Source of the DNA: Sporichthya polymorpha DSM 43042
GTDB taxonomy: Bacteria > Actinomycetota > Actinomycetes > Sporichthyales > Sporichthyaceae
DNA length: 64,000 nucleotides
Assembly: GCF_000384115.1 (NCBI RefSeq)
Contig: NZ_KB913029.1
Coordinates: 5,183,057 to 5,247,056, forward strand
Reading direction: 5' to 3'
Shown: in pieces, positions 1 through 64,000 of the stretch
Numbering within the stretch: the stretch's first letter is position 1
How the letters are laid out: each line of letters starts with the position of its first letter
Position numbers and translations under genes: made by a program
The notes under the pieces: model-generated
Seen by the model: only the letters and a program-made list of their open reading frames with translations
Database searches by the model: none
What the model was told of the DNA's origin: nothing

Positions 1-227
1 CCCTGCTCCAGCAGGTGCAGCGCGACGGCGACGTTTGCCTCGGTGCTCGCGGCCAGCATCGCCTGCATCTCGTCGTCGTGCTGCAGCGGGGGGATCACCA
101 CGGCGAACCGGTCGACCATCCCGGCGATGAACTCGCTCCGGCGCGCGTCCAACCGGCGGGCCGCCGCGGCGATCAGCGCGGCGCCGAGTTCCCGGTCGGG
201 GGCAGGGGCAGGCACCCTCGGGACCAT
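1..227 (-). CDS. PucR-family transcriptional regulator, N-terminal fragment
   Basis: The first 75 codons of a gene that runs off the left edge of the window. The visible product starts MVPRVPAPAPDRELGAALIA and continues with an alpha-helical segment containing RRLDARRSEF and then STEANVAVALHLLEQG. Helices of this type, with the S-x-E-N-V-x-x-x-L-H-x-L signature, open many actinobacterial PucR/CdaR-like regulators, which carry a C-terminal helix-turn-helix. The DNA-binding part is outside the window, so the family call rests on the N-terminus alone. ATG was taken as the start because it gives the whole conserved helix. It lies just beyond the stop of hemW on the same strand, about 20 bases away, so the two may be co-transcribed. 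Confidence 0.55.
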   Translation of the reverse strand, partial: MVPRVPAPAPDRELGAALIAAAARRLDARRSEFIAGMVDRFAVVIPPLQHDDEMQAMLAASTEANVAVALHLLEQ

Positions 228-247
228 AACCCCGCGGACGGGATCCG

Positions 248-1477
248 TCAGGCGGTCAGCGAACGGACGACCGCGTCGGCGAGCAACCGGCCACGCAGCG
301 TCAGCACCGCGCGCCCGACCGCGAGCGCGGTGGCGTCGAGGAGCCCGTCGGCGGCGGCGCGCTCGGCGACGCGGCGGCCGGCCGGATCCAGGTCGGCGAG
401 CGCGAGGCCCTCGACGAGGCGGATCCCGAGCAGGACGTGCTCCAGGTGCCGCTCGTCCGCCGACAGCACCTCGCGGCCCGCTCCCGGGCTCGCCCCGGTG
501 CCGATCCGTGCCGCGTACTCCCGCGGGTGGCGCACGTTCCACCAGCGCACCCCGCCGACGTGGCTGTGCGCGCCCGGCCCGATCCCCCACCAGTCCGCGC
601 CGGTCCAGTACAGGACGTTGTGGCGGCACCGCGCCGCCGGCGAGGTGGCCCAGTTCGAGACCTCGTACCAGGACAGTCCCGCGGCGCCGAACGCGGCGTC
701 GGCGATCTCGTAGCGGGCGGCGAGCACGTCGTCGTCGGGGGCGGGCAGCTCGCCGCGGCGGACGCGCGCCGCGAGCCGCGTGCCGTCCTCGACGATCAGC
801 GCGTAGGCGCTCACGTGGTCGGGCGCGGCCGCGAGCGCCGCCGCGATCGAGTTCTCCCAGTCGGCGTCGGTCTCCCCCGGGGTGCCGTAGATCAGGTCGA
901 GGTTGACGCCGGCGAACCCGGCCTCGCGGGCCCAGCGGGCGCACTCGGCCGCCCGACCCGGGGTGTGCGTGCGGTCGAGGATCTGCAGCACCCGGGTCGA
1001 GGAGCTCTGCATCCCGAACGAGATCCGGGTGAACCCGGCGTCGACCAGACCCTCCAGCGCCTTCGCGTCGACGCTGTCCGGGTTGGACTCCACCGTCACC
1101 TCCGCGTCCAGGGCGAGGCCGAACTCGTCGCGGACGACCTGCAGCAGGCCGCCCAACTGACGGGGCGTCAGGAGAGTGGGAGTGCCGCCGCCGACGAAGA
1201 CCGTGGAGACCGGCGGCGGCGCCACGCCCTGCGCGGCGAGAACGCCCGCCGCGAAGCGGATCTCCGCCGCGGCGTGCTCGGGGTACTCCTCGCGCGAGGC
1301 GCCGGGGCCGAGCTCGGTCGCGGTGTAGGTGTTGAAGTCGCAGTAGCCGCAGCGGCTCGCACAGAACGGGACGTGCAGGTAGATCGCGAACGGCCGCGTG
1401 CCCACCCCGGCCACCGCCGCCGGCGGCAGCGCACCGTCGGCGGGGACCGGCTCGCCCGCCGGGGGCAGCCCGGCCAT
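248..1477 (-). CDS. hemW: HemW-like radical SAM protein (heme chaperone)
   Basis: Radical SAM protein of the HemN/HemW family, 409 residues from the chosen ATG, the usual family size. The iron-sulfur ligands are C39, C43 and C46 in CASRCGYCDF; the Phe two residues after the last Cys is typical of HemW rather than of true coproporphyrinogen dehydrogenase HemN. A GGGTPT SAM-binding stretch follows. HemW binds heme and is thought to deliver it to respiratory enzymes; the gene is commonly annotated as a coproporphyrinogen oxidase. The frame is open for 85 further codons upstream, but those run into the MOSC gene and are not conserved-looking, so the ATG at 1477 was preferred. The MOSC gene lies upstream on the same strand. 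Confidence 0.9.
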   Translation of the reverse strand: MAGLPPAGEPVPADGALPPAAVAGVGTRPFAIYLHVPFCASRCGYCDFNTYTATELGPGASREEYPEHAAAEIRFAAGVLAAQGVAPPPVSTVFVGGGTPTLLTPRQLGGLLQVVRDEFGLALDAEVTVESNPDSVDAKALEGLVDAGFTRISFGMQSSSTRVLQILDRTHTPGRAAECARWAREAGFAGVNLDLIYGTPGETDADWENSIAAALAAAPDHVSAYALIVEDGTRLAARVRRGELPAPDDDVLAARYEIADAAFGAAGLSWYEVSNWATSPAARCRHNVLYWTGADWWGIGPGAHSHVGGVRWWNVRHPREYAARIGTGASPGAGREVLSADERHLEHVLLGIRLVEGLALADLDPAGRRVAERAAADGLLDATALAVGRAVLTLRGRLLADAVVRSLTA

Positions 1478-1529
1478 CAGTGACGCGCCATCAGTCGCAC
1501 CGTTCGGTCGCGCAGTGGTCCGGCGCGTC

Positions 1530-2162
1530 TCAGGACGCGCTCGCCTGACGGGCCCACCGATGCACCTTGGCGGGCAGCTCGGGGACCTCGAGCAACCCCG
1601 GAAGGTGCTGCTTCTCGGTGGTGATCGCGCGGAACACCTCGGCGATGGTGACGCCGTGTTCCGGCCGGTGCAGCACGACGATCTCGTCGCCGGCGCCGAC
1701 CTCACCCTCGACCAGGACACGCAGGTATGCACCCGGGCGGCCGTCGGCGGTGAATCGCTTCACCCAGCCGCGCAGATTGCCCAGGTGGTTCTTGAAGGTG
1801 CCGCAGGGCGTGCGCGGGGACGAGACCTCGAACTCCGCGTCGCCGATCCGCCAGCGCTCGCCGATGACCGCGGCCGCGAGGTCGATCCCCCGCGTCGTCA
1901 GGTTCTCGCCGAAGTTGCCGTCGTGCAGCTCACGGTCGAGCTCGGCGGCCCAGCGGTCGAGATCCTCGCGCTCGTAGGCGTAGACGGCCTGGTCGCGGCC
2001 GCCGTGGTGCCTGGTGTCCGCGACCTCGTCGCCGACCAGACCCAGCTCCGTCGCCCGGATGCGCCCGGGCACCGCGCGCCGGTCGATGCTCGTGCGACCC
2101 AGCAGGCTCCCGGGAGTGTCCACCACACGACCGACGTTGACGGACACCACCGATGCGCTCAT
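1530..2162 (-). CDS. MOSC domain protein (YiiM-like)
   Basis: 210-residue soluble protein of the MOSC (molybdenum cofactor sulfurase C-terminal) superfamily. Visible marks are DTRHHGGRDQAVYAY near residue 50, NFGENLTTRGID near residue 85, and the motif SSPRTPCGTF carrying the conserved Cys that binds sulfur or metal-sulfur in this fold. Stand-alone MOSC proteins such as YiiM act in reduction of N-hydroxylated compounds or molybdenum cofactor chemistry; the substrate here cannot be read from the sequence. It is upstream of hemW on the same strand with about 50 bases between them, so co-transcription is possible. The start ATG at 2162 gives a full-length MOSC N-terminus. Confidence 0.85.
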   Translation of the reverse strand: MSASVVSVNVGRVVDTPGSLLGRTSIDRRAVPGRIRATELGLVGDEVADTRHHGGRDQAVYAYEREDLDRWAAELDRELHDGNFGENLTTRGIDLAAAVIGERWRIGDAEFEVSSPRTPCGTFKNHLGNLRGWVKRFTADGRPGAYLRVLVEGEVGAGDEIVVLHRPEHGVTIAEVFRAITTEKQHLPGLLEVPELPAKVHRWARQASAS

Positions 2163-2228
2163 GCGGTCATTGTGGTCGATCCGCGCGCGCGGTGACGCCG
2201 GCGGTGACGCCCGTCGGGACGCCCGCGC

Positions 2229-4898
2229 TCAGTCCTCGTGCGCGAGCGTGATCGGACTCACCGGCGTCTCACCGGCGCCGGCGACGACCTCGGCCTCCGC
2301 GGGCGGGTAACCGACGGCGCGCACCGTGTAGGTGCCGGCCTCCAGGTCGGGAAACCGGTAGGCCCCGTCGGCGTCGGTGCGCGTGACCGCGACCTCGACG
2401 CCGCCGGAGAGCAGGCTGACCCGCGCGTCGGCGATCAGCCAGCCCTCGGGGGTCTGGGCGATGCCGGAGATCACGCCGCTGCCCCGGACCTCGACGTCGC
2501 GCTGGACCCGACCGCCGGGCGGGATCGTCACCGGCACGGCCACCGGCCGGGAGGCGGCGGCGAACACCGCGAGCGTCCCGTCGACGATCGTGAGATCGAC
2601 GAGTTCGTACGCGCCGGTCGCGTCGGTGCGGGTGCTGGCCGCGACCGCGCCGTCGAGGCTGGTCAGCGTCACCAGCGCGCCCTCGACGCCGCGGCCGGCC
2701 GCGTTGGTCACGACGCCGGAGAGCCGGGACGCCCCGGCGACCTCGACCTCGACCTCGACGCTCGGCGCGCCCGGGCCGGGCAGCAGCACGGTGCGGGCCT
2801 GCGGCAGGTAGCCCTCGTGCCGGACGACGAGCAGCACCTCGCCGGCGGCGAGCGACGGGAAGTCGGCGACGCCGGACGCGTCGGTCTCGCCCCGGGCCAC
2901 CTGACGGCCGCCCGGGTCGAGCAGCGTCACCCCGGCGTTGGCCACGCCGTCGGCCGGCGCCCCGGTCCCCCCGGCCCGTCGCACCCGCACCCGCAGGGCC
3001 GGTCCGGGACCCGGGGCGGGTGTCGTGGCCACGGCGTAGGTCGGCGTCGGCTGCGGCGTGGGAGCCGGGGGCGCGTAGGCCGGCGCCGGCACGGAGTGCG
3101 TCGCGCTCGTGACGACCGGAGCGGGCGCCGGGGGCACCAGCGGCGGTGTCGCAGGCGGCGCCGGGCGGTGGCCGTTGCCGTTGCCGTTCGCACCGTAGGA
3201 AGGGTCGGTCACGTCGCTCGCCTCCAGGAACACGGCGGGGATGGTAGCCCGGCCGGACGGCTGGGCGGGGAATTCGTGGCGAACGGTGGACGCCGGCACC
3301 GGGACCTCGCCCAGCCCGGGCTGGGCGGCGAGCCGGTGCACGTTGACCAGCAGCACGACCGCGAGCGCGGCCGCGGCGAGGATCAGTCCGGCGACCAGGC
3401 TCGCGCGGGCGTAGCCCTCGACCTGGGCGTCGATGAGGGTCTGCGGGTCGATCGACCGGCCCGACAGGTGGTCCGCGGTCCGGTTGGCGGCGACCGTCGA
3501 GAGCAGCGCGACGCCGAGGGACGCGCCGATCTGCTGGGTCGCGTTGACGACGGCGCCGGCGACCCCGGCGTCCCGCGGCGGGACGCCGTGCGTCGCGGCG
3601 TTGAACGCGGGCACGAACACCGCGCCCATCGCGACGCCCATAAGCATCAGGGGCGCGAGCAGGTCGGCGACGTAGCTGGAGTCGGCGCTGATCTGCGACA
3701 TCCAGATCAGCGCCAGGGCCGCGCCGACGAGACCGAGGCCCATCAGCAGACGCGGCGCGACCTTCGGCATCAGGCTGCTGATCACCGCCGAGGCGACGAT
3801 GACGCCCCCGGTGACCGGCAGGAACGCGACGCCGGTCCGCACCGGCGAGAACTCCAGCACGCCTTGCAGGTAGAAGGTCAGGAAGAAGAAGGCGCCGATC
3901 ATGCTCAGCGCGGCGAGAGTGATCGCGAGGTTCGACCCGCCGCGCGTCCGGTCGCCGAGGACACGCAGCGGCAGCAGCGGGTTGGTGACGAGCTGCTGAC
4001 TGAGGACGAACAGGATCAGCAGGCTCAGCCCGATGAACAGCAGCCAGAGCGTGCGGGTCTCGGTCCAGCCGTTCCGCTCGGCCTCGGAGAAGCTGTAGAC
4101 GACGGTGACCAGACCGCCGGTGGCGAGCACGGTGCCGATCAGGTCGAGCCGGCCCGGGTGCTCGCCGCTGAACTCGTCGAGGAACAGGTAAGCGCCGAGA
4201 ATCGACACCGCAGCCAGCGGGACGTTGACGTACATCGTCCAGCGCCAGTCGGCGTACTCGGTGAGGATGCCGCCCGCGATCAGCCCGACCGCGGATCCGC
4301 CGCCGGCGACGACGCCGAACACCGCGAAGGCCTTCGCCCGCTCCCGGATGTCGACGAACGTCGTGGAGACCAGCGCGAGGGCCGCCGGGGCGAGCAGCGC
4401 GCCGAACACGCCCTGGGCCGCGCGCGCGATCAGCAGGGTCTCCAGGTTCTGCGCGGCCCCGCCGAGGCCGGAGGCCACGGCGAAGCCGGCGAGCCCGATC
4501 ACCAGCGTCCGGCGCAGGCCGAGGTAGCCGGCGATCCGGCCGCAGAGCAGGAGCAGGCCGCCGAACGCCAGCGAGTAGGCGGTGATCACCCACTGCCGGT
4601 CGGCCGAGGCGAGCTCGAGGTCGGCGGAGAGGGCCGGCAGCGCGACGTTGACGATCGTGCCGTCGACGACGATCAGCAGCTGCGAGGACGCGAGGACGAG
4701 CAGGCCCAGCCAACGCCGCCGGTGCGCCTTCTGCTCCAGGCGCACGGCCTCCGCCGCCGGCGAGGTCGTCGAGGCACCGTTCGCCGACACCGCCCCGGGC
4801 ACGGGCTCGGCGTCGAGGCCGACCGGCACGCGGCGCGGTGGGACCGGCGGGAGGCCCCAGTCGCCCGTGGGGCGCTCCTCGTGCGAGCGCGACGCCAT
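2229..4898 (-). CDS. DHA2-type MFS exporter with three C-terminal Ig-like repeats
   Basis: 889-residue fusion. Residues about 60-518 form a 14-helix major facilitator of the DHA2 (EmrB/QacA) drug:H+ antiporter type, including the VVDGTIVNVALPAL first helix. A Pro/Gly/Asn-rich linker follows to about 630. Three carboxypeptidase-regulatory-like beta-sandwich repeats then start near residues 634, 721 and 804; each has the small-residue ...G.V....G..V.GA.VTL...DG......TDA.G.Y.F..L pattern. Ordinary DHA2 exporters are about 500 residues. With 14 helices the tail should be cytoplasmic, which is odd for a domain usually found outside cells. It lies 21 bases downstream of tetR on the same strand, so the regulator probably controls it as part of one operon. 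A paralogue with the same design lies at 5659-7914. The substrate is unknown. Confidence 0.88.
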   Translation of the reverse strand: MASRSHEERPTGDWGLPPVPPRRVPVGLDAEPVPGAVSANGASTTSPAAEAVRLEQKAHRRRWLGLLVLASSQLLIVVDGTIVNVALPALSADLELASADRQWVITAYSLAFGGLLLLCGRIAGYLGLRRTLVIGLAGFAVASGLGGAAQNLETLLIARAAQGVFGALLAPAALALVSTTFVDIRERAKAFAVFGVVAGGGSAVGLIAGGILTEYADWRWTMYVNVPLAAVSILGAYLFLDEFSGEHPGRLDLIGTVLATGGLVTVVYSFSEAERNGWTETRTLWLLFIGLSLLILFVLSQQLVTNPLLPLRVLGDRTRGGSNLAITLAALSMIGAFFFLTFYLQGVLEFSPVRTGVAFLPVTGGVIVASAVISSLMPKVAPRLLMGLGLVGAALALIWMSQISADSSYVADLLAPLMLMGVAMGAVFVPAFNAATHGVPPRDAGVAGAVVNATQQIGASLGVALLSTVAANRTADHLSGRSIDPQTLIDAQVEGYARASLVAGLILAAAALAVVLLVNVHRLAAQPGLGEVPVPASTVRHEFPAQPSGRATIPAVFLEASDVTDPSYGANGNGNGHRPAPPATPPLVPPAPAPVVTSATHSVPAPAYAPPAPTPQPTPTYAVATTPAPGPGPALRVRVRRAGGTGAPADGVANAGVTLLDPGGRQVARGETDASGVADFPSLAAGEVLLVVRHEGYLPQARTVLLPGPGAPSVEVEVEVAGASRLSGVVTNAAGRGVEGALVTLTSLDGAVAASTRTDATGAYELVDLTIVDGTLAVFAAASRPVAVPVTIPPGGRVQRDVEVRGSGVISGIAQTPEGWLIADARVSLLSGGVEVAVTRTDADGAYRFPDLEAGTYTVRAVGYPPAEAEVVAGAGETPVSPITLAHED

Positions 4899-4919
4899 GG
4901 TGGTGGTCCGCGGCGCGGG

Positions 4920-5540
4920 TCAGGCGCCCGGAGGCAGCGTGAAGGTCAGCAGGGGGATGAGGACGTTGTCGACCAACCGCGCCAGCACGTCGTCGTCGAC
5001 CGTCTCGCCGGTGAACAGCAGGCGCGTCAGGACGGTCGCGGTCGCGAGCTGGCGGATCAGATCGGCGTCCGGGTTGCGGATCGCTCCGCTCTCCGCGTAC
5101 CGGTTGAGCAGGGCCGCGGTGAGCGACTGGCACTGCTTGATGTCTGCGCGCATCAGCGCGGCCAGCTCCGGGTCGTGCTGCATCGCGGAGACCATCCCGG
5201 CGAGGAGCGCGCCCCGCTCCGTGAGCCCGTCCCGCAGGTCGCGCAGGAGCGTCAGCAGGTCCGTGCGCAGGTCCCCGGTGTAGGTGACGGAGAACGGCTC
5301 CTCGTTGAGGTGCCGGACGGCCGCGGTGACCAGCGCGGGCTTCCCGGGCCAGCGGCGGTAGATCGTCGCCTTGCTGGCGCGGGCGCGGGCGGCGACGGCG
5401 TCGATCGTGAGGCGCTCGTAACCGATCTCGGTGAGCAGCTCCGCGCAGACCGCGAGGATCTCCCGCTCGCGGGGCGTCACCGCGTCGTCGAGACAGCCGG
5501 CGGCGACCTGGGTGGTGGTCGCGGCGATCGTCGAAGTCAC
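4920..5540 (-). CDS. TetR-family transcriptional regulator of the exporter locus
   Basis: 206-residue TetR/AcrR regulator. An N-terminal three-helix DNA-binding domain occupies about residues 22-70, with the helix-turn-helix core TIDAVAARARASKATIYRRW. The C-terminal ligand-binding domain is long and resembles the TetR_C domains paired with MFS pumps, with paired Asp residues at TGETVDDDVL. The start is GTG at 5540. A -10 hexamer TACAGT lies only 6 bases before it (5547-5552), so the transcript may be leaderless. A dyad overlapping its own -35 position suggests autorepression. The MFS gene at 2229-4898 follows in the same direction. The same dyad at the same place in the promoter of the second MFS gene suggests that one regulator controls both exporters. 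Confidence 0.88.
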   Translation of the reverse strand: MTSTIAATTTQVAAGCLDDAVTPREREILAVCAELLTEIGYERLTIDAVAARARASKATIYRRWPGKPALVTAAVRHLNEEPFSVTYTGDLRTDLLTLLRDLRDGLTERGALLAGMVSAMQHDPELAALMRADIKQCQSLTAALLNRYAESGAIRNPDADLIRQLATATVLTRLLFTGETVDDDVLARLVDNVLIPLLTFTLPPGA

Positions 5541-5546
5541 CGAACC

Positions 5547-5577
5547 ACTGTAAGCGTCGTTGTGAACGCCTCCGTAC
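5547..5577 (-). promoter_or_regulatory. tetR promoter with overlapping operator-like dyad
   Basis: On the minus strand, the -10 box TACAGT (5552-5547) is preceded by a 17-base spacer and a -35 hexamer ACGGAG (5575-5570). The 14-mer GAACGCCTCCGTAC on the plus strand (5564-5577) covers the -35 box. It matches 12 of 14 positions of the perfect dyad at 7965-7978 in front of the second exporter. TetR-type operators are commonly dyads of this size. Assignment of this regulator to this site is inference. Confidence 0.6.
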
Positions 5578-5658
5578 CGAAGAGTCCAGCGCGCAGCAAA
5601 GGCTTACCTTCGCTCGGTCGGCCGCTGAGCCGAGCTCAGCGACCGGCCGGGGCGGAGC

Positions 5659-7914
5659 TCAGGAGGTGCTGAGCGGGTCCGAGACCGTGACGTCCTCGGG
5701 GTGCGCGAGCGTGATCGCGTCGACCTCGACCGGGGCGCCGCCCGGCCGCGGGCCCACCCGAACGGTCGCCGTCGAGGGCCCGTACCCGGTCGCGAGCAGC
5801 GTGTAGTCGCCCTCCGGCACCCCCGTGAAGGCGTACCGGCCCTGGGAGTCGGTCCGGGTCACGGCGCACTCGACGCCGTTGACGTCGATCAGACTGACGC
5901 GGGCGTCCGCGATCAGCCAGCCCTGCGGGGTCAGCGCCTCGCCGGTGATCAGCGTCGCGCGGATCGGGTCGGTGTTGAGCTGGACGTCCGCCTGCGCCGT
6001 GCCGCTCGCGGGCACCACGACCGGCTGCGCGAACGGCGCGTACGACGGGTGGATCGCGACCAGCAGCGCCTCACCGCCGGGCAGGTCGTTGAGCTCGCAC
6101 CGCCCGAGAACGTTGGTGTCGGCCACCGCGATCTGACGACCCGTCGCATCCAGCAGGCTGACGGCGACGCCCAGGAGCGGGCGACCGATCGCGTCGACGA
6201 CGCGGGTCGCGATGCGACCGGTCCCGAGCGCGACCGGCATCGGCACACCGTTCACCGGGTGCACGCCGATCGCCTGCTCCGCCTCGGCGACCGCGAAGGC
6301 GTCGCCGGTGCGGCCGGTGGCGTCGACGTGCGCCAGGTCGGCCTGCGGGTGCTCCTCGGGCGTGGGCTCGAAACCGTTGACGGCCTCGCCCCCGGGGGCG
6401 GGCTCGCCGTGTCCGTGGCTTGCCTTCTTCGCGTTCACGAGTACCAAGGTAAGGGCTGCGGCGATCAGCATGATGATCATCGCCCACAGGGTCGCGCGGG
6501 CGTAGCCCTCGACGTCGCCGTCGAGCAGGTTCGCCGCGGTCTCCTCCTTGCCGACGAGGAAGTCGGCCTTGCGGCTCGCCGCGACCGAGGACAGCAGCGC
6601 GAGGCCCAGCGACCCACCGACCTGCTGGGCGGTGTTGATCAGCGCGCTGGCGACACCGGCGTCCTGTGGCTGGACGCCCCAGGTCCCGACGTTGAAGGCC
6701 GGGACGAACACGCAGGTGATCGACAGACCCATGATCACCATGCCGGGGATCAGGTCGAGCAGGTAGCTGCTCTCGGCGTCGAGCCGGGTGAACAGCCCCA
6801 GGGAGATCGCCGTGCCGATCAGACCGCCGGCCATCAGGGCGCGCGGCGGGTAGCGGTGTGAGTAACGGGTCAGGAACTCCGAGGACGCGACGATGCACAG
6901 CGTCACCGGGAGGAAGGCCAGACCGGTCTTCAGCGCCGAGTACCCCAGGACCTCCTGGAAGTAGAAGCTCATGAAGAAGAACACGCCGAACAGGCCGATG
7001 ACCGTGAGCATCACGGCGAGGTTCGCGCCGGCCCGGTTGCGGTCGGCGAGCACGCGCAGTGGCAGCAGCGGGTGCGGGACGATCCGCTGGCTGACGATGA
7101 ACAGGATCAGCAGCGAGCCGCCGATGCCGAACAGCCACAGGGTGAACGGCTCGGTCCAGCCGGAGCGCTCGGCCTCGGAGAACCCGTAGACGAGGCTGAC
7201 CAGGCCACCGGTCGCGAGGACGGCGCCGATCCAGTCCAGCCGTCCGGCGAAGTCGGACTTGAACTCGTCGAGGAACTTGACCGTCCCCCACATCAGGACG
7301 ATCACGACGGGGACGTTGATGAGCATGGTCGCGCGCCAGCTGATCGCGTCGGTGAGCACACCGCCGACGACCAGACCGACCGCGGAGCCGGCACCGGCCA
7401 CGGTGCCGAAGAGGGAGAACGCCCGAATGCGTTCCATGGGGTCGGTGAAGGTGTTCGCGAGCAGCGCGAGCCCGGCCGGGGCCATCAGCGCGCCGAACAC
7501 GCCCTGCAGGGCGCGTGCGGTGAGCATCAGCTCGAAGTTGGGCGCGAAGCCCGCGAGGGCCGAGGCGACGCCGAAGCCGATGATGCCGATGAGGAACGTC
7601 CGCCGGAGCCCGAGGTAGTCGGCGATCCGGCCGCCGAGCATGAGCAGGCCGCCGAAGGCCAGCGCGTACGACGTGATGATCCACTGGCGGTCGGCCTCGG
7701 ACAGCTTGAGGTCGTCGCTCATCGCGGGCAGCGCGACGTTGACGACCGTGCCGTCGAGGACGATGAGCAGCTGGCAGCCGGTGATGACCAGCAGGCCGAG
7801 CCAGCGGCGGCGGGCGGCCGCAGCCGCCCGTTGTGGGTCGCCGGCGGCGGACTCCTCCGTCTCCGAAGGCTGCGGCGCGCCGGCGTCGGCCGGCGTGGAG
7901 GCGACAACCGCCAT
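5659..7914 (-). CDS. DHA2-type MFS exporter with two C-terminal Ig-like repeats
   Basis: 751-residue paralogue of the product at 2229-4898. The 14-helix DHA2 transporter core spans about residues 35-492. An acidic linker and two carboxypeptidase-regulatory-like beta-sandwich repeats follow, starting near residues 567 and 651. The last repeat shares the block TP(Q/E)GWLIADARVSL with the other exporter, followed in both by a TRTD.(Q/D)G.Y.F turn, so the fused tail was present before the duplication. The start ATG at 7914 has CAGGGAG about 7 bases upstream. A promoter with a TetR-like dyad lies upstream. tetR and the first exporter follow downstream on the same strand after a 118-base gap with its own promoter. 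The exported compound is unknown. Confidence 0.88.
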   Translation of the reverse strand: MAVVASTPADAGAPQPSETEESAAGDPQRAAAAARRRWLGLLVITGCQLLIVLDGTVVNVALPAMSDDLKLSEADRQWIITSYALAFGGLLMLGGRIADYLGLRRTFLIGIIGFGVASALAGFAPNFELMLTARALQGVFGALMAPAGLALLANTFTDPMERIRAFSLFGTVAGAGSAVGLVVGGVLTDAISWRATMLINVPVVIVLMWGTVKFLDEFKSDFAGRLDWIGAVLATGGLVSLVYGFSEAERSGWTEPFTLWLFGIGGSLLILFIVSQRIVPHPLLPLRVLADRNRAGANLAVMLTVIGLFGVFFFMSFYFQEVLGYSALKTGLAFLPVTLCIVASSEFLTRYSHRYPPRALMAGGLIGTAISLGLFTRLDAESSYLLDLIPGMVIMGLSITCVFVPAFNVGTWGVQPQDAGVASALINTAQQVGGSLGLALLSSVAASRKADFLVGKEETAANLLDGDVEGYARATLWAMIIMLIAAALTLVLVNAKKASHGHGEPAPGGEAVNGFEPTPEEHPQADLAHVDATGRTGDAFAVAEAEQAIGVHPVNGVPMPVALGTGRIATRVVDAIGRPLLGVAVSLLDATGRQIAVADTNVLGRCELNDLPGGEALLVAIHPSYAPFAQPVVVPASGTAQADVQLNTDPIRATLITGEALTPQGWLIADARVSLIDVNGVECAVTRTDSQGRYAFTGVPEGDYTLLATGYGPSTATVRVGPRPGGAPVEVDAITLAHPEDVTVSDPLSTS

Positions 7915-7947
7915 GCGTGCTCCCTGACTGTTCGTTCGGCAGGGGCC

Positions 7948-7978
7948 ACCCTAGGAGCCGAACGGTACGGCTCCGTAC
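7948..7978 (-). promoter_or_regulatory. Promoter and operator dyad of the second exporter
   Basis: Minus-strand -10 box TAGGGT (7953-7948), 17-base spacer, -35 hexamer ACGGAG (7976-7971). The perfect 6+2+6 dyad GTACGGCTCCGTAC (7965-7978) covers the -35 box in the same register as the related dyad in the tetR promoter. A second, shorter dyad, AGTTCC-N4-GGAACT, lies at 7991-8006. A GC-only palindrome at 8008-8019 may belong to the lepA 3' end. Confidence 0.62.
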
Positions 7979-8064
7979 TCGGACGGCCCAAGTTCCGGTA
8001 GGAACTCCCCCGGCCGGGGATTATTTCCGCAGGTCCGGCGTGTCGTCGCCTGGATTTCTCCGGG

Positions 8065-9915
8065 CTACTTCTTCTCCCGCTTGTCGCCGGCCTCGTCGGT
8101 GGAGAGGGCGGCGATGAAGGCCTCCTGGGGGACCTCGACCCGGCCCACCATCTTCATCCGCTTCTTGCCCTCCTTCTGCTTCTCGAGCAGCTTGCGCTTA
8201 CGGGAGATGTCACCGCCGTAGCACTTCGCGAGGACGTCCTTGCGGATCGCGCGGATGTTCTCGCGCGCGATGATGCGGGAGCCGATCGAGGCCTGGATGG
8301 GGACCTCGAACTGCTGACGCGGGATCAGTTCCCGCAGTTTCTTGGTCATCCGGGTCGCGTAGTCCGGTGCCTTGTCCCGGTGCACGATCGCGGAGAAGGC
8401 GTCGACGGGCTCGCCCTGGAGCAGGATGTCGACCTTCACCAGGTCGGCCGTCTGCTCGCCGTTGATCTCGTAGTCCAGGCTCGCGTAGCCGCGGGTGCGG
8501 GACTTCAGCGCGTCGAAGAAGTCGAAGACGATCTCGGCCAGCGGGAGCGTGTAGCGCAGCTCGACGCGGTCCTCGGAGAGGTAGTCCATCCCGCCGAGCG
8601 TCCCGCGGCGCTGCTGGCACAGCTCCATGATCGCGCCGACGAACTCGCTGGGGGCGAGTACCGTGGCGCGGACGATCGGCTCGTAGATCTCCCGGATCTT
8701 GCCGTCGGGGAACTCGCTGGGGTTGGTGACGACGAACTCCTTGCCGTCCTCCTTCACCACCCGGTAGACGACGTTGGGGGCGGTGGAGATCAGGTCCAGG
8801 CCGGCCTCGCGCTCGAGGCGTTCCCGGATGATCTCGAGGTGCAGCAGGCCGAGGAAGCCGCAACGGAAGCCGAATCCCAGCGCGGCGGACGACTCGGGCT
8901 CGTAGACCAGCGAGGCGTCGTTGAGCCGGAGTTTGTCCAACGCCTCGCGCAGCTCCGGGAAGTCCGAACCGTCGATCGGGTACAACCCGGAGAAGACCAT
9001 CGGCTTCGGGTCGCGGTACCCGCCGAGGGCCTGCGTCGTCGGCTTGACCGCGTCGGTGACGGTGTCGCCGACCTTCGACTGGCGGACGTCCTTCACGCCG
9101 GTGATCAGGTAGCCGACCTCGCCCACGCCGAGGCCGTCCGCCGGCGTCGGCTCGGGCGAGATGACACCGATCTCGAGCAGCTCGTGCGTGGCCTTCGTCG
9201 AGAGCATGAGGATCTTCTCGCGCTTGGTCAGGTGACCGTCCACGACGCGGACGTAGGTCACGACGCCGCGGTAGGTGTCGTAGACCGAGTCGAAGATCAG
9301 CGCTCGCGCCGGGGCGTCCGGGTCACCGACGGGCGGCGGAACCTGGGCCACGATCTCGTGCAGCAGGTCCGTCACGCCCTCGCCGGTCTTGCCGCTGACC
9401 TTGAGGACGTCGTCGGGCTCGCAGCCGATGATGTGCGCGAGCTCGGCGGCGTACTTCTCGGGCTGCGCCGCCGGCAGGTCGATCTTGTTCAGGACCGGGA
9501 TGATCTGGAGGTCGTTCTCCAGCGCCAGGTACAGGTTCGCCAGCGTCTGTGCCTCGATGCCCTGCGCGGCGTCGACGAGCAGCACCGCACCCTCACAGGC
9601 GGCGAGGCTGCGGGAGACCTCGTAGGTGAAGTCGACGTGGCCCGGGGTGTCGATCAGGTTCAGCACGTGGACGCGACCGTCCAACCCCGTCCACGGGAGC
9701 CGGACCGCCTGGCTCTTGATCGTGATCCCGCGCTCGCGCTCGATGTCCATCCGGTCGAGGTACTGGGCGCGCATCGTCCGGTCGTCGACGACGCCGGTGA
9801 GCTGCAGCATCCGGTCCGCGAGCGTCGACTTGCCGTGGTCGATATGAGCGATGATGCAGAAGTTGCGGATCAGCGCCGGGTCGGTCCGGTCCGGCCGGGG
9901 GGAGGTCGGGGGCAC
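8065..9915 (-). CDS. lepA: Elongation factor 4 (LepA), ribosome back-translocase GTPase
   Basis: 616-residue translational GTPase with the P-loop AHIDHGKST at residues 23-31, switch region RGITIKSQ, the DTPGHVDF motif and NKIDLP. EF-G-like domains II, III and V follow, then the LepA-specific C-terminal domain with the basic stretch around [22 protein letters not shown]4 acts on stalled or post-translocation ribosomes and in subunit biogenesis. Length and architecture are standard. The start GTG at 9915 gives the normal N-terminal extension seen in actinobacterial LepA. ung is transcribed divergently with about 90 bases between the two starts, so both promoters must lie there. Confidence 0.97.
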
Positions 9916-9994
9916 GCTGAAGTCCGTTCCAGTTCTGCGAGGAGAGGGTGTCGCTCGTCGGCGAGCGCGCGGTCAACTGGGTCAATCATCCCAC

Positions 9995-10000
9995 TAACCT
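9995..10000 (+). promoter_or_regulatory. Putative -10 box of ung, leaderless arrangement
   Basis: TAACCT ends 7 bases before the proposed GTG start of ung. There is no Shine-Dalgarno sequence in the 20 bases upstream. This spacing would place the transcription start at the start codon itself. Confidence 0.45.
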
Positions 10001-10007
10001 CAGGCAG

Positions 10008-10721
10008 GTGACGGCACCCACGGCACCCACGGCACGCGCGGCACGCACTGCCCGCCCGCTGAGCGAGATCGTCGAGGCCGGCTGGGCCCGAGCGCTGGAA
10101 CCGGTGACGGATGTTCTCGCCGGGATGGGCGAGTTCCTCCGCGCCGAGATCGCCGCCGGCCGGCAGTACCTACCCGCCGGGACGAACGTGCTGCGCGCGT
10201 TCACGCGGCCGTTCGACGAGGTCCGGGTGCTGATCGTCGGGCAGGACCCGTACCCGACCCCGGGCCACGCGGTCGGGCTCTCGTTCTCCGTCTCGCCCGA
10301 GACCCGCCCGCTCCCCCGCTCGCTGGCAAACATCTACCGCGAGTACTGCTCCGACCTCGGGCTCCCGCCGCCGACCACCGGCGACCTGAGCCCGTGGAGC
10401 GACCGGGGCGTCCTGCTGCTGAACCGCGTCCTCACCGTCGCCCCTGGCGCCCCCGCCTCCCACCGGGGTCAGGGCTGGGAGCAGGTGACCGAGCAGGCGA
10501 TCCGCGCCCTCGTCGCGCGCGAGCGGCCCCTCGTCGCGATCCTCTGGGGCCGCGACGCCCAGACCCTGCGTCCGATGCTCGGCGACACGCCGACGATCAC
10601 CTCCGCCCACCCGAGCCCGATGTCCGCCGACCGCGGGTTCTTCGGCTCCCGCCCCTTCAGCCGCGCCAACGCCCTCCTCGCCGACCTGGGCGCCCCACCG
10701 GTGGACTGGCGCCTCCCCTGA
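10008..10721 (+). CDS. ung: Family 1 uracil-DNA glycosylase
   Basis: 237 residues from the GTG at 10008. Catalytic motif GQDPY at 78-82 (D80) and the minor-groove-reading loop HPSPMS starting at H201 identify a family 1 uracil-DNA glycosylase, which removes uracil from DNA as the first step of base-excision repair. The frame stays open 20 codons further upstream, but those codons are unlike the family. The GTG fits a -10 box 7 bases before it, so a leaderless message is likely. The N-terminus [16 protein letters not shown] is low-complexity and precedes the conserved part. It diverges from lepA and converges on soxR. Confidence 0.93.
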
Positions 10722-10737
10722 CTCCCTCGTACCACTG

Positions 10738-10750
10738 GGGGTGACACCCC
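10738..10750. repeat. GGGGTG-A-CACCCC palindrome between convergent ung and soxR
   Basis: Perfect 6-bp arms around a single central base, located in the 63-base gap between the convergent stops of ung and soxR. The 17 bases around it (CTGGGGGTGACACCCCT) recur exactly at 50124-50139. Related sites occur at 25244-25287 and 40530-40546. The position fits a short bidirectional terminator, but no T-tract follows. Confidence 0.55.
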
Positions 10751-10784
10751 TGGTGAAACCGGCGGGACGGGGGAGGCCGCCGGG

Positions 10785-11252
10785 TCAGGAGTGGTGAGGC
10801 TCGCGGATCGACCTCGGGAGCCGCTGCGCGCCGGGACCGCGGGTGGCGGCGACGTCGCCGGGGTTGTAGAGCGCGCACCGCTGGAGCGAGAGGCAGCCGC
10901 AGCCGATGCAGGAGTCGAGGTTGTCGCGCAGCGCGGTGAGGCCCTCGATCTGCGCGTCGAGACGGGCGCGCCAGTGGCGGGACAGACGGGCCCAGTCGGC
11001 CTTCGTCGGGGTCCGGGTGTCGGGCAGTTCGGCGAGGGCCTCGCGGATCTCCGCGAGCGGGACGCCGACGTTCTGCGCGGCGCGGATGAACGCGAGGCGG
11101 CGCAACGCACTGCGCGGGTAACGCCGCTGGTTGCCCGACGTGCGCACCGCGACGACGAGACCTTCCTTGTCGTAGAAGCGGATCGCCGACGTCGCGAAGC
11201 CGGCGCGCTCGGCGACCTCCCCGATCGTGAGCAGTTCCTCCGCGGGTTTCAT
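10785..11252 (-). CDS. soxR: SoxR, redox-sensing MerR-family regulator
   Basis: 155 residues. The N-terminal MerR winged helix-turn-helix (TIGEVAERAGFATSAIRFYD, residues 9-28) is followed by a dimerisation helix and the [2Fe-2S] motif C115-x2-C118-x-C120-x5-C126, the hallmark of SoxR. In actinobacteria SoxR responds to redox-active compounds and acts directly on a few target genes, without SoxS. ATG at 11252 was chosen because it begins right before the HTH; the frame is open further upstream but overlaps the divergent promoter. A SoxR-type dyad lies 16 bases upstream, in the promoter of the divergent SDR gene. That makes the SDR/QueA-like pair the likely direct target. Confidence 0.93.
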   Translation of the reverse strand: MKPAEELLTIGEVAERAGFATSAIRFYDKEGLVVAVRTSGNQRRYPRSALRRLAFIRAAQNVGVPLAEIREALAELPDTRTPTKADWARLSRHWRARLDAQIEGLTALRDNLDSCIGCGCLSLQRCALYNPGDVAATRGPGAQRLPRSIREPHHS

Positions 11253-11260
11253 CGCGCTCC

Positions 11261-11291
11261 TTGACCTCAAGTTCACTTCAACTTGCAGTCT
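11261..11291 (+). promoter_or_regulatory. MerR-type promoter with SoxR-box-like dyad
   Basis: Plus-strand -35 TTGACC (11261-11266), a 19-base spacer and a -10-like CAGTCT (11286-11291). The long 19-base spacer is characteristic of promoters activated by MerR-family proteins. A perfect inverted repeat CAAGTT-N6-AACTTG fills the spacer (11268-11285), and its left part reads CCTCAAGTT, as in known SoxR boxes. It sits between soxR and the divergent SDR gene. Confidence 0.75.
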
Positions 11292-11327
11292 GCTCAACGT
11301 ACCCCGATGAGGCAGAAGGAGCACACG

Positions 11328-12032
11328 ATGAGCGCACTGCAGACACCCCGGGCCGTGGTCACCGGCGGCTCGCGCGGGCTCGGCCTGGCCCTGACCCGCG
11401 AGCTCGTCTCCCGCGGCTGGGACGTGGTCGTCGACGGCCGGAACCCCGACGTTCTCGCCGCCGCGGTGGCCGGACTCCCGGACCCGACCCGGGTGACGGC
11501 CGTCGTCGGCGACGTGGCGGATCCGCTCCACCGCGCCGCACTGGTCGAAGCCGCCGGGCCGCGCGTCGACCTGCTGGTCAACAACGCGAGCGTCCTCGGC
11601 GCGGTGCCGTTGCCGCCGCTGGCCGAGTACCCGCTGGAGGACCTCGAGCAGGCGTTCGCGGTCAACACCGTCGCGCCGCTCCGGCTTGTGCAGTTGCTGC
11701 TCCCCGCCCTCGAGCGCGCGGGCGGCCGGGTCGTCAACGTCTCCTCCGACGCCGCCGTCGAGGCCTACCCCGGCTGGGGCGGGTACGGGGCGTCAAAGGC
11801 AGCCCTGGACCTGCTCAACGCCGTCCTCGCCGTCGAGCGCCCCGGGCTGCGGTTCTACGCCCTCGACCCGGGCGACATGGGGACCGAACTCGCGGCCGCC
11901 GCGGGCGAGGACCCGGCCGGCCGACCGGCGCCCGAGACCGTCGTGCCCGCCGTGCTCCGGCTCGTCGAGGCCGACCTCCCCAGCGGGCGGTACACCGCGG
12001 ACTCCCTGCGTCCGGTCGGGGCGACCCGATGA
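11328..12032 (+). CDS. Short-chain dehydrogenase/reductase, probable SoxR target
   Basis: 234-residue classical SDR. Cofactor motif TGGSRGLG at residues 12-19, NNAS at 85-88 and the catalytic triad S140, Y153, K157 (YGASK) are all intact. The Arg after the Gly-rich start (GGSRG) and the acidic/basic pattern after the second strand would fit NADPH, but this is not decisive. The start ATG at 11328 has AGAAGGA 7 bases upstream. The stop overlaps the start of the QueA-like gene (ATGA), so the two are translationally coupled. The promoter carries a SoxR-type dyad. The substrate is unknown; redox-cycling metabolites would be consistent with the regulator, but that is inference. Confidence 0.9.
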   Translation: MSALQTPRAVVTGGSRGLGLALTRELVSRGWDVVVDGRNPDVLAAAVAGLPDPTRVTAVVGDVADPLHRAALVEAAGPRVDLLVNNASVLGAVPLPPLAEYPLEDLEQAFAVNTVAPLRLVQLLLPALERAGGRVVNVSSDAAVEAYPGWGGYGASKAALDLLNAVLAVERPGLRFYALDPGDMGTELAAAAGEDPAGRPAPETVVPAVLRLVEADLPSGRYTADSLRPVGATR

Positions 12033-13090
12033 GCGCCCGGACGTTGCCCGCGCCCGCGATCGCCTTCGAGCTCGGCCCGGAGCGGGAGGCGGCGATGCCG
12101 CCGGAGCGCCGCGGCCTGACCCGCGACGGGGTCCGCCTGCTGGTCGCGACGCCGGAGACCGTCGCGCACCGCCGCTTCTGCGAGCTCCCGGCGCACCTGT
12201 CCCCCGGCGACCTGCTCGTCGTGAACACCTCGGCGACGGTGCCCGCCGCGCTCGAGGGTCGGCGCGGTGACCACCGTCCGACCGTCGTGCACGTCTCGGC
12301 GGAGCTGCCCGACGGGAGCTGGGTCGTCGAGCTCCGCCGTCCGGACCACACCGGTCCGCAGTGGGACGGCGCGGCCGGGGAGCGCGTCGAGGTCAAGGGC
12401 CGGCTGCGACTGCGCCTCGTCGCGCCCTACCCGGAACCGGCCGCGCCGAGCCGGCTGTGGCGGGCGGTCCCGGAGACCCCGGTGGCGCTGCTCGACCACC
12501 TCGCCCGGCACGGGCGCCCGATCCGGTACGCGCATCACTCGGGCCGGTTCCGGCTCGACGAGCACCAGACGGTCTACGCGGATCGGCCCGGCAGCGCCGA
12601 GATGGCCAGCGCCGGGCGGCCGTTCACCGCCGAGCTGCTGGTCCGGCTGATGGCGCGCGGCGTCACGGTCGCCCCGGTCGTGCTCCACGCGGGGGTGTCC
12701 AGCCAGGAGGCGGGCGAACCGCCGCTGCCCGAGCGGTTCGCGGTCCCGCCCGCCACCGCGCGGCTGGTGAACAGCGCCCGCTGCGCCGGCCGCCGGGTCG
12801 TCGCGGTCGGGACGACGGTCGTCCGCGCGCTGGAGTCGGCGACCGACGACGACGGGTTCGTCGAGCCCGCCGCGGGCTGGACCGACCTCGTCCTCGGCCC
12901 GGACCGCCCCGCCCGGGTCGTCGGCGGCCTGATCTCTGGCCTCCACGCCCCGGAGGCGAGCCACCTGCTCCTGCTGGAGGCCGTCGTCGGCCCCGACCTC
13001 GTCGCCACCGCCTACCGCGCCGCCCTCGGCCGGGACTACCTCTGGCACGAGTTCGGCGACTCGACGCTGTTCCTGCCCGAGATGTCCTGA
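12029..13090 (+). CDS. QueA-like S-adenosylmethionine:tRNA ribosyltransferase-isomerase family protein
   Basis: 353 residues, the family length. Recognisable QueA blocks in order: GDLLVVNTSATVPAAL near 63, the region YADRPGSAEMASAGRPFT, HAGVSS, ERFAVPPATARLVN, VVAVGTTVVRALES, GWTDLVLGP, and a C-terminal DYLWHEFGDSTLFLP. True QueA converts preQ1-tRNA to epoxyqueuosine. The match is clear but divergent: the family block LLTNFHLPxST is replaced by GLISGLHAPEAS. High-GC actinobacteria usually lack the queuosine pathway, so a different substrate is possible. It starts inside the SDR stop (ATGA), hence the same operon. An 87-bp palindromic element begins 24 bases after its stop. Confidence 0.8.
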   Translation: MSARTLPAPAIAFELGPEREAAMPPERRGLTRDGVRLLVATPETVAHRRFCELPAHLSPGDLLVVNTSATVPAALEGRRGDHRPTVVHVSAELPDGSWVVELRRPDHTGPQWDGAAGERVEVKGRLRLRLVAPYPEPAAPSRLWRAVPETPVALLDHLARHGRPIRYAHHSGRFRLDEHQTVYADRPGSAEMASAGRPFTAELLVRLMARGVTVAPVVLHAGVSSQEAGEPPLPERFAVPPATARLVNSARCAGRRVVAVGTTVVRALESATDDDGFVEPAAGWTDLVLGPDRPARVVGGLISGLHAPEASHLLLLEAVVGPDLVATAYRAALGRDYLWHEFGDSTLFLPEMS

Positions 13091-13114
13091 ATGCCCGTCG
13101 ACCGGCCCCGCCGG

Positions 13115-13201
13115 CCCCACTGAGCGACAGGGTTGCAACGGATGGGACGAGATTCCGCCGTCCCGACACCTCACGGGTTTCAACGTTGTCGCTCAGTGGG
13201 G
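13115..13201. repeat. 87-bp palindromic element, copy 1
   Basis: The 21-bp arms at 13115-13135 and 13181-13201 are inverted copies matching at 19 of 21 positions (outer sequence CCCCACTGAGCGACA). The centre holds a second inverted pair, GGGACG/CGTCCC (from 13144). An element of exactly the same length, with near-identical first 27 and last 35 bases but a different centre, lies at 18985-19071. It sits in the intergenic space after the QueA-like gene. Confidence 0.85.
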
Positions 13202-13336
13202 CAACCGGCGCCCCGCGATCCTGGGAGCGACCTGAGGGGTTGCTGGACAGGCATTGAGGTATCGGCGCGGCGCGGGCCGGCGGTGTTGCCTGGAGGGTAC
13301 GACCACCCACCGCATCCCGAGGGAGCTGAGTCCGCC

Positions 13337-13543
13337 GTGCGCATGCTCCGGAAACTTGCCAAGGCCGAGGCCAGGGTCGCCGCCCTGACCGAGGAATCCG
13401 CCGCGCTCGCCCTGCGCCGCAGCCAGGCCGAGACCGACCTCGCCCGCAGCGAGGTCAACCGCCTCCGCGCCGAGCTCGACGCGCTGTCGGTCCGCTACGC
13501 CGCGCTGGAGCGGCGTCTCGCCGCGGAGCAGCTCGCGAGCTGA
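13337..13543 (+). CDS. Small coiled-coil protein of unknown function
   Basis: 68 residues if started at GTG 13337 (an ATG two codons later is also possible); GGGAG lies 11 bases before the GTG. The product is almost entirely one charged helix with heptad-like spacing of Leu and Ala: KAEARVAALTEESAALAL, then EVNRLRAELDALS. No known domain was recognised. A related helix is encoded by the next gene at 13705-14022 (shared pattern A.AKVA.L...SA.LA..RS.AE....R.E...LRA.LDAL..RY), suggesting a duplicated pair. A strong hairpin follows 21 bases after its stop. The upstream in-frame codons overlap the palindromic element and were excluded. Confidence 0.6.
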   Translation: MRMLRKLAKAEARVAALTEESAALALRRSQAETDLARSEVNRLRAELDALSVRYAALERRLAAEQLAS

Positions 13544-13564
13544 CCCGCGCCGCTGACCCGCGCC

Positions 13565-13601
13565 GGTTGGCCGGGGATTCCGGGGGGATCCCCGGCCAAC
13601 C
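13565..13601 (+). terminator. Hairpin downstream of the first coiled-coil gene
   Basis: Perfect 14-bp stem (13565-13578 with 13588-13601; left arm GGTTGGCCGGGGAT) and a 9-base loop. No T-tract follows, which is common in actinobacterial terminators. It separates the two coiled-coil genes, which would therefore be transcribed separately. Confidence 0.65.
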
Positions 13602-13704
13602 TGTGTGCCAGATATGAGTTGTTTTCACGGATTGCTCGACGGGGTACGAGGACGGACGCCCGCAAGCCCGCCCGCCCGACCCGTGAGGGGCTGAATTCGC
13701 AGCA

Positions 13705-14022
13705 ATGGGAGCTCTCCGCAAGATCGCGTCCGTCAGCACGTTCGGCAAGGTCGCCTTCCGGACCCCGGAGGAGGAGGCGAAGCGCTCCGCGCGCCGCTTC
13801 GCCAGGGCCGACGCCAAGGTCGCCCGGCTCGCCCAGGCCTCGGCCGAGCTCGCCGCGCAACGCAGCGCCGCCGAAGCCGAGATCGCCCGGCAGGAGGCCG
13901 CCGAGCTCCGCGCGAACCTCGACGCGCTCCAGGCTCGCTACACCGACGCCCGCCGGAGCGGTCAGGCCACGCGCGTGACGTCGACCTCGACGCTGAGCGA
14001 GGTGCCACCCGGGCCGGCGTAG
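13705..14022 (+). CDS. Small coiled-coil protein, paralogue of the preceding gene
   Basis: 105 residues. After a basic N-terminus (MGALRKIASVSTFGKVAF) comes a long helical stretch rich in Ala, Glu and Arg, from about residue 20 to 85, similar to the protein at 13337-13543. The last 20 codons lie antisense to the end of the transglutaminase gene (overlap 13962-14022), where the protein loses its coiled-coil character; the real functional part therefore probably ends near residue 88. GAGGGG about 16 bases before the ATG is a weak ribosome binding site. No domain was recognised; a structural or DNA/membrane-associated role cannot be told apart. Confidence 0.5.
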   Translation: MGALRKIASVSTFGKVAFRTPEEEAKRSARRFARADAKVARLAQASAELAAQRSAAEAEIARQEAAELRANLDALQARYTDARRSGQATRVTSTSTLSEVPPGPA

Positions 14023-14804
14023 ACGCCCTTGTGCGGCGGGACGTCCCAGTAGTCCCGGCCGCGGGCGACGACGACGTGCTCGACGCCGACGGGCTTGCCG
14101 TTGGTCGGGTCGTAGGGCGTCCACGCGCCGTCCCACCACTCGACCCAGGCGTGGCTCTGGCCGGTGACGGTCTCGCCGATGCCGGCCTCCGGCGCCGGGT
14201 GCAGGTAGCCGGAGACGTAGCGGGCCGGGATCCCGAGCCCGCGCAGCAGACCCACCGTCAGATGTGCGAGGTCCTGGCACACGCCGGCGCGGGCGTCCCA
14301 CGCCTCGTTCGCGACGGTGTGGACGCCGGTCGAGCCCGGCACGTACCGGACCTCACCGCGCAGCCACTCGGCGCAGGCGCGGGCCGCCTCCGCGGGGGCG
14401 GCGTCGCCCACGATCTCGCGCACCTGGGCCACGAGCGCCGGGCCGACCTCGGTGTGCGCCGTCGGGCTCAGGTACTCGACGTGGGTGTCACGCACCCGGT
14501 CGTCGCGCAGCGTCTCCCAGCCGACGGCCCCGCCGCCGGGCGGAGTGTCGGAGGTCTCGACGACGCTCGTCGCGGTCAGCGCCAGCGTCCGGTGCGGGAC
14601 GTGGACGTCGAACGCGGTCACGTACGCACCCCAGTAGTCCCAGTAGCGCGAGCCGGTCGCGGACGGGCTGACCTGGATGCGCGCGTCGAGCGTCGACTGC
14701 GCGGCGTCGTTGAGCGGGGTCATGCGGACCTCGTTGTAGGAGGCCAGCACCTCGCCCTCGTAGTCGATCCGGGTGCGGTGCTCGATCTTCAACCGCCAGG
14801 TCAC
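13962..14804 (-). CDS. Transglutaminase-like cysteine peptidase-fold protein
   Basis: 280 residues. An N-terminal beta-rich domain (bacterial transglutaminase N-terminal type, [16 protein letters not shown]...) precedes a transglutaminase core in which the Cys of GVCQDLAHL, the His of SHAWVEWW and the Asp of PYDPTNGKPV form the expected triad. This is the third member of the conserved locus with a circularly permuted ATP-grasp protein and an alpha-E protein. Members are predicted to make or cut peptide or isopeptide bonds; the substrate is unknown. Start GTG 14804 overlaps the stop of the alpha-E gene (GTGA). Its 3' end overlaps the oppositely oriented coiled-coil gene by 61 bases. Confidence 0.88.
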   Translation of the reverse strand: MTWRLKIEHRTRIDYEGEVLASYNEVRMTPLNDAAQSTLDARIQVSPSATGSRYWDYWGAYVTAFDVHVPHRTLALTATSVVETSDTPPGGGAVGWETLRDDRVRDTHVEYLSPTAHTEVGPALVAQVREIVGDAAPAEAARACAEWLRGEVRYVPGSTGVHTVANEAWDARAGVCQDLAHLTVGLLRGLGIPARYVSGYLHPAPEAGIGETVTGQSHAWVEWWDGAWTPYDPTNGKPVGVEHVVVARGRDYWDVPPHKGVYAGPGGTSLSVEVDVTRVA

Positions 14805-15790
14805 GACGCCACTCCCACCGACGCCTCGCCCGCCGGCGCGAGGCCGGTGACGGTGTCGCCGCTCTCGGTCGACCAGGTCATCTGCGCGATGCGCGGGAAG
14901 TACCGCGCCGCGATGGCGTCGTTGACCATCGAGCACGTGGCCTGCAGGCCCTCGAGGTCGGCGGAGAAGTCCGCGAGCAGGTCGCCCGGGCTGCGGAACT
15001 CGAGGTCCGCGCGGGCGCGGCCCAGCAACCGCCGCGCCTCGTCGGCGACGCCACTGCGGCCCGCGTCGGGGTCGAGCATCGTCAGGCACCGCTCCGCGCC
15101 GGACAGCGCGGAGAACACCGACCGCGGCGAGAGCCGGTCGATCATCAGGAACTCCGCGGCGCGGTCCTCGCGCACGGGGCCGCGGTAGGTGCGCAGGTAG
15201 CTCTCGTAGGCGCCGCAGCTGCGCAGCAGCGTCCCCCACGTCGGCGCGCGACCGCCGGGGAGCGTACGGAGCATCAGCAGACGGGCCGTCATGTCCGCTC
15301 GTTCGAGGCAGCGGCCGAGCGTCAGGAACGTCCAGCTCTCGTCCCGGCTCATCGTGGTGTCGACGAGACCCGACATGATCGCCGTCGACTCGCGCACCCA
15401 GCTGAAGAAGCCGTGCGGGCCGAAGCGGTCGGCGCGGCGCCGCTGCTCGGGCAGGTCGATCCAGGTCGAGTTCAGCGCCTCGAAGATCTCGGCGGAGATG
15501 GTCTCGCGCGCACCACGGGCGTTCTCGCGCGCGGCCGACAGCGACCCGGCGATCGAGCTCGGGTTGTTCTGGTCGTAGGCCAGCTGGGCGAGGACCTGCG
15601 CGGCCGACGTCGCCTCCGCTCCCCCGTCGACGCCCATGACCTCCATCAGCGAGGTGCAGACCCGCGCCTCGTCGATCCACGGGTCCTCGACGAGCATCTG
15701 GACGTGCACGTCGAGGATGCGCGCGGTCGAGTCCGCGCGCTCCAGGTAGCGGCCGATCCAGAACGTCGACTCCGCGATCCGACTCAGCAT
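14801..15790 (-). CDS. Alpha-E domain protein (DUF403)
   Basis: 329-residue all-helical protein that opens [20 protein letters not shown], the typical start of DUF403/alpha-E proteins. A second [13 protein letters not shown] repeat appears about halfway, so the fold is probably a duplicated helical bundle. Genes of this family almost always accompany DUF404/DUF407 ATP-grasp proteins and a transglutaminase-like protein, as here. The biochemical role is unknown. Start ATG 15790 is preceded by GGGGAG, and the gene starts 7 bases inside the end of the ATP-grasp gene. Its stop overlaps the transglutaminase start. Both overlaps indicate a single coupled operon transcribed right to left. Confidence 0.9.
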
Positions 15791-17394
15791 CGCGAGCTCC
15801 CCTGCTGCTGCTGTTGCTGTTGCTGCGCCGCCTGCCGGTGCAGGGCGGGGACGGCGCCGAGGGTGCGGGGGCCGGGGTCGGACGCGGTCCCGCGCGGCGC
15901 GCGCTGACTGGCCTGCACCGGCTCCTCGGCGACGGTCGGTGTCTTCGGGACGTCGGGGTCGTTCGGGCCGGCGAGGACCCAGGTGTCCTTCGAACCGCCG
16001 CCCTGCGAGGAGTTCACGACCAGCTGACCCTCGGGCAGCGCGACGCGGGTCAGACCGCCGGGCAGGACGTAGATCTCGTTGCCGTCGTTCAGGGCGAACG
16101 GACGCAGATCGACGTGACGGGGCCTCAGCTGATCCTCGATCAGCGTCGGGACGGTGGACAGCGAGACGACCTGCTGGGCGATCCAGCCGCGCGGGTCGGC
16201 GGCGACGCGGACCGCGAGCTCGGTCAGCACGTCCTTCTCCGCCCGGGGCCCGATCACAATCCCCTTGCCGCCGGAGGCGTCGACGGGCTTGAGCACGAGC
16301 TCGTCCAGGTGGGCCAGGACCCACTTGAGCGTCTCCGGGTCGTCGAGCCGGTAGGTGTCGACGTTGGCGAGGATCGGGTCCTCGCTCAGGTAGTAGCGGA
16401 CCATGTCGGGCACGTAGCTGTAGACGAGCTTGTCGTCCGCGATGCCGTTGCCGACCGCGTTGCAGATCGTCACCCCGCCGTCCCGAGCGGCGTTGAGCAG
16501 GCCCGGGCAGCCGATGACCGAATCGGGGTGGAAGTGCAGCGGGTCGAGGAAGTCGTCGTCGATGCGCCGGTAGATGACGTCGACGCGCTTCTCCCCCGAC
16601 GTGGTCCGCATGTAGACGCGATTGCCGCGACAGACCAGGTCACGGCCTTCGACGAGCTCGACGCCCATGAGCCGGGCGAGCAGCGCGTGCTCGAAGTAGG
16701 CCGAGTTGTAGATGCCCGGGGTGAGGACGACGACCTCGGCGTCGGGGTTGCCGTCCGGAGCCGCGGCGCGGGCGGCGGCGAGCAGGCGCTGCGGGTAGTC
16801 CGAGACCGGCATGATCCGGTGGGAGGAGAACGCCTCGGGCAGGCCGTGCGTCATCGCGCGCCGGTTCTCGATGACGTAGCTCACGCCGGAGGGCGTGCGG
16901 ATGTTGTCCTCCAGCACGCGGAACTGACCGGCCTCGTCGCGGATGACGTCGATGCCCGAGACCAGGACCCGCACCCCGTTCGCGGGGACGACGTCGGCCG
17001 CGGCCCGGTGGAAGTGCGCCGAGGTGGCGATCAGGCGCCGGGGCATGACGCCGTCGGCGAAGATCTGCCCCGAGTCGTAGACGTCGGCCAGGAAGGCCTC
17101 CAGCGCCCGGACCCGCTGGGCGACGCCCTCGGAGAGGACCTCCCACTCCTGGGCGGTGATGATCCGGGGGACGATGTCGAGCGGGAACGGCCGCTCCTCG
17201 CCGCCGAGCGCGAACGTGACGCCGCGGTCCAGGAAGGACAGCGCCAGGGCGTCCGCCCGCGCGCGCAGTTCGTCGCTCGGGAGCGTGCGGACGGTGTCGT
17301 AGACGGCCTCGCACGCCGCCCGCGGCTTCCCGCCCTCGGAGAACATCTCGTCCCAGGCCGAACCGAGCGGATAGTCCTGGAACAGGTCGGCCAT
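15784..17394 (-). CDS. Circularly permuted ATP-grasp protein (DUF404/DUF407)
   Basis: 536 residues. The N-terminal DUF404-type region covers about 1-120 and the circularly permuted ATP-grasp core follows, with [34 protein letters not shown], the Lys/Gly-rich nucleotide loop [17 protein letters not shown] and RPFALNDG. Such proteins are predicted ATP-dependent ligases joining carboxylates to amines, perhaps making small peptides or peptide tags. After the conserved core (about residue 480) comes a Pro-rich tail ending in eight consecutive Gln and GSSRC. The Gln run comes from a CTG-type repeat at the junction with the alpha-E gene. The start ATG at 17394 is the only one that keeps the conserved N-terminus. 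First gene of a three-gene operon. Confidence 0.9.
15802..15825 (-). repeat. CAG/CAA triplet run encoding eight Gln
   Basis: Eight in-frame Gln codons near the 3' end of the ATP-grasp gene (CAG with two CAA interruptions on the coding strand). It lies immediately upstream of the ribosome binding site of the alpha-E gene. Slippage here would change tail length in steps of one Gln without disturbing the downstream start. Confidence 0.8.
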
Positions 17395-17604
17395 TGGCTC
17401 AGCGTATGCCCGCGCTGTTTCGGAGAGTTTTCACCGCCACCCGTTCGCCGCCCAGCGTGTCCACCACCCGCGTCGGGGGCCGTTCGGACGCCGGTTTGGT
17501 GGCATCCACAGACCGCTGGTAACCTCGGCGGTCGCGCTCGGCGTGCGCACTCGCGCACGCCCGCGTTCCGATGGACTCCGAGACAGACCGAGGCGAGCTC
17601 TTCC

Positions 17605-17871
17605 GTGGCGAACATCAAGTCGCAGATCAAGCGCAACAAGACCAACGAGAAGGCCCGGCTGCGCAACAAGGCCGTGCGGTCCTCGCTGAAGACGTCCATC
17701 CGCAAGTTCCGTGAGGCCACCGCGGCCGGCGACACCGAGGGCGCGACCCAGCTCATGCGCCAGGCCGCCCGCCAGCTCGACAAGGCCGCCAGCAAGGGCG
17801 TCATCCACGCCAACGCCGCCGCCAACAAGAAGTCGGCCATGGCCCAGGCGCTCACGAAGGCCGGCAGCTAG
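17605..17871 (+). CDS. rpsT: 30S ribosomal protein S20
   Basis: 88 residues starting [20 protein letters not shown], the canonical S20 N-terminus, with a basic three-helix bundle typical of this 16S rRNA-binding protein. The GTG at 17605 was chosen because it begins exactly at the family start. The ribosome binding site is weak, perhaps AGGCGAG at 17591-17597. It is a single-gene unit, followed by a 46-bp perfect palindrome that separates it from the convergent holA. The upstream gene on the opposite strand begins at 17394, so the rpsT promoter should lie within 17400-17600. Confidence 0.96.
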
Positions 17872-17886
17872 CCGCCACCGAGTCGT

Positions 17887-17932
17887 AACGTCAGCGGGAC
17901 CGAGCGCTATAGCGCTCGGTCCCGCTGACGTT
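17887..17932. terminator. 46-bp perfect palindrome between rpsT and holA
   Basis: 23-bp arms (17887-17909 and 17910-17932), perfect and without a spacer; the centre reads GAGCGCTATAGCGCTC. It lies between the convergent genes rpsT and holA, so it can act for both strands. There is only a TT after the stem, so a hairpin-only mechanism is assumed. Confidence 0.75.
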
Positions 17933-17942
17933 GTGAAGCGTG

Positions 17943-18917
17943 TCAGCCGTCGCGGCGGGCGGCGCCGATGTCGACCAGGGCCCGCTCCAGCGCGTACGCG
18001 GTGGAGACCGCCCCGCCCTTGACCGCGGCGTCGGCGGCGGCGACGGCGGTCAGGGCCTTCGCCATCCCGTCCGGGGTCCAGCCGCGGAGCTGACGGCGGA
18101 GGCTGTCGACCTTCCAGGGCGGCATGCCGAGCTGCCGGGCGAGATCCCCCTGCGAGAGCCCACGCGGCGCCGAGCCGAGCTTGGCCAGGCCGCGGAGGCT
18201 GTTGGCGAGGGCGCCGACGACCATCACGGGTTCCGCCCCGCAGGCCAGTGCCCAGCGGAGCCGCTCCAGCGCCTCCGGCGTCCGGCCCTCCAGGGCGAGG
18301 TCGGCGACGTGGAAGCTGGTGACGTCGGCCCGGCCCGCGTAGTAGCGGCGGACCTCGTCGGCGTCGATCGCGCCGGTGGTGTCGGCGCAGAGCTGACTGC
18401 AGGCGGCGGCGAGCTCGCGCAGGTCGCCGCCGACGGCGTCGAGCAGCGCCCGGGCCGTGTCCTGCCCGACCCGGCGCCCGGCTGCGCGGAACTCCCCGGC
18501 GATGAACGTCAGCTTGTCGCCGGCCTTCTTGACCTCCGCGCAGTCGACGACGACCGCGCCGGCCTTCTTCGCCGTGTCGGCGAGGGCCTTCCCCTTCGCC
18601 CCGCCGGGGTGCACGAGCAGGACACAGACGTCCTCCGGGACGTTCTTCACCAGCGCCTCGACCTCGCCGAGGACGGGCTGCGAGAGGTCCTGCGCGGCCC
18701 GCACGATCAGCAGCCGCCGCTCGGCGAACAGCGACGGGCTCGTGAGCTCGTCGAGCATCCCCGACTGCAACGTCCCCGGGGCGAGGTCGTGGACGTCTGC
18801 GTCCGGGTCCACGGCCCGCACCGCCCGCCGCGCCGCCGCGACCGCCCGCTCCGCGAGCAGCTCCTCCGGCCCCAGCACCAACGTCAGCGCCGGCAGCGGG
18901 GCGGGCGCGTTACTCAT
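17943..18917 (-). CDS. holA: DNA polymerase III delta subunit (clamp-loader wrench)
   Basis: 324 residues with the delta-subunit layout: N-terminal ATPase-like domain lacking a P-loop (LTLVLGPEELLAERAV...), the clamp-contacting region LTSPSLFAERRLLIV, and helical C-terminal domains including GGDLRELAAACSQL. Actinobacterial delta subunits have this size. It opens the beta clamp within the clamp loader. It lies downstream of comEC on the same strand, a common actinobacterial order (comEA, comEC, holA, convergent rpsT). The two genes are separated by 132 bases containing an 87-bp palindrome, which may uncouple them. Confidence 0.93.
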   Translation of the reverse strand: MSNAPAPLPALTLVLGPEELLAERAVAAARRAVRAVDPDADVHDLAPGTLQSGMLDELTSPSLFAERRLLIVRAAQDLSQPVLGEVEALVKNVPEDVCVLLVHPGGAKGKALADTAKKAGAVVVDCAEVKKAGDKLTFIAGEFRAAGRRVGQDTARALLDAVGGDLRELAAACSQLCADTTGAIDADEVRRYYAGRADVTSFHVADLALEGRTPEALERLRWALACGAEPVMVVGALANSLRGLAKLGSAPRGLSQGDLARQLGMPPWKVDSLRRQLRGWTPDGMAKALTAVAAADAAVKGGAVSTAYALERALVDIGAARRDG

Positions 18918-18984
18918 CTCCGCTCACGGGGAGGGAGCATGCCACGGCCGCCCGACACTCGGTCGGGCCCTGGTGCCCCGGCCG

Positions 18985-19071
18985 CCCCAGTGAGCGACAG
19001 GGTTGCAACGGGAGTGACTCCCGCGGGCCGCTTCGGCACCTCACCTGTTTCAACCCTGTCGCTCAGTGGGG
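18985..19071. repeat. 87-bp palindromic element, copy 2
   Basis: The 21-bp arms at 18985-19005 and 19051-19071 match as inverted repeats at 20 of 21 positions; three further flanking bases on each side also pair (18982-19074). The inner hairpin is GGGAGT-G-ACTCCC, different from the centre of copy 1 at 13115-13201, while the outer 27 and 35 bases are conserved. The element overlaps the comEC end: the comEC stop codon is read inside its right arm. Confidence 0.87.
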
Positions 19072-21362
19072 CGGTCCCGGACGACGGCCAGCCGGCCGGC
19101 GCGGAGGACGACGGCGACGTCGCCGTGGCGGTCGGTGCGGCCGATCGCGGCGCGGGCGGCGGTGAGCAGGCGCAGGACCGCGGGGGCGGGGTGGCCGTAG
19201 TCGTTGTCGGCGCCGACGGAGGCGAGGGCGACCCGGGCCCCGACCGAGGCGAGGAACGGCGGGTGCTGGTGGGCCGAGCCGTGGTGCGGGACCTTGAGGA
19301 CGTCCGCGCGCAGGCCGGGCTCGGCACGGTGGAGGGCGGCCTGGGCCGGGGGCTCGATGTCGCCGGTGAGCAGAATCCGGACACCGCGCACCTGGACCAG
19401 CAGCACCACCGACGCGTTGTTCGCGGGCGCGCCCTCGTCGATCAGGCGGAGCGGCCAGACCACCCGCCAGGACGCCTCCCCGGCCCGGCGCTGCTCCCCC
19501 GGCGCCGGATGCGTGAGCGGCACGCGGCCGGCCCAGCGCTGTACCCGCTCCACCTCCCCCGGCGGGTCCGGGAGCGGGCTGACGCCGATCTCGGCGACCC
19601 GGCGGCCGCGGAGCACGCCCGGCAGGCCCTCGACGTGGTCGGCGTGAAAGTGGGTCAGCAGCAGGTACGGGATCTCGCGGACGCCGAGGCGGCGCAGGCA
19701 GCGGTCGACCGCGGCCGGGTCGGGCCCGGCGTCGACGACGACGGCCGATCGCGGCCCGGCGCGGATCGCGAGCGCGTCGCCCTGCCCGACGTCGCACGCG
19801 ACCACGACCCAGTCCCGGGGCGGCCAGGGCCCCGGGAGCACCGTCGGGAGCGGAACCGGCGGCCGGAGCGCGAGCACCACCGCCAGCACGACCGACCCCA
19901 CCGCCACCGGCGGAAGCTGACGAACCGTCACGACGGCGAGCGTCAGCAGTGCGAGGACGAGCGCACCGCGGGCACCCGCCAGCCATGGCACCGTCGCGCC
20001 CGGCACGTCGGCGGCGCACCGCGCGACGGTGACGATCCACCATGCCGGCAGACCCGCGAGCTGCCCGAACACCCGCGACAGCGGCGGGCAGAGCGGCCAC
20101 GTCACCGCGGCGAGGACGCCGAGCAGCATCGCCGGCGGCACCGCCGGCACCGCGAGCAGGTTCGCCGGGACCGCGACCAGACCGACCTCGTCGGTCAGCA
20201 GCACGATGACGGGGCCGCACGCCGCCTGGGCCGCGGCGGGGACCGCGATCGCCGTCGCGAGCCAGCGCGGCATCCGGCGCGCGAGGCGGTCGCACCAGCG
20301 CGGGGCGAGAAAGATCAGCCCGGCCGTCGCCGAGACGCTGAGCGCGAACCCGTACGAGCGGGCGAGCCAGGGGTCGACGAGCAGCAGCACGATCACCGCC
20401 GCGCACAGCGCGGGCGCCGCCCGGCCGCGGCGTCCCACCGCCAGTCCGAGGACGCCGACGACACCCATCACCGACGCCCGCAGCAGACTCGGCTCCGGTC
20501 GGGCGACGAACACGAAGACCACGACGGTGACGAGCCCGACGACGGGCAGCGCGCGCAGCCGGACCCCGGCCAGCCGCGCCAGCCCGAGCACCGCGCCGAG
20601 CAGAAGCGCGAGGTTCGATCCGGACACCGCGAGGACGTGCGAGAGCCCCGCGACCTGGAAGTCGCCGGTGAGTTCCGGGTCGATGCCCGAGGTGTCGCCG
20701 AGGACCAGGCCCGGCACGAGGCCGCGTTCCGCGGGGCCGAGTCCGGCGACGGAGGACCGCAGCCCGGCTCGGACGTCGGCGGCGGCGCGGTCGCGCCACG
20801 GCGCAGCCGTCGCTTCCGGCGGTGGCCCACGCACCTGGAGGACCGCGGCCAGCGGGCCGTGCGAGCGGGGCGGCGAGAGTCGCCCGGCCACGCGCAGCTC
20901 CTGACCCGGGATCAGATTCGTCCAGTCGTGGTCGGTCGCGAGAACGAGGACCCGGGTACGAACGTCGGTCGTGGTCCCGCGGGCGAGGATGCGCTCGACC
21001 AGCGCCGGCACGGTGACGACCTCCCCGCGACCGAAGCGCGACGCGGTCGGCCGTACCGCCGGGTCGCCCGTGACGCGCAGGTCGACACGGACCGTCGCCC
21101 GCTCGACGGCGAGGTCGTCGACCGGTCCGGCGGCGATCGCCGTTCCCCGCGCCGCGGCCCCGAGCCCGGCGGCCGCACCGACGCCGAGGGCGGCGGCGAG
21201 CACGGTCGCGCCTGCGGTGCGGGACCGGACCAGGAGCACCGCCGCGACGCCCGCGCCGAGCACGGCGACGGCAACCGTCGTCCGGTGCACCGTCGGCGTG
21301 ACCCACGCGGCCAGCCAGGCCGCGGCGGCCGCCGGGAGGAGGCGCAGATCGATCCGGTCCAC
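19050..21362 (-). CDS. comEC: ComEC/Rec2 family competence DNA-channel protein
   Basis: 770 residues. Two N-terminal hydrophobic segments and an OB-like region (residues about 90-200) precede the competence membrane domain with many helices, including LSHVLAVSGSNLALLLGAVL. A C-terminal metallo-beta-lactamase-like domain follows, with the metal site LLTHFHADHVEGL near residue 570. ComEC forms the inner-membrane channel for DNA uptake; the lactamase domain may act as a nuclease. Natural competence is unproven in most actinobacteria. The last 7 codons and the stop are supplied by the palindromic repeat (18982-19074), so the native C-terminus may have been altered by insertion of that element. 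comEA lies about 3 kb upstream. Confidence 0.92.
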   Translation of the reverse strand: MDRIDLRLLPAAAAAWLAAWVTPTVHRTTVAVAVLGAGVAAVLLVRSRTAGATVLAAALGVGAAAGLGAAARGTAIAAGPVDDLAVERATVRVDLRVTGDPAVRPTASRFGRGEVVTVPALVERILARGTTTDVRTRVLVLATDHDWTNLIPGQELRVAGRLSPPRSHGPLAAVLQVRGPPPEATAAPWRDRAAADVRAGLRSSVAGLGPAERGLVPGLVLGDTSGIDPELTGDFQVAGLSHVLAVSGSNLALLLGAVLGLARLAGVRLRALPVVGLVTVVVFVFVARPEPSLLRASVMGVVGVLGLAVGRRGRAAPALCAAVIVLLLVDPWLARSYGFALSVSATAGLIFLAPRWCDRLARRMPRWLATAIAVPAAAQAACGPVIVLLTDEVGLVAVPANLLAVPAVPPAMLLGVLAAVTWPLCPPLSRVFGQLAGLPAWWIVTVARCAADVPGATVPWLAGARGALVLALLTLAVVTVRQLPPVAVGSVVLAVVLALRPPVPLPTVLPGPWPPRDWVVVACDVGQGDALAIRAGPRSAVVVDAGPDPAAVDRCLRRLGVREIPYLLLTHFHADHVEGLPGVLRGRRVAEIGVSPLPDPPGEVERVQRWAGRVPLTHPAPGEQRRAGEASWRVVWPLRLIDEGAPANNASVVLLVQVRGVRILLTGDIEPPAQAALHRAEPGLRADVLKVPHHGSAHQHPPFLASVGARVALASVGADNDYGHPAPAVLRLLTAARAAIGRTDRHGDVAVVLRAGRLAVVRDRPTERQG

Positions 21363-21440
21363 CGGCGGACGCTACGACGGCCGTTGACCCCGCCGGCCGG
21401 CGCTGTGGACAACTTCGGAGGTGTGCGCCCTGGGGAAAAC

Positions 21441-22367
21441 TCAGCGACCGAGGTCGGCGCGGCGGTCGGTGTAGGCGCGGCCGGCCTGCAGGCTGTTGCC
21501 GTACAGCGCAGACACCGTCACGAACGTGTAGCCGCGGTGGGCGAGCGAGCGCAGAATGCGCGGTACCGCTGCGACCGTCGTCCGGTGGATGTCGTGCAGC
21601 AGCACGATCGAGCCGGGCTTGGTCTGGCGCACGACGCTGCGGTGGACGCGGTCGGTGTTCTGGTAGCGCCAGTCGAGCGGGTCGACGTCCCAGAGGATGA
21701 TCGGCGCCTGCAGCCGGGCGAGCTCGCCGTTGACCCGGCGCGAGACCGACCCGTACGGCGGGCGGACCAGCGTCGGGCGGACCCCGATGACCTCGGCGAT
21801 GAGGTCGGCGGTGCGGGTGATCTGCCGGTCGACGTCCTTCTCGCGCAGCGCCGTCAGCTGCGGGTGCGACCAGGAGTGGTTGCCGATCTCGTGGCCGGCC
21901 GCCGCGATCGCGCGCAGGGCGTCCGGGTTGTCGATGACCATCTCGCCGAGCGGGAACCACGTCGCGACCGCGTTGTACTCCGCGAGCGCGGCGAGCACCT
22001 GGCTCGTCTGCGCGCCGGGGCCGTCGTCGAAGGTCAGCGCGACGCACTTGATCACGGCGCAGTCGACGTCCCCCGTCACCGCGGGCGCCGGGGCCACCTC
22101 GTCCGCCGGAGCCGGGGGCTGCAGCCCGAGCAGCCGCGCGCGCTCGGCGGCGAGCTGCGCACGGTCGCGGGCGCGGGCCTGCTCCTCGCTGAGGACGTCG
22201 GAGTCCTCGGCGGCGAGGTTCGAGGCGGACGCGACCGGCTTGGCCGCCGCCTCGTCCGACCCGGCCGTGCGTGCGACGACTACGACCGTCGCCGACAGGC
22301 AGAGTCCGAGCGCGACGATGCCGGCCACCGCGGCGATCCGCCGCCGGGCCGTACCTGCCTCGGTCAT
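21441..22367 (-). CDS. Polysaccharide deacetylase (NodB domain), membrane-anchored
   Basis: 308 residues from ATG 22367, preceded by AAGAAGG; an ATG 16 codons earlier is possible but lacks a ribosome binding site. A short basic N-terminus and one transmembrane or signal-anchor segment (RIAAVAGIVALGLCLSATVV) lead into a helical linker. The NodB catalytic domain then carries TFDDGP (metal/catalytic Asp pair), HEIGNHSWSHP, RPPYG, ILWDVDPLDW and IVLLHDIH, all five NodB motifs intact. It is predicted to remove acetyl groups from cell-wall or capsular amino sugars outside the membrane. The adjacent gene at 22483-23313 is a close paralogue. Confidence 0.9.
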   Translation of the reverse strand: MTEAGTARRRIAAVAGIVALGLCLSATVVVVARTAGSDEAAAKPVASASNLAAEDSDVLSEEQARARDRAQLAAERARLLGLQPPAPADEVAPAPAVTGDVDCAVIKCVALTFDDGPGAQTSQVLAALAEYNAVATWFPLGEMVIDNPDALRAIAAAGHEIGNHSWSHPQLTALREKDVDRQITRTADLIAEVIGVRPTLVRPPYGSVSRRVNGELARLQAPIILWDVDPLDWRYQNTDRVHRSVVRQTKPGSIVLLHDIHRTTVAAVPRILRSLAHRGYTFVTVSALYGNSLQAGRAYTDRRADLGR

Positions 22368-22395
22368 GCCTGCCTTCTTCCGTCCGAACGCGAGG

Positions 22396-22425
22396 ATCGT
22401 ACGGAATCGGGGCATACCGGGTAAA
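22396..22425 (-). promoter_or_regulatory. Possible promoter of the first deacetylase gene
   Basis: Minus-strand TTTACC (22425-22420), an 18-base spacer and TACGAT (22401-22396), about 30 bases upstream of the chosen start. Only the -10 box is a good match. This would give the gene a transcript separate from the upstream paralogue. Confidence 0.35.
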
Positions 22426-22482
22426 TCGGACAGCGCTGTGAAACTGAAGACGGTTCAGAAAAGCCCTGGTCAAGACCCTGGA

Positions 22483-23313
22483 TCAGGACACGGCGCGGTC
22501 GGTGTGCACCCGGCCCGCCCGCAGCGGGGCGTCGAACAGGTCGGAGACCCCGACGAACGTGTAGCCCTGCCCGGCGAGCGTGGCGAGAATCAGCGGCACC
22601 GCCGCGACCGTGCTCGCGTGGATGTCGTGCAGCAGCACGATCGACCCCGGCCGCACGACGTCGACGACGTTGCGATGGACGAGGTCGGCGTCGCGGTACT
22701 TCCAGTCGAGCGGGTCGACGTCCCAGAGCACGATCGGGGCACCGAGGTGCCCGAGCGCGACCCGCACCCGCGGCGAGATCGCGCCGTAGGGCGGACGCAC
22801 GAGTCGAGGACGCACGCCCGTCGCACGCTCGACCACGTCGGCGGTGCGGGTGATCTCCCCCGCCACCGCGAGGTTGCCCCGCCGCGGCAGCACCGGGTGG
22901 GACCAGGAGTGGTTGCCGATCTCGTGACCGGCGCGCGCGATCGCCCGCAGCCGTTCGGGATGCGCGGCGGCAACCTCCCCGATCGGGAACCACGTCGCGA
23001 CCGCATTCGCGCGCCGCAGCATCCGCAGCAGCGTCCGGGTCTGCGCCCCGGGCCCGTCGTCGAAGGTCAGCGCGACGCACTTCTGCACCGCACAGTCCGT
23101 GCGGGTGTGCGGCAGCAGCGGACGGGTCCGCTCGGTCTCCGCGGCGACGGGCGTCATCGTCTCCGCCGGTGCACTGGCGTGCCGCGCCCCCAGCGCGACC
23201 GCCACCGACAACCCCGCCACCAGTACCGGCGCGACGACGAGAGCGATTCCCCGCCCCCGCCGGCCCCCTGGACCGACCACAACGTCCCCCGAACGCCCCC
23301 ACCGGTCCGGCAT
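22483..23313 (-). CDS. Polysaccharide deacetylase (NodB domain), paralogue
   Basis: 276 residues with a short basic start, one signal-anchor segment (GIALVVAPVLVAGLSVAVAL) and a NodB domain with TFDDGP, HEIGNHSWSHP, RPPYG, VLWDVDPLDW and VLLHDIH. The catalytic domain is very close to that of the neighbour at 21441-22367 (both share ...KCVALTFDDGPGAQT and AVATWFP.GE), so this is a tandem duplication. The two differ mainly in the linker, which is shorter here and lacks the coiled-coil-like stretch. Predicted role is deacetylation of cell-surface glycans. The small HTH gene is divergent, with 153 bases between the starts. Confidence 0.88.
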   Translation of the reverse strand: MPDRWGRSGDVVVGPGGRRGRGIALVVAPVLVAGLSVAVALGARHASAPAETMTPVAAETERTRPLLPHTRTDCAVQKCVALTFDDGPGAQTRTLLRMLRRANAVATWFPIGEVAAAHPERLRAIARAGHEIGNHSWSHPVLPRRGNLAVAGEITRTADVVERATGVRPRLVRPPYGAISPRVRVALGHLGAPIVLWDVDPLDWKYRDADLVHRNVVDVVRPGSIVLLHDIHASTVAAVPLILATLAGQGYTFVGVSDLFDAPLRAGRVHTDRAVS

Positions 23314-23466
23314 CTACCGGTGCTGGTCCGAGCATGGCTCCCCGTTCCATTGCCCCGCCCCGCCCGTCACGCGAACGGCCCAACGCCGATCGGGTGATTC
23401 TCGTGACGCTGCGTCAGGTTCAGGTCTGACCGATTCGCCCTACGCTGTTCACCGCAGGAGGCTGAG

Positions 23467-23667
23467 GTGTCCGAGTCGATCGCCGAGAAGGCCCATCGCT
23501 TGGGGGCGCTCACGCTCGCCGAGGCTGCGCGTGCGAGCGGAATCCCCGGCCCAGAGCTCGCCAAGGCTGTCATCGAGAAGCGCATTGCGGCGGTGATGGT
23601 GGACGGCATCGCGCACATCCACCCCGACGCCCTGGACGATTACCGACGCGAGCAGCGCGCCGGCTGA
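23467..23667 (+). CDS. Small helix-turn-helix protein, excisionase-like
   Basis: 66 residues from GTG 23467, with a perfect AGGAGG at 23456-23461. The sequence reads as a compact helix-turn-helix with a basic wing: LTLAEAARASGIPGPELAKA, then IEKRIAAVMVDGIAHIHPDAL. The layout (helix pair that picks the site, a short IEKRxIxA helix, then a wing ending in a Tyr-Arg helix) resembles excisionase/MerR-like DNA-binding domains, but no family was firmly recognised. A -10-like TACGCT lies at 23441-23446. It is next to the duplication-scarred region 23690-24095, which is the only mobile-looking context in the window; no integrase is present nearby. Confidence 0.65.
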   Translation: MSESIAEKAHRLGALTLAEAARASGIPGPELAKAVIEKRIAAVMVDGIAHIHPDALDDYRREQRAG

Positions 23668-23695
23668 CCAGCCAAAGAGATCTCGGCGGCCGACA

Positions 23696-23772
23696 CTGAG
23701 GCTGCAGATCGTTACAGCAGTGGCAATCGGGGCGCCTCACGACACTTCCCGTGTAACGAATTGCAGCTTCAG
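23696..23772. repeat. Imperfect palindromic element, copy 1 (GTTAC/GTAAC type)
   Basis: 20-base arms at 23696-23715 and 23753-23772 (right arm GTAACGAATTGCAGCTTCAG) pair as an inverted repeat with 3 mismatches. The right arm is identical to that of the element at 24007-24095. The bases to its right match the 3' end of the 90-residue gene, showing that this copy arose with the partial duplication. Confidence 0.7.
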
Positions 23773-23798
23773 CGTCCACGGACGGCATCGGCGGCCAG
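23769..23798 (-). pseudogene. 3' remnant of the 90-residue hypothetical gene
   Basis: Ten codons reading LAADAVRGR-stop, the exact C-terminus of the intact gene at 24085-24357, fused directly to the stop of a comEA fragment. The rest of the gene is missing from this copy. Confidence 0.7.
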
Positions 23799-23924
23799 TC
23801 ACACCCGAACGCGGTCCTTGAGGTCGGCGAAGGTGCTCGGGCCGATGCCCGGCACCTCTTGCAGTTCCTCGACCGAGGAGAAGCGGCCGTGCTCGGAGCG
23901 CCAGTCGAGGATCCGCTGGGCGAG
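23799..23924 (-). pseudogene. Duplicated 3' fragment of comEA
   Basis: About 126 bases nearly identical to 24400-24525, the last 41 codons and stop of comEA, with only two or three differences, all near the stop. It retains the second helix-hairpin-helix region (EVPGIGPSTFADLKDRV) but has no start and diverges abruptly at 23925. It is a recent partial duplication. The 80-odd bases from 23925 to 24006 hold nothing I recognise. Confidence 0.85.
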
Positions 23925-24006
23925 CACACGGACTCAGTTGTGACGGGTTGACCGGTGATTAGTCGCTGCGCGCGAGCCTGCCGACGATGCGGGCGCGCGG
24001 CCACAA

Positions 24007-24095
24007 GCGGACGCTGGAGCCGCAATTCGTTACTGGTGTGGGACGTGAATGCCCCACGCGGCACCCGCGTAACGAATTGCAGCTTCAGCGCCCGC
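24007..24095. repeat. Imperfect palindromic element, copy 2 (GTTAC/GTAAC type)
   Basis: 27-base arms at 24007-24033 and 24069-24095 pair with 3 mismatches, and a small inner stem GTGGG/CCCAC lies between them. The right arm overlaps the last codons and stop of the 90-residue gene. Copy 1 is at 23696-23772. The position just after a stop codon could mean a terminator role on the minus strand. Confidence 0.75.
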
Positions 24096-24357
24096 GAACG
24101 GCATCGGCAGCCAGGCGCAGGTCGCGAAAGTCCTCTACCGCCAGCCGGGCCATGCGGACGAATGTCGCGAGGTTCCCTTGCGCCACCACGAAGATGTCAT
24201 CCACCACCTCATCGGGCGGTGTGATCTCGTTGTAGCAGTCGTGCCAGGCGAACTCGGTCAGCTCCAACACGTCGAGCGCGACGTCAGCGTCTCGGCCGAA
24301 CTCAGCACGCGCTCGTTCACTACGTAAGGCGCGCCTGTCGGCTCGACTGATAGCCAC
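24085..24357 (-). CDS. Hypothetical protein, 90 residues
   Basis: Start GTG 24357; no good ribosome binding site. The product is acidic in its middle and helical at the end: ELTEFAWHDCYNEITPPDEV, then FVRMARLAVEDFRDLRLAAD. No domain was recognised. The WHDCYNEITPP segment looks like a conserved core and would be the best search query. The gene follows comEA on the same strand after 42 bases. Its 3' end, including the stop, lies in a palindromic element, and a truncated copy of its last codons is found at 23769-23798. The neighbourhood has been rearranged, so it may be an accessory gene. Confidence 0.6.
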   Translation of the reverse strand: MAISRADRRALRSERARAEFGRDADVALDVLELTEFAWHDCYNEITPPDEVVDDIFVVAQGNLATFVRMARLAVEDFRDLRLAADAVRGR

Positions 24358-24399
24358 GACGTCAGCGTCCCACGTCCTGCTGCGACGGCCGACAGACGC

Positions 24400-25155
24400 T
24401 CATACCCGGACGCGGTCCTTGAGGTCGGCGAAGGTGCTCGGGCCGATGCCCGGCACCTCTTGCAGTTCCTCGACCGAGGAGAAGCGGCCGTGCTCGGAGC
24501 GCCAGTCGAGGATCCGCTGGGCGAGGACGGGGCCGACGCCGGGGAGGCTGTCGAGGTCGGCGAGGGTCGCGGTGTTGAGGTTCACCAGGCCGTCGGAGCC
24601 GATGCCCGCGGCTCCCCCGGCTCCCCCGGGATCGAGGACGATCTGCTCGCCGTCGGTCAGGAGTTGGGCGAGGTTGAGCGAGGTCGTCCCGACGCCGGGG
24701 CGGGGGCCGCCGGCGGCGGTGAGCGCGTCGAGCACCCGCGACCCGGCGGGCAACTGCACGACCCCGGGCCGGCGCACCTTGCCCTGGACGTCGACGACGA
24801 TGCTCGGCGGCGCGAGGCCGGGAGCGGCCGAGACCCCCGGCACCGGCGAGCCGGGAGCGACCAGCGCCGCGGGCCCGACGTCCTCGACGTGCGGCCGCGA
24901 GCGCAGGACGACGGCCCCGGCGATCACCACTCCCCCGAGCGCGATCACGAGCAGCGCCCCGACCGCCCGCCGGTCGAGGCCGATCCGGACCCGGCCGATT
25001 GCGGATCCGTCGTCGGCGGGATCCGAGTCGGCGGAGTCCGGGTCCGCGGCGTCGACAGCCACCGGCCCCGGGCCGACCGCGAAGAGGTCCCGCAGCCGGA
25101 GCTCCGCGCGTGCCCGGGCCTCGGCGACGCGACCCGACCCCGCACGCAGACCCAC
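24400..25155 (-). CDS. comEA: ComEA-type DNA-binding protein (SLBB plus helix-hairpin-helix)
   Basis: 251 residues from GTG 25155; the frame stays open to a TTG at 25215, without a ribosome binding site. Charged N-terminus, one membrane anchor near residues 64-83, a SLBB-like beta domain about 117-170 (VVDVQGKVRRPGVVQLPAGS) and two helix-hairpin-helix motifs at 188-251 (LPGVGPVLAQRI and VPGIGPSTFADL). ComEA is the membrane-bound receptor that hands double-stranded DNA to ComEC, which is encoded about 3 kb downstream in the same direction. The two deacetylases, the HTH gene and the duplicated region have come between the two competence genes, which are usually adjacent in actinobacteria. Confidence 0.9.
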   Translation of the reverse strand: MGLRAGSGRVAEARARAELRLRDLFAVGPGPVAVDAADPDSADSDPADDGSAIGRVRIGLDRRAVGALLVIALGGVVIAGAVVLRSRPHVEDVGPAALVAPGSPVPGVSAAPGLAPPSIVVDVQGKVRRPGVVQLPAGSRVLDALTAAGGPRPGVGTTSLNLAQLLTDGEQIVLDPGGAGGAAGIGSDGLVNLNTATLADLDSLPGVGPVLAQRILDWRSEHGRFSSVEELQEVPGIGPSTFADLKDRVRV

Positions 25156-25243
25156 GCCCGGACGGTAGACGGCTTCGCCGCCTCGCGGGCCACACAGGCG
25201 CGGACCTGTGGACAACGTCGACCGTGCGGCGCCTGTGGAAAAG

Positions 25244-25287
25244 AAAGGGTGACACCCCTTACTGCGGAGTAAGGGGTGTCACCCTTT
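25244..25287. terminator. 20-bp perfect inverted repeat between leuS and comEA
   Basis: Perfect 20-bp stem (25244-25263 with 25268-25287), loop GCGG, followed on the plus strand by TT and preceded by an A-rich run, so T-rich tails exist on both strands. It lies 15 bases after the leuS stop and is the likely leuS terminator. Each arm is itself a copy of the GGGTG-W-CACCC palindrome found at three other places in the window. Confidence 0.85.
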
Positions 25288-25301
25288 TTCGACAGCGGCG
25301 G

Positions 25302-28175
25302 TCAGGCGGGGACGACGTTGACCAGCTTCGGGGGGCGGGCGACGACGGTGCGGACGCCCGCCCCGTCGAGGGCGCGCTGGACCGCCTCGGAGGCGAGGGC
25401 GAGTGAGACCAGCGCCTCCTCGGTGATGTCGGCCGGAACCTCGAGGCGGTCGCGGACCTTGCCCTTGACCTGGACGACGCAGGTGACGGTGTCCTCGACC
25501 AGCAGGGCCGGGTCGGCGGCCGGGAACGGCTCGTAGGCGAGCGAGCCGGTGTGGCCGAGCTTGGCCCACAGCTCCTCCGCGATGTGCGGGGTCAGCGGCG
25601 CGATCATCAGCACCAGCGCGTCGGCGACCTCGCGCTGCAGCCCACCCTCCGCGCTCACGACGCGGGTCAGATGGTTGTTGCACTCGGTCAGCTTCGCGAT
25701 CGCGGTGTTGAACCGCAGGTTGTCCATGTCGCGGCCGACGCCGTCGATGGTCCGCGCCAGCACGCGCGCGGTCTCGACGTCGACGGGCCGGTCCTGCACC
25801 GTCGGCTCGCCGGTGTTCTCGTCGACGACGTTGCGCCAGATCCGCTGCAGCAGCCGGAACGAGCCCACGACCGCGCGGGTGTCCCACGGCCGGGAGACGT
25901 CCAGCGGGCCCATCGCCATCTCGTACAGGCGCAGGGTGTCGGCGCCATAGGCGTCGAACATGTCGTCCGGCGTGACGGAGTTGCGCAGGGACTTGCCCAT
26001 CTTCCCGTACTCGCGGGTGACCTCTTCGCCGTTGTAGGTCCAGACGCCGTCCGCACCCTCGACGACGTCCTCGGCCGGCACGAGCACGCCGCGCGCGTCG
26101 CGGTAGGCGTAGGCCTGGATGTAGCCCTGGTTGAACAGGCGACGGAACGGCTCGGACGACGAGACGTGGCCCAGGTCGTAGAGCACCTTGTGCCAGAACC
26201 GCGCGTACAGCAGGTGCAGCACCGCGTGCTCGACCCCGCCAACGTAGAGGTCGACGCCGCCGGGGTCGTCCGCGTTCCGCGGGCCCATCCAGTACTGCTC
26301 GTTCTCGGGGTCGACGAACCGCTCGGAGTTGGTCGGATCCAGGTACCGCAGCTCGTACCAGCACGAGCCCGCCCACTGCGGCATCGTGTTGGTCTCGCGC
26401 CGGTACTCCTTGGGCCCGTCGCCCAGATCGAGCGTGACGGTCGTCCACTCGGTCGCTCGGGCGAGCGGAGACTCCGGATCTGAGTCCGCGTCATTCGGGT
26501 CGAACGTCCGCGGCGAGTAGTCCTCCACCTCGGGCAGCTCGACCGGCAGCATGTGGTCCGGCAGGCCCACCACACCGTGCTCGTCGTACACGACGGGGAA
26601 CGGCTCGCCCCAGTACCGCTGCCGACTGAACAGCCAGTCGCGCAGCTTGTACTGCACGGTGGCCTCGCCCAGCCCCTTGGCCACCAGCCACTCGGTGATC
26701 CGCTCCTTCGCGGCCGCCATGGTCAGGCCGTTCAGCGAGATCTCGTCGTTCGCCGAGTTGATGGAAACGCCCTCGCCGGTCCACGGGCCGCCGGCCCAGT
26801 CGTCGGGCGGGGAGACCGTGCGCCGGATCGGCAGGCCGAACGCCTCGGCGAAGGCCCAGTCGCGGTCGTCCTCGGCCGGCACCGCCATGATCGCACCGGT
26901 GCCGTAGCCCATCAGGACGTAGTCGGCGACGAAGACCGGGATCGCCTCGCCGTTCACCGGGTTCGTCGCGTAGACGCCGGTGAAGACGCCGGTCTTCTCC
27001 TTCGCGTCGACCTGGCGCTCGACGTCGGACTTCGACATCGCCGCGGTCCGGTACGCCGCGACCGCCGCCGCCGGCGTCGGGTGCCCGCCGGTCCACGACT
27101 CGGGCAGCTCACCCGGCCACTGCGCCGGCAGCAGGTCGTCGACCATCGGGTGCTCGGGCGCGAGCACCATGTACGTCGCGCCGAACAGCGTGTCGGGACG
27201 CGTCGTGAAGACGGTGATGTTCTCGGCGGCACCGGCCGCGGTCGTCACCGCGAAGTCGACGCGCGCACCCTGCGACCGGCCGATCCAGTTGCGCTGCATC
27301 AGCTTGATGGCGTCGGACCAGTCCAGTCCGTCGAGGTCGGCGATCAGCCGGTCGGCGTAGGCGGTGATGCGCATCATCCACTGGCGCAGGTTGCGCTTGA
27401 AGACCGGGAAGTTGCCGCGCTCGCTGCGGCCGTCGGCGGTGATCTCCTCGTTCGCCAGCACGGTGCCCAGGCCGGGGCACCAGTTCACCGGAGCGTGCGA
27501 GAGATACGCCAGGCGGTGCGAGTCGATGATGTCGCGGCGCTCGCGCTCGCTCAGCTCGTCCCACGCGCGGCCGTCCGGCGTCGGCCGCGAGCCGTCGGCG
27601 TACTGCGCGATCAGGTCGGCGATCGGCCGGGCCTTGTCGACCTCGGTGTCGTACCAGGAGTTGAAGATCTGCAGGAAGATCCACTGCGTCCACCGGTAGT
27701 AGTCGGTGTCCGTCGTGGAGATCGACCGGCGGGGGTCGTGCCCCAGGCCCAGCGCGCGCAGCTGACGGCGCATGTTGGCGATGTTCGCCTCGGTCGTGAC
27801 CCGCGGGTGCTGACCGGTCTGCACCGCGTACTGCTCGGCCGGCAGGCCGAACGCGTCGTACCCCAGGCAGTGCAGGACGTTGTAGCCCGTCATCCGCTTG
27901 TACCGGCCGTAGACGTCGGTCGCGATGTAGCCCAGCGGGTGCCCGACGTGCAGTCCCGACCCGGAGGGGTACGGGAACATGTCCATCACGAAGAGCTTCT
28001 CCCGGCCGGCCACCTTCTCCGGCTCGGCCATCGGCCCGGCGGGGTTGGGCGCCTCGAACGTGCCCTCCGCCTCCCACCGGTCCTGCCAACGGCGTTCCAG
28101 CTCGTTGGCGAGCGCCGCGGTGTAGCGGAACTTCGGGGCGTCCCCGCCGGAAACCTCATCTGCGCGCTCGCTCAT
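25302..28175 (-). CDS. leuS: Leucyl-tRNA synthetase
   Basis: 957 residues from ATG 28175. Class I synthetase with the HIGH-type motif in [16 protein letters not shown], a CP1 editing domain containing [20 protein letters not shown], the KMSKS-type motif as KMGKS near residue 724, and a C-terminal anticodon-binding domain plus LeuRS-specific tail. It charges tRNA-Leu and edits misacylated products. The slightly longer frame upstream (to 28205) was rejected because ATG 28175 lies exactly 7 bases after a TAGACT -10 box and there is no Shine-Dalgarno sequence, implying a leaderless message. The big secreted-protein gene is divergent from the same intergenic region. Confidence 0.97.
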
Positions 28176-28182
28176 TGGACCG

Positions 28183-28188
28183 AGTCTA
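28183..28188 (-). promoter_or_regulatory. leuS -10 box, leaderless arrangement
   Basis: TAGACT on the minus strand, 7 bases before the leuS ATG. The same hexamer with the same 7-base gap precedes proA and valS. No clear -35 was seen. Confidence 0.6.
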
Positions 28189-28352
28189 GTGAGGGGGCCG
28201 CGCAACCCTCGCGCCCATTACCGGCGGGGCGATGGGCCGAAAGGGCCATCCCGATTCGGACTGAACCGACGATCAACCGCAACGCGCTCAGAGCCGACGA
28301 TGAGGACGGAGCGCCCCATCGGGTTGCTCGAACGCTGCCGAAGGGGACCGAC

Positions 28353-31300
28353 GTGCTCCGCCGCCAAGCCGCGTGGGTCACGGGAGCGCTCCTCGCCGCC
28401 GCCACGATCGTGACGCCACTCGCCCTGACGGTGCCGTCGGCCACCGCCACCAGCACACCCACCACCGGGCTCGACGTCCTGTTCGAGGGAGGCAGCGGGA
28501 ACGGCGGACCCGCGGACGAGGCGTTCGTGGGCGCTGACCAAATGTTCCGGGAGCCGTCCGGAAATCTCTTGATCTGGGACGACCAGTCGTGGCGGCGAGT
28601 GGATGCGGCAACCGGGAAGATCGACGCCGCGAGCGACGTTCCCCTCTTGCCTGCGGACGTCCTCGGGGTGCGCAGCATCGCCGGGGCCTGGCCCACCGAG
28701 ACCGGCGCAATCTACGCGCTCACGACGTGGGACACGGTCTGGGCGTTGCAGGTCGCGCCTGACGGCATCTCCGAAGTGTTCAAGGGTGATCGAACGTCAC
28801 TGTTCAGCATCGTGCTGACGGCCCGCCGCGACGGCGCGATCGTGGTCAGCCGACAGACGGAGCCGAACAACAGTGCGGGCGTTACCGAGCTCATCGGCCC
28901 GGGCGGCGACGTGAGCCGACTCGCCGAGCACACGAGCAGGCTTGCCTCCGCCGGAGCCGACGGCACGATCGTGCTGTCGGCCGAGACACGCATCGAGCGG
29001 ATACGACCCGTCGGCGAACTGGAGGTCGTTGCCGGGCCCGGTTCCTGGCCCGACCCAGTCGGTCCCCTCGACGGCATGACGCCGGAGACCCTGCGGGTGC
29101 AACCAACGGCCATCGCCGTCAGCCCGGACGGCGAGCGCATCGTGTACGCGGAAGGCGGTGTGGTCCGCACCTTCCGTGTCGGAGGCACGCTGCGGACCAT
29201 CGCAGGCGCTGATGCGACCGAGGGTAAGACGCCCGACGTCGGAGCCTGCCCGGATTTCGACGTGGCCGCCGTCGTCGCCGAGGCCGAGGCCTCGTTGGTG
29301 TCGTGCGGCAATGTCCGCGCTTTCGCCTACGACGGCTCCCAGGCCCCACGCTCCGGCACGGTCGTTGCGGGCCTCAACCCTGGTCATCGCCGCATCGATT
29401 CCCCGAGCGGAACGCCGCTGTCTCGCGCCTACCTCAGCTCCGTGTCCGCCGTTGCGGCATACGCCGACGGTTCACCTGTAGTGGCGACGCAGTTCGGTGT
29501 CTACACGTTCCGGGGCGAGGGTGACTCGGCGACGTTGCAAGCGCTCCTGAGCCCGGAACAACTCGCCGCCACGTACGGCTCCGCGGCCCCTTCGATCACC
29601 GTTGGGCCGGACGGCACGCTGTACTACGGCAGCCGCATCCCCAGCGCCACCCCTTTCGCCGAAGATCCGCTGCACGCGGTGTACTCACTGACTCCGGACG
29701 GCACGCTGAGCGCGCTCGTGGGCGGTGGAACCGTTCTGCCGGGACCGGGAGTACCAGGCACGGAGGCCGCGCTGCGCACGCCGCGTCTGGCTCTGAGCCC
29801 CGACGGCGCAACGCTGTACATCTCCCACGAGGCCACGGTGCTCAGCATTCCGGCGACGGGAGGCTCGCTCCAGGTCGCGGCCGGGCGACCGGGCGCCTCT
29901 GGTGAGGTCGCTGCGCTCGCCGACGACCAGACGGCGATCGGTGCCGCCCTCCGAACCGTCAGATGGCTCGGCGTCGATCCAGCGACGGGTCGGCTGGTCA
30001 TCGCCCACTACGGCGGCATCCATCAGATTGACGACAACGGCGTGCTCCGCGTCCGCAGCGGTATGCGGGGCGACTCGTTCGCTGTGACTCCTGACGGGTC
30101 CACCTTTTCCGTAACCGGCGGAACCACGGTATGGCACGACCGGCCGGACGGGGCCCAGGTCGTCGTCATGGGCCCCTGGCTCGGAAACACGGTGCTCCAC
30201 CGACCGAGCGGCGCGGTGATCTCGTCCGGCCGGGACGGCCAGGTCTTGCTCACCGACAACACGTCGGGGACGGCGTCGCTCTTGAGTCTGCGGCCCGGTG
30301 GAGCGTCCTATGACGGACCGGCACCGGTGCTCGAAGTCAGCGCCGGTCTTGTCAACGGTTTGCACCGCGTCACCGCGATCGTTCATGCGCCGTCCCGCGG
30401 TCCGTGGAACATCAATGTGCGCGCCTGGATGTCCCCGTCCGGACTCTCGGCGAACTCCGGCTCCCAGCTCGGATCCTGGACAGCGGCAGCGGACACCTCA
30501 CGCGGCGTGTACTTCACTCGCTTCGGGCCGGTCGAGGGGGCCAGCGCGGGCTCACTCGGAGGTCCACTGCTGCAGCCGGGACAGACGCTGCACATCGGGA
30601 TGTTCGCCTGGGCCGAAAACGGCTCCGTCGCGCCGCCCAGCGTGATCGTTCCGGTGACGATCCCCGACCGGCCGACCCCCACGCCCACCTCCACGCCCAC
30701 ACCGACCCCCACGCCCACACCGACGCCCACGCCGACCCCCACGCCCACGCCCACGCCGGTGTCCACACCGGTGCCGGCGGCGGTCACCGGCGCGGCCACG
30801 CCGGGCGTGACGACCGGACGCCCCGCCACCGTCACAGGTCGGCTGACTCAGGTGTCCGGCGGCACCGGCATCGCAGGCGAACCAGTTCGACTGGAGAGCC
30901 GCCGCGCCGGAACCACCGCGTGGACACCGACGGCCGCCGTCACTTCCGCGGCGGACGGATCTCTGTTCTGGCGCCACGTTCCGCTCCGCAACACCGAGTA
31001 CCGCTGGGTTCACCCGGCCACCAATCGCGCCGCCGGCGCCACCAGCGCGATCGCCCGGACCTTCGTGATTCCGACGGTGAGCATCTCTGCCCCGGCCAAA
31101 GTCAGGATCGGGAAGAGCATCGCGATCAAGGGTGCGATGAATCCGGCGGATCCGGGTCTGCCGATCGTGCTGGAGCAGAAGGTCGGCAAGGCGTGGAAGC
31201 CGGTGAAGGCGTCGAAGACGAACGCCCAGGGCAGATACTCCTTCTCGGTCCGTCCGGTGAAGGCGGGCAAGGTCGTGTACCGCATCCGGAAAGCAGCTAG

Positions 31301-31355
31301 CGCGGACCTCGGCCCCGCGACGTCGGCCTCCGCGACCGTGAAGGTCTCCAAGTAG
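28353..31355 (+). CDS. Secreted 1000-residue beta-propeller-like protein with Pro-Thr linker
   Basis: Exactly 1000 residues from GTG 28353, with AAGGGGA 5 bases upstream. Signal peptide about 1-32 (RRQAAWVTGALLAAATIVTP, ending ATA). Residues about 35-660 contain many short repeats of the type SPDG..I.YAEGG.V and D.ATGRLVIAHYGGIH, as in NHL/SMP-30-like propellers. A beta-rich region without propeller repeats follows. A 29-residue Pro-Thr linker lies at 774-802. The C-terminus (about 815-1000) has two Ig-like segments, the last being SAPAKVRIGKSIAIKGA and KASKTNAQGRYSFSV, typical of actinobacterial surface proteins. No cell-wall sorting motif is visible. It may be an extracellular sensor, adhesin or enzyme; no active site was identified. 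Divergent from leuS. Confidence 0.8.
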   Translation: MLRRQAAWVTGALLAAATIVTPLALTVPSATATSTPTTGLDVLFEGGSGNGGPADEAFVGADQMFREPSGNLLIWDDQSWRRVDAATGKIDAASDVPLLPADVLGVRSIAGAWPTETGAIYALTTWDTVWALQVAPDGISEVFKGDRTSLFSIVLTARRDGAIVVSRQTEPNNSAGVTELIGPGGDVSRLAEHTSRLASAGADGTIVLSAETRIERIRPVGELEVVAGPGSWPDPVGPLDGMTPETLRVQPTAIAVSPDGERIVYAEGGVVRTFRVGGTLRTIAGADATEGKTPDVGACPDFDVAAVVAEAEASLVSCGNVRAFAYDGSQAPRSGTVVAGLNPGHRRIDSPSGTPLSRAYLSSVSAVAAYADGSPVVATQFGVYTFRGEGDSATLQALLSPEQLAATYGSAAPSITVGPDGTLYYGSRIPSATPFAEDPLHAVYSLTPDGTLSALVGGGTVLPGPGVPGTEAALRTPRLALSPDGATLYISHEATVLSIPATGGSLQVAAGRPGASGEVAALADDQTAIGAALRTVRWLGVDPATGRLVIAHYGGIHQIDDNGVLRVRSGMRGDSFAVTPDGSTFSVTGGTTVWHDRPDGAQVVVMGPWLGNTVLHRPSGAVISSGRDGQVLLTDNTSGTASLLSLRPGGASYDGPAPVLEVSAGLVNGLHRVTAIVHAPSRGPWNINVRAWMSPSGLSANSGSQLGSWTAAADTSRGVYFTRFGPVEGASAGSLGGPLLQPGQTLHIGMFAWAENGSVAPPSVIVPVTIPDRPTPTPTSTPTPTPTPTPTPTPTPTPTPTPVSTPVPAAVTGAATPGVTTGRPATVTGRLTQVSGGTGIAGEPVRLESRRAGTTAWTPTAAVTSAADGSLFWRHVPLRNTEYRWVHPATNRAAGATSAIARTFVIPTVSISAPAKVRIGKSIAIKGAMNPADPGLPIVLEQKVGKAWKPVKASKTNAQGRYSFSVRPVKAGKVVYRIRKAASADLGPATSASATVKVSK
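30672..30758 (+). repeat. Pro-Thr codon repeat
   Basis: 29 codons alternating Pro and Thr (one Ser), built from CCC/ACG-type units, forming the linker between the propeller-like part and the Ig-like tail of the secreted protein. Such repeats are prone to length change and, in secreted actinobacterial proteins, to O-mannosylation. Confidence 0.85.
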
Positions 31356-31488
31356 GGCTGCGACTCGCCGAAGGGCGGAACTCGCGGCCCCACGCCGTCG
31401 TTCCTTCAAATGTGTCCATCCCGGCCCATAGACCGGGCGGGGCGGTATCCGGCCGCCTCGCCCCGCGCGCACTCCACGGGCGCACCTC

Positions 31489-32835
31489 GTGACCGAGGCC
31501 GCCTTCCTCCTGATCGCCCTCGCCCTCGTGGCCGCGTGCGGCCTGTTCGTGGCGGCGGAGTTCTCGTTCGTCACCGTCGACCGGGCCGCGGTCGACCGCG
31601 CCGCCGCGGACGGCGACCGTGCCGCGCGCGGGACCCAGCGCGCCCTGCAGACGCTGTCGACGCAGCTCTCCGGGGCGCAGGTCGGGATCACCGTGACGAA
31701 CCTCGCGATCGGGTTCCTCGCAGAGCCCGCGATCGCGCGGCTCGTCGACGGACCACTCCGCGACGCCGGTGTCGCCGAGGGCTGGGTGCATCCCGTCGCT
31801 CTGACGATCAGCTTGTCGCTGGCGACCGCGGTCACGATGATCTTCGGCGAGCTCGTGCCGAAGAACCTCGCGATCGCGCGGCCGCTGGCGGTGGCCGGCG
31901 CCACGCAGGGCTTCCAACGCGGCTTCACGAGGCTGAACCGCGGGCCGATCCGCGTGCTCAACGGCGCGGCCAACGCGATCCTGCGCCGCTTCGGCATCGA
32001 GCCGCAGGAGGAACTGCGGTCCGCCCGCTCCGCCGAGGAGCTCGCGTCGCTGGTGCACCGCTCCGCCCTGGAGGGCGTGCTCGGTTCCCCGACCGCGACC
32101 CTGCTCGAGCGTTCCCTCGCCTTCGGTGACCGCACCGCCGGCGACATCCGCACGCCGCGCGTCCGAGTGCGGTCGGTGCACGCCGACGACCCGGCGTCCG
32201 CGGTCATCGCGCTCGCGCGCGAGACCGGGCTGTCCCGGTTCCCCGTCCTCGGCGACAGCGCCGACGACGTCCGCGGCCTCGTGCACGTGAAGCAGGCGGT
32301 GGCCGTCCCGGCCGAGCGCCGCGGGGAGGTGTCGGTCGCCGCGATCGCCTCCCCGCCGGTGCTCGTTCCGGACACTCTCGACCTCGATTCGCTCAGCGCC
32401 CGCCTGCGCGAGCACGGGCTGCAGATGGCGGTCGTCGTCGACGAGTACGGCGGGGTCTCCGGCGTCGTGACGCTGGAGGACCTCGTCGAGGAGCTCGTCG
32501 GCGAGATCGCGGACGAGCACGACCCCGGCGACCAGCCGGTCCGTCCGCTGCGCGCCGGAGTGTGGTCGTTGTCGGGCCTGCTGCGCGTCGACGAGGTGCG
32601 TGACCGTACCGGCGTCGCGCTGCCGGACTCCGACGTCTACGAGACGGTCGCGGGCCTGGTGCTGCACGAACTCGGCCGCCTGCCGGAGGTCGGCGACACC
32701 GTCGCCGTCGAGGTCCGGACCGAGAGCACGCCTGCGGACGCCCGGGAGGCGGCGACCGCACCGGCCCGGCTCGCGGTGCTGTCGATGGACCGGCGCCGGG
32801 TGGACCGCGTCGAACTGACGGTGGACGCCTCGTGA
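31489..32835 (+). CDS. DUF21/CBS-domain membrane protein (HlyC/CorC family), long form
   Basis: 448 residues from GTG 31489; no clear ribosome binding site. N-terminal DUF21 (CNNM) membrane domain, about 1-190, with LSTQLSGAQVGITVTNLAIG and the signature FGELVPKNLAIARP. A CBS pair spans about 200-335, with VVDEYGGVSGVVTLEDLVEE near its end. A C-terminal CorC_HlyC domain follows from about 345. CNNM proteins are linked to magnesium export or homeostasis, with the CBS pair sensing Mg-ATP. The next gene starts within its stop (GTGA), so the pair are coupled and may form a heteromer. There are 133 bases between it and the secreted-protein gene, in which no terminator was found. Confidence 0.88.
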   Translation: MTEAAFLLIALALVAACGLFVAAEFSFVTVDRAAVDRAAADGDRAARGTQRALQTLSTQLSGAQVGITVTNLAIGFLAEPAIARLVDGPLRDAGVAEGWVHPVALTISLSLATAVTMIFGELVPKNLAIARPLAVAGATQGFQRGFTRLNRGPIRVLNGAANAILRRFGIEPQEELRSARSAEELASLVHRSALEGVLGSPTATLLERSLAFGDRTAGDIRTPRVRVRSVHADDPASAVIALARETGLSRFPVLGDSADDVRGLVHVKQAVAVPAERRGEVSVAAIASPPVLVPDTLDLDSLSARLREHGLQMAVVVDEYGGVSGVVTLEDLVEELVGEIADEHDPGDQPVRPLRAGVWSLSGLLRVDEVRDRTGVALPDSDVYETVAGLVLHELGRLPEVGDTVAVEVRTESTPADAREAATAPARLAVLSMDRRRVDRVELTVDAS

Positions 32836-33872
32836 GCGACTCCACCGCACTCGGCGTCGCCGTCCTGCTGCTCGCGTTCAACGCGTTCTTCGTCGGCGCG
32901 GAGTTCGCGCTGATCTCCGCCCGCCGCACCCAGATCGAACCGCGCGCGGCCGCCGGCTCCCGTGCGGCCGAGATCACCCTCGGCGCGATGGGCAACGTCT
33001 CGCAGATGATGGCGGGCGCCCAGCTCGGCATCACGATCTGCTCGCTCGGCCTCGGCGCCATCGGCGAGCCCGCGGTGGCGCACCTGCTCGAACCGTGGCT
33101 GGAGCGTGCGGGCCTGCCCGAGGATGCACTGCACCCGATCGCGTTCGCGGTCGCGCTCACCCTCGTCGTCGCCCTGCACGTCGTGCTCGGCGAGATGGTG
33201 CCGAAGAACATCGCGATCGCCGGCCCCGAACGCGCTGCGCTCGTCCTCGGGCCGGCGCTGGTGGCCGTCGTCGCGGTGCTCAAGCCGTTCGTGGTCTCGC
33301 TGAACGCGATCGCCAACGGTGTGCTGCGCCTGCTGCGCATTCCGCCCGCCGACGAGGTGCGGTCCACCTACACGCGGGACGAGGTCGCCGAGCTCGTCGA
33401 GGAGTCGCACCGCGAGGGCCTGCTCGACGCCGAGGAGTACGAGCTGCTCCACGGCGCGCTGGAGTTCGAGGACCGCTCGGTCGAACGCCTCGTCATCCCG
33501 GAGTACGCGTTCAGCACGGTCTCGCGGGCCGCCACGTGCGGCGACGTCGAGGCCCGCTGCGCCGCCACCGGGTTCTCCCGGTTCGGCGTCCGTGACGACG
33601 AGTCGCTCGTGGGTTACGTCCACGTCAAGGACGTCCTCCGCGACGCCGGTCCGGACGAGCCCATGCCGCCCGACGCGATCCGTCCGCTCGTCCGCGTGTC
33701 CGCCGACGCGCCGCTCTCCGAGGCGCTCCGGGTTCTGCAGGCCGCCGGGAGCCACCTCGCGGCCGCGACCGACGCGACCGGACGCATCCGCGGCGTCCTC
33801 ATGCTCGAGGACGTTCTCGAGGAACTCGTCGGCGAGGTCCGCGACTCCAGTCGGCGGGTGCCGGGGGCCTGA
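32832..33872 (+). CDS. DUF21/CBS-domain membrane protein, short form
   Basis: 346 residues. DUF21 membrane domain (about 1-180: MMAGAQLGITICSLGLGAIG and LGEMVPKNIAIAGP) and a CBS pair (about 200-335, ending RIRGVLMLEDVLEELVGEV). It lacks the C-terminal CorC_HlyC domain present in its neighbour. GTG start at 32832 overlaps the stop of the long form. Paired long and short CNNM proteins are common in actinobacteria. The transported or sensed ion is likely Mg2+ or Co2+ by family, not shown here. It converges with the phosphatase gene, with only 23 bases between the stops; a small TGACG/CGTCA hairpin covers the gap. Confidence 0.88.
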   Translation: MSDSTALGVAVLLLAFNAFFVGAEFALISARRTQIEPRAAAGSRAAEITLGAMGNVSQMMAGAQLGITICSLGLGAIGEPAVAHLLEPWLERAGLPEDALHPIAFAVALTLVVALHVVLGEMVPKNIAIAGPERAALVLGPALVAVVAVLKPFVVSLNAIANGVLRLLRIPPADEVRSTYTRDEVAELVEESHREGLLDAEEYELLHGALEFEDRSVERLVIPEYAFSTVSRAATCGDVEARCAATGFSRFGVRDDESLVGYVHVKDVLRDAGPDEPMPPDAIRPLVRVSADAPLSEALRVLQAAGSHLAAATDATGRIRGVLMLEDVLEELVGEVRDSSRRVPGA

Positions 33873-33895
33873 CGCCGGGTCTGACTGACGAACCG

Positions 33896-34561
33896 TCAGC
33901 GGTCGTCGGACAGGACCGGCTGCGGGAGGGTACCGGCGTTGTGCTCGGTGAGGACCCAGCGCGGGCCGGCGTCGCCGCCGGGACGCTCGGACAGCACGGA
34001 CCAGCAGCAGTTCGCGAGCCCGCCGAGGACCTTCCACTGCTCGGGCGGGAGGCCGATCATCTGCGCGATCAGGACCCGGCCCGCGCCGCCGTGGGTCACC
34101 GCGACCAGCGTCGCCCGGGGCGGGAGCGGGGCGAGGGCGTCGAGGACGGCGGCGACGGCGCGGTCCGCGACCTCCGTCATGTGCTCGCCGCCGCCACGGC
34201 GTTCGAGCCCGCCCGCGAGCCAGGCCGCGGCCTCGCCCGGGAAGAGCTCCTCGACCTCGGCGCGGGTGCGGCCCTGCCAGGTCCCGAGGAAAGTCTCACG
34301 CAGCCGCTCGTCGAGGGCGACCGGAAGCTCCGTCACTTTCGCCAGCGCCTCCGCGGTCGCCCGCGCGCGGCTCAGGTCGGAGGACACGATCGTGGTCGGC
34401 GCCAACGCCGCGAGGATCTGCGCCGCCCGCGCGGCCTGCTCGATCCCGGTCGCGTCGAGTTCGACGTCGGACTGGCCCTGGAAGCGGCCGTCGAAGTTCC
34501 ACGTCGTCTGGCCGTGCCGCCAGACGACGACGCGCCGGCGCGCGCTCCCGTCGTGGTTCAC
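33896..34561 (-). CDS. Histidine phosphatase family protein (phosphoglycerate-mutase-like)
   Basis: 221 residues. The phosphorylated His is in WRHGQTTWN (residue about 15), with Arg/Glu partners in SSDLSRARATAEAL and RETFLGTWQGR and the second His in VTHGGAGR. This is the branch-2-like histidine phosphatase found next to rsfS in actinobacteria, often labelled phosphoglycerate mutase, although some members dephosphorylate small sugar phosphates such as glucosyl-3-phosphoglycerate. The precise substrate cannot be read. It is downstream of rsfS on the same strand with 32 bases between, so co-transcription is likely. Confidence 0.9.
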   Translation of the reverse strand: MNHDGSARRRVVVWRHGQTTWNFDGRFQGQSDVELDATGIEQAARAAQILAALAPTTIVSSDLSRARATAEALAKVTELPVALDERLRETFLGTWQGRTRAEVEELFPGEAAAWLAGGLERRGGGEHMTEVADRAVAAVLDALAPLPPRATLVAVTHGGAGRVLIAQMIGLPPEQWKVLGGLANCCWSVLSERPGGDAGPRWVLTEHNAGTLPQPVLSDDR

Positions 34562-34593
34562 GTTCGGCTCAGTTCCACGTCAGGCGGACCACG

Positions 34594-34992
34594 TCAGGCG
34601 GAGTCGCCCGCCGCGCGCAGCCGGCTCATCCGCACGGCCTCGGGCAGCTCGATGCTCGGGCAGTCCTTCCAGAGCCGCTCGAGCGCGTAGTACATCCGGT
34701 CCTCGGTGTGCTGGACGTGCACGACGATCTCGGCGTAGTCGAGCAGGACCCACCGGCCCTCCCGCTCCCCCTCGCGGCGGACGGGGCGCTCCCCGAGCTG
34801 CTTGAGCCGGTGCTCGATCTCGTCGACGATCGACTTGACCTGCCGGTCGTTCGAGCCGGAACAGAGCACGAAGATGTCCGTGATGAACAGCTGATCGCTG
34901 ACGTCGAAGGCGAGGATGTCGGCGGCGAGCTTGTCGGAGGCGGCCTCGGCCGCGGCGATCGCCAGTTCGACTGCGCGGGGTGATGCGGTCAA
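34594..34992 (-). CDS. rsfS: Ribosomal silencing factor RsfS
   Basis: 132 residues from TTG 34992, which gives the usual actinobacterial start TASPRAVELAIAAAEAAS; GAGG lies 3 bases before it. Conserved core LFITDIFVLCSGSNDRQVKSI and WVLLDYAEIVVHVQH match the Oligomerization/RsfS fold. It binds ribosomal protein uL14 and prevents subunit joining in starved cells. The frame remains open far upstream but crosses the divergent gene, so those codons were not included. It belongs to the actinobacterial order nadD, LytR_C protein, rsfS, phosphatase, here interrupted by an oppositely oriented membrane-protein gene. Confidence 0.93.
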   Translation of the reverse strand: MTASPRAVELAIAAAEAASDKLAADILAFDVSDQLFITDIFVLCSGSNDRQVKSIVDEIEHRLKQLGERPVRREGEREGRWVLLDYAEIVVHVQHTEDRMYYALERLWKDCPSIELPEAVRMSRLRAAGDSA

Positions 34993-35066
34993 CGTCCTCG
35001 AGTTCCGATCGGGGCGCCAGTGCGCCCGGGCCCACTCAGCATGCCACGTCCCGGGGACCGCCGACC

Positions 35067-35095
35067 TTGCCTCCCGGGTCGGGCAGTGCCAGATT
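35067..35095 (+). promoter_or_regulatory. Promoter of the Pro/Ala-rich membrane protein gene
   Basis: -35 TTGCCT (35067-35072), 17-base spacer, -10 CAGATT (35090-35095), 32 bases upstream of the ATG, leaving room for the AGGGAGG ribosome binding site at 35114-35120. Confidence 0.5.
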
Positions 35096-35127
35096 CGCTC
35101 CACGACGAGCCCCAGGGAGGTGCCCCG

Positions 35128-35997
35128 ATGGCCACTCCGACCGCTCCCACCCCACCCGCGTCCCCCGACCCCGACCTGCCGCCGGGCGTCGAGTTCGAGG
35201 ACCCGGTCGCCGCCCCGACCTCCGCGTCCGAGGTGGTCGGCACCCCCGACGACGTGCCGGACGCCACACCACCTGCGGCGCCACCGGCGGCCCCGGCCCC
35301 CGTCGCTGCGGCACCGGCGGCCCCCGTCGCTGCGGCCCCGGCCCCCGTCGCGCCCCGGTCCGCGCCGGCGGTGCACGCGGTGGGGCCGCTGTCCGGGATC
35401 TTCTTCGTCGCGCTGTTCCTGATCTCCTTCACGGTGATGAACACCCCCGAGGGGGACGCCTCGAACCGGGAGTGGACCTCCTACTGGGAGGACAGCGGCA
35501 ACCGGGGCCAGGGGATGACGGCCTCGATCGCGATGCTGCTCGCCGGGGTGGCGTTCCTGTGGCTGGTGGCGGCGCTGCGGCGCCGGCTCTCCGGCGCGGT
35601 CGGCACCGACGCGTTCTACGCGGCCGGCGTCGCGGCCGGGTGCCTGATGATGGTCGCCGGGCTCGGAGCCGGGCTGATCCCGTTCGGGTACGAGCTCGGC
35701 GACACCCCGATCCCCGACGACGCCGACCTGCTCCGGACGATCGACGGGCTCTACTTCGGGACGATCTTCCTGCCGCTGCCCTACGCGCTCGCCGGCTTCC
35801 TGATCCCGCTGTTCTTCGCGCTCCGCGGCGCGCACCTGGTGCCGGAGTGGCTGCGGATCGCGGCCCTCGTCGTCGGGGTCGTCGCGCTGACCGGACCGTT
35901 CCTGTTCGTCGTCCCGCACGTGCTGTTCCTGCTGTGGACGCTCGCGGCCAGCGTGACCCTGCTGCTGCGCGAACGGGACGTCGCAGTGATGCCGTAG
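35128..35997 (+). CDS. Multi-pass membrane protein of unknown function
   Basis: 289 residues from ATG 35128 with AGGGAGG 7 bases upstream. The first 85 residues are disordered Pro/Ala-rich sequence (alternating AAP and APV). About six transmembrane helices follow: GPLSGIFFVALFLISF, SIAMLLAGVAFLWLV, GVAAGCLMMVAGLGAG, PYALAGFLIPLFFALRG and two in the last 45 residues. No known family was recognised. The first extracytoplasmic loop contains NREWTSYWEDSGNRGQG, a polar segment that may be conserved. It is inserted in the opposite orientation within the nadD-rsfS block, an unusual place. Confidence 0.75.
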   Translation: MATPTAPTPPASPDPDLPPGVEFEDPVAAPTSASEVVGTPDDVPDATPPAAPPAAPAPVAAAPAAPVAAAPAPVAPRSAPAVHAVGPLSGIFFVALFLISFTVMNTPEGDASNREWTSYWEDSGNRGQGMTASIAMLLAGVAFLWLVAALRRRLSGAVGTDAFYAAGVAAGCLMMVAGLGAGLIPFGYELGDTPIPDDADLLRTIDGLYFGTIFLPLPYALAGFLIPLFFALRGAHLVPEWLRIAALVVGVVALTGPFLFVVPHVLFLLWTLAASVTLLLRERDVAVMP

Positions 35998-36006
35998 GAG
36001 GGCGGG

Positions 36007-37257
36007 TCAGCCCTTCGCGCGCGGGCCGAGCACGACGAGAACGTCGGCGGTGAAGGGCACGTCGTCGGAGAGCTTCACCGCCGAGGTCGGCAGACCGAGC
36101 GTCATCGCGATCGTCTCCCCGAGCGCCTGCGCGTCCGGCAGCGAGGGCCGGACGAGGACGACGCTCGCCGCCCCGGCGGGCGCGGCACCGCCGTCGAGGT
36201 ACTCGTAGCCGGCGTTGAGGACGTCGGCGCGGACGTCCGGCTCCCGGATGCCGGCGTTCGGGGCGAGCTGGACCTGGATGCGCGGCGTCGCGTCCCCGCG
36301 GCCCTCGCCCGGTTCGCCGCCGAGCAGGTCGCGGACGACCGGCAGCGCCGCGGCCACGTTCAACCCGTGGCCCGAGTCGTCCAGCGGCAGGACGCCGACG
36401 CCGAGCTTGCCCGCGGCGCCGTCCCGGGACAGGCCGGTGACGACCGCGCCGAGCAGGTCGACCGGCAGCCCCGGCGCGGCGAGGATGCCGAAGTCGAGGA
36501 GCAGGTCGCGGCCGGCGCCGAACGCGCCCGGGAAGGCGCCGGTGAACGCGGTCAGGACGTCCTTCGCAGCGTCGGCGTTGCGAACCCGCGCGAGGGCCTG
36601 AGCCCCCGTCAGCGTCTGGCCGCCGACACGGATTCCGCCGAGGCGGTCCACCAGCAGGGTGAACTCGGTCTGGTCGAGGACCCAGCTCCCGACGAGCGGG
36701 ACGCCGAGCAGTTCCGCGAGGGCCTCGCGGGTCAGCGTCGGACCCGCCTCGGCGAGCGCACTACGGACCGTCAGGCGGCCCTCCCCCTCGACGGGCAGGA
36801 CGAGGTCGGCGGGCACGGTCACGAGCGCGCCCTTGCCCCCGCCGCGCCGGTCGTGGAGCAGGATCGCCGACGTGGCAGCCTCCGAGTTCGTGGCCTGCAC
36901 CTGGAACAGCACCGCGACGCGGTCGGCGCCCATGACGTGGTGGCCGGTGTCGACCGACTTCCCCGACGTGCTCCACGGCTTCCAGAACACGACCCCGGCG
37001 ATCAGCGCGACCAGGCCGAGCGTCGCCCCGAGCAGGACCCGGCGCTCCCGCCGCTGCTCCCGCCGGTCGACCTTGCGGCCCGCCCGCGAGTTCATGAAGC
37101 TCAGCCAGCTCGAGACCTCCTCGTCGGCCTCGGAGTCGGTCTCGACGAACGCGAACTGCTCGGTGCTGTAGGCCTTCTCCCGCGCCTGCTCGCCCGTCTG
37201 CTCGCCCGTCTGCTCGCCGGTCTGCTCCGGCGGCGTCTCCTCCCGGTCGTCGCTCAC
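36007..37257 (-). CDS. LytR_C-domain cell-envelope protein with degenerate LCP-like region
   Basis: 416 residues. The acidic cytoplasmic N-terminus has four EQTG/EQ repeats (encoded by a 12-base repeat near 37190-37225). One transmembrane helix follows at about 74-92 (LLGATLGLVALIAGVVFW), then an extracytoplasmic region resembling LytR-CpsA-Psr (LCP) domains (AILLHDRRGGGKGALVTVPADL..., GAQALARVRN). A C-terminal LytR_C domain closes it (about 320-416: IQVQLAPNAGIREPDVRADV...). Typical LCP proteins ligate teichoic acid or arabinogalactan to peptidoglycan using conserved Arg/Asp residues; several are not obvious here, so catalytic activity is doubtful. It lies 7 bases downstream of nadD on the same strand. 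Confidence 0.82.
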   Translation of the reverse strand: MSDDREETPPEQTGEQTGEQTGEQAREKAYSTEQFAFVETDSEADEEVSSWLSFMNSRAGRKVDRREQRRERRVLLGATLGLVALIAGVVFWKPWSTSGKSVDTGHHVMGADRVAVLFQVQATNSEAATSAILLHDRRGGGKGALVTVPADLVLPVEGEGRLTVRSALAEAGPTLTREALAELLGVPLVGSWVLDQTEFTLLVDRLGGIRVGGQTLTGAQALARVRNADAAKDVLTAFTGAFPGAFGAGRDLLLDFGILAAPGLPVDLLGAVVTGLSRDGAAGKLGVGVLPLDDSGHGLNVAAALPVVRDLLGGEPGEGRGDATPRIQVQLAPNAGIREPDVRADVLNAGYEYLDGGAAPAGAASVVLVRPSLPDAQALGETIAMTLGLPTSAVKLSDDVPFTADVLVVLGPRAKG

Positions 37258-37264
37258 GATCGAC

Positions 37265-37885
37265 TCACGACCGGTAGAGGCGGCGCTTGGCGATGTACTG
37301 CATGACGCCGTCGGGGACGAGGTACTGGATGGACCGGTTTGTGGCGACGCGGGCGCGGCAGTCCGTCGAGGAGATCGCGAGTGCGGGGATCTCGACCAGG
37401 CTCACCCGCGCGCCGGGCAGGCCCGGGTCGGCGAGTGTGTGCCCCGGCCGCGTGCAGCCGACGAAGTGAGCGAGCTCGAACAGCGTCGCGGGGTCGCGCC
37501 AGGTGAGGATCTCCGAGAGCGCGTCCGCGCCGGTGATGAAGTACAGCTCGGTGCCCGGGCCGTAGGCGTTGCGCAGGTGGCGCAGCGTGTCGATCGTGTA
37601 CGTCCGGCCCGGCCGGTCGATGTCGACGCGGCTGACCGAGAAACGCGGGTTCGAGGCGGTCGCGATCACGGTCATCAGATAGCGGTCCTCGGCGGGCGCG
37701 ACCTCGCGCCCCTCCTTCTGCCACGGCTGCCCGGTGGGCACGAAGACGACCTCGTCGAGGCCGAAGGAGTCCGCCACCGCCGCGGCGGCCACGAGGTGCC
37801 CGTGGTGGATCGGGTCGAAGGTGCCGCCCATCACCCCGAGGCGAGGTCCCGGCGCGCTCACGGCAGCGTCCGCACCAGGGGTCAC
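37265..37885 (-). CDS. nadD: Nicotinate-nucleotide adenylyltransferase
   Basis: 206 residues. The nucleotidyltransferase motif [12 protein letters not shown] at 20-31 and the C-terminal SSTDCR (ISSTxIR family motif, with Cys in place of the usual Ile) identify NadD, which adenylates nicotinate mononucleotide to deamido-NAD in NAD synthesis. Size is standard. The N-terminus is about 15 residues longer than the shortest homologues; an internal GTG could also serve. It follows a tiny membrane-protein gene on the same strand with 13 bases between, as in many actinobacteria, and precedes the LytR_C gene. Confidence 0.95.
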
Positions 37886-37898
37886 CGCCGGGCGGGTG

Positions 37899-38051
37899 TC
37901 ACTTGTGGCGGTTGAAGGACAGCGTGCCGAGCAGCATCAGGATGAGCACGACGAACACCGAGACCCCGACCAGGTAGGGCTCGTGCTGGGTGCGCTCGGC
38001 GTGCTCGGCCTCGGCGGCAACCACGATGTTGGTCACGGTCTGCACGATCAC
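37899..38051 (-). CDS. Small single-helix membrane protein upstream of nadD
   Basis: 50 residues from GTG 38051, with AGGAG about 10 bases before it. The first third is polar with charged [14 protein letters not shown], then one membrane helix, [20 protein letters not shown], and a short basic end NRHK. Very small proteins with this E/H-rich start and one helix are found before nadD in many actinobacteria, but no function is known. It is an easily missed gene; its orientation, spacing and ribosome binding site support it. Confidence 0.72.
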
Positions 38052-38142
38052 GGCGTCGGCTCTCCTGGATTGTGCGGCTCACTACTGCGGTCAGGCGTCA
38101 GGACGCAGCATTTCACGTCCCGTTCTTGGCAGAGTGGGCGGC

Positions 38143-39120
38143 ATGCGACTCCTGGTGCTCGGCGGGACGCGGTTCGTCGGGCGCGCGCTCGTGGACGACG
38201 CGCTGACGCGGGGCTGGGACGTCACCGCGGTGCACCGGGGGCTGACCGGTGCCCTGCCCGCCGGGGTCCGTGTCCGGATTGCGGACCGGACCGATGCGGC
38301 TGCCCTCGCGGAAGCCCTGGGCGGACAGACCTGGGACGCCGTCGTCGACACCTGGGCGGGGGCGCCGGCCGTGGCCCGGCTGTCCGCGCGCCTGCTCCGG
38401 GGCCGCGTGGGGCGGCTCGGGTACGTCTCGTCGCTGTCGGTGTACGTGTGGGGCACGCACGCAAACGAGTCCTCGCCGGTGGTCGAGGGCGACCCGACCG
38501 CCGCCGACGGCGACTACGCCGCGATCAAGCGCGGGGCCGAGCTCGCCCTGCTGGAGTCCTTCCCGGACGCCGTCCTGGCCCGTGCGGGGCTGATCCTGGG
38601 CCCGCACGAGGACATCGGCCGCCTGCCCTGGTGGCTGGACCGGATCGCCCGCGGCGGCCCCGTGGTGGCCCCGGGACGGCCCGACCGACCCCTGCAGTAC
38701 GTCGACGCCCGTGATCTGGCCCGTTGGCTGCTGGACGGCGTCGCGGGCGATCTCGCGGGCCCCGTGGACGTCGTCAGCCGCTCCGGGCACGCGACGACCG
38801 CCGACCTGCTGCAGGCCTGCGTGGACGTGACCGGTTCCGCCGCCCGGCTGGTCTGGGTCGACGAAGACCGCCTCGCCGCCGCCGGCGCGCAACCGTGGAC
38901 CCATCTGCCCTGCTGGGTCCCGGAGACCGGCGAGTTCGCCGGGTTCCTGGAGTCCGACACCTTCCTGGCCGCCGCGACCGGCCTGGTCTGCCGCCCGGTC
39001 CGGGACACCGTCGCCGACACCTGGGCCTGGCTCCGGTCCGACGGCCGGCCGTCCCAGCGCCCCGACCGTCCCGTCCACGGCCTCCCGGCCGAGATCGAGG
39101 CCCAGCTCCTCGCGGGATGA
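38143..39120 (+). CDS. NAD-dependent epimerase/dehydratase (extended SDR)
   Basis: 325 residues. The Rossmann motif LGGTRFVGRAL at the N-terminus is the GxxxxxG form of extended or atypical SDRs. An acidic residue and basic residues follow, with YVSSLSVY and the DYAAIKRGAE segment holding the likely active Tyr and Lys. The C-terminal substrate domain is normal in length. The family has many substrates (nucleotide sugars, flavonoid-like reductases, isoflavone-type); nothing here selects one. Start ATG 38143. The stop codon lies inside the left arm of a nested inverted repeat, and it converges with proA. No nearby gene suggests a pathway. Confidence 0.82.
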   Translation: MRLLVLGGTRFVGRALVDDALTRGWDVTAVHRGLTGALPAGVRVRIADRTDAAALAEALGGQTWDAVVDTWAGAPAVARLSARLLRGRVGRLGYVSSLSVYVWGTHANESSPVVEGDPTAADGDYAAIKRGAELALLESFPDAVLARAGLILGPHEDIGRLPWWLDRIARGGPVVAPGRPDRPLQYVDARDLARWLLDGVAGDLAGPVDVVSRSGHATTADLLQACVDVTGSAARLVWVDEDRLAAAGAQPWTHLPCWVPETGEFAGFLESDTFLAAATGLVCRPVRDTVADTWAWLRSDGRPSQRPDRPVHGLPAEIEAQLLAG

Positions 39121-39189
39121 CGTCCCGCAGACCTCCCGTGTCGGCCCACACAAGGGCCGACACCCCACCGCTGCGGGACGTCATCCCGC
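39112..39189. terminator. Nested inverted repeats between epimerase and proA
   Basis: Outer perfect 19-bp arms (39112-39130 and 39171-39189; arm core GCGGGATGACGTCCCGC is itself a hairpin). Inner perfect 10-bp arms at 39138-39147 and 39154-39163 (GTGTCGGCCC). The outer left arm contains the epimerase stop codon, and the right arm ends 10 bases from the proA stop. It can form one long stem with a branched top, or two flanking hairpins plus the inner one. Probable bidirectional terminator, unusually elaborate. Confidence 0.8.
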
Positions 39190-39199
39190 AGGGGTCCGG

Positions 39200-40459
39200 T
39201 CAGCCGCGGATGTGGCCGTCGCCGGTGACGACGTACTTGGTGCTGGTCAGCTCGGGGAGGCCCATGGGGCCGCGGGCGTGGAGCTTCTGGGTGGAGATGC
39301 CGATCTCGGCGCCGAAGCCGAACTCCCCGCCGTCGGTGAACCGGGTCGAGGCGTTGACGACGACGGCGGCGGCGTCGACGGCCGCGACGAAGCGGCGGGC
39401 GGCGCCCTGGCTGCGGGTCACGATCGCCTCGGTGTGGCCGGAGCCGTGTTCGCGGATGTGGGTGATCGCGTCCTCGAGCGAGGGCACGACGGCGGCCGCG
39501 ATGTCGAGGCTGAGGTATTCGGTGTCCCAGTCCTCGGCGGTCGCGGGAACCACCTCCGCGCGGGCGAGGCGCGCGACATCGGCGTCGCCGTGGACCGTGA
39601 CGCCGACCTTGCCCAGCGCCGCCACGGCGCGGGGCACGAAGGCCTCGGCGACGTCGGCGTGGACGAGCACCGTCTCGGCGGCGTTGCAGACGCTCGGGCG
39701 GTGCGCCTTGGCGTTGACGAGGATCTTCTCGGCGACGTCGAGGTCGGCGTCCGCGTCGACGTAGACGTGGCAGTTGCCGACGCCGGTCTCGATCACCGGC
39801 ACCGTCGACTCCTCGACGACCGACTTGATCAGCGCCGCCCCGCCGCGCGGGATCAGCACGTCGACCAGGCCGCGCGCCCGCATCAGGTGCTTGACGGCGT
39901 CGTGGGTGTCGCCGGGGACGAGCTGAACGGCGTCGGCGGGCAGGCCCACGGACACGATCCCGTCGCGCAGCGCGGCCACGATCGCGGTGTTGGACGCCTT
40001 CGCGGAGGACGAGCCCCGCAGCAGCACCGCGTTGCCGGACTTCAGCGCCAGGCCGGCTCCGTCGGCGGTCACGTTCGGGCGGGCCTCGTAGATGATCCCG
40101 ACGACCCCGAACGGGACGCGGACCTGCCGCAGCTCCAGACCGTTCGGCAGTGTCGAGCCACGGACGACCTCGCCGACCGGGTCGGGCAGCCCGGCGACGT
40201 CACGCAGACCCTGGGCCATCCCCTGGACGCGCCCGTCGTCGAGCCGCAGCCGGTCGATGATCGCCGGCGGGGTGCCCCCGGCCTCGGCGCGCGCGCAGTC
40301 GGCGGCGTTGGCCTCCAGGATCTGCGGCGCCGCGGCGAGCAGAGCGTCGGCCATCGCGTGCAGCGCGGCGTCCTTGGTGGCCCGGGAGGCCACCGCGAGG
40401 TCGGTCGCGGCCACGCGGGCCCGGCGGGCGGTGTCGAGGACAGCGGTCTCGTCGCTCAT
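39200..40459 (-). CDS. proA: Gamma-glutamyl phosphate reductase
   Basis: 419 residues from ATG 40459. Aldehyde-dehydrogenase-like fold with the catalytic Cys C258 in [12 protein letters not shown] and the family blocks [17 protein letters not shown] and [10 protein letters not shown]. It reduces gamma-glutamyl phosphate to the semialdehyde, the second step of proline synthesis after ProB, which is encoded just upstream on the same strand (with one small gene between). A TAGACT -10 box lies 7 bases before the ATG with no ribosome binding site. proA therefore seems to have its own leaderless promoter, although a hairpin-rich gap separates it from the gene upstream. Confidence 0.96.
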
Positions 40460-40466
40460 GGCTGCG

Positions 40467-40472
40467 AGTCTA
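40467..40472 (-). promoter_or_regulatory. proA -10 box, leaderless arrangement
   Basis: TAGACT on the minus strand, 7 bases before the proA ATG; the identical hexamer and gap occur at leuS and valS. Confidence 0.6.
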
Positions 40473-40520
40473 GTTCGCGTCCACCCGCGCCTCGCACCGC
40501 GATTTCCGCAGGTCAGCCGC

Positions 40521-40555
40521 CCTGTCAAAAAAGGGTGTCACCCTTTCTTGACGGG
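40521..40555 (-). terminator. Hairpin upstream of proA with GGGTG-T-CACCC core
   Basis: The core AAAGGGTG-T-CACCCTTT (40530-40546) is enclosed by a second, imperfect stem CCTGTCAA/TTGACGGG. It lies 19 bases downstream of the stop of the small gene at 40574-40966 and upstream of the proA promoter, so it probably ends the obgE-proB transcript. Confidence 0.65.
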
Positions 40556-40573
40556 GCGGGGGGCCGGGGGCGG

Positions 40574-40966
40574 TCAGAAGGGGCGGACGCCGGGGCTGAC
40601 CAGGGGCGCGGTGTGGCCGCGGCGGCGGTAGGTCTCCCGGTCGACGACCTCGAGACCGACGATCGACCAGGCCGGGAGGCCCGCGGTGATGCGGTGCTCC
40701 CCCCACAGGCGCAGCGCCATGGCCAGGGCGTCGTGGACGTCGGGGGCCTCCTCCCAGTACCGGACCTCGGCCCGGTCGGCGGCGTAGCGCCCCGACATCA
40801 GGAACGGGTGGTCGAGCCCGAGCCGCTCCAGCCCGGCGCGGACCTCGTCCGGGCAGACCGCGGGCCCGGCAACCGTGACGGTGACGTGCCACAGTCGCTC
40901 ACCGTCACCACCGTTGCCGTCGACGGCGCGCAACCGTCCGCGGAATACACCTGAGGGATCGTCCAC
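40574..40966 (-). CDS. Conserved-type small protein between proB and proA, unknown function
   Basis: 130 residues from GTG 40966, 23 bases after the proB stop. The N-terminal part is beta-rich with a repeating V-T-V pattern (LWHVTVTVAG); the rest contains RYAADRAEVRYWEEAPDVHD, a helix ALAMALRLWGEH and a strand WSIVGLEVVDRETY. The pattern is that of a small alpha/beta protein, perhaps of the ferredoxin-like type, but no known domain was recognised. Its place after proB in the obgE-proB operon suggests co-expression. A role in proline synthesis is unproven. Confidence 0.72.
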   Translation of the reverse strand: MDDPSGVFRGRLRAVDGNGGDGERLWHVTVTVAGPAVCPDEVRAGLERLGLDHPFLMSGRYAADRAEVRYWEEAPDVHDALAMALRLWGEHRITAGLPAWSIVGLEVVDRETYRRRGHTAPLVSPGVRPF

Positions 40967-40989
40967 GGTGGCCTTTCGATTCCGGTCAG

Positions 40990-42135
40990 TTACGGAGAGT
41001 GGCGTAAGAGCACCAGGTCGTCCCGATGGACGATCTCGCGTTCGTACGCCGGTCCCAGTTCCGCGGCGAGGTCCCGGGTGGAACGCCCGAGCAGTCCCGG
41101 AATCTCTGCCGCATCAAAGTTGACCAGCCCGCGGGCCACCGCGTGACCGTTTTCGTCCAGAAGGTCCACGGGATCTCCGGCGACGAACGTCCCGGCGACC
41201 CCCGTCACGCCCGCCGGCAGGAGCGACTTCCGGCCTCCGACCACGGCTTTCACCGCTCCGGCGTCCAGCGTGAGCGACCCGCGCGGGGTGGTCGCGTGGG
41301 CGAGCCAGAGCAGCCGCGTGGCGGCCCGACGCCCCGTCCTCGTGAAGTGGGTCCCGACCGACTCCCCCGACAGCGCCGCGTCGGCGTACGCAGCGCCGGC
41401 GAGGACGACCGGGATGCCGGCCGTGGTCGCGATGCGCGCCGCGTCGACCTTGGTTCCCATCCCCCCGGTTCCGACGCCGGCGGACCCGGCCCGGCCGAGG
41501 ACGACGCCGTCGAGGTCGTGCGGGCCCCGCACCTCGGAGATCAGCGTCGCGCCCGGCTTGCGGGGGTCGCCGTCGTAGAGCCCGTCGACGTCGGAGAGCA
41601 GCACGAGCAGGTCCGCGTGGACCAGGTGCGCCACGAGCGCCGCGAGCCGGTCGTTGTCGCCGAAGCGGATCTCGTGCGTCGCGACCGTGTCGTTCTCGTT
41701 GACGATTGGGACGGCCCGCATCTCCAGCAGTCGGTACAGGGTCCGCTGGGCGTTGCGGTGGTGCGCGCGCCGGATCATGTCCTCGGCGGTCAGCAGCACC
41801 TGACCGACCGTCAGATCGTAGCGGGCAAAGGATTGTGCGTACCGGGCGACGAGCAGTCCCTGCCCGACGCTGGCCGCGGCCTGCTGGGTGGCGAGGTCCT
41901 TCGGACGCGTCCTCAGCGACAGCGGCGCGAGCCCCGCGGCGATGGCGCCGGACGAGACGAGCACGACGTCTACCCCGACCTTGCGCCGCGCGGCGATCAC
42001 GTCCACGAGGGCGTCGACGCGTTCGTAGTCGATCCCGCCCCGGGCGGTCGTCAACGAGGACGACCCGACCTTGACGACGACCCGGCGGGCGGCGAGGACG
42101 TCCCCGCGCCGGCCTCCGGCGCGGGCCGGCGTCAC
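40990..42135 (-). CDS. proB: Glutamate 5-kinase
   Basis: 381 residues. Amino-acid-kinase domain (KVGSSSLT near residue 25, [30 protein letters not shown]) followed by a C-terminal PUA domain from about residue 285 ([15 protein letters not shown]...), as in full-length ProB. It phosphorylates glutamate at the gamma carboxylate, the first step of proline synthesis, and is normally feedback-inhibited by proline. Start GTG 42135 overlaps the obgE stop by 4 bases, so the two genes are translationally coupled, the common actinobacterial arrangement. Confidence 0.96.
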
Positions 42136-43529
42136 CGCCCCTCCAGGCGCAGGTCCGTCCCCCGACGCCCGTGGAGCAGCTCGGCTCCCGCGGCGATCGT
42201 CGGTTCCCAGTCGAAGACGACGGCGTCGTCGCCGAGTCCGTCCGGCGCCGCGGGCGAGATGCGGCCGGCGATGATGACCGTGTCGCCCTCCTGCGCGCCG
42301 AGCTTGAACAGCTGCTCCTCGATGCCGAGGCGGGCGAGCCGGTCGGCGAGGTAACCGACGGCCTCGGGGTTGGAGAAGTCCGTCTGCCGCACCCAGCGCC
42401 GGGGCTTCTCGCCCCGGACGACGTAGGCCACGCCCTCGTCGGTCTGCTCCTTGGTGACCGTGAAACCGCTCTCCCCGACCGCGGCGGGGCGCAGGACGAT
42501 CCGCTCCGGCTCGGGGGCGGGCGCGGCGGCCCGGGCGGCGGTGACGAGTTCCGCGAGCGCGAAGCCGAGCGCCCGCAGGCCGTCGTGGCTGACCGCGGAG
42601 ACCTCCAGCACCCGCAGGCCGCGGGCCTCCAGGTCGGGGCGCACGAGCTCGGCGAGGTCACGGCCCTCGGGGATGTCGACCTTGTTCAGCGCGACGATCC
42701 GCGGCCGGTCCTCCAGGCCGCCGTAGGAGGCCAGCTCGGACTCGATGACGTCGAGGTCGGAGATCGGGTCGCGGCCGGGCTCCAGCGTCGCGCAGTCGAG
42801 CACGTGGACGAGCACCGAGCACCGCTCGACGTGGCGCAGGAACTCCAGGCCGAGGCCCTTGCCCTGCGACGCCCCGGGGATCAGGCCGGGCACGTCCGCG
42901 ATCGTGAACCGCACGTCGCCGGCCTGCACGACGCCGAGGTTCGGCACGAGCGTGGTGAACGGGTAGTCGGCGATCTTCGGCCGCGCCGCCGACATCGCGG
43001 CGATCAGCGACGACTTGCCCGCGCTCGGGTACCCGACGAGCGCGACGTCGGCGACCGACTTCAGCTCCAGCACGACCGAGAGCGACTCCCCCGGCTCGCC
43101 GAGCAGCGCGAAGCCGGGCGCCTTGCGGCGGGTCGAGGCGAGCGCGGCGTTCCCGAGGCCGCCGCGGCCGCCCCGGGCGAGCACGAAGCGGGTGCCGGGG
43201 CCGAGCAGGTCGGTGACGAACTGCCCGTCGGTGGTGGTCACGGCGGTGCCGTCGGGGACGCGCAGCTCGATGTCGGCGCCGTCCGCGCCGCTGCGGTTGC
43301 TCCCCTGCCCGGCCTTGCCGGAGCCGGCGTTGCGGTGCGGCGAGTGGTGGTAGTCGAGCAGCGTCGTCACGCCCGGGTCGACGACCAGCACGACGTCGCC
43401 GCCGCGCCCGCCGTTGCCGCCGTCGGGGCCGCCGAGCGGTTTGAACTTCTCACGATGGATGGAGGCGCAGCCGTCCCCGCCGTCGCCGGCAGCCACGTGC
43501 AGCACCACGCGGTCGACGAAGGTGGTCAC
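42132..43529 (-). CDS. obgE: GTPase ObgE/CgtA
   Basis: 465 residues. Glycine-rich Obg fold (residues 2-158, with repeated GGxGG loops), the G domain with P-loop GYPSAGKS at 166-173, DVPGLI and NKVDI, and a C-terminal OCT domain (about 345-425) followed by a short tail. Obg proteins couple GTP/ppGpp to late 50S assembly and, in mycelial actinomycetes, to differentiation. Architecture and length are typical. It follows rpmA by about 75 bases and is coupled to proB downstream. Confidence 0.97.
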
Positions 43530-43604
43530 GAACTCTCTCCAGACACGCGACGAGGGTGGACCGCAGCGCGCGGGCCACCCTCGGAACGAAGAATGCGGTG
43601 GCGG

Positions 43605-43859
43605 TTACTCCGCCGGAACGATGTTGACGACCTTGCGCCCGCGCCGCGTGCCGAACTGCACGGCGCCCGCGGCGAGCGCGAACAGGGTGTCGTCACCGCC
43701 ACGGCCGACGTTCAGCCCCGGGTGGAAGTGGGTGCCGCGCTGGCGGACGAGAATCTCGCCGGCGTTGACGACCTGACCACCGAACCGCTTCACGCCGAGG
43801 CGTTGCGCGTTGGAGTCGCGACCGTTGCGCGTGGACGACGCGCCCTTCTTGTGTGCCAT
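43605..43859 (-). CDS. rpmA: 50S ribosomal protein L27
   Basis: 84 residues with the canonical start [20 protein letters not shown]. The N-terminal tail reaches the peptidyl-transferase centre; in this phylum it needs no cleavage. It begins 11 bases after the rplU stop on the same strand and precedes obgE, the universal rplU-rpmA-obgE order. Confidence 0.97.
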
Positions 43860-43870
43860 GACGCGTGCCC

Positions 43871-44185
43871 CTACTTCCCGGTGGTGATGCCGGTGACCTT
43901 CACCTGGGTCAGCTTCGAGCGGTGACCCTGGCGGACGCGGTGCCCCGACTTGTTCTTGTAGTGCAGGATCTCGATCTTCGGGCCCTTGGTGTGGGCGACC
44001 ACCTCGGCGGTGACCTTCACCTTCGCCAGAGCGGCGGCGTCGCTGGTGACGGTCGAACCGTCCACCACCAGCACGGCCGGAAGCTCCAGCGTGGAACCGG
44101 GCTCACCGCTGACGCGGTCGAGCTCGACGACGTCGCCGGTGGCGACCTTCTCCTGACGGCCGCCGGCGCGGACGATCGCGTACAC
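43871..44185 (-). CDS. rplU: 50S ribosomal protein L21
   Basis: 104 residues from GTG 44185, which starts [13 protein letters not shown], the family N-terminus. The C-terminal basic part ([20 protein letters not shown]) contacts 23S rRNA. An in-frame GTG 10 codons upstream would add a non-conserved extension and was rejected. It is followed at once by rpmA. The rne stop lies about 160 bases upstream on the same strand, so the promoter should be in 44190-44348. Confidence 0.95.
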
Positions 44186-44348
44186 CGCGGGCTCACTCTC
44201 TGTGGATCGATACACGACAACTGCGAACTGCTGTGGAACTGCTCGTTGGGCGCGCGCGAAACCATGACGCGCGGCGCCGACGGGTCAGGCTACCTGAGCC
44301 GGAGACCTCGCCTCAAACCGAGGCGTCCGCCGAGGTTTCCGCCGAGGT

Positions 44349-47216
44349 TCACGCGGTCACCGGTTCCGGGGCCTTCACCGGCGAGGACGCCCGGCGACGG
44401 CGCCGCGCGGGCTTCGCCTCCGGCTCCTCCGGGGCCGCCGCGTCCGGGTCGTCCGGCGAGGCGGTCACGGTGCTCGGGCCGGTCTCCTCGGCCTGCTCGG
44501 CGGCTCCCTCGGCGCCCTCCGCGGCGGCCTGCTCGTCGACGTCCGTGCTGGTCAGCGCGGGGGTGTCCTCGACAGCTGCGTCCGCCTCGGACTCCGCCTC
44601 GAGGGCGAGGGCCTCGTCGGGAAGCTCGGTCGACTCGCCCGGGGCGGCCGCGTCGGCGTCGCTGCGACCCCGGCCGCCACGGCGGCGGCGGGAGCGGCCC
44701 GAGGCCGCCGGGGCGTCCGCGTCGGCAGGACCGCGCTGAGCCGGCGGACCGGGCTTCGGGACCGCCGCGGCGCGGTCGGGCTGCTCGGTGCGCACGACGA
44801 TGCCGCGGCCGTTGCAGTGCTCACAGCTGTGCGAGAACGCTTCGAGCAGGCCCTGCCCAATCTTCTTGCGGGTCATCTGGACCAGGCCGAGGGAGGTGAC
44901 CTCGGCGACCTGGTGCTTGGTGCGGTCCCGGCCGAGGCACTCGACGAGGCGGCGCAGGACGAGCTCGCGGTTCGACTCCAGCACCATGTCGATGAAGTCG
45001 ACGACGATGATCCCGCCGATGTCCCGCAGCCGGAGCTGGCGGACGATCTCCTCCGCCGCCTCCAGGTTGTTGCGGGTGACGGTCTCCTCGAGGTTGCCGC
45101 CCTGACCGGTGAACTTGCCGGTGTTGACGTCGACGACCGTCATGGCCTCGGTCCGGTCGATGACCAGCGAGCCGCCCGAGGGCAGCCAGACCTTCCGGTC
45201 GAGGGCCTTGAGAATCTGCTCGTCGATGCGGTGCGCGGCGAAGACGTCCTGCTCGTTGGTCCACTGCGAGACGCGGTCGCGCAGGTCGGGCGCGGCGCTG
45301 TCGACGTACTCCGAGACCTCGGTCCAGGCGGCGTCGCCGGCCACGACCAGCGAGGTGAAGTCCGAGTTGAAGATGTCGCGGACGACGCGGATCGTCAGGT
45401 CGGGCTCGCCGTGCAGCAGCGCGGGCGCGGACGCGGACTTCGCCTTCTTCTGGATGGCCTCCCACTGCTTGGCCAGCCGCGCGACGTCCGCCGCGAGCTC
45501 GGCCTCGGAGGCGCCCTCCGCCGCGGTGCGGATGATGACGCCCGCGTCCTCGGGGACGACCTTCTTCAGGATGGCCTTCAGCCGCGCCCGCTCGGTGTCG
45601 GGGAGCTTGCGGCTGATGCCGGTCATCGACCCCTCGGGCACGTAGACCAGGTAGCGGCCGGGCAGCGAGATCTGGCTCGTCAGGCGCGCGCCCTTGTGCC
45701 CGACCGGGTCCTTGGTGACCTGCACGAGCACCGACTGGCCGGACTTGAGCGCGTGCTCGATCCGCTTGGGCTGACCCTCCAGGCCCTCGAAGTTGACCTC
45801 GCCCGCGTACAGGACGGCGTTGCGGCCCTTGCCGATGTCGACGAACGCCGCCTCCATCGAGGGCAGGACGTTCTGCACCCGGCCCAGGAACACGTCGCCC
45901 ATCAGCGAGGACGATTCGCGCTTGTTCACGTAGTGCTCGACGAGGACGCCGTCCTCCAGCACCGCGATCTGCGTGCGCTCCTTGCCCTGCCGGACGACCA
46001 TGACGCGCTCGACCGACTCGCGCCGGGCCAGGAACTCGGCCTCGGTGACGATCGGCACGCGGCGGCGGCCGGCCTCGCGACCCTCGCGGCGGCGCTGCTT
46101 CTTGGCCTCGAGGCGCGTGGAGCCGCGGACCGAGGTGACCTCGTCGTCGGCGGAACCGGAGGAGCTGCTCCCCCGCGACCGCTCGCGGGTTCGGGTTCGG
46201 GTGACGGTCGGCTCGGAGTCGTCGGACCCGCCCTCGCCGTCCCCGCGGCGGCGCCGGCGCCGGCGGCGTCGCGAGGTGCCCTCGGCGGTGTCGTCGCCGT
46301 TGTCCTCGCCGTCCCCGGCGGCGGACTCGTCCTCGGCCCGCTCGTCGTCGGTGGAGTCGGTGTCGGCGTCGTCCTCGCCGTTCGCGTCGGACGCCTCACC
46401 CGCGCGGCCCCCACGACCGCGGCGCCCCCGGCCACCCCGGCGGCGCCGGCGGCGGGTCGGGCCGGTGTCGTCGTCATCGTCGTCGGCACCCGCGTCGGCG
46501 AGCGCCTCCTCGACGGCGTCCGGGTCGATCGAAAGACCCTCGCCGATCAGGTCCTCGACGTTCTCGACGACCGCGTCGAGCGCCTCGTCGGCGGCGCTCG
46601 CCGTGCGGCGGGACCGCCGCCGCGGCGGCGGCACGACCTCGGGGTCGGGCGCCTGGAACAGCAGCATCGTCGGCGGGACCGGCGCGGCGGCGTCTTCGTC
46701 GGTGGACTCGGTGTCGGCAGTTGCCTCAGCCTCGACCTCAGCCTCGACCTCGACCTCAGGCTCAGCCTCAGGCTCAGCCTCAGGCTCAGCCTCAGGCTCC
46801 TCGACGGCCGCGGCGACGGGCTCGGGAGCGGGCTCGGCGGCGACGGCCTTCTTGCGGGTCCGGCGGGTCTTGGGCTTCTCCTCGGCGACGGGCTCGACGG
46901 TCTCCGCAGCGTCGGTTTCGGCGGCGCCCTCGGCAGGGGCCTCGGCGGTCGGCTCCGGGGCCGGCTCGGCGGCGACGGCCTTCTTGCGGGTCCGGCGGGT
47001 CTTGGGCTTCTCCTCCGCGACCGGCTCGGCGGCGCTCTCCGGGGCCTCCGGGGCGGTCTCCGCCACCGGCGGCCCGGCGGGGCGGGCGGCGGCTCGACGG
47101 CGCCGGGGCGCGGGAGCGGTGTCGGTGGTGGTGGTGCTGTCCTGAGCGGCGGCGTCGGTGTCGACGGTGCCGGTCGGCTCGTTCTCGAGCATCCGGTTGT
47201 CTCTGTTTCCGGTCAC
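44349..47216 (-). CDS. rne: Ribonuclease E/G with long disordered flanks
   Basis: 955 residues. A roughly 400-residue acidic and Arg-rich N-terminal extension precedes the catalytic core: S1-like RNA-binding domain (VERVMVVRQGKERTQIAVLE...), the RNase H-like and 5'-sensor regions, catalytic Asp in VVDVNTGKFTG and VDFIDM, and the Zn-link CEHC (C798, C801) that holds the tetramer. A 150-residue acidic/Arg-rich tail follows. The extension at the N-terminus, rather than the C-terminus, is typical of actinobacterial RNase E. It includes a 66-base direct repeat (46831-46896 and 46963-47028) encoding EEKPKTRRTRKKAVAAEPAP twice. The enzyme processes rRNA and decays mRNA; the flanks probably scaffold partners. 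Confidence 0.95.
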   Translation of the reverse strand: MTGNRDNRMLENEPTGTVDTDAAAQDSTTTTDTAPAPRRRRAAARPAGPPVAETAPEAPESAAEPVAEEKPKTRRTRKKAVAAEPAPEPTAEAPAEGAAETDAAETVEPVAEEKPKTRRTRKKAVAAEPAPEPVAAAVEEPEAEPEAEPEAEPEVEVEAEVEAEATADTESTDEDAAAPVPPTMLLFQAPDPEVVPPPRRRSRRTASAADEALDAVVENVEDLIGEGLSIDPDAVEEALADAGADDDDDDTGPTRRRRRRGGRGRRGRGGRAGEASDANGEDDADTDSTDDERAEDESAAGDGEDNGDDTAEGTSRRRRRRRRRGDGEGGSDDSEPTVTRTRTRERSRGSSSSGSADDEVTSVRGSTRLEAKKQRRREGREAGRRRVPIVTEAEFLARRESVERVMVVRQGKERTQIAVLEDGVLVEHYVNKRESSSLMGDVFLGRVQNVLPSMEAAFVDIGKGRNAVLYAGEVNFEGLEGQPKRIEHALKSGQSVLVQVTKDPVGHKGARLTSQISLPGRYLVYVPEGSMTGISRKLPDTERARLKAILKKVVPEDAGVIIRTAAEGASEAELAADVARLAKQWEAIQKKAKSASAPALLHGEPDLTIRVVRDIFNSDFTSLVVAGDAAWTEVSEYVDSAAPDLRDRVSQWTNEQDVFAAHRIDEQILKALDRKVWLPSGGSLVIDRTEAMTVVDVNTGKFTGQGGNLEETVTRNNLEAAEEIVRQLRLRDIGGIIVVDFIDMVLESNRELVLRRLVECLGRDRTKHQVAEVTSLGLVQMTRKKIGQGLLEAFSHSCEHCNGRGIVVRTEQPDRAAAVPKPGPPAQRGPADADAPAASGRSRRRRGGRGRSDADAAAPGESTELPDEALALEAESEADAAVEDTPALTSTDVDEQAAAEGAEGAAEQAEETGPSTVTASPDDPDAAAPEEPEAKPARRRRRASSPVKAPEPVTA

Positions 47217-47350
47217 CGGGCGCGCCTGCGCTGGTCGGCGTAGGTGCGTCGCGCAGCGACCTAAGTCTGGGTTGGTCCGTCGCGCCGGTGTGGCGGCAGC
47301 GTCCGGACGGGCGGGTCGAACAAAACCTGGTGATTCCGACGGCGTGACGA

Positions 47351-48106
47351 TCAGCCGGGTGGTGCAGGGGCCAGCGGGTCGTGCACCTCGGCGGAATCAG
47401 CACCGAGCAGGCCCTGCGCCAGCCTCGTCACCCTGGGTGACTGCAGCGGCCGCAGGTCGGCAACTCGGGCGAGTCCCGCGAGGACGTCATCGGGTCGAAC
47501 AGCGGGTGTGACTTGCCGTACGACCACCTCGAGTATCGCACAGGGGTCGCCGTCCGTCCCGTCGCGCCGCTCGGCGACGCGCACGGTCGCGGCCACGACC
47601 GCCGCCCGGGCGTCGAAGGTGCGGGGGCCGTTCTTGGTGGTGCGGGTCACCTCGACGACGTCGGCCGCGAGGAACGCGGCGAGCGCCTTCTCGGCCTCGA
47701 CCTCGGTCACGCCGGGCAGCTCGATGGCCCACCGGGAGGCCTGGAGCAGGTCGGCCAGCGCGCCCGGCGGGGCCGCGACGACCTGCAGGATGTCCAGGCC
47801 GTCGGGCAGGGCGGCGTTCAGTTCGGCCTGCAGCTGCGCCGGGTCGCGGACCTCCGCGAGGCCGATCTCCAGGTACTCGGCCTCGCTGGCGACCCCGGTC
47901 GGCGCGGCGTTGGCGTAGGAGACCTTGGGGTGCGGGGTGAAGCCGGCCGAGTACGCCATCGGCACCCGGGCGCGGCGCAGCGCCCGCTCGAACGCGCGCG
48001 CGAAGTCGCGGTGGCTGGTGAAGCGCAGGCGTCCCCGTTTGGCGTAACGGATGCGCAGCCGCTGGACGGTGGGCGGGGGCGGCGGCCCCTCGGGCGTGCG
48101 CGCCAC
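47351..48106 (-). CDS. TIGR03936-type radical-SAM-linked protein
   Basis: 251 residues, without an iron-sulfur motif of its own. Starts with VQRLRIRYAKRGRLRFTSHR and AYSAGFTPHPKVSYA, the signature of the DUF2344/TIGR03936 family. This family occurs either fused or adjacent to the B12-binding-like radical SAM protein encoded immediately upstream. The two genes here touch (stop at 48107-48109, start at 48106), showing coupling. The partner pair is widely conserved and placed next to rne in many bacteria, suggesting an RNA- or ribosome-related modification, which remains unproven. Confidence 0.88.
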   Translation of the reverse strand: MARTPEGPPPPPTVQRLRIRYAKRGRLRFTSHRDFARAFERALRRARVPMAYSAGFTPHPKVSYANAAPTGVASEAEYLEIGLAEVRDPAQLQAELNAALPDGLDILQVVAAPPGALADLLQASRWAIELPGVTEVEAEKALAAFLAADVVEVTRTTKNGPRTFDARAAVVAATVRVAERRDGTDGDPCAILEVVVRQVTPAVRPDDVLAGLARVADLRPLQSPRVTRLAQGLLGADSAEVHDPLAPAPPG

Positions 48107-50077
48107 TCAGGCGCCCGCCTGCACGGCACCCGACCCGACGACGGACAGCGGCAGCAAGGTCCGGCCGGTGGGCCCGACCTCGATCGCCGTCCCGAGCGTG
48201 TTGCAGACGCCGCAGTCGAAGCACGGAGTCCACCGGCAGTCCTCGACGTCGGCGGCGGAGTCCGGGTCCGCGGCCGCGGCCAGGGCCTCCTGCCAGTCGT
48301 CCCAGAGCCAGTCCTTGTCGAGGCCGGAGTCCAGGTGATCCCAGGGCAGGATCTCGTCGAGGTCGCGCTCGCGGGTCGTGTACCAGGCGACGTCGACGCC
48401 AGTGCCGGCCAGCGCCGTCTCGGCGCAGCGCATCCAGCGGTCGTAGGAGAAGTGCTCGCTCCAGCCGTCGAAGCGGCCGCCGTCTCGCCACACGCCCTCG
48501 ATGACCGCGCCGACGCGGCGGTCGCCGCGGGAGAGCAGGCCTTCGACGATGCCGGGCTTGCCGTCGTGGTACCGGAAGCCGATCGCCCGGCCGTACCGCT
48601 TGTCCTCCCGGACGGTGTCGCGCAGCTTCTTCAACCGCGCGTCGGTGGTCTCGGCATCGAGCTGGGCCGCCCACTGGAACGGCGTGTGCGGCTTCGGCAC
48701 GAACCCACCGATCGAGACCGTGCAGCGGATGTCCCGCGAGTTGGAGGCGTCGCGCCCGGCCTGGATGACCTTCTTCGCGAGCTCGGCGATCTGCAGGACG
48801 TCCTCGTCGGTCTCCGTGGGGAGCCCGCACATGAAGTAGAGCTTCACCTGCCGCCAGCCGTGCGCGTACGCGGTGGTGACGGTGCGGATCAGATCCTCCT
48901 CGGTGACCATCTTGTTGATCACCTTGCGCATGCGCTCGGACCCGCCCTCGGGGGCGAACGTCAGACCGGAGCGGCGGCCGTTGCGCGTCAGCTCCTCGGC
49001 CAGCGTCACGTTGAACGCGTCGACGCGGGTGCTCGGCAGCGAGAGCGAGATCTTGTCCGCCTCGTACCGGTCGGCCAGGCCCTTGGCGACCTCACCGATC
49101 TCGGAGTGGTCGGCGCTGGAGAGCGAGAGCAGCCCGACCTCCTCGAAGCCGGTATTCTCCAGGCCCGCCTGGACCATCTCGCCGATCGTCGTGATCGACC
49201 GCTCCCGGACCGGGCGCGTGATCATGCCCGCCTGGCAGAACCGGCAGCCGCGCGTGCAGCCGCGGAAGATCTCGACGCTGAACCGCTCGTGCACGGTCTC
49301 GGCCAGCGGGACCAGCAGCTTGCGCGGATACGGCCAGGAGTCCAGGTCCGAGACCGTGTGCTTGCGGACCCGGCGCGGGACGTCCGGGTGGTTCGGCTCG
49401 ACGCTGGCGATCGCGCCGTCGGGACCGTAGGTGACGTCGTAGAACCGCGGGACGTAGACGCCGCCGGAGACGGCGAGGCGCAGCAGCAGCTCCTCACGGC
49501 CGCCGGGCGAGCCCTCGCCCTTCCACTCGCGCACGACCTCGGTGATGGCCCCGACGACCTCCTCGCCGTCGCCGAGGACGGCGGCGTCGAGGAAGTCCGC
49601 GATCGGCTCCGGGTTGAACGCGGCGTGCCCGCCGGCGATCACGACCGGGTGGGTCTCGTCGCGGTCGCGGGCGGAGATCGGGATGCCGGCGAGGTCGAGG
49701 GCGTTGAGCAGGTTCGTGTACCCGAGCTCGGTGGAGAAACTGACCCCGAACAGGTCGAACGCGCCGACGGGGCGGTGGGCGTCGACGGTGAACTGCGGGA
49801 CGCCGTGCTCGCGCATGAGCGCCTCGAGGTCGGGCCACACCGCGTAGGTGCGCTCGGCGAGGACGCCCTCCTTCTCGTTGAGCACCTCGTAGAGGATCTG
49901 GACGCCCTGGTTCGGGAGCCCGACCTCGTAGGCGTCCGGATACATCAGGCACCAGCGGACCTGCGCGGCGTCCCAGTCCTTGACCGTGGAGTTGAGCTCA
50001 CCGCCGATGTACTGGATCGGCTTCTGCACCCGGGGCAGCAGTGCCTCCAGGCGGGGGAAGATCGACTCGACGGACAT
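48107..50077 (-). CDS. TIGR03960-type radical SAM protein
   Basis: 656 residues. The N-terminal region resembles a B12-binding-like Rossmann domain (about 40-190). The radical SAM core has the cluster ligands C274, C278 and C281 (CTRGCRFC). A C-terminal extension contains CRWTPCFDCGVCNTLG, a Cys-rich site that may bind a second metal cluster. It belongs to the TIGR03960 group paired with TIGR03936 proteins. The reaction is not known. ATG 50077 begins the family N-terminus SVESIFPRLEALLPRV. The promoter is probably in the divergent gap 50078-50219, shared with the YCII/sigma operon. Confidence 0.9.
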   Translation of the reverse strand: MSVESIFPRLEALLPRVQKPIQYIGGELNSTVKDWDAAQVRWCLMYPDAYEVGLPNQGVQILYEVLNEKEGVLAERTYAVWPDLEALMREHGVPQFTVDAHRPVGAFDLFGVSFSTELGYTNLLNALDLAGIPISARDRDETHPVVIAGGHAAFNPEPIADFLDAAVLGDGEEVVGAITEVVREWKGEGSPGGREELLLRLAVSGGVYVPRFYDVTYGPDGAIASVEPNHPDVPRRVRKHTVSDLDSWPYPRKLLVPLAETVHERFSVEIFRGCTRGCRFCQAGMITRPVRERSITTIGEMVQAGLENTGFEEVGLLSLSSADHSEIGEVAKGLADRYEADKISLSLPSTRVDAFNVTLAEELTRNGRRSGLTFAPEGGSERMRKVINKMVTEEDLIRTVTTAYAHGWRQVKLYFMCGLPTETDEDVLQIAELAKKVIQAGRDASNSRDIRCTVSIGGFVPKPHTPFQWAAQLDAETTDARLKKLRDTVREDKRYGRAIGFRYHDGKPGIVEGLLSRGDRRVGAVIEGVWRDGGRFDGWSEHFSYDRWMRCAETALAGTGVDVAWYTTRERDLDEILPWDHLDSGLDKDWLWDDWQEALAAAADPDSAADVEDCRWTPCFDCGVCNTLGTAIEVGPTGRTLLPLSVVGSGAVQAGA

Positions 50078-50125
50078 GGGTCCAGGGTAGGGGCTCTCGA
50101 GCGCTGTGACTCACGTCACAACCTG

Positions 50126-50166
50126 GGGGTGACACCCCTTGTCGATTTCGCCGTCGGCCGTTCGTG
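50126..50166 (+). promoter_or_regulatory. Putative ECF42-type promoter with palindrome at its upstream edge
   Basis: TGTCGA (50140-50145), 17-base spacer and CGTG (50163-50166) resemble the TGTCGA / CGWC promoters described for ECF42 sigma factors; the -10 matches 3 of 4. It lies about 55 bases before the YCII start, consistent with autoregulation. The palindrome GGGGTG-A-CACCCC (50126-50138) sits just upstream and could be a binding site or the end of a divergent signal. Confidence 0.5.
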
Positions 50167-50219
50167 GACAGAGTGAGAGCCGGCCACGAGGTCGGCCCGC
50201 ACACCCAGAGGAGCTCGCC

Positions 50220-50573
50220 ATGACGCAGTACCTGTTCTCCGTCATCCACGACTGGAGCGAGATGCCGGAGCCCGACGTGATGGAGCAGATGTTCGCCGAC
50301 GTCGATGCCTTCAACAAGAAGGTCACCGAGGCCGGGCACTGGGTCTTCGGCGGCGGCCTGTGCCCGCCCGAGACGGCGACCGTCGTGAACAACGTCGACG
50401 GCAAGGTCACGACCACCGACGGCCCGTACGTCGAGACAAAGGAGATGCTCGGCGGCTTCTGGATCCTCGAGCTGGCCGACCTCGACGCTGCGCTGGCGCT
50501 CGCGGCGGAGGCCTCGGTGGCGTGCCGCAACCCGATCGAGGTCCGGCCGTTCCAGCCCGAGCCCGAGGCGTGA
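50220..50573 (+). CDS. DGPF-type (YCII-related) protein, partner of the ECF sigma factor
   Basis: 117 residues from ATG 50220 with AGAGGAG 6 bases upstream. Ferredoxin-like dimeric alpha/beta-barrel of the YCII superfamily, with the family motif DGPY at residues 67-70 followed by ETKEMLGGFWILE, and the start QYLFSVIH. Genes with a DGPF/DGPY motif are almost always next to ECF42 sigma factors, as here. Their role (signalling or stress-related catalysis) is not established. Its stop overlaps the sigma factor start (GTGA). Confidence 0.9.
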   Translation: MTQYLFSVIHDWSEMPEPDVMEQMFADVDAFNKKVTEAGHWVFGGGLCPPETATVVNNVDGKVTTTDGPYVETKEMLGGFWILELADLDAALALAAEASVACRNPIEVRPFQPEPEA

Positions 50574-51790
50574 GCCGAGACCCGATCGCCGAGGTCTTCC
50601 GCACCGAGTACGGCCGCTGCGTCTCGACGCTCACCCGCGTCCTCGGCGACATCTCGCTCGCCGAGGACGCGGTGGCCGACGCGTTCACCGTCGCGGTCGC
50701 GCAGTGGGACCCGCACGACCTCCCGCCCAACCCGGGCGGGTGGATCACCACCACCGCGCGCCGCCGCGCCATCGACCGGCTGCGCCGCGAGTCGACGCGG
50801 GAGGCCCGGCACGCCGAGGCGCTCCTGCTGCAGGGCGAGGACGACCTGTTCCGCACGGCCGAGGAGGTGGGACCGGTGCGCGACGACCGCCTGCGGATGC
50901 TGTTCACCTGCTGCCACCCGGCGCTCGCGCCCGATGCTCGCGTCGCCCTGACGCTCCGTCTGCTCGGCGGGTTGGAGACGCCCGACGTCGCGCGTGCGTT
51001 CCTCGTCCCCGAACCCACGCTGGCGCAGCGGATCGTCCGGGCCAAGAAGAAGATCTCGGACGCGAACATCCCGTACCGGGTCCCGCGCGACGCCGACCTG
51101 CCCGAGCGCCTCGCCGGCGTGCTCGCGGTGATCTACCTGATCTACAACGCCGGCCACTCCGCCCCGAGCGGACCGACGCTGCACCGCGTCGAGTTGTGCG
51201 ACGAGGCCGTGCGGCTCGCGCGGCTCGTCGTCGAGCTGATGCCCGACGAGCCCGAGGCGGTCGGACTGCTCGCGTTGTTGCTGCTGCTGGAGTCGCGGCG
51301 TCCGGCCCGCACCGCGCCCGACGGATCACTGGTACTGCTCGCCGACCAGGACCGCTCGCGCTGGCGTCGTGACCTGATCGCTGAGGGTCAGTCACTCGTG
51401 CGCGCGTGCCTGCGCCGCGACGCCCCCGGGCCGTACCAGATCCAGGCCGCGATCAACGCCGTGCACGCCGACTCCGTCGACGGCTCCCCCACCGACTGGC
51501 GACAGGTCCTCGCGCTCTACGACCAGCTGCTGGCGATCGCCCCCACGCCCGTCGTCGCCCTGAACCGGGCGGTCGCGCTCGCCGAACTCGACGGGCCCGT
51601 CGTCGCTCTCGCCGAGGTCGAACGCCTCGACCTCACGACCTACCAGCCCTACTGGGTCGCCCGCGCGGAACTGCTCGTCCGCGCCGAGCGGCCGGCCGAG
51701 GCCGCCGACGCCTTCGACCGCGCCCTCGCCCTCACCGACAACGCCGTCGAGCACGCGCACCTGTCCCGGCGCCGCGCCGCCCTCCCCTGA
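50570..51790 (+). CDS. ECF42-type RNA polymerase sigma factor with C-terminal TPR-like domain
   Basis: 406 residues from GTG 50570. Region 2 (AEVFRTEYGRCVSTLTRVLGD, with NPGGWITTTARRRAIDRLRR) and region 4 (RVALTLRLLGGLETPDVARA, FLVPEPTLAQRIVRAKKKI) form the sigma core of about 185 residues. A C-terminal helical domain of about 220 residues follows, built of TPR-like pairs such as TPVVALNRAVALAELDGPVV and AEAADAFDRALALTDN. This fusion and the upstream DGPF gene define the ECF42 group, which lacks a classical anti-sigma factor; the C-terminal domain is required for activity in studied members. It ends at a good hairpin. Confidence 0.9.
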   Translation: MSRDPIAEVFRTEYGRCVSTLTRVLGDISLAEDAVADAFTVAVAQWDPHDLPPNPGGWITTTARRRAIDRLRRESTREARHAEALLLQGEDDLFRTAEEVGPVRDDRLRMLFTCCHPALAPDARVALTLRLLGGLETPDVARAFLVPEPTLAQRIVRAKKKISDANIPYRVPRDADLPERLAGVLAVIYLIYNAGHSAPSGPTLHRVELCDEAVRLARLVVELMPDEPEAVGLLALLLLLESRRPARTAPDGSLVLLADQDRSRWRRDLIAEGQSLVRACLRRDAPGPYQIQAAINAVHADSVDGSPTDWRQVLALYDQLLAIAPTPVVALNRAVALAELDGPVVALAEVERLDLTTYQPYWVARAELLVRAERPAEAADAFDRALALTDNAVEHAHLSRRRAALP

Positions 51791-51796
51791 CCTTGC

Positions 51797-51836
51797 GTCC
51801 GAAGATGTGGTCGCGATAGCAGCCACATCCTCGGAC
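51797..51836 (+). terminator. Hairpin after the ECF sigma gene
   Basis: 14-bp stem with one mismatch (GTCCGAAGATGTGG at 51797-51810 with 51823-51836) and a 12-base loop, starting 6 bases after the stop codon. No T-tract. It separates the sigma operon from the methyltransferase gene. Confidence 0.6.
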
Positions 51837-51853
51837 GTCCGGAGAGAGCGGGA

Positions 51854-51859
51854 TAGCGT
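51854..51859 (+). promoter_or_regulatory. -10 box of the methyltransferase gene, leaderless-type
   Basis: TAGCGT ends 8 bases before the GTG start; no Shine-Dalgarno sequence is visible. Confidence 0.45.
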
Positions 51860-51867
51860 CTGCGCTC

Positions 51868-52731
51868 GTGGACTGGGGTGACGCGAGCCGCGATCTCGTG
51901 GTGCACGCGGACAACCTGGACGTGCTGCCGCGAATCCCCGACGGGGCGTTCACGACGATCTACCTCGACCCGCCGTTCAACACCGGCCGGTCGCAGCGGC
52001 GGGAGCGGCTGCGGACGGTGCGGTCGGCCGAGGGGAAGCGCATCGGGTTCGGCGGCCACACGTACGAGCAGATCGTCACCGGGCTGATGGCCTACGACGA
52101 CACGTTCGCCGACTACTGGTCGTTCCTGTTCCCGCGGCTCGAGCACGCCTGGCGTCTGCTCACCGACGACGGGACGCTGTACCTGCACCTGGACTACCGC
52201 GAGGTCCACTACGCGAAGGTCGCGCTCGACGCGCTCTTCGGCCGGGAGTGCTTCCTCAACGAGATCATCTGGGCCTACGACTACGGGGCCCGCACCACGA
52301 AGAAGTGGCCGGCCAAGCACGACACGATCCTCGTCTACGTCAAGGATCCCGACCGCTACCACTTCGACTCCGCCGAGGTGGACCGCGAGCCCTACATGGC
52401 CCCCGGCCTGGTGACGCCGGAGAAGGCCGCGCGGGGCAAGCTGCCGACCGACGTCTGGTGGCACACGATCGTCTCCCCCACCGGCAAGGAGAAGACCGGT
52501 TACCCGACGCAGAAGCCCGAGGGCATCCTGCGCCGGATCGTCGCGGCCTCCTCGCGCCCCGGAGACCGCGTCGCGGACTTCTTCGCCGGGTCCGGCACCC
52601 TCGGCGCCGTGGCCCAGGCCCTCGGCCGCCGGTTCGTCTGCATCGACGCGAGCGCCGACGCCGTCGAGGTGATGCGCAAGCGCCTCGGCGACGGCCCCAC
52701 CTACGTCTCCCTCCCTCACCCCGTGGGGTAG
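51868..52731 (+). CDS. Solitary N4/N6 DNA methyltransferase
   Basis: 287 residues. The catalytic motif IV DPPF is at residues 34-37 and the SAM-binding motif I FAGSGT near 238-243, at the other end. This order (motif IV before motif I) marks the beta class, modifying the exocyclic amine of adenine or cytosine. The core between includes SFLFPRLEHAWRLLTDDGTLYLHLDYR and NEIIWAYDYG. No restriction endonuclease gene is adjacent and the size is small, so it is an orphan methylase; the target sequence is unknown. The start GTG 51868 fits the -10 box 8 bases before it. Its last 16 bases overlap the convergent end of rodA. Confidence 0.88.
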   Translation: MDWGDASRDLVVHADNLDVLPRIPDGAFTTIYLDPPFNTGRSQRRERLRTVRSAEGKRIGFGGHTYEQIVTGLMAYDDTFADYWSFLFPRLEHAWRLLTDDGTLYLHLDYREVHYAKVALDALFGRECFLNEIIWAYDYGARTTKKWPAKHDTILVYVKDPDRYHFDSAEVDREPYMAPGLVTPEKAARGKLPTDVWWHTIVSPTGKEKTGYPTQKPEGILRRIVAASSRPGDRVADFFAGSGTLGAVAQALGRRFVCIDASADAVEVMRKRLGDGPTYVSLPHPVG

Positions 52732-53909
52732 GCGAGGCGAGCGGTGGCGGAGGAGTTGGCGGAGATGTTGAGCAGCAGGCCGACCGCGGCGAGGTTCGCG
52801 AGCATGGCGGTGCCGCCGTAGGACAGGAACGGCAGCGGCAGGCCGGTGATCGGCATCAGGCCGAGCGTCATCCCGATGTTCTCGAACGCCTGGAAGCCGA
52901 ACCAGCAGACGACCGCAGCGGCGACCAGGGTCCCGAACAGGTCGGGGGCGCGGCGGGCGATCAGGCAGCCGCGCCAGACGACGAGTGCGAAGAGCAGGAC
53001 GATGGCGCCGGCGCCGATCAGGCCGGTCTCCTCGCCCGCGACCGTGAAGATGAAGTCGGTGTGCTGCTCCGGCACGAACTTGCCACCGGTCTGCGTGCCC
53101 TGGAACAGCCCGGTGCCCGTCAGGCCGCCGGAGCCGATCGCGATCCGCGCCTGGTTGGCGTTGTAGCCGACGCCGCTCGGGTCGAGGTTCGGATTGGCGA
53201 ACGCGGCGAAGCGCGCGACCTGGTACTCGCTGAGCAGGTTCGCCTGCACGACGACGACGGCGCCGATCACCGCGGTGATCGCGAGACCGACGATCCACCG
53301 CGCCGGGACAGCCGCGACGACGAGCACGCCGGCGAGGATCGCGACCAGCACCATGATCGAGCCGAGGTCGGGCTGCAGCGCGACGAGCGCGATCGGCACC
53401 GCGGCAAGGCCGCAGGCGAGGAAGACCTCGAGGTGGGTGAAGCCGGTGCCGGCGCCCTCGCGGCGTTCGGCGAGCACCAGCGCGAGCCCGAGACAGAGCG
53501 CGACCTTCGCGAACTCCACCGGCTGGATCGAGATGCCGGCGATGTTCAGCCACGAGTGCGAGCCGTTGACGGTCGCCCCGAAGGGCGTGAGCAGCAGCGC
53601 GAGGCCGGCGATCGCCAGCAGGTACACCAGCGGGGCGTACATCCGCAGGCGGCGGTAGTCGCCGAGGGCGATCGCGGCCGCGAGGCCGAGCCCGAGCACG
53701 ATCGAGACCAGGTGCCGCACGACCGAGGACGTCGGGTCGTCACCGGCGGCCTGCAGACGCGGACGGGTCGCGGAGTACACGAGCACCGAACCCGCGACGC
53801 AGAGCGCGAGCACCGCGGCGGCGAGGACGAGGTCGTGCCCGGACCGGCGTTCGGGCGCCGGCCGCCCGGGCGGCCGGGTTCCGCGTGCGTGCGGGATCAG
53901 CAGCGCCAT
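52716..53909 (-). CDS. rodA: RodA, SEDS peptidoglycan polymerase
   Basis: 397 residues with about 10 transmembrane helices and the SEDS signatures NGSHSWLNIAGISIQPVEFA, ALQPDLGSIMV (conserved Asp) and PLPFLSYGGTAMLANLAAVG. RodA is the glycosyltransferase of the elongation complex and acts with a class B PBP encoded immediately upstream. The start ATG overlaps the PBP stop (ATGA). It belongs to the mreB-mreC-mreD-pbp2-rodA operon. Its 3' end overlaps the methyltransferase gene on the other strand by 16 bases, a tight convergent junction without a terminator. Confidence 0.95.
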   Translation of the reverse strand: MALLIPHARGTRPPGRPAPERRSGHDLVLAAAVLALCVAGSVLVYSATRPRLQAAGDDPTSSVVRHLVSIVLGLGLAAAIALGDYRRLRMYAPLVYLLAIAGLALLLTPFGATVNGSHSWLNIAGISIQPVEFAKVALCLGLALVLAERREGAGTGFTHLEVFLACGLAAVPIALVALQPDLGSIMVLVAILAGVLVVAAVPARWIVGLAITAVIGAVVVVQANLLSEYQVARFAAFANPNLDPSGVGYNANQARIAIGSGGLTGTGLFQGTQTGGKFVPEQHTDFIFTVAGEETGLIGAGAIVLLFALVVWRGCLIARRAPDLFGTLVAAAVVCWFGFQAFENIGMTLGLMPITGLPLPFLSYGGTAMLANLAAVGLLLNISANSSATARLAYPTG

Positions 53910-56026
53910 CACTCGCCCCCGTCCTGCTCCTCGACCCGGCCCGGAAGGGCGGGCGGGAGCCCGTTCGGCCAGACGGCCGCGCGATCGACGCCGAGCATCG
54001 CGGACAGGACGGACCGGACGCCCGGCCCGGAGGTCCCCGACCCGGTGCCGCCCTGAGAGACCGTCATGACCGCGACGTAGCGGGACCGGTCGCCCTCGGG
54101 CCCGGCGAACCCGACGAACCAGGAGGTCGGGTCCTCGCCGAAGCGCTCGGCCGTGCCGGTCTTCGCGCCGACGGGCATCTCGACCAGCGGCCAGCCGGCG
54201 AAGACCCCGGCCGCGGTGCCGCTGCGCGACGTGCCCTCCAACGCCGCGAGCAGGTACTTGAGGACCTTCGGCGAGACGTCGACCTTGCCGTCGGAGACCG
54301 GGGCGAACCGGCGGACGACGTCCCCGTCCGGCGTGAGCTCGGCCTGGGCGACGCGCGGCCGCCACAGCGTCCCGCCGTTCGCGATGGCGGCGTACACGCG
54401 CGCCATCTGCAGCGGCGTGGTCATCGTGTCGCCCTGGCCGATCGAGAAGTTCACCGCGTCGCCGGCGCGCCACTTGGCGCCGTCGATGCAGTTCTCCCGG
54501 TCGAGCTGGTGCAGGAAGGTGGCGCGCGCGGCGTCGTCGCCGTAGACGGCGGCGCGGTCGGCGTTCGCGGCCTCGGCCCGCCCGCAGGTCGCCTCGCGGG
54601 TCTGCTCCCAGTACGACTGCTTGAACTCGCGCGAGGCGATCCGGCCGCCGATCTCGCCCGGCAGGTCGATGCCCGTCGGGCGGCCGAGGCCGAAGATCTC
54701 CGCCATGCGCTGCATCGGGTCGGCGGGGTCGGCGACGGGGTTCTCGGCGCCGTCCCGCTGCCACATCTCGTGCGCGATCTTGTAGAAGACCGTGTCGCAG
54801 GAGACCTCGAGCGCGCGGGCCAGGGTGATGTTCCCGTACGCGTGCGACTCGTAGTTCTTGAACGTCTGGTTCCCGACCGTGTACGAGCTCGGGCACGGAT
54901 AGGTCGCGTCGAGGTCGTAGCCGGCCTTCGCCGCCGCGGCCGTCGAGATCACCTTGAACAGCGAGCCGGGCGGGTCGGCCGCGGCGTAGGGCCGCGCGAG
55001 CAGCGGGGTGCCGGCCTGGTCCGACACCAGCTTCGCGTAGGTCTTGGCGTCGATGCCGCCGACCCAGTCGGACAGGTTGAACGTCGGCGCGCCCGCCATC
55101 GCGACGACGGCGCCGTTCGTCGAGTCGAGGACGACGATCGCGCCGGAGTCCGCCGCGTACCTCCGCCCGCGGTAGTCCGGCACGTTGCGGGCCCGTTCGA
55201 TGCCCTCGGCCAGCGCACGCTCGGCGATCGCCTGGACCTTGGCGTCGATCGCGGTCAGCAGGTTGTTGCCGGGCCGGGGCGCGGCCGCCTCGACGGTCTG
55301 CAGCACGTGGCCCAGGTGATCCACCGTCACCCGCGTCACGCCCGGGGCGCCGCGCAGCAGGGCGTCGTACTGCTTCTCCAGGCCCGCGCGCCCGACGAGG
55401 TTCGCGACGCCGAGCCGCGGGTCGCGCAGCCCGGCCTCCTTCTGCGCGGCGACGTCCTTCTCGTCGGCCGGCTGCAGGTACCCGAGGACGTGGGCGAGCT
55501 TCGCCTTGCCCTCCTGCGGATAGTTGCGCACGCTCACCGAGACGGCGTCGACGCCGGGGAACCGCTCGCGGAACTCGAGGACCTGCATCGCGACCCGGGA
55601 GTCGACGTCGACGGCCACGGGGACGGGCTGGTACGGCGAGCCGTTCCAGCAGGGCGCGGTCACACCGGCCCCGCAGGGACGGATCTGCGCGCGCAGGTCG
55701 TCGGCACTCACGCCGAGGACGCGGCCGAGCCGGTCGAGGACGGCGGCCCCCCGGTCCGGCTGCCGTGACAGGTTCGTGCGGTCGACGGTGATCTGCAGCT
55801 GCGTCCGGTTCTGGACCAACGGACGGCCGGCGACGTCGAGGATCAAGCCGCGCGGCGCCGGCGTCACGACCTCGCGGATCGTGTTGGCGTCGGCCGCCGC
55901 GGCGTACGCGTCGGAGTCGACCGACTGCAGGTACGCCAGCCGGCCCCCGAGCAGGACCATCAGTGACAGCCCGATTCCCTGCAGCACCCGGACGCGACGC
56001 CCGGTGCGCGCCACGCCCTCGCTCAC
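53909..56026 (-). CDS. mrdA: Class B penicillin-binding protein 2 (transpeptidase)
   Basis: 705 residues. An N-terminal membrane anchor (about 14-31) is followed by the pedestal (dimerisation) domain with PRGLILDVAGRPLVQNR and the transpeptidase domain with S355-x-x-K358 in PPGSLFKV, SCD as the second motif and K622TGT. It cross-links peptidoglycan with RodA during elongation. The gene name follows the usual actinobacterial assignment. It is the fourth gene of the mre operon: it overlaps the mreD stop and the rodA start. The Gly/Ser-rich segment SQGGTGSGTSGPGVRS near the C-terminus is normal for the family. Confidence 0.95.
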   Translation of the reverse strand: MSEGVARTGRRVRVLQGIGLSLMVLLGGRLAYLQSVDSDAYAAAADANTIREVVTPAPRGLILDVAGRPLVQNRTQLQITVDRTNLSRQPDRGAAVLDRLGRVLGVSADDLRAQIRPCGAGVTAPCWNGSPYQPVPVAVDVDSRVAMQVLEFRERFPGVDAVSVSVRNYPQEGKAKLAHVLGYLQPADEKDVAAQKEAGLRDPRLGVANLVGRAGLEKQYDALLRGAPGVTRVTVDHLGHVLQTVEAAAPRPGNNLLTAIDAKVQAIAERALAEGIERARNVPDYRGRRYAADSGAIVVLDSTNGAVVAMAGAPTFNLSDWVGGIDAKTYAKLVSDQAGTPLLARPYAAADPPGSLFKVISTAAAAKAGYDLDATYPCPSSYTVGNQTFKNYESHAYGNITLARALEVSCDTVFYKIAHEMWQRDGAENPVADPADPMQRMAEIFGLGRPTGIDLPGEIGGRIASREFKQSYWEQTREATCGRAEAANADRAAVYGDDAARATFLHQLDRENCIDGAKWRAGDAVNFSIGQGDTMTTPLQMARVYAAIANGGTLWRPRVAQAELTPDGDVVRRFAPVSDGKVDVSPKVLKYLLAALEGTSRSGTAAGVFAGWPLVEMPVGAKTGTAERFGEDPTSWFVGFAGPEGDRSRYVAVMTVSQGGTGSGTSGPGVRSVLSAMLGVDRAAVWPNGLPPALPGRVEEQDGGE

Positions 56027-56577
56027 CGGACCCCCAGCGGCACGCGGGCCAGCGGCATCTCGGCCGGGATCGGCTGCGGCCGGCGCCGCCGGCTCAGCGG
56101 CAGGACGACCAGCGCGAGCAGCAGGGTCGAGAGCGCGACCGACGGCAGCGTCGCGAGCGCGTGCAGAACCCCGGCCCGCGGGTCACCCAGCAGCTGACCG
56201 AGCAGCGTGAACAGCAGTGGCGCCAGCGCGGCGGCGACTCCCCCGACGGCGATGCCGAGCAGCGCCGACTCGGCGACGTCCGTGGCGAGGAACCCGACGA
56301 GCGCGCCGAGCAGGCAGAGCACGAACGCCCACTGGCCCGCCGGGTGGTCGGCGGGCGGGAGCAGGTCGAGCAGCAGACCGACGCCGAAGCCGGCGACTCC
56401 CCCGGCCCGCGGGCCGGAGCGCAGGGCGACGGCCAGCACCACGAGAGCGGCGAGCTGGGGCTGCCCCGCGCCCGGCCAGTCGAGCCGGGCGATCAGCGAG
56501 ACCTGCGTCAGCGCGGCGAGCAGCCCCAGCAGGGCGAGGCCGGTCAGCCGGAGCGCGTGGGCGGTGGCCGGGCTCAC
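56023..56577 (-). CDS. mreD: Rod-shape-determining membrane protein MreD
   Basis: 184 residues, five or so transmembrane helices, with the MreD pattern of a hydrophobic start (LTGLALLGLLAALTQVSLI), a Gly-rich middle (AGGVAGFGVGLLLDLLPP) and a final helix followed by a basic tail. Overlaps mreC by 4 bases and pbp2 by 4 bases, so the three are coupled. MreD connects MreC to the elongation complex. Start GTG 56577. Confidence 0.9.
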   Translation of the reverse strand: MSPATAHALRLTGLALLGLLAALTQVSLIARLDWPGAGQPQLAALVVLAVALRSGPRAGGVAGFGVGLLLDLLPPADHPAGQWAFVLCLLGALVGFLATDVAESALLGIAVGGVAAALAPLLFTLLGQLLGDPRAGVLHALATLPSVALSTLLLALVVLPLSRRRRPQPIPAEMPLARVPLGVR

Positions 56578-57425
56578 CGCTTCTCCTGAGGGGCAGTCTC
56601 CTGAGGGCCAGTCACGACGCCGACCACGTCGAGGGCGGAGAGTTCGCCGTAGGGGCGGACGAACGCCACCGGGGCGGGGCCGCCGGCGCCCTGGATGTCG
56701 ACGATCTCGCCGATCGGGATGCCCGCGGGGTACGGCGCGCCGCCGGGCGAGCCGAACGTCCGCACGTCCTGGCCGACGGCGAGGCGCGCGTTGGGGTTGA
56801 AGAGCTTCAGCCGCAGCAGGTCGCCGCCGGTCCCGTCGAGCGAACCGACCTGGCCGGTGTCCGTCACCCGCACCCCGACGGTGAGGATCGGGTCGGCGAG
56901 CAGGAGCACCGTGGCGGTCTTCTCGGTGACGGACAGGACCCGGCCGGCGAGCCCGGACGCGTTGAGCACGGCGGAGTCCACGACCACGCCGTGCGCGCGG
57001 CCGCGGTCGATCACGACCGTCCAGGAGTAGCCGTCGATCGCGTTGAGGGCGATGACGTGACCCGTCGTCAGGTTTGTGCCGGTCGCGGCGGCGATGTCGG
57101 CGAGTGCTTCGGACCGGTCGGTGTACGTGCCCCGGGCGAGGGCGTCGCGAAGCTGCGCCTGGAGCGCGACGTTCTGCGCCGAGAGCTCCTCGATGCGGCG
57201 CGCGTCGGCGTTCGCCCCGCCGAAGGCGCCCGCGATACGGACGACGGGGTTGGTCACGGTCGTCGCGGCAGACTGCAGCGGGCTCAGCACCGTCGCGGCG
57301 GCGCTGCGCACGGGGTGCAGCGGCGACGACCCGTCTCCGGCCTGAGCGTCGATGCTGGCGAGGGCGAACGCCCCCACCAGCAGCGCGCCGAGGGTGAGAC
57401 GCGTCGCCGCGGTGTCGCGGACCAT
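56574..57425 (-). CDS. mreC: Rod-shape-determining protein MreC
   Basis: 283 residues. Short cytoplasmic start, one membrane helix (about 10-27), a coiled coil at about 58-95 (RIEELSAQNVALQAQLRDAL) and the two-barrel MreC domain with DRGRAHGVVVDSAVLNASGL and the family block VGQDVRTFGSPGGAPYPAGIPIGEI. It links MreB, MreD and the PBP/RodA pair on the outer side of the membrane. It starts 13 bases after the mreB stop and overlaps mreD. Confidence 0.94.
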   Translation of the reverse strand: MVRDTAATRLTLGALLVGAFALASIDAQAGDGSSPLHPVRSAAATVLSPLQSAATTVTNPVVRIAGAFGGANADARRIEELSAQNVALQAQLRDALARGTYTDRSEALADIAAATGTNLTTGHVIALNAIDGYSWTVVIDRGRAHGVVVDSAVLNASGLAGRVLSVTEKTATVLLLADPILTVGVRVTDTGQVGSLDGTGGDLLRLKLFNPNARLAVGQDVRTFGSPGGAPYPAGIPIGEIVDIQGAGGPAPVAFVRPYGELSALDVVGVVTGPQETAPQEKR

Positions 57426-57438
57426 GAGCGACCTCGCG

Positions 57439-58623
57439 TCAGAAGCGGTGCTGGTACGGGTTGTGCGGGGCCATCACGGCCTGCAGCGCGTCGAACTCGT
57501 CCACACACTTGCCGGCGCCGAGCGCGACGCAGTCCAGCGGGTCGGACGCGATGACGACCGGCATCCCGGTCTCGTCCGACAGTCGCTGGTCCAGACCGCG
57601 CAGGAGCGCGCCGCCGCCGGTGAGCATGATGCCGCGCTCCATGATGTCGGCGGCGAGCTCGGGCGGGCACGAGTCGAGCGTGTTGCGGACGGCGTCGATG
57701 ATCGCCTGCACGGGCTCGGCGATCGCGTCGCGGACGTCCTCCGACGAGACGACGATCGTCTTCGGCAGGCCGGTCACGAGGTCACGCCCACGGATCTCGG
57801 CGACCTCCGGGTTCGCCAGCGGAACCGCCGCGGCGAGCGTCATCTTGATCTCCTCGGCCGACCGCTCCCCGAGCATCAGCGAGTAGACCTTCTTGACGTG
57901 GTTGATGATCGCCTCGTCGAACTCGTCACCGGCGGTGCGGATCGACTGGGCGTTCACGATGCCGCCGAGGGAGATGATCGCGACCTCGGTGGTGCCCCCG
58001 CCGATGTCGACGACCATGCTGCCGGTCGCCTCGGCCACCGGGAGCGCGGCACCGATCGCGGCCGCCATCGGCTCCTCGACGATGTGGACCTGGCGGGCCC
58101 CGGCCTGGCTGGCGGCCTCGATGACCGCGCGGCGCTCGACGCCGGTGATGCCCGAGGGCACGCACACGACGACGCGCGGCTTCGCGAAGTAGCGGCGGCG
58201 GTGCACCTTCTGGATGAAGTAGCGGAGCATCCGCTCGGTGATCTCGAAGTCCGCGATCACACCGTCGCGCAGCGGCCGGACGGCCACGACGTGCGCCGGG
58301 GTGCGGCCGATCATCTGCTTGGCCTCGGAGCCGACGGCCACGACCGCGCCCGTCATCGTGTTGATGGCGACGACGGACGGCTCGTTGAGCACGATGCCGC
58401 GGCCACGGACGTAGACGAGGGTGTTCGCGGTGCCGAGGTCGACCCCGATGTCGCGGCCGACGAACTTGGACATCGGCGAGGCCATGGAGAACCCGCCGAG
58501 CGGGTTCCGCGCAGGGGTGGCCGGCCGGGGGGCCGGGACCTTCGCCTCCGGGGCGTCGTCGATGACGAGCTTGTGTTCCGGGGCCAGTCCCGTCCCGGTG
58601 GGCGGTGTCTCGAGTGTTGTCAT
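57439..58623 (-). CDS. mreB: MreB, actin-like cell-shape protein
   Basis: 394 residues. The actin-fold phosphate loops ([20 protein letters not shown] and [12 protein letters not shown]) and the adenosine motif [14 protein letters not shown] are intact. The N-terminal 45 residues before the core are longer than usual and Pro/Ala-rich; an internal ATG near residue 48 would give the standard length. It polymerises under the membrane to organise wall synthesis, in elongation or in sporulation walls depending on lineage. First gene of the mre operon. The 237-base upstream gap (58624-58860) holds the ndk terminator and three copies of a GTGAC.GGTGTGA-like repeat (about 58645-58670); I could not assign its promoter. 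Confidence 0.95.
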
Positions 58624-58792
58624 CAGACGAGCCTTCCGGGGCGAGAGTGACGGGTGTGACAGGTGTGAAGCTATACCCCGTGTGAGGCGACGATAGCCAT
58701 GCGCAGGTCAAGATCACGGCAGCGACGCGCGACGGCGCGGCGCTTCACAGCCACGCTTCCGGCGGGCGCCCGTTATGGCCCGATACGGGCAC

Positions 58793-58829
58793 AAAAAACG
58801 ACCGGCCGCTCGGAGCGAGCGGCCGGTCG
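58793..58829 (-). terminator. Rho-independent terminator of ndk
   Basis: 14-bp perfect GC-rich stem (58799-58812 with 58816-58829; ACCGGCCGCTCG inside), 3-base loop, and six A residues on the plus strand (58793-58798), i.e. a U6 tail in the ndk transcript. It lies 32 bases after the ndk stop; the clearest classical terminator in the window. Confidence 0.92.
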
Positions 58830-58860
58830 GGAAGTGCAGGGAAGCGCGGGGAGCGGTGCC

Positions 58861-59268
58861 TCAGAGCTCCGGGAACCAGAGCGCGATCTCGCGGGCGGCG
58901 GACTCGGCGCTGTCGGAGGCGTGGATCAGGTTCTCCTGGTTGGAGAGCGAGAAGTCGCCGCGGACGGTGCCCGGGGCGGCCTTGCGGCCGTCGGTGGCGC
59001 CGACGATGCCGCGGACGACGGTGATCGCCTCGTCGCCGGAGAGGATCAGGGCGACCAGCGGGCCCGAGGTGATGAACTCGCGGAGCTCGGGGTACCAGCC
59101 CTTCTCGACGTGCTCGGCGTAGTGCTGGTCGGCGAGCTGCTTGTCGACGGTCTGGAGCTTCATCGCCTCGATCGTGAAGCCCTTGGCCTCAAAGCGGGAC
59201 AGGATCTGGCCCACCAGGCCGCGGCGCACGCCGTCCGGCTTGACGAGGACGAGGGTCTTCTCGGACAC
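58861..59268 (-). CDS. ndk: Nucleoside diphosphate kinase
   Basis: 135 residues, the family length. Starts SEKTLVLVKPDGVRRGLVGQ; the phosphorylated His is H116 in NLIHASDS, with the NTP loop and the ELREFITSGP block in place. It transfers phosphate between nucleoside tri- and diphosphates. Follows the DUF4233 gene with a short gap and ends at a strong terminator, so it is the last gene of the valS-folC-DUF4233-ndk run. Confidence 0.97.
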   Translation of the reverse strand: MSEKTLVLVKPDGVRRGLVGQILSRFEAKGFTIEAMKLQTVDKQLADQHYAEHVEKGWYPELREFITSGPLVALILSGDEAITVVRGIVGATDGRKAAPGTVRGDFSLSNQENLIHASDSAESAAREIALWFPEL

Positions 59269-59318
59269 GCGGAACTCCTAGGCAAGTGCGATTCGACAGT
59301 GCGCGGAACGCGGCGAGC

Positions 59319-59702
59319 CTATCCGCCGCCACCCGGGTAACCCTCGGCGACCATCCGCCCGATCCGGAGGGCGGCGATCCAGAGCCCGCCGAAGATCAGG
59401 CCGAGGATCACCATCACGGGCACCACGATCGCAGTGAGCAGGACGAGCACCTGCATCGCCCAGCCGACCGGGATCCCCGCGGGCGAGCGCAGCAGCCCGG
59501 TCGCGAGCACGCACCCGAGTGCGAGCCCGCCCCCGACCGCGAGCGCCGTGCCGGAGGACACGTCGTCGGACATGCGCGAGGCGACCAGCGCCCCGAAGAA
59601 CACGACCAGCCCCTCGAAGATCAGCACCACCGAGCACAGCCGGCGGGTCATCTTGATCCGCGAGGCCTCGGTCAGGCCACGAGGTTCGTACTCGCCGCTC
59701 AC
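59319..59702 (-). CDS. DUF4233 membrane protein
   Basis: 127 residues with about four hydrophobic helices (22-41, 53-71 and two in 76-114). Small membrane proteins of this type lie between folC and ndk in most actinobacteria (DUF4233); their role is unknown. GTG start 59702 overlaps the folC stop, so it is coupled to folC. The C-terminus is Gly-rich (EGYPGGGG). Confidence 0.88.
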   Translation of the reverse strand: MSGEYEPRGLTEASRIKMTRRLCSVVLIFEGLVVFFGALVASRMSDDVSSGTALAVGGGLALGCVLATGLLRSPAGIPVGWAMQVLVLLTAIVVPVMVILGLIFGGLWIAALRIGRMVAEGYPGGGG

Positions 59703-61072
59703 GCCTGATCCCGCGCGGGTGTGCCCTGCAGCAGGTGCCGCGCCGCCCCGGCGAGCACGACCGACCCGGTGACGAGGACGCCGAGCCCTCCGAGGTCGTC
59801 GGCGCCGTCCTCGGCCAGCGCCACCGCGGCCTCGATCGCGTCGTCGAGGCGCGGGACGACCTCGACCCGGTCCTCGCCGAAGATCTCGACGGCCTGGGCG
59901 GCCAGCGCGTCGGCGTCCATCGACCGCGGGCCGGGGACGTTGGTGATGACGACCTCGGCGAGCACGGGCTCGAACGCGGCGAGGATCCCGCGGGCGTCCT
60001 TGTCGGACAGGACGCCGAGGACGCCGATCAGCCGGGTGAAGCCGAAGTCGGTGCCGACCGCGGCGGCGGTCGCCTCCGCGCCGTGCGGGTTGTGCGCCGC
60101 GTCGAGGACGATCGTCGGCGAGCGGCGGACGACCTCCAGCCGACCCGGCGAGCGGACGGCGGCGAAGCCGGTACGCAGGACGTCGACGTCGAGCTCCCCG
60201 CGGCCCCCACCGAGGAACGCCTCGACGGTGGCGAGGGCGCAGGCCGCGTTGTGCGCCTGGTGCTCGCCGATCAGCGGCAGGAACAGTTCCTCGTACAGCC
60301 CACCGAGACCCTGGATCGCGAGCACCTGCCCGCCGACCGCACCCAGGCGCCCGCGGAGCCCGAACTCCAGGCCCTCGCGCGCGACGGTGGCCTCGACCTC
60401 GCCCGCGCGGCCGAGCAGAATCTCCGCGACCTCGACCGACTGCTGCGCGAGCACCGCGAAGGCGTTGGGCTTGAGAATCCCGGCCTTCTCCCCCGCGATC
60501 CCGGTGATCGTGTCGCCGAGGTAGTTCACGTGGTCGATCGCGATCGGTGTGACGACCGCGACCTGACCGTCCGCCACGTTCGTGGCGTCCCAGGCGCCGC
60601 CCATGCCGACCTCGACGATCGCGACGTCGACCGGGGCGTCGGCGAACGCCGCGTAGGCGAGCCCGACCATCACCTCGAAGTACGAGAGCCGCGGCCCGCC
60701 CTCCGCCTCCGACTTGGCGTCGACCAGACCGAGGTACGGCTCGACGTCGCGGTAGGTCTCGACGAAGCGCTCTTCGTCGATCGGCTCCCCGTCGAAGCAG
60801 ATCCGCTCGCGCAGCGTCTCCAGGTGCGGGCTGGTGAACAACCCGGTGCGGAGACCGAACGCGCGCAGCAGCGACTCGATCATCCGCGCCGTGCTGGTCT
60901 TGCCGTTGGTCCCGGTGATGTGAATGACGGGGTACGACGTCTGCGGCTCACCGAGGAGGTCGGTCAGCGCGCGGATCCGGTCCAGGCTCGGCTCGAGCTT
61001 CGACTCCGGCCACCGGGTGAGCAGCGCCGCCTCGATCTCGGCGACGCTCAACTCCCCTGCGGGCGACGTCAC
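59699..61072 (-). CDS. folC: Folylpolyglutamate/dihydrofolate synthase
   Basis: 457 residues from GTG 61072. Mur-ligase-type ATPase with the P-loop GTNGKTS at 54-60, [12 protein letters not shown] (folate-binding loop), [12 protein letters not shown] and [20 protein letters not shown], and the C-terminal domain with [11 protein letters not shown]. It adds glutamates to folate and, in bacteria of this group, also to dihydropteroate. The frame is open upstream through valS, but the GTG overlapping the valS stop (GTGA) is the natural start. Confidence 0.95.
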
Positions 61073-63708
61073 GACGCGGGCAGTGCGTCGAGCTGACCGG
61101 AGATGCGGGCGACGTCCGCCTCGGCGGTCTCCTTGCGCCCGCGGATCTTCGCGACGACCGACTCCGGCGCCTTGGCGAGGAAGGCGGCGTTGGCGAGTTT
61201 CGCGTCGGCGACCTCGATCTCCTTGCGCGCGGCCGCGAGGTCTTTCTCCAGCCGGGCCCGCTCGGCCCCGACGTCGATCGCGCCGGAGAGGTCGAGCTCG
61301 ACGACCGCGCCCTTGCGCTCGAGCGTCGCGCCGGCCGTGAACCCGTCCTCGGGCTCGGTAAGCCGGGTCAGGGCGCGGACCTGGTCGGCGTGCTCCGCGA
61401 GACCCGGAACGCTGCCGTCGCAGGTGATGCGCGCAGCCACCTTCTTCGACGGCGGGACGCCCTGGTCGGAGCGGAAGCGGCGGATCTCGGTGACGAGGTC
61501 CTGCACCGCGGTGATCTGGGCCTCGGCGTCGGCGTCGGCGCAGGAGGCGTCCGCGGTCGGCCACGGGGCGATGACGATCGACTCGCCGCCGGTCAGCGTC
61601 GTCCAGAGCTCCTCGGTGACGAACGGGATCACCGGGTGCAGCAGCTTGAGCAGGACGTCGAGGGTGTGGCCGAGCACCGCGCGGGTGGTCTCGGCCTCCG
61701 CGCCGCCGCGGGCCAGCGGGGCCTTGGCGAGCTCGAGGTACCAGTCGCAGAACTCGTCCCACACCAGGTGGTAGAGCGCCTCGGTGGCCTTCGCGAACTC
61801 GTAGTCCTCGTAGAACGCGTCGACCTCGGCGACGGTCGCGTGCAGCCGCGAGAGCATCCACCGGTCCGCCGGGGAGAGCTGCTCGCGCGGCGGCACCGCG
61901 GTCTCGACGGTGGCGCCGTTGATCAGCGCGAACCGGGTCGCGTTCCAGAGCTTGTTGCAGAAGTTGCGCGAGCCCGCCACCCAGTCCTCACCGATGGGCG
62001 CGTCGGTGCCGGGGTTCGCCCCGCGGGCCAGCGTGAAGCGCAGCGCGTCGGAGCCGTAGGCGTCCATCCAGTCGAGCGGGTCCACGGCGTTGCCGAAGGA
62101 CTTGCTCATCTTCTTGCCGAACTGGTCGCGCACCATGCCGTGCAGGCCGATGGTGTGGAACGGGATGTCGCGGCCTGACGGAGCGTCATCCTTCATCGCG
62201 TACAGGCCGAACATCATCATCCGGGCGACCCAGAAGAAGAGGATGTCGTAGCCCGTGTACAGGACCGAGTTCGGGTAGAACTTCGCGAGCTCCGGCGTGC
62301 GCTCCGGCCACCCGAGCGTCGAGAACGGCCACAGGGCGGAGGAGAACCAGGTGTCGAGGACGTCCTCGTCCTGCGTCCAGCCATCGCCGCTCGGCGGTTC
62401 CTCGTCCGGCCCGACGCAGACGACCTCGTCGTTCGGGCCGTACCAGACCGGGATCCGGTGGCCCCACCACAGCTGGCGGGAGATGCACCAGTCGTGCATG
62501 TTGTCGACCCACGCGAACCAGCGCGGCTCGAGCTCCTTGGGGTGGATCGTCACGCGGCCGTCACGCACCGCGTCGCCCGCGGCCTGAGCCAGCGGGCCGA
62601 CGTGAACGAACCACTGCAGGCTCAGGCGCGGCTCGACCACGGTCTTGCACCGGGAGCAGTGCCCGACCGAATGCAGGTACGGCCGCTTCTCCGCGACGAT
62701 GCGGCCCTCGGCACGCAGCGCGGCGACGACGGCGGGCCGGGCCTCGAACCGGTCCATGCCCTGGAACGGGCCGTGCGCGGTCACGATCGCGGCCTCGTCC
62801 ATGATCGGAACCGAGGGCAGGTTGTGCCGCTGGCCGATCGCGAAGTCGTTCGGGTCGTGCGCCGGTGTCACCTTCACGGCGCCGGTGCCGAACTCGGGGT
62901 CGACGTGCTCGTCGGCGACGATCGGAATCTGACGCCCCGTCAACGGCAGCTCGACGGTGGTGCCGATCAGGTGCCGGTAGCGCTCGTCCTCCGGGTGGAC
63001 CGCCACTGCGGTGTCACCGAGCATCGTCTCGGCGCGCGTGGTCGCCACGACGATCGAGGCGTCCCCGTCGCCGTAGCGGATCGAGACGAGCTCGCCCGGG
63101 TCCTCCTGGTGCTCGACCTCGATGTCCGAGAGCGCGGTCCGGCACCGCGGGCACCAGTTGATGATGCGCTCGGCGCGGTAGATCAGCTCGTCGTCGTAGA
63201 GCCGCTTGAACATCGTCTGGACGGCCTTGGACAGGCCCTCGTCCATCGTGAAGCGCTCGCGCTCCCAGGCGACGCCGTCGCCGAGGCGCTTCATCTGGCC
63301 CAGGATCTTGCCGCCGGACTCGGCCTTCCACTCCCAGACCTTCTCCACGAACGCCTCGCGGCCGAGGTCGTGGCGGGAGACGCCCTCCTTGGCCAGCTCG
63401 CGCTCGACCACGTTCTGGGTCGCGATGCCGGCGTGGTCCATGCCGGGCAGCCACAGCGCCTCGTACCCCTGCATGCGGCGGCGGCGGACCAGGGCGTCGA
63501 TCAGGGTGTGCTCGAACGCGTGGCCGAGGTGCAGCGACCCGGTCACGTTCGGCGGCGGGATGACGATGCAGTACGCCGGCTTGTCCGAGTTCGCGTCGAC
63601 CTCGAAGTACCGCGCAGCCACCCACCGCTGGTACAGCGGACCCTCTACCTCCGCCGGCGTGTAGCGGGTCGGGAGGTCAGCGGCAGCGCGGGTGGTCTGG
63701 TCAGTCAC
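61069..63708 (-). CDS. valS: Valyl-tRNA synthetase
   Basis: 879 residues from GTG 63708. Class I synthetase: HLGH in [18 protein letters not shown] near residue 60, editing domain with [25 protein letters not shown] in [10 protein letters not shown] near residue 535, anticodon-binding domain, and a C-terminal coiled coil ([20 protein letters not shown]) that contacts tRNA. It charges tRNA-Val and hydrolyses Thr-tRNA-Val. A TAGACT -10 box lies 7 bases before the GTG with no ribosome binding site, as at leuS and proA. folC follows with overlapping stop and start. A YbaK-like gene diverges from the same gap. Confidence 0.97.
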
Positions 63709-63715
63709 GCGCGGA

Positions 63716-63721
63716 AGTCTA
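63716..63721 (-). promoter_or_regulatory. valS -10 box, leaderless arrangement
   Basis: TAGACT on the minus strand, exactly 7 bases before the valS GTG. Confidence 0.6.
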
Positions 63722-63760
63722 CGGAGCGGGAGCCCCTCGGTCCGAACCGATATACCCAGG

Positions 63761-63766
63761 CAGGAT
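63761..63766 (+). promoter_or_regulatory. Possible -10 box of the last gene
   Basis: CAGGAT ends 7 bases before the GTG at 63774, the same geometry as the other leaderless starts in the window, although the first base deviates from TANNNT. Confidence 0.35.
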
Positions 63767-63773
63767 GGGGTGC

Positions 63774-64000
63774 GTGACTTCGCTCGACTATTCGCCCGCC
63801 GCCGCCCGGACCGACCTGCTCGCCCCGCCCGTGGCCGCCGCGGTCGCCGCCTGGGCCGGGCGCACCCCCGTCGACGCGATCCGGGTCGCCGAGATCGACC
63901 CGGAGCTCGCCGACACCGCCGCGTTCTGCGCCGCCTACGACGAGCCCCTGGCCGAGTCCGCGAACTGCGTCGTGGTCCACGGCCGCCGGGGCGAGACCGT
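63774..64000 (+). CDS. YbaK/EbsC-like aminoacyl-tRNA deacylase, N-terminal part
   Basis: The first 75 codons of a gene cut by the right edge. The product starts [20 protein letters not shown] and continues with [20 protein letters not shown] and [19 protein letters not shown]. The DTAAFCxAYxxPLxxSANCVVV pattern is the start of the YbaK/ProX-type editing fold, in which the Cys residues sit beside the tRNA-binding strand. YbaK-like proteins deacylate mischarged Cys/Ala-tRNA-Pro or related tRNAs; the specificity is not readable from this fragment. Divergent from valS. Confidence 0.7.

Follow-up and report, generated by a model that had tools for sequence, protein, structure and literature searches.

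Dispersed palindromes whose origin is unknown are present in many bacterial genomes; to our knowledge, the enzyme put forward as mobilising them has until now been RAYT, in the case of the REPs. Other long palindromic repeats, such as the Rickettsia palindromic elements and similar sequences, are scattered in one lineage and spread by an unknown mechanism, and HEARO/IscB elements, in a mobile setting, link a conserved nucleic-acid structure with a nuclease gene. In AbiE systems, the AbiEi protein autoregulates. For the REPs, RAYT genes are always flanked by two of these repeats, an arrangement called the REPtron (Nunvar et al., 2010; PMC2817692).

Here we describe a family of palindromes (PALs) from an actinobacterial lineage, together with a unit in which one gene lies between two of them (PAL-gene-PAL). 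The likeness to the REP/RAYT system (PMC2817692) lies in the scattered intergenic palindromes, the several subfamilies per genome and the single enzyme gene between two copies. Unlike that system, the enzyme of the PAL unit is a Vsr/DUF559-type nuclease and not Y1, the PALs measure about 87 bp with a fixed core spacing (20-40 bp for REPs), they number about 20 copies (hundreds for REPs) and they have no conserved tetranucleotide head such as GTAG. With Vsr-like homing endonucleases, such as I-Bth0305I (PDB 3r3p), the protein shares the nuclease fold and conserved acidic residues, and its gene likewise appears to behave as a free-standing selfish gene; it is, however, not located in an intron or intein, it is bracketed by palindromes and it has an AbiEi-like N-terminus. 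This N-terminal region recalls the AbiE type IV toxin-antitoxin systems (AbiEi/AbiEii), from which the unit differs by having no AbiEii gene, an extra C-terminal nuclease and flanking palindromes. Although long and lineage-scattered like the Rickettsia palindromic elements, PALs have a candidate enzyme gene between two copies. Finally, the PAL unit and HEARO/IscB both combine a structure with a nuclease gene, but the nuclease is different, palindromes stand on both sides and there are many solo copies. No Rfam family matched within the window, and a known RNA family was rejected for that reason.

A dispersed palindrome family with a fixed core

The window analyzed, a stretch of 64,000 nucleotides from Sporichthya polymorpha DSM 43042, contains two palindromes, P1 and P2 (Table 1), each of exactly 87 bp, and the ends that a first-pass annotation had reported as shared agree at 26 of the first 27 and 31 of the last 35 bases. 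P2 provides the stop codon of comEC. Single-strand folding of both copies was compared with dinucleotide shuffles, giving z = -6.7 for P1 and -7.4 for P2 with 0 of 200 shuffles as good, and three Markov randomisations of the window produced no symmetric palindrome as strong as either one.

Table 1. Positions of palindromes, core motifs and duplications in the window
Feature	Position	Strand	Description
PAL copy P1	13115..13201	.	type A arm, solo, downstream of queA
PAL copy P2	18985..19071	.	type A arm, solo, between holA and comEC
Core motif GTTGCAAC, P1 left arm	13132..13139	.	mirror GTTTCAAC at 13177-13184
Core motif pair in P2	19002-19009 and 19047-19054
PAL, third arm type (C)	24007..24095	.	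arm GCTGCAATTCGTTAC, solo
PAL, arm type C, second copy	23689..23779	.	more decayed
Palindrome family E, solo copy	25236..25296	.	centre about 25266; boundaries approximate
comEA 3'-end duplication	23689-24528
First tandem gene duplication	3396-7648		spacing 3091 bp
Second tandem gene duplication	21441-23313		spacing 1033 bp

Rather than an isolated pair with ends absent from relatives, P1 and P2 belong to a dispersed, structured, intergenic family, as the general part of the earlier REP- or MITE-like interpretation had it. Using BLAST and a covariance model, we found 21 motif-matched copies in the 5.5-Mb genome to which the window belongs (G000), consisting of 12 strong copies with the outer arm of P1 and P2 (type A) and about 9 with the arm GTGGACGAGTTGMAAC (type B), and copy numbers are about 20 per genome. 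The family was found in all five genomes of the same taxonomic family (two genera), which include the sister species (G001) and G002, G003 and G004. Among 143 genomes that represent the remaining orders of the class, none gave a PAL match at E <= 1e-6, and the core pattern had no match in 84,980 species genomes, a set that may not cover G000 and its close relatives. Transmission by phages or plasmids was rejected, as the core pattern was missing from viral contigs and BLAST matched neither P1 in plasmids nor P2 in phages. Along the chromosome, PALs presented no position bias (KS p = 0.20).

The outer arms vary with subfamily and species and GTTGMAAC is kept, often followed by NNN-TGAGGCG; the core motifs GTTGCAAC and GTTTCAAC are invariant or nearly so across all subfamilies. 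A search with the pattern GTTGMAASN{22,52}STTKCAAC returned 42 sites, one of which, in G004, may be due to chance, with lengths of 51 nt (1 site), 52 nt (12) and 53 nt (29). As all 42 sites measured 51-53 nt although total lengths of 38-68 were permitted, the distance between the outer edges of the two core motifs is fixed. The reversed pattern, used as a control, gave five sites in G002, against only three true matches in that genome, and no site in the other four genomes. The same spacing holds in type B copies, in which the inner hairpins are off-centre.

The centre hairpins described earlier, GGGACG/CGTCCC in P1 and GGGAGT/ACTCCC in P2, are both present, but their positions differ between copies (about 30-35/45-50 in P1 versus 26-31/33-38 in P2) and they are therefore not compensatory versions of one helix. 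As for compensatory change in general, 84.5% of the cells pair in 16 type-A copies from the own and sister genomes, against 81.4% after shuffling, and two-sided changes occupy 36 cells (23.4 after shuffling), a number reached in 1 of 500 shuffles and inflated by relatedness. In a set of 73 copies, self-specificity is strong in the outer arms, with 19.2 of 25 positions pairing with their own partner and 14.1 with the partners of other copies, whereas the inner region scores only 8.1 versus 7.4 of 17. The suggestion of compensation is thus partly supported: it is real, yet weak in the centre. Copies from G000 and G002 located in the same gap had centres no more similar than random pairs.

Other palindromes and duplications

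The window has long palindromes in addition to P1 and P2 that were not listed in the first-pass annotation. The type C arm, related to that of P1 and P2, was also found in G002, where a PAL stands after comEA. Family E (AAAGGGTGACACCCCTTACTGC...) has 14 copies in 1.2 Mb of own-genome sequence and dozens in G001; L146 and L215 are among its own-genome locations. Additional dispersed palindrome families (GCGGGATGACGTCCCGCAG..., GTAACGTCAGCGGGATCG..., GGAGATGACATCTCC...) were observed at window positions 39107-39194 and about 17910 as well as at L147:13376 and L203:11897. A second copy of the final 129 bp of comEA (126/129 identical) lies 601 bp away, and a 90-aa ORF and a type C palindrome stand between the two 3'-end copies; the whole block is missing from G001 and appears to be a recent insertion by which the 3' end of the gene was restored. 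The two tandem gene duplications of the window are about 72-78% identical in blocks, and the second pair, judged by eye, resembles polysaccharide-deacetylase paralogues.

Elsewhere in the genome, at L028 (G000:C1:3429810-3431196), two PALs that are identical over 78 nt enclose a 214-aa orphan gene together with a gene for a small lipoprotein, and the counterpart in G001 has one PAL and neither gene. Comparing L032 with L124, a PAL in G000 is matched in G001 by about 720 bp of other sequence, which on visual inspection resembles a HigBA-type toxin-antitoxin pair. An identical type-B PAL with partly identical flanks was found at L102 and L103 (G000:C1:150763 and 404443) beside tRNA-like sequence, and these are possibly the ends of an integrated element.

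A nuclease-like gene between two palindromes

At one site, G000 carries PAL-gene-PAL and the sister species G001 a single solo PAL. The same gene was found between two PALs at an unrelated place in G002, and the inter-PAL distance is about 940 bp in both units; the gene copy of the G000 unit has a frameshift. A protein search of the sampled loci identified eight loci with the gene in G000, G002, G003 and G004 (two genera), and seven of the eight were enclosed by two PALs (989-1071 bp from centre to centre), although loci beyond the contiguous sample had been picked for their PALs, so that the unbiased evidence is a 1.2-Mb contiguous sample of the own genome. That sample contains only two genes of this kind, and both are flanked by palindromes, of unrelated families. 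One is the gene of the G000 unit, and the other, at locus L215, is a Vsr-like nuclease gene bracketed by family E copies (54 nt, 96% identical). At L040, a PAL was present on one side only and a second palindrome was not found.

The space between the PALs of a unit accommodates only one gene of about 0.9 kb, the stop codon of which typically adjoins the downstream PAL. The arms of the two PALs of one unit are more alike than the average of other units, and the outer-arm type is usually common to both. Solo PALs are far commoner than units. The search for an associated enzyme gene, recommended in the earlier description, was thus successful, but the gene encodes a Vsr/homing-endonuclease-like nuclease and not a known transposase.

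The unit protein has about 280 aa and a mean column identity of 67% across six copies, in which residues D211, E221, D223 and H228 are invariant. With Pfam, DUF559 was over the cut-off in several copies, and REase_MTES_1575 and AbiEi_4 were below it. In published work (PMC3710099), MTES_1575 is classed as a Vsr-type REase domain. An AlphaFold2 model of moderate confidence (mean pLDDT 73.7) had as its best Foldseek match the catalytic domain of the homing endonuclease I-Bth0305I (3r3p; probability 1.00, TM by target 0.75, E 2.5e-3), followed by 3hrl and Vsr, and a sequence profile also picked 3hrl (E 2.6e-4). The protein is predicted to consist of an AbiEi-like winged-helix N-terminus and a C-terminal DUF559/Vsr-like nuclease domain. 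Viral contigs searched with the nuclease alignment gave no match.

Homologues outside the family

Homologues from other lineages were chosen by protein similarity or from arbitrary stretches, disregarding palindromes, and their flanks were then checked. In G007, which belongs to another family, 72-nt palindromic repeats stand on both sides (three copies, 89-96% identical). The homologue on a plasmid of Actinomyces oris stands between 171-nt repeats (87%) that have inverted arms of 22 nt. In Tsukamurella tyrosinosolvens, a 41-nt palindrome precedes the start and recurs 23 bp after the stop, and its other copies in the same strain are under no listed gene; a second, degraded gene of this species lies between 72-nt inverted repeats. 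The fecal contig MT837367 is a partial case, with a hairpin after the stop and its arm repeated upstream. All these flanking palindromes are unrelated in sequence to the PALs. No such flanking repeats were found around a true AbiE operon (L244, with an AbiEii gene), analyzed as a control, or around a 56-aa match in Nonomuraea (L243).

Palindrome placement and alternative explanations

These arrangements, a RAYT-like architecture with another enzyme in a family whose five genomes have no Y1 gene, suggest a REPtron-like reading. It is probable, judging from sequence comparisons, that the 87-bp PALs form the two ends of a small mobile PAL-gene-PAL unit of about 1.1 kb in which a Vsr-like nuclease would replace Y1, solo PALs being gene-less copies or remnants.

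The main rival is that PALs are host-functional 3'-end hairpins under selection, either bidirectional terminators or mRNA-stability elements, on which the nuclease gene landed as a passenger. According to a simple gene caller, convergent genes flank 33 of 78 copies, a twofold excess (expectation approximately 17; p about 5e-5), and the closest stop codon is often at 30 bp or less. Both observations fit this explanation, as do the very stable stems. Moreover, PAL positions are common to several species or genera with differing arms: the sister species G001 has neither P1 nor P2, but the P1 gap of G002 and the P2 gap of G002 and G003 hold PALs with other arms, and other positions behave alike, including the 3' end of an LLM-oxidoreductase gene in G001, G002 and G003. 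A right-arm remnant that remains at one site in G001 indicates a deletion there. Shared positions of this kind would also be expected of old elements retained by the host, and old copies could have a host role. On the other hand, the low copy number, the 10 of 78 copies between divergent genes (same gene caller) and the lack of a T-run after P1 or P2 argue against host hairpins; a terminator needs neither a fixed 51-53-nt spacing nor species-specific arms, and homologous nucleases elsewhere are bracketed by unrelated palindromes. We regard this explanation as unlikely.

Alternatively, the palindromes could be operators or attenuators through which an AbiEi-like protein controls its own gene, the scattered copies being other targets or having been spread by something else. 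Inverted repeats at a fixed spacing would suit a dimeric DNA-binding protein and the N-terminus is AbiEi-like, but a matching palindrome also after the stop codon is unexpected for an operator, no AbiEii partner lies between the PALs and the scattered copies are mainly at 3' ends. This reading is improbable. The AbiEii toxin gene that stands beside the AbiEi gene in AbiE toxin-antitoxin systems is absent from the units, in contrast to L244.

Intergenic palindromes that are dispersed and have long inverted repeats would equally be expected of REP/RAYT repeats of the ordinary kind, or of MITEs belonging to a DDE insertion sequence. The RAYT/Y1 transposase gene expected for REPs proper (Y1_Tnp, PF01797) was found in 0 of 5 genomes, compared with 5 of the 14 genomes used as controls, and for this reason RAYT/REP was rejected. 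For MITEs, no consistent target-site duplication was seen at solo or unit boundaries, and no larger insertion sequence with split PAL-type arms was among the matches, short arms being hard to detect. Both possibilities appear very remote. Least probable of all are integron-like attC sites collecting gene cassettes, rejected despite gene-plus-PAL units inserted beside PALs and a PAL directly after the stop codon, as the genome has no integron integrase over the curated cut-off (TIGR02249), the PALs have no GTTRRRY ends and the sites are mostly single and scattered.

A proposed mobile element and its significance

Returning to the mobile PAL-gene-PAL unit, each protein would recognize its own arm type together with the conserved GTTGMAAC-NNN-TGAGGCG core, and the nuclease would cut at or near the palindrome or an empty site. 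Repair of the break could then copy a PAL or PAL-gene-PAL into the cut, a homing- or REPtron-like spread, and recombination between the two PALs of a unit could leave a solo PAL, as in solo LTR formation. P1 and P2 would be such solo copies, either gene-less or remnants. PALs mostly follow a stop codon closely, probably because such places tolerate insertion, and they may serve there as strong 3' hairpins. Mobility and cleavage by the unit nuclease are what we infer from these patterns. Several observations count against this reading: the shared PAL positions, the two other genes between near-identical PALs at L028, the one-sided PAL at L040, the Nonomuraea match lacking palindromes, the frameshift in the G000 unit, the lack of a target-site duplication, the moderate confidence of the protein model and the E-value of its best fold match.

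Related genes bracketed by palindromes in other actinobacteria point to what may be an undescribed kind of small selfish DNA element. The chances seem evenly balanced that this is a widespread, undescribed class of actinobacterial mobile elements, in which a Vsr/homing-endonuclease-like gene with lineage-specific palindromes would seed solo palindromes by nuclease-driven break and copy, and several palindrome families per genome would each have their own nuclease. The literature naming DUF559 or MTES_1575, of which coverage was incomplete, does not describe this arrangement. If movement is shown, these units would constitute a new class. They offer a concrete candidate enzyme, of a class other than RAYT, for several palindrome families together, and suggest a role for a protein family annotated as of "unknown function", DUF559 with an AbiEi-like N-terminus.
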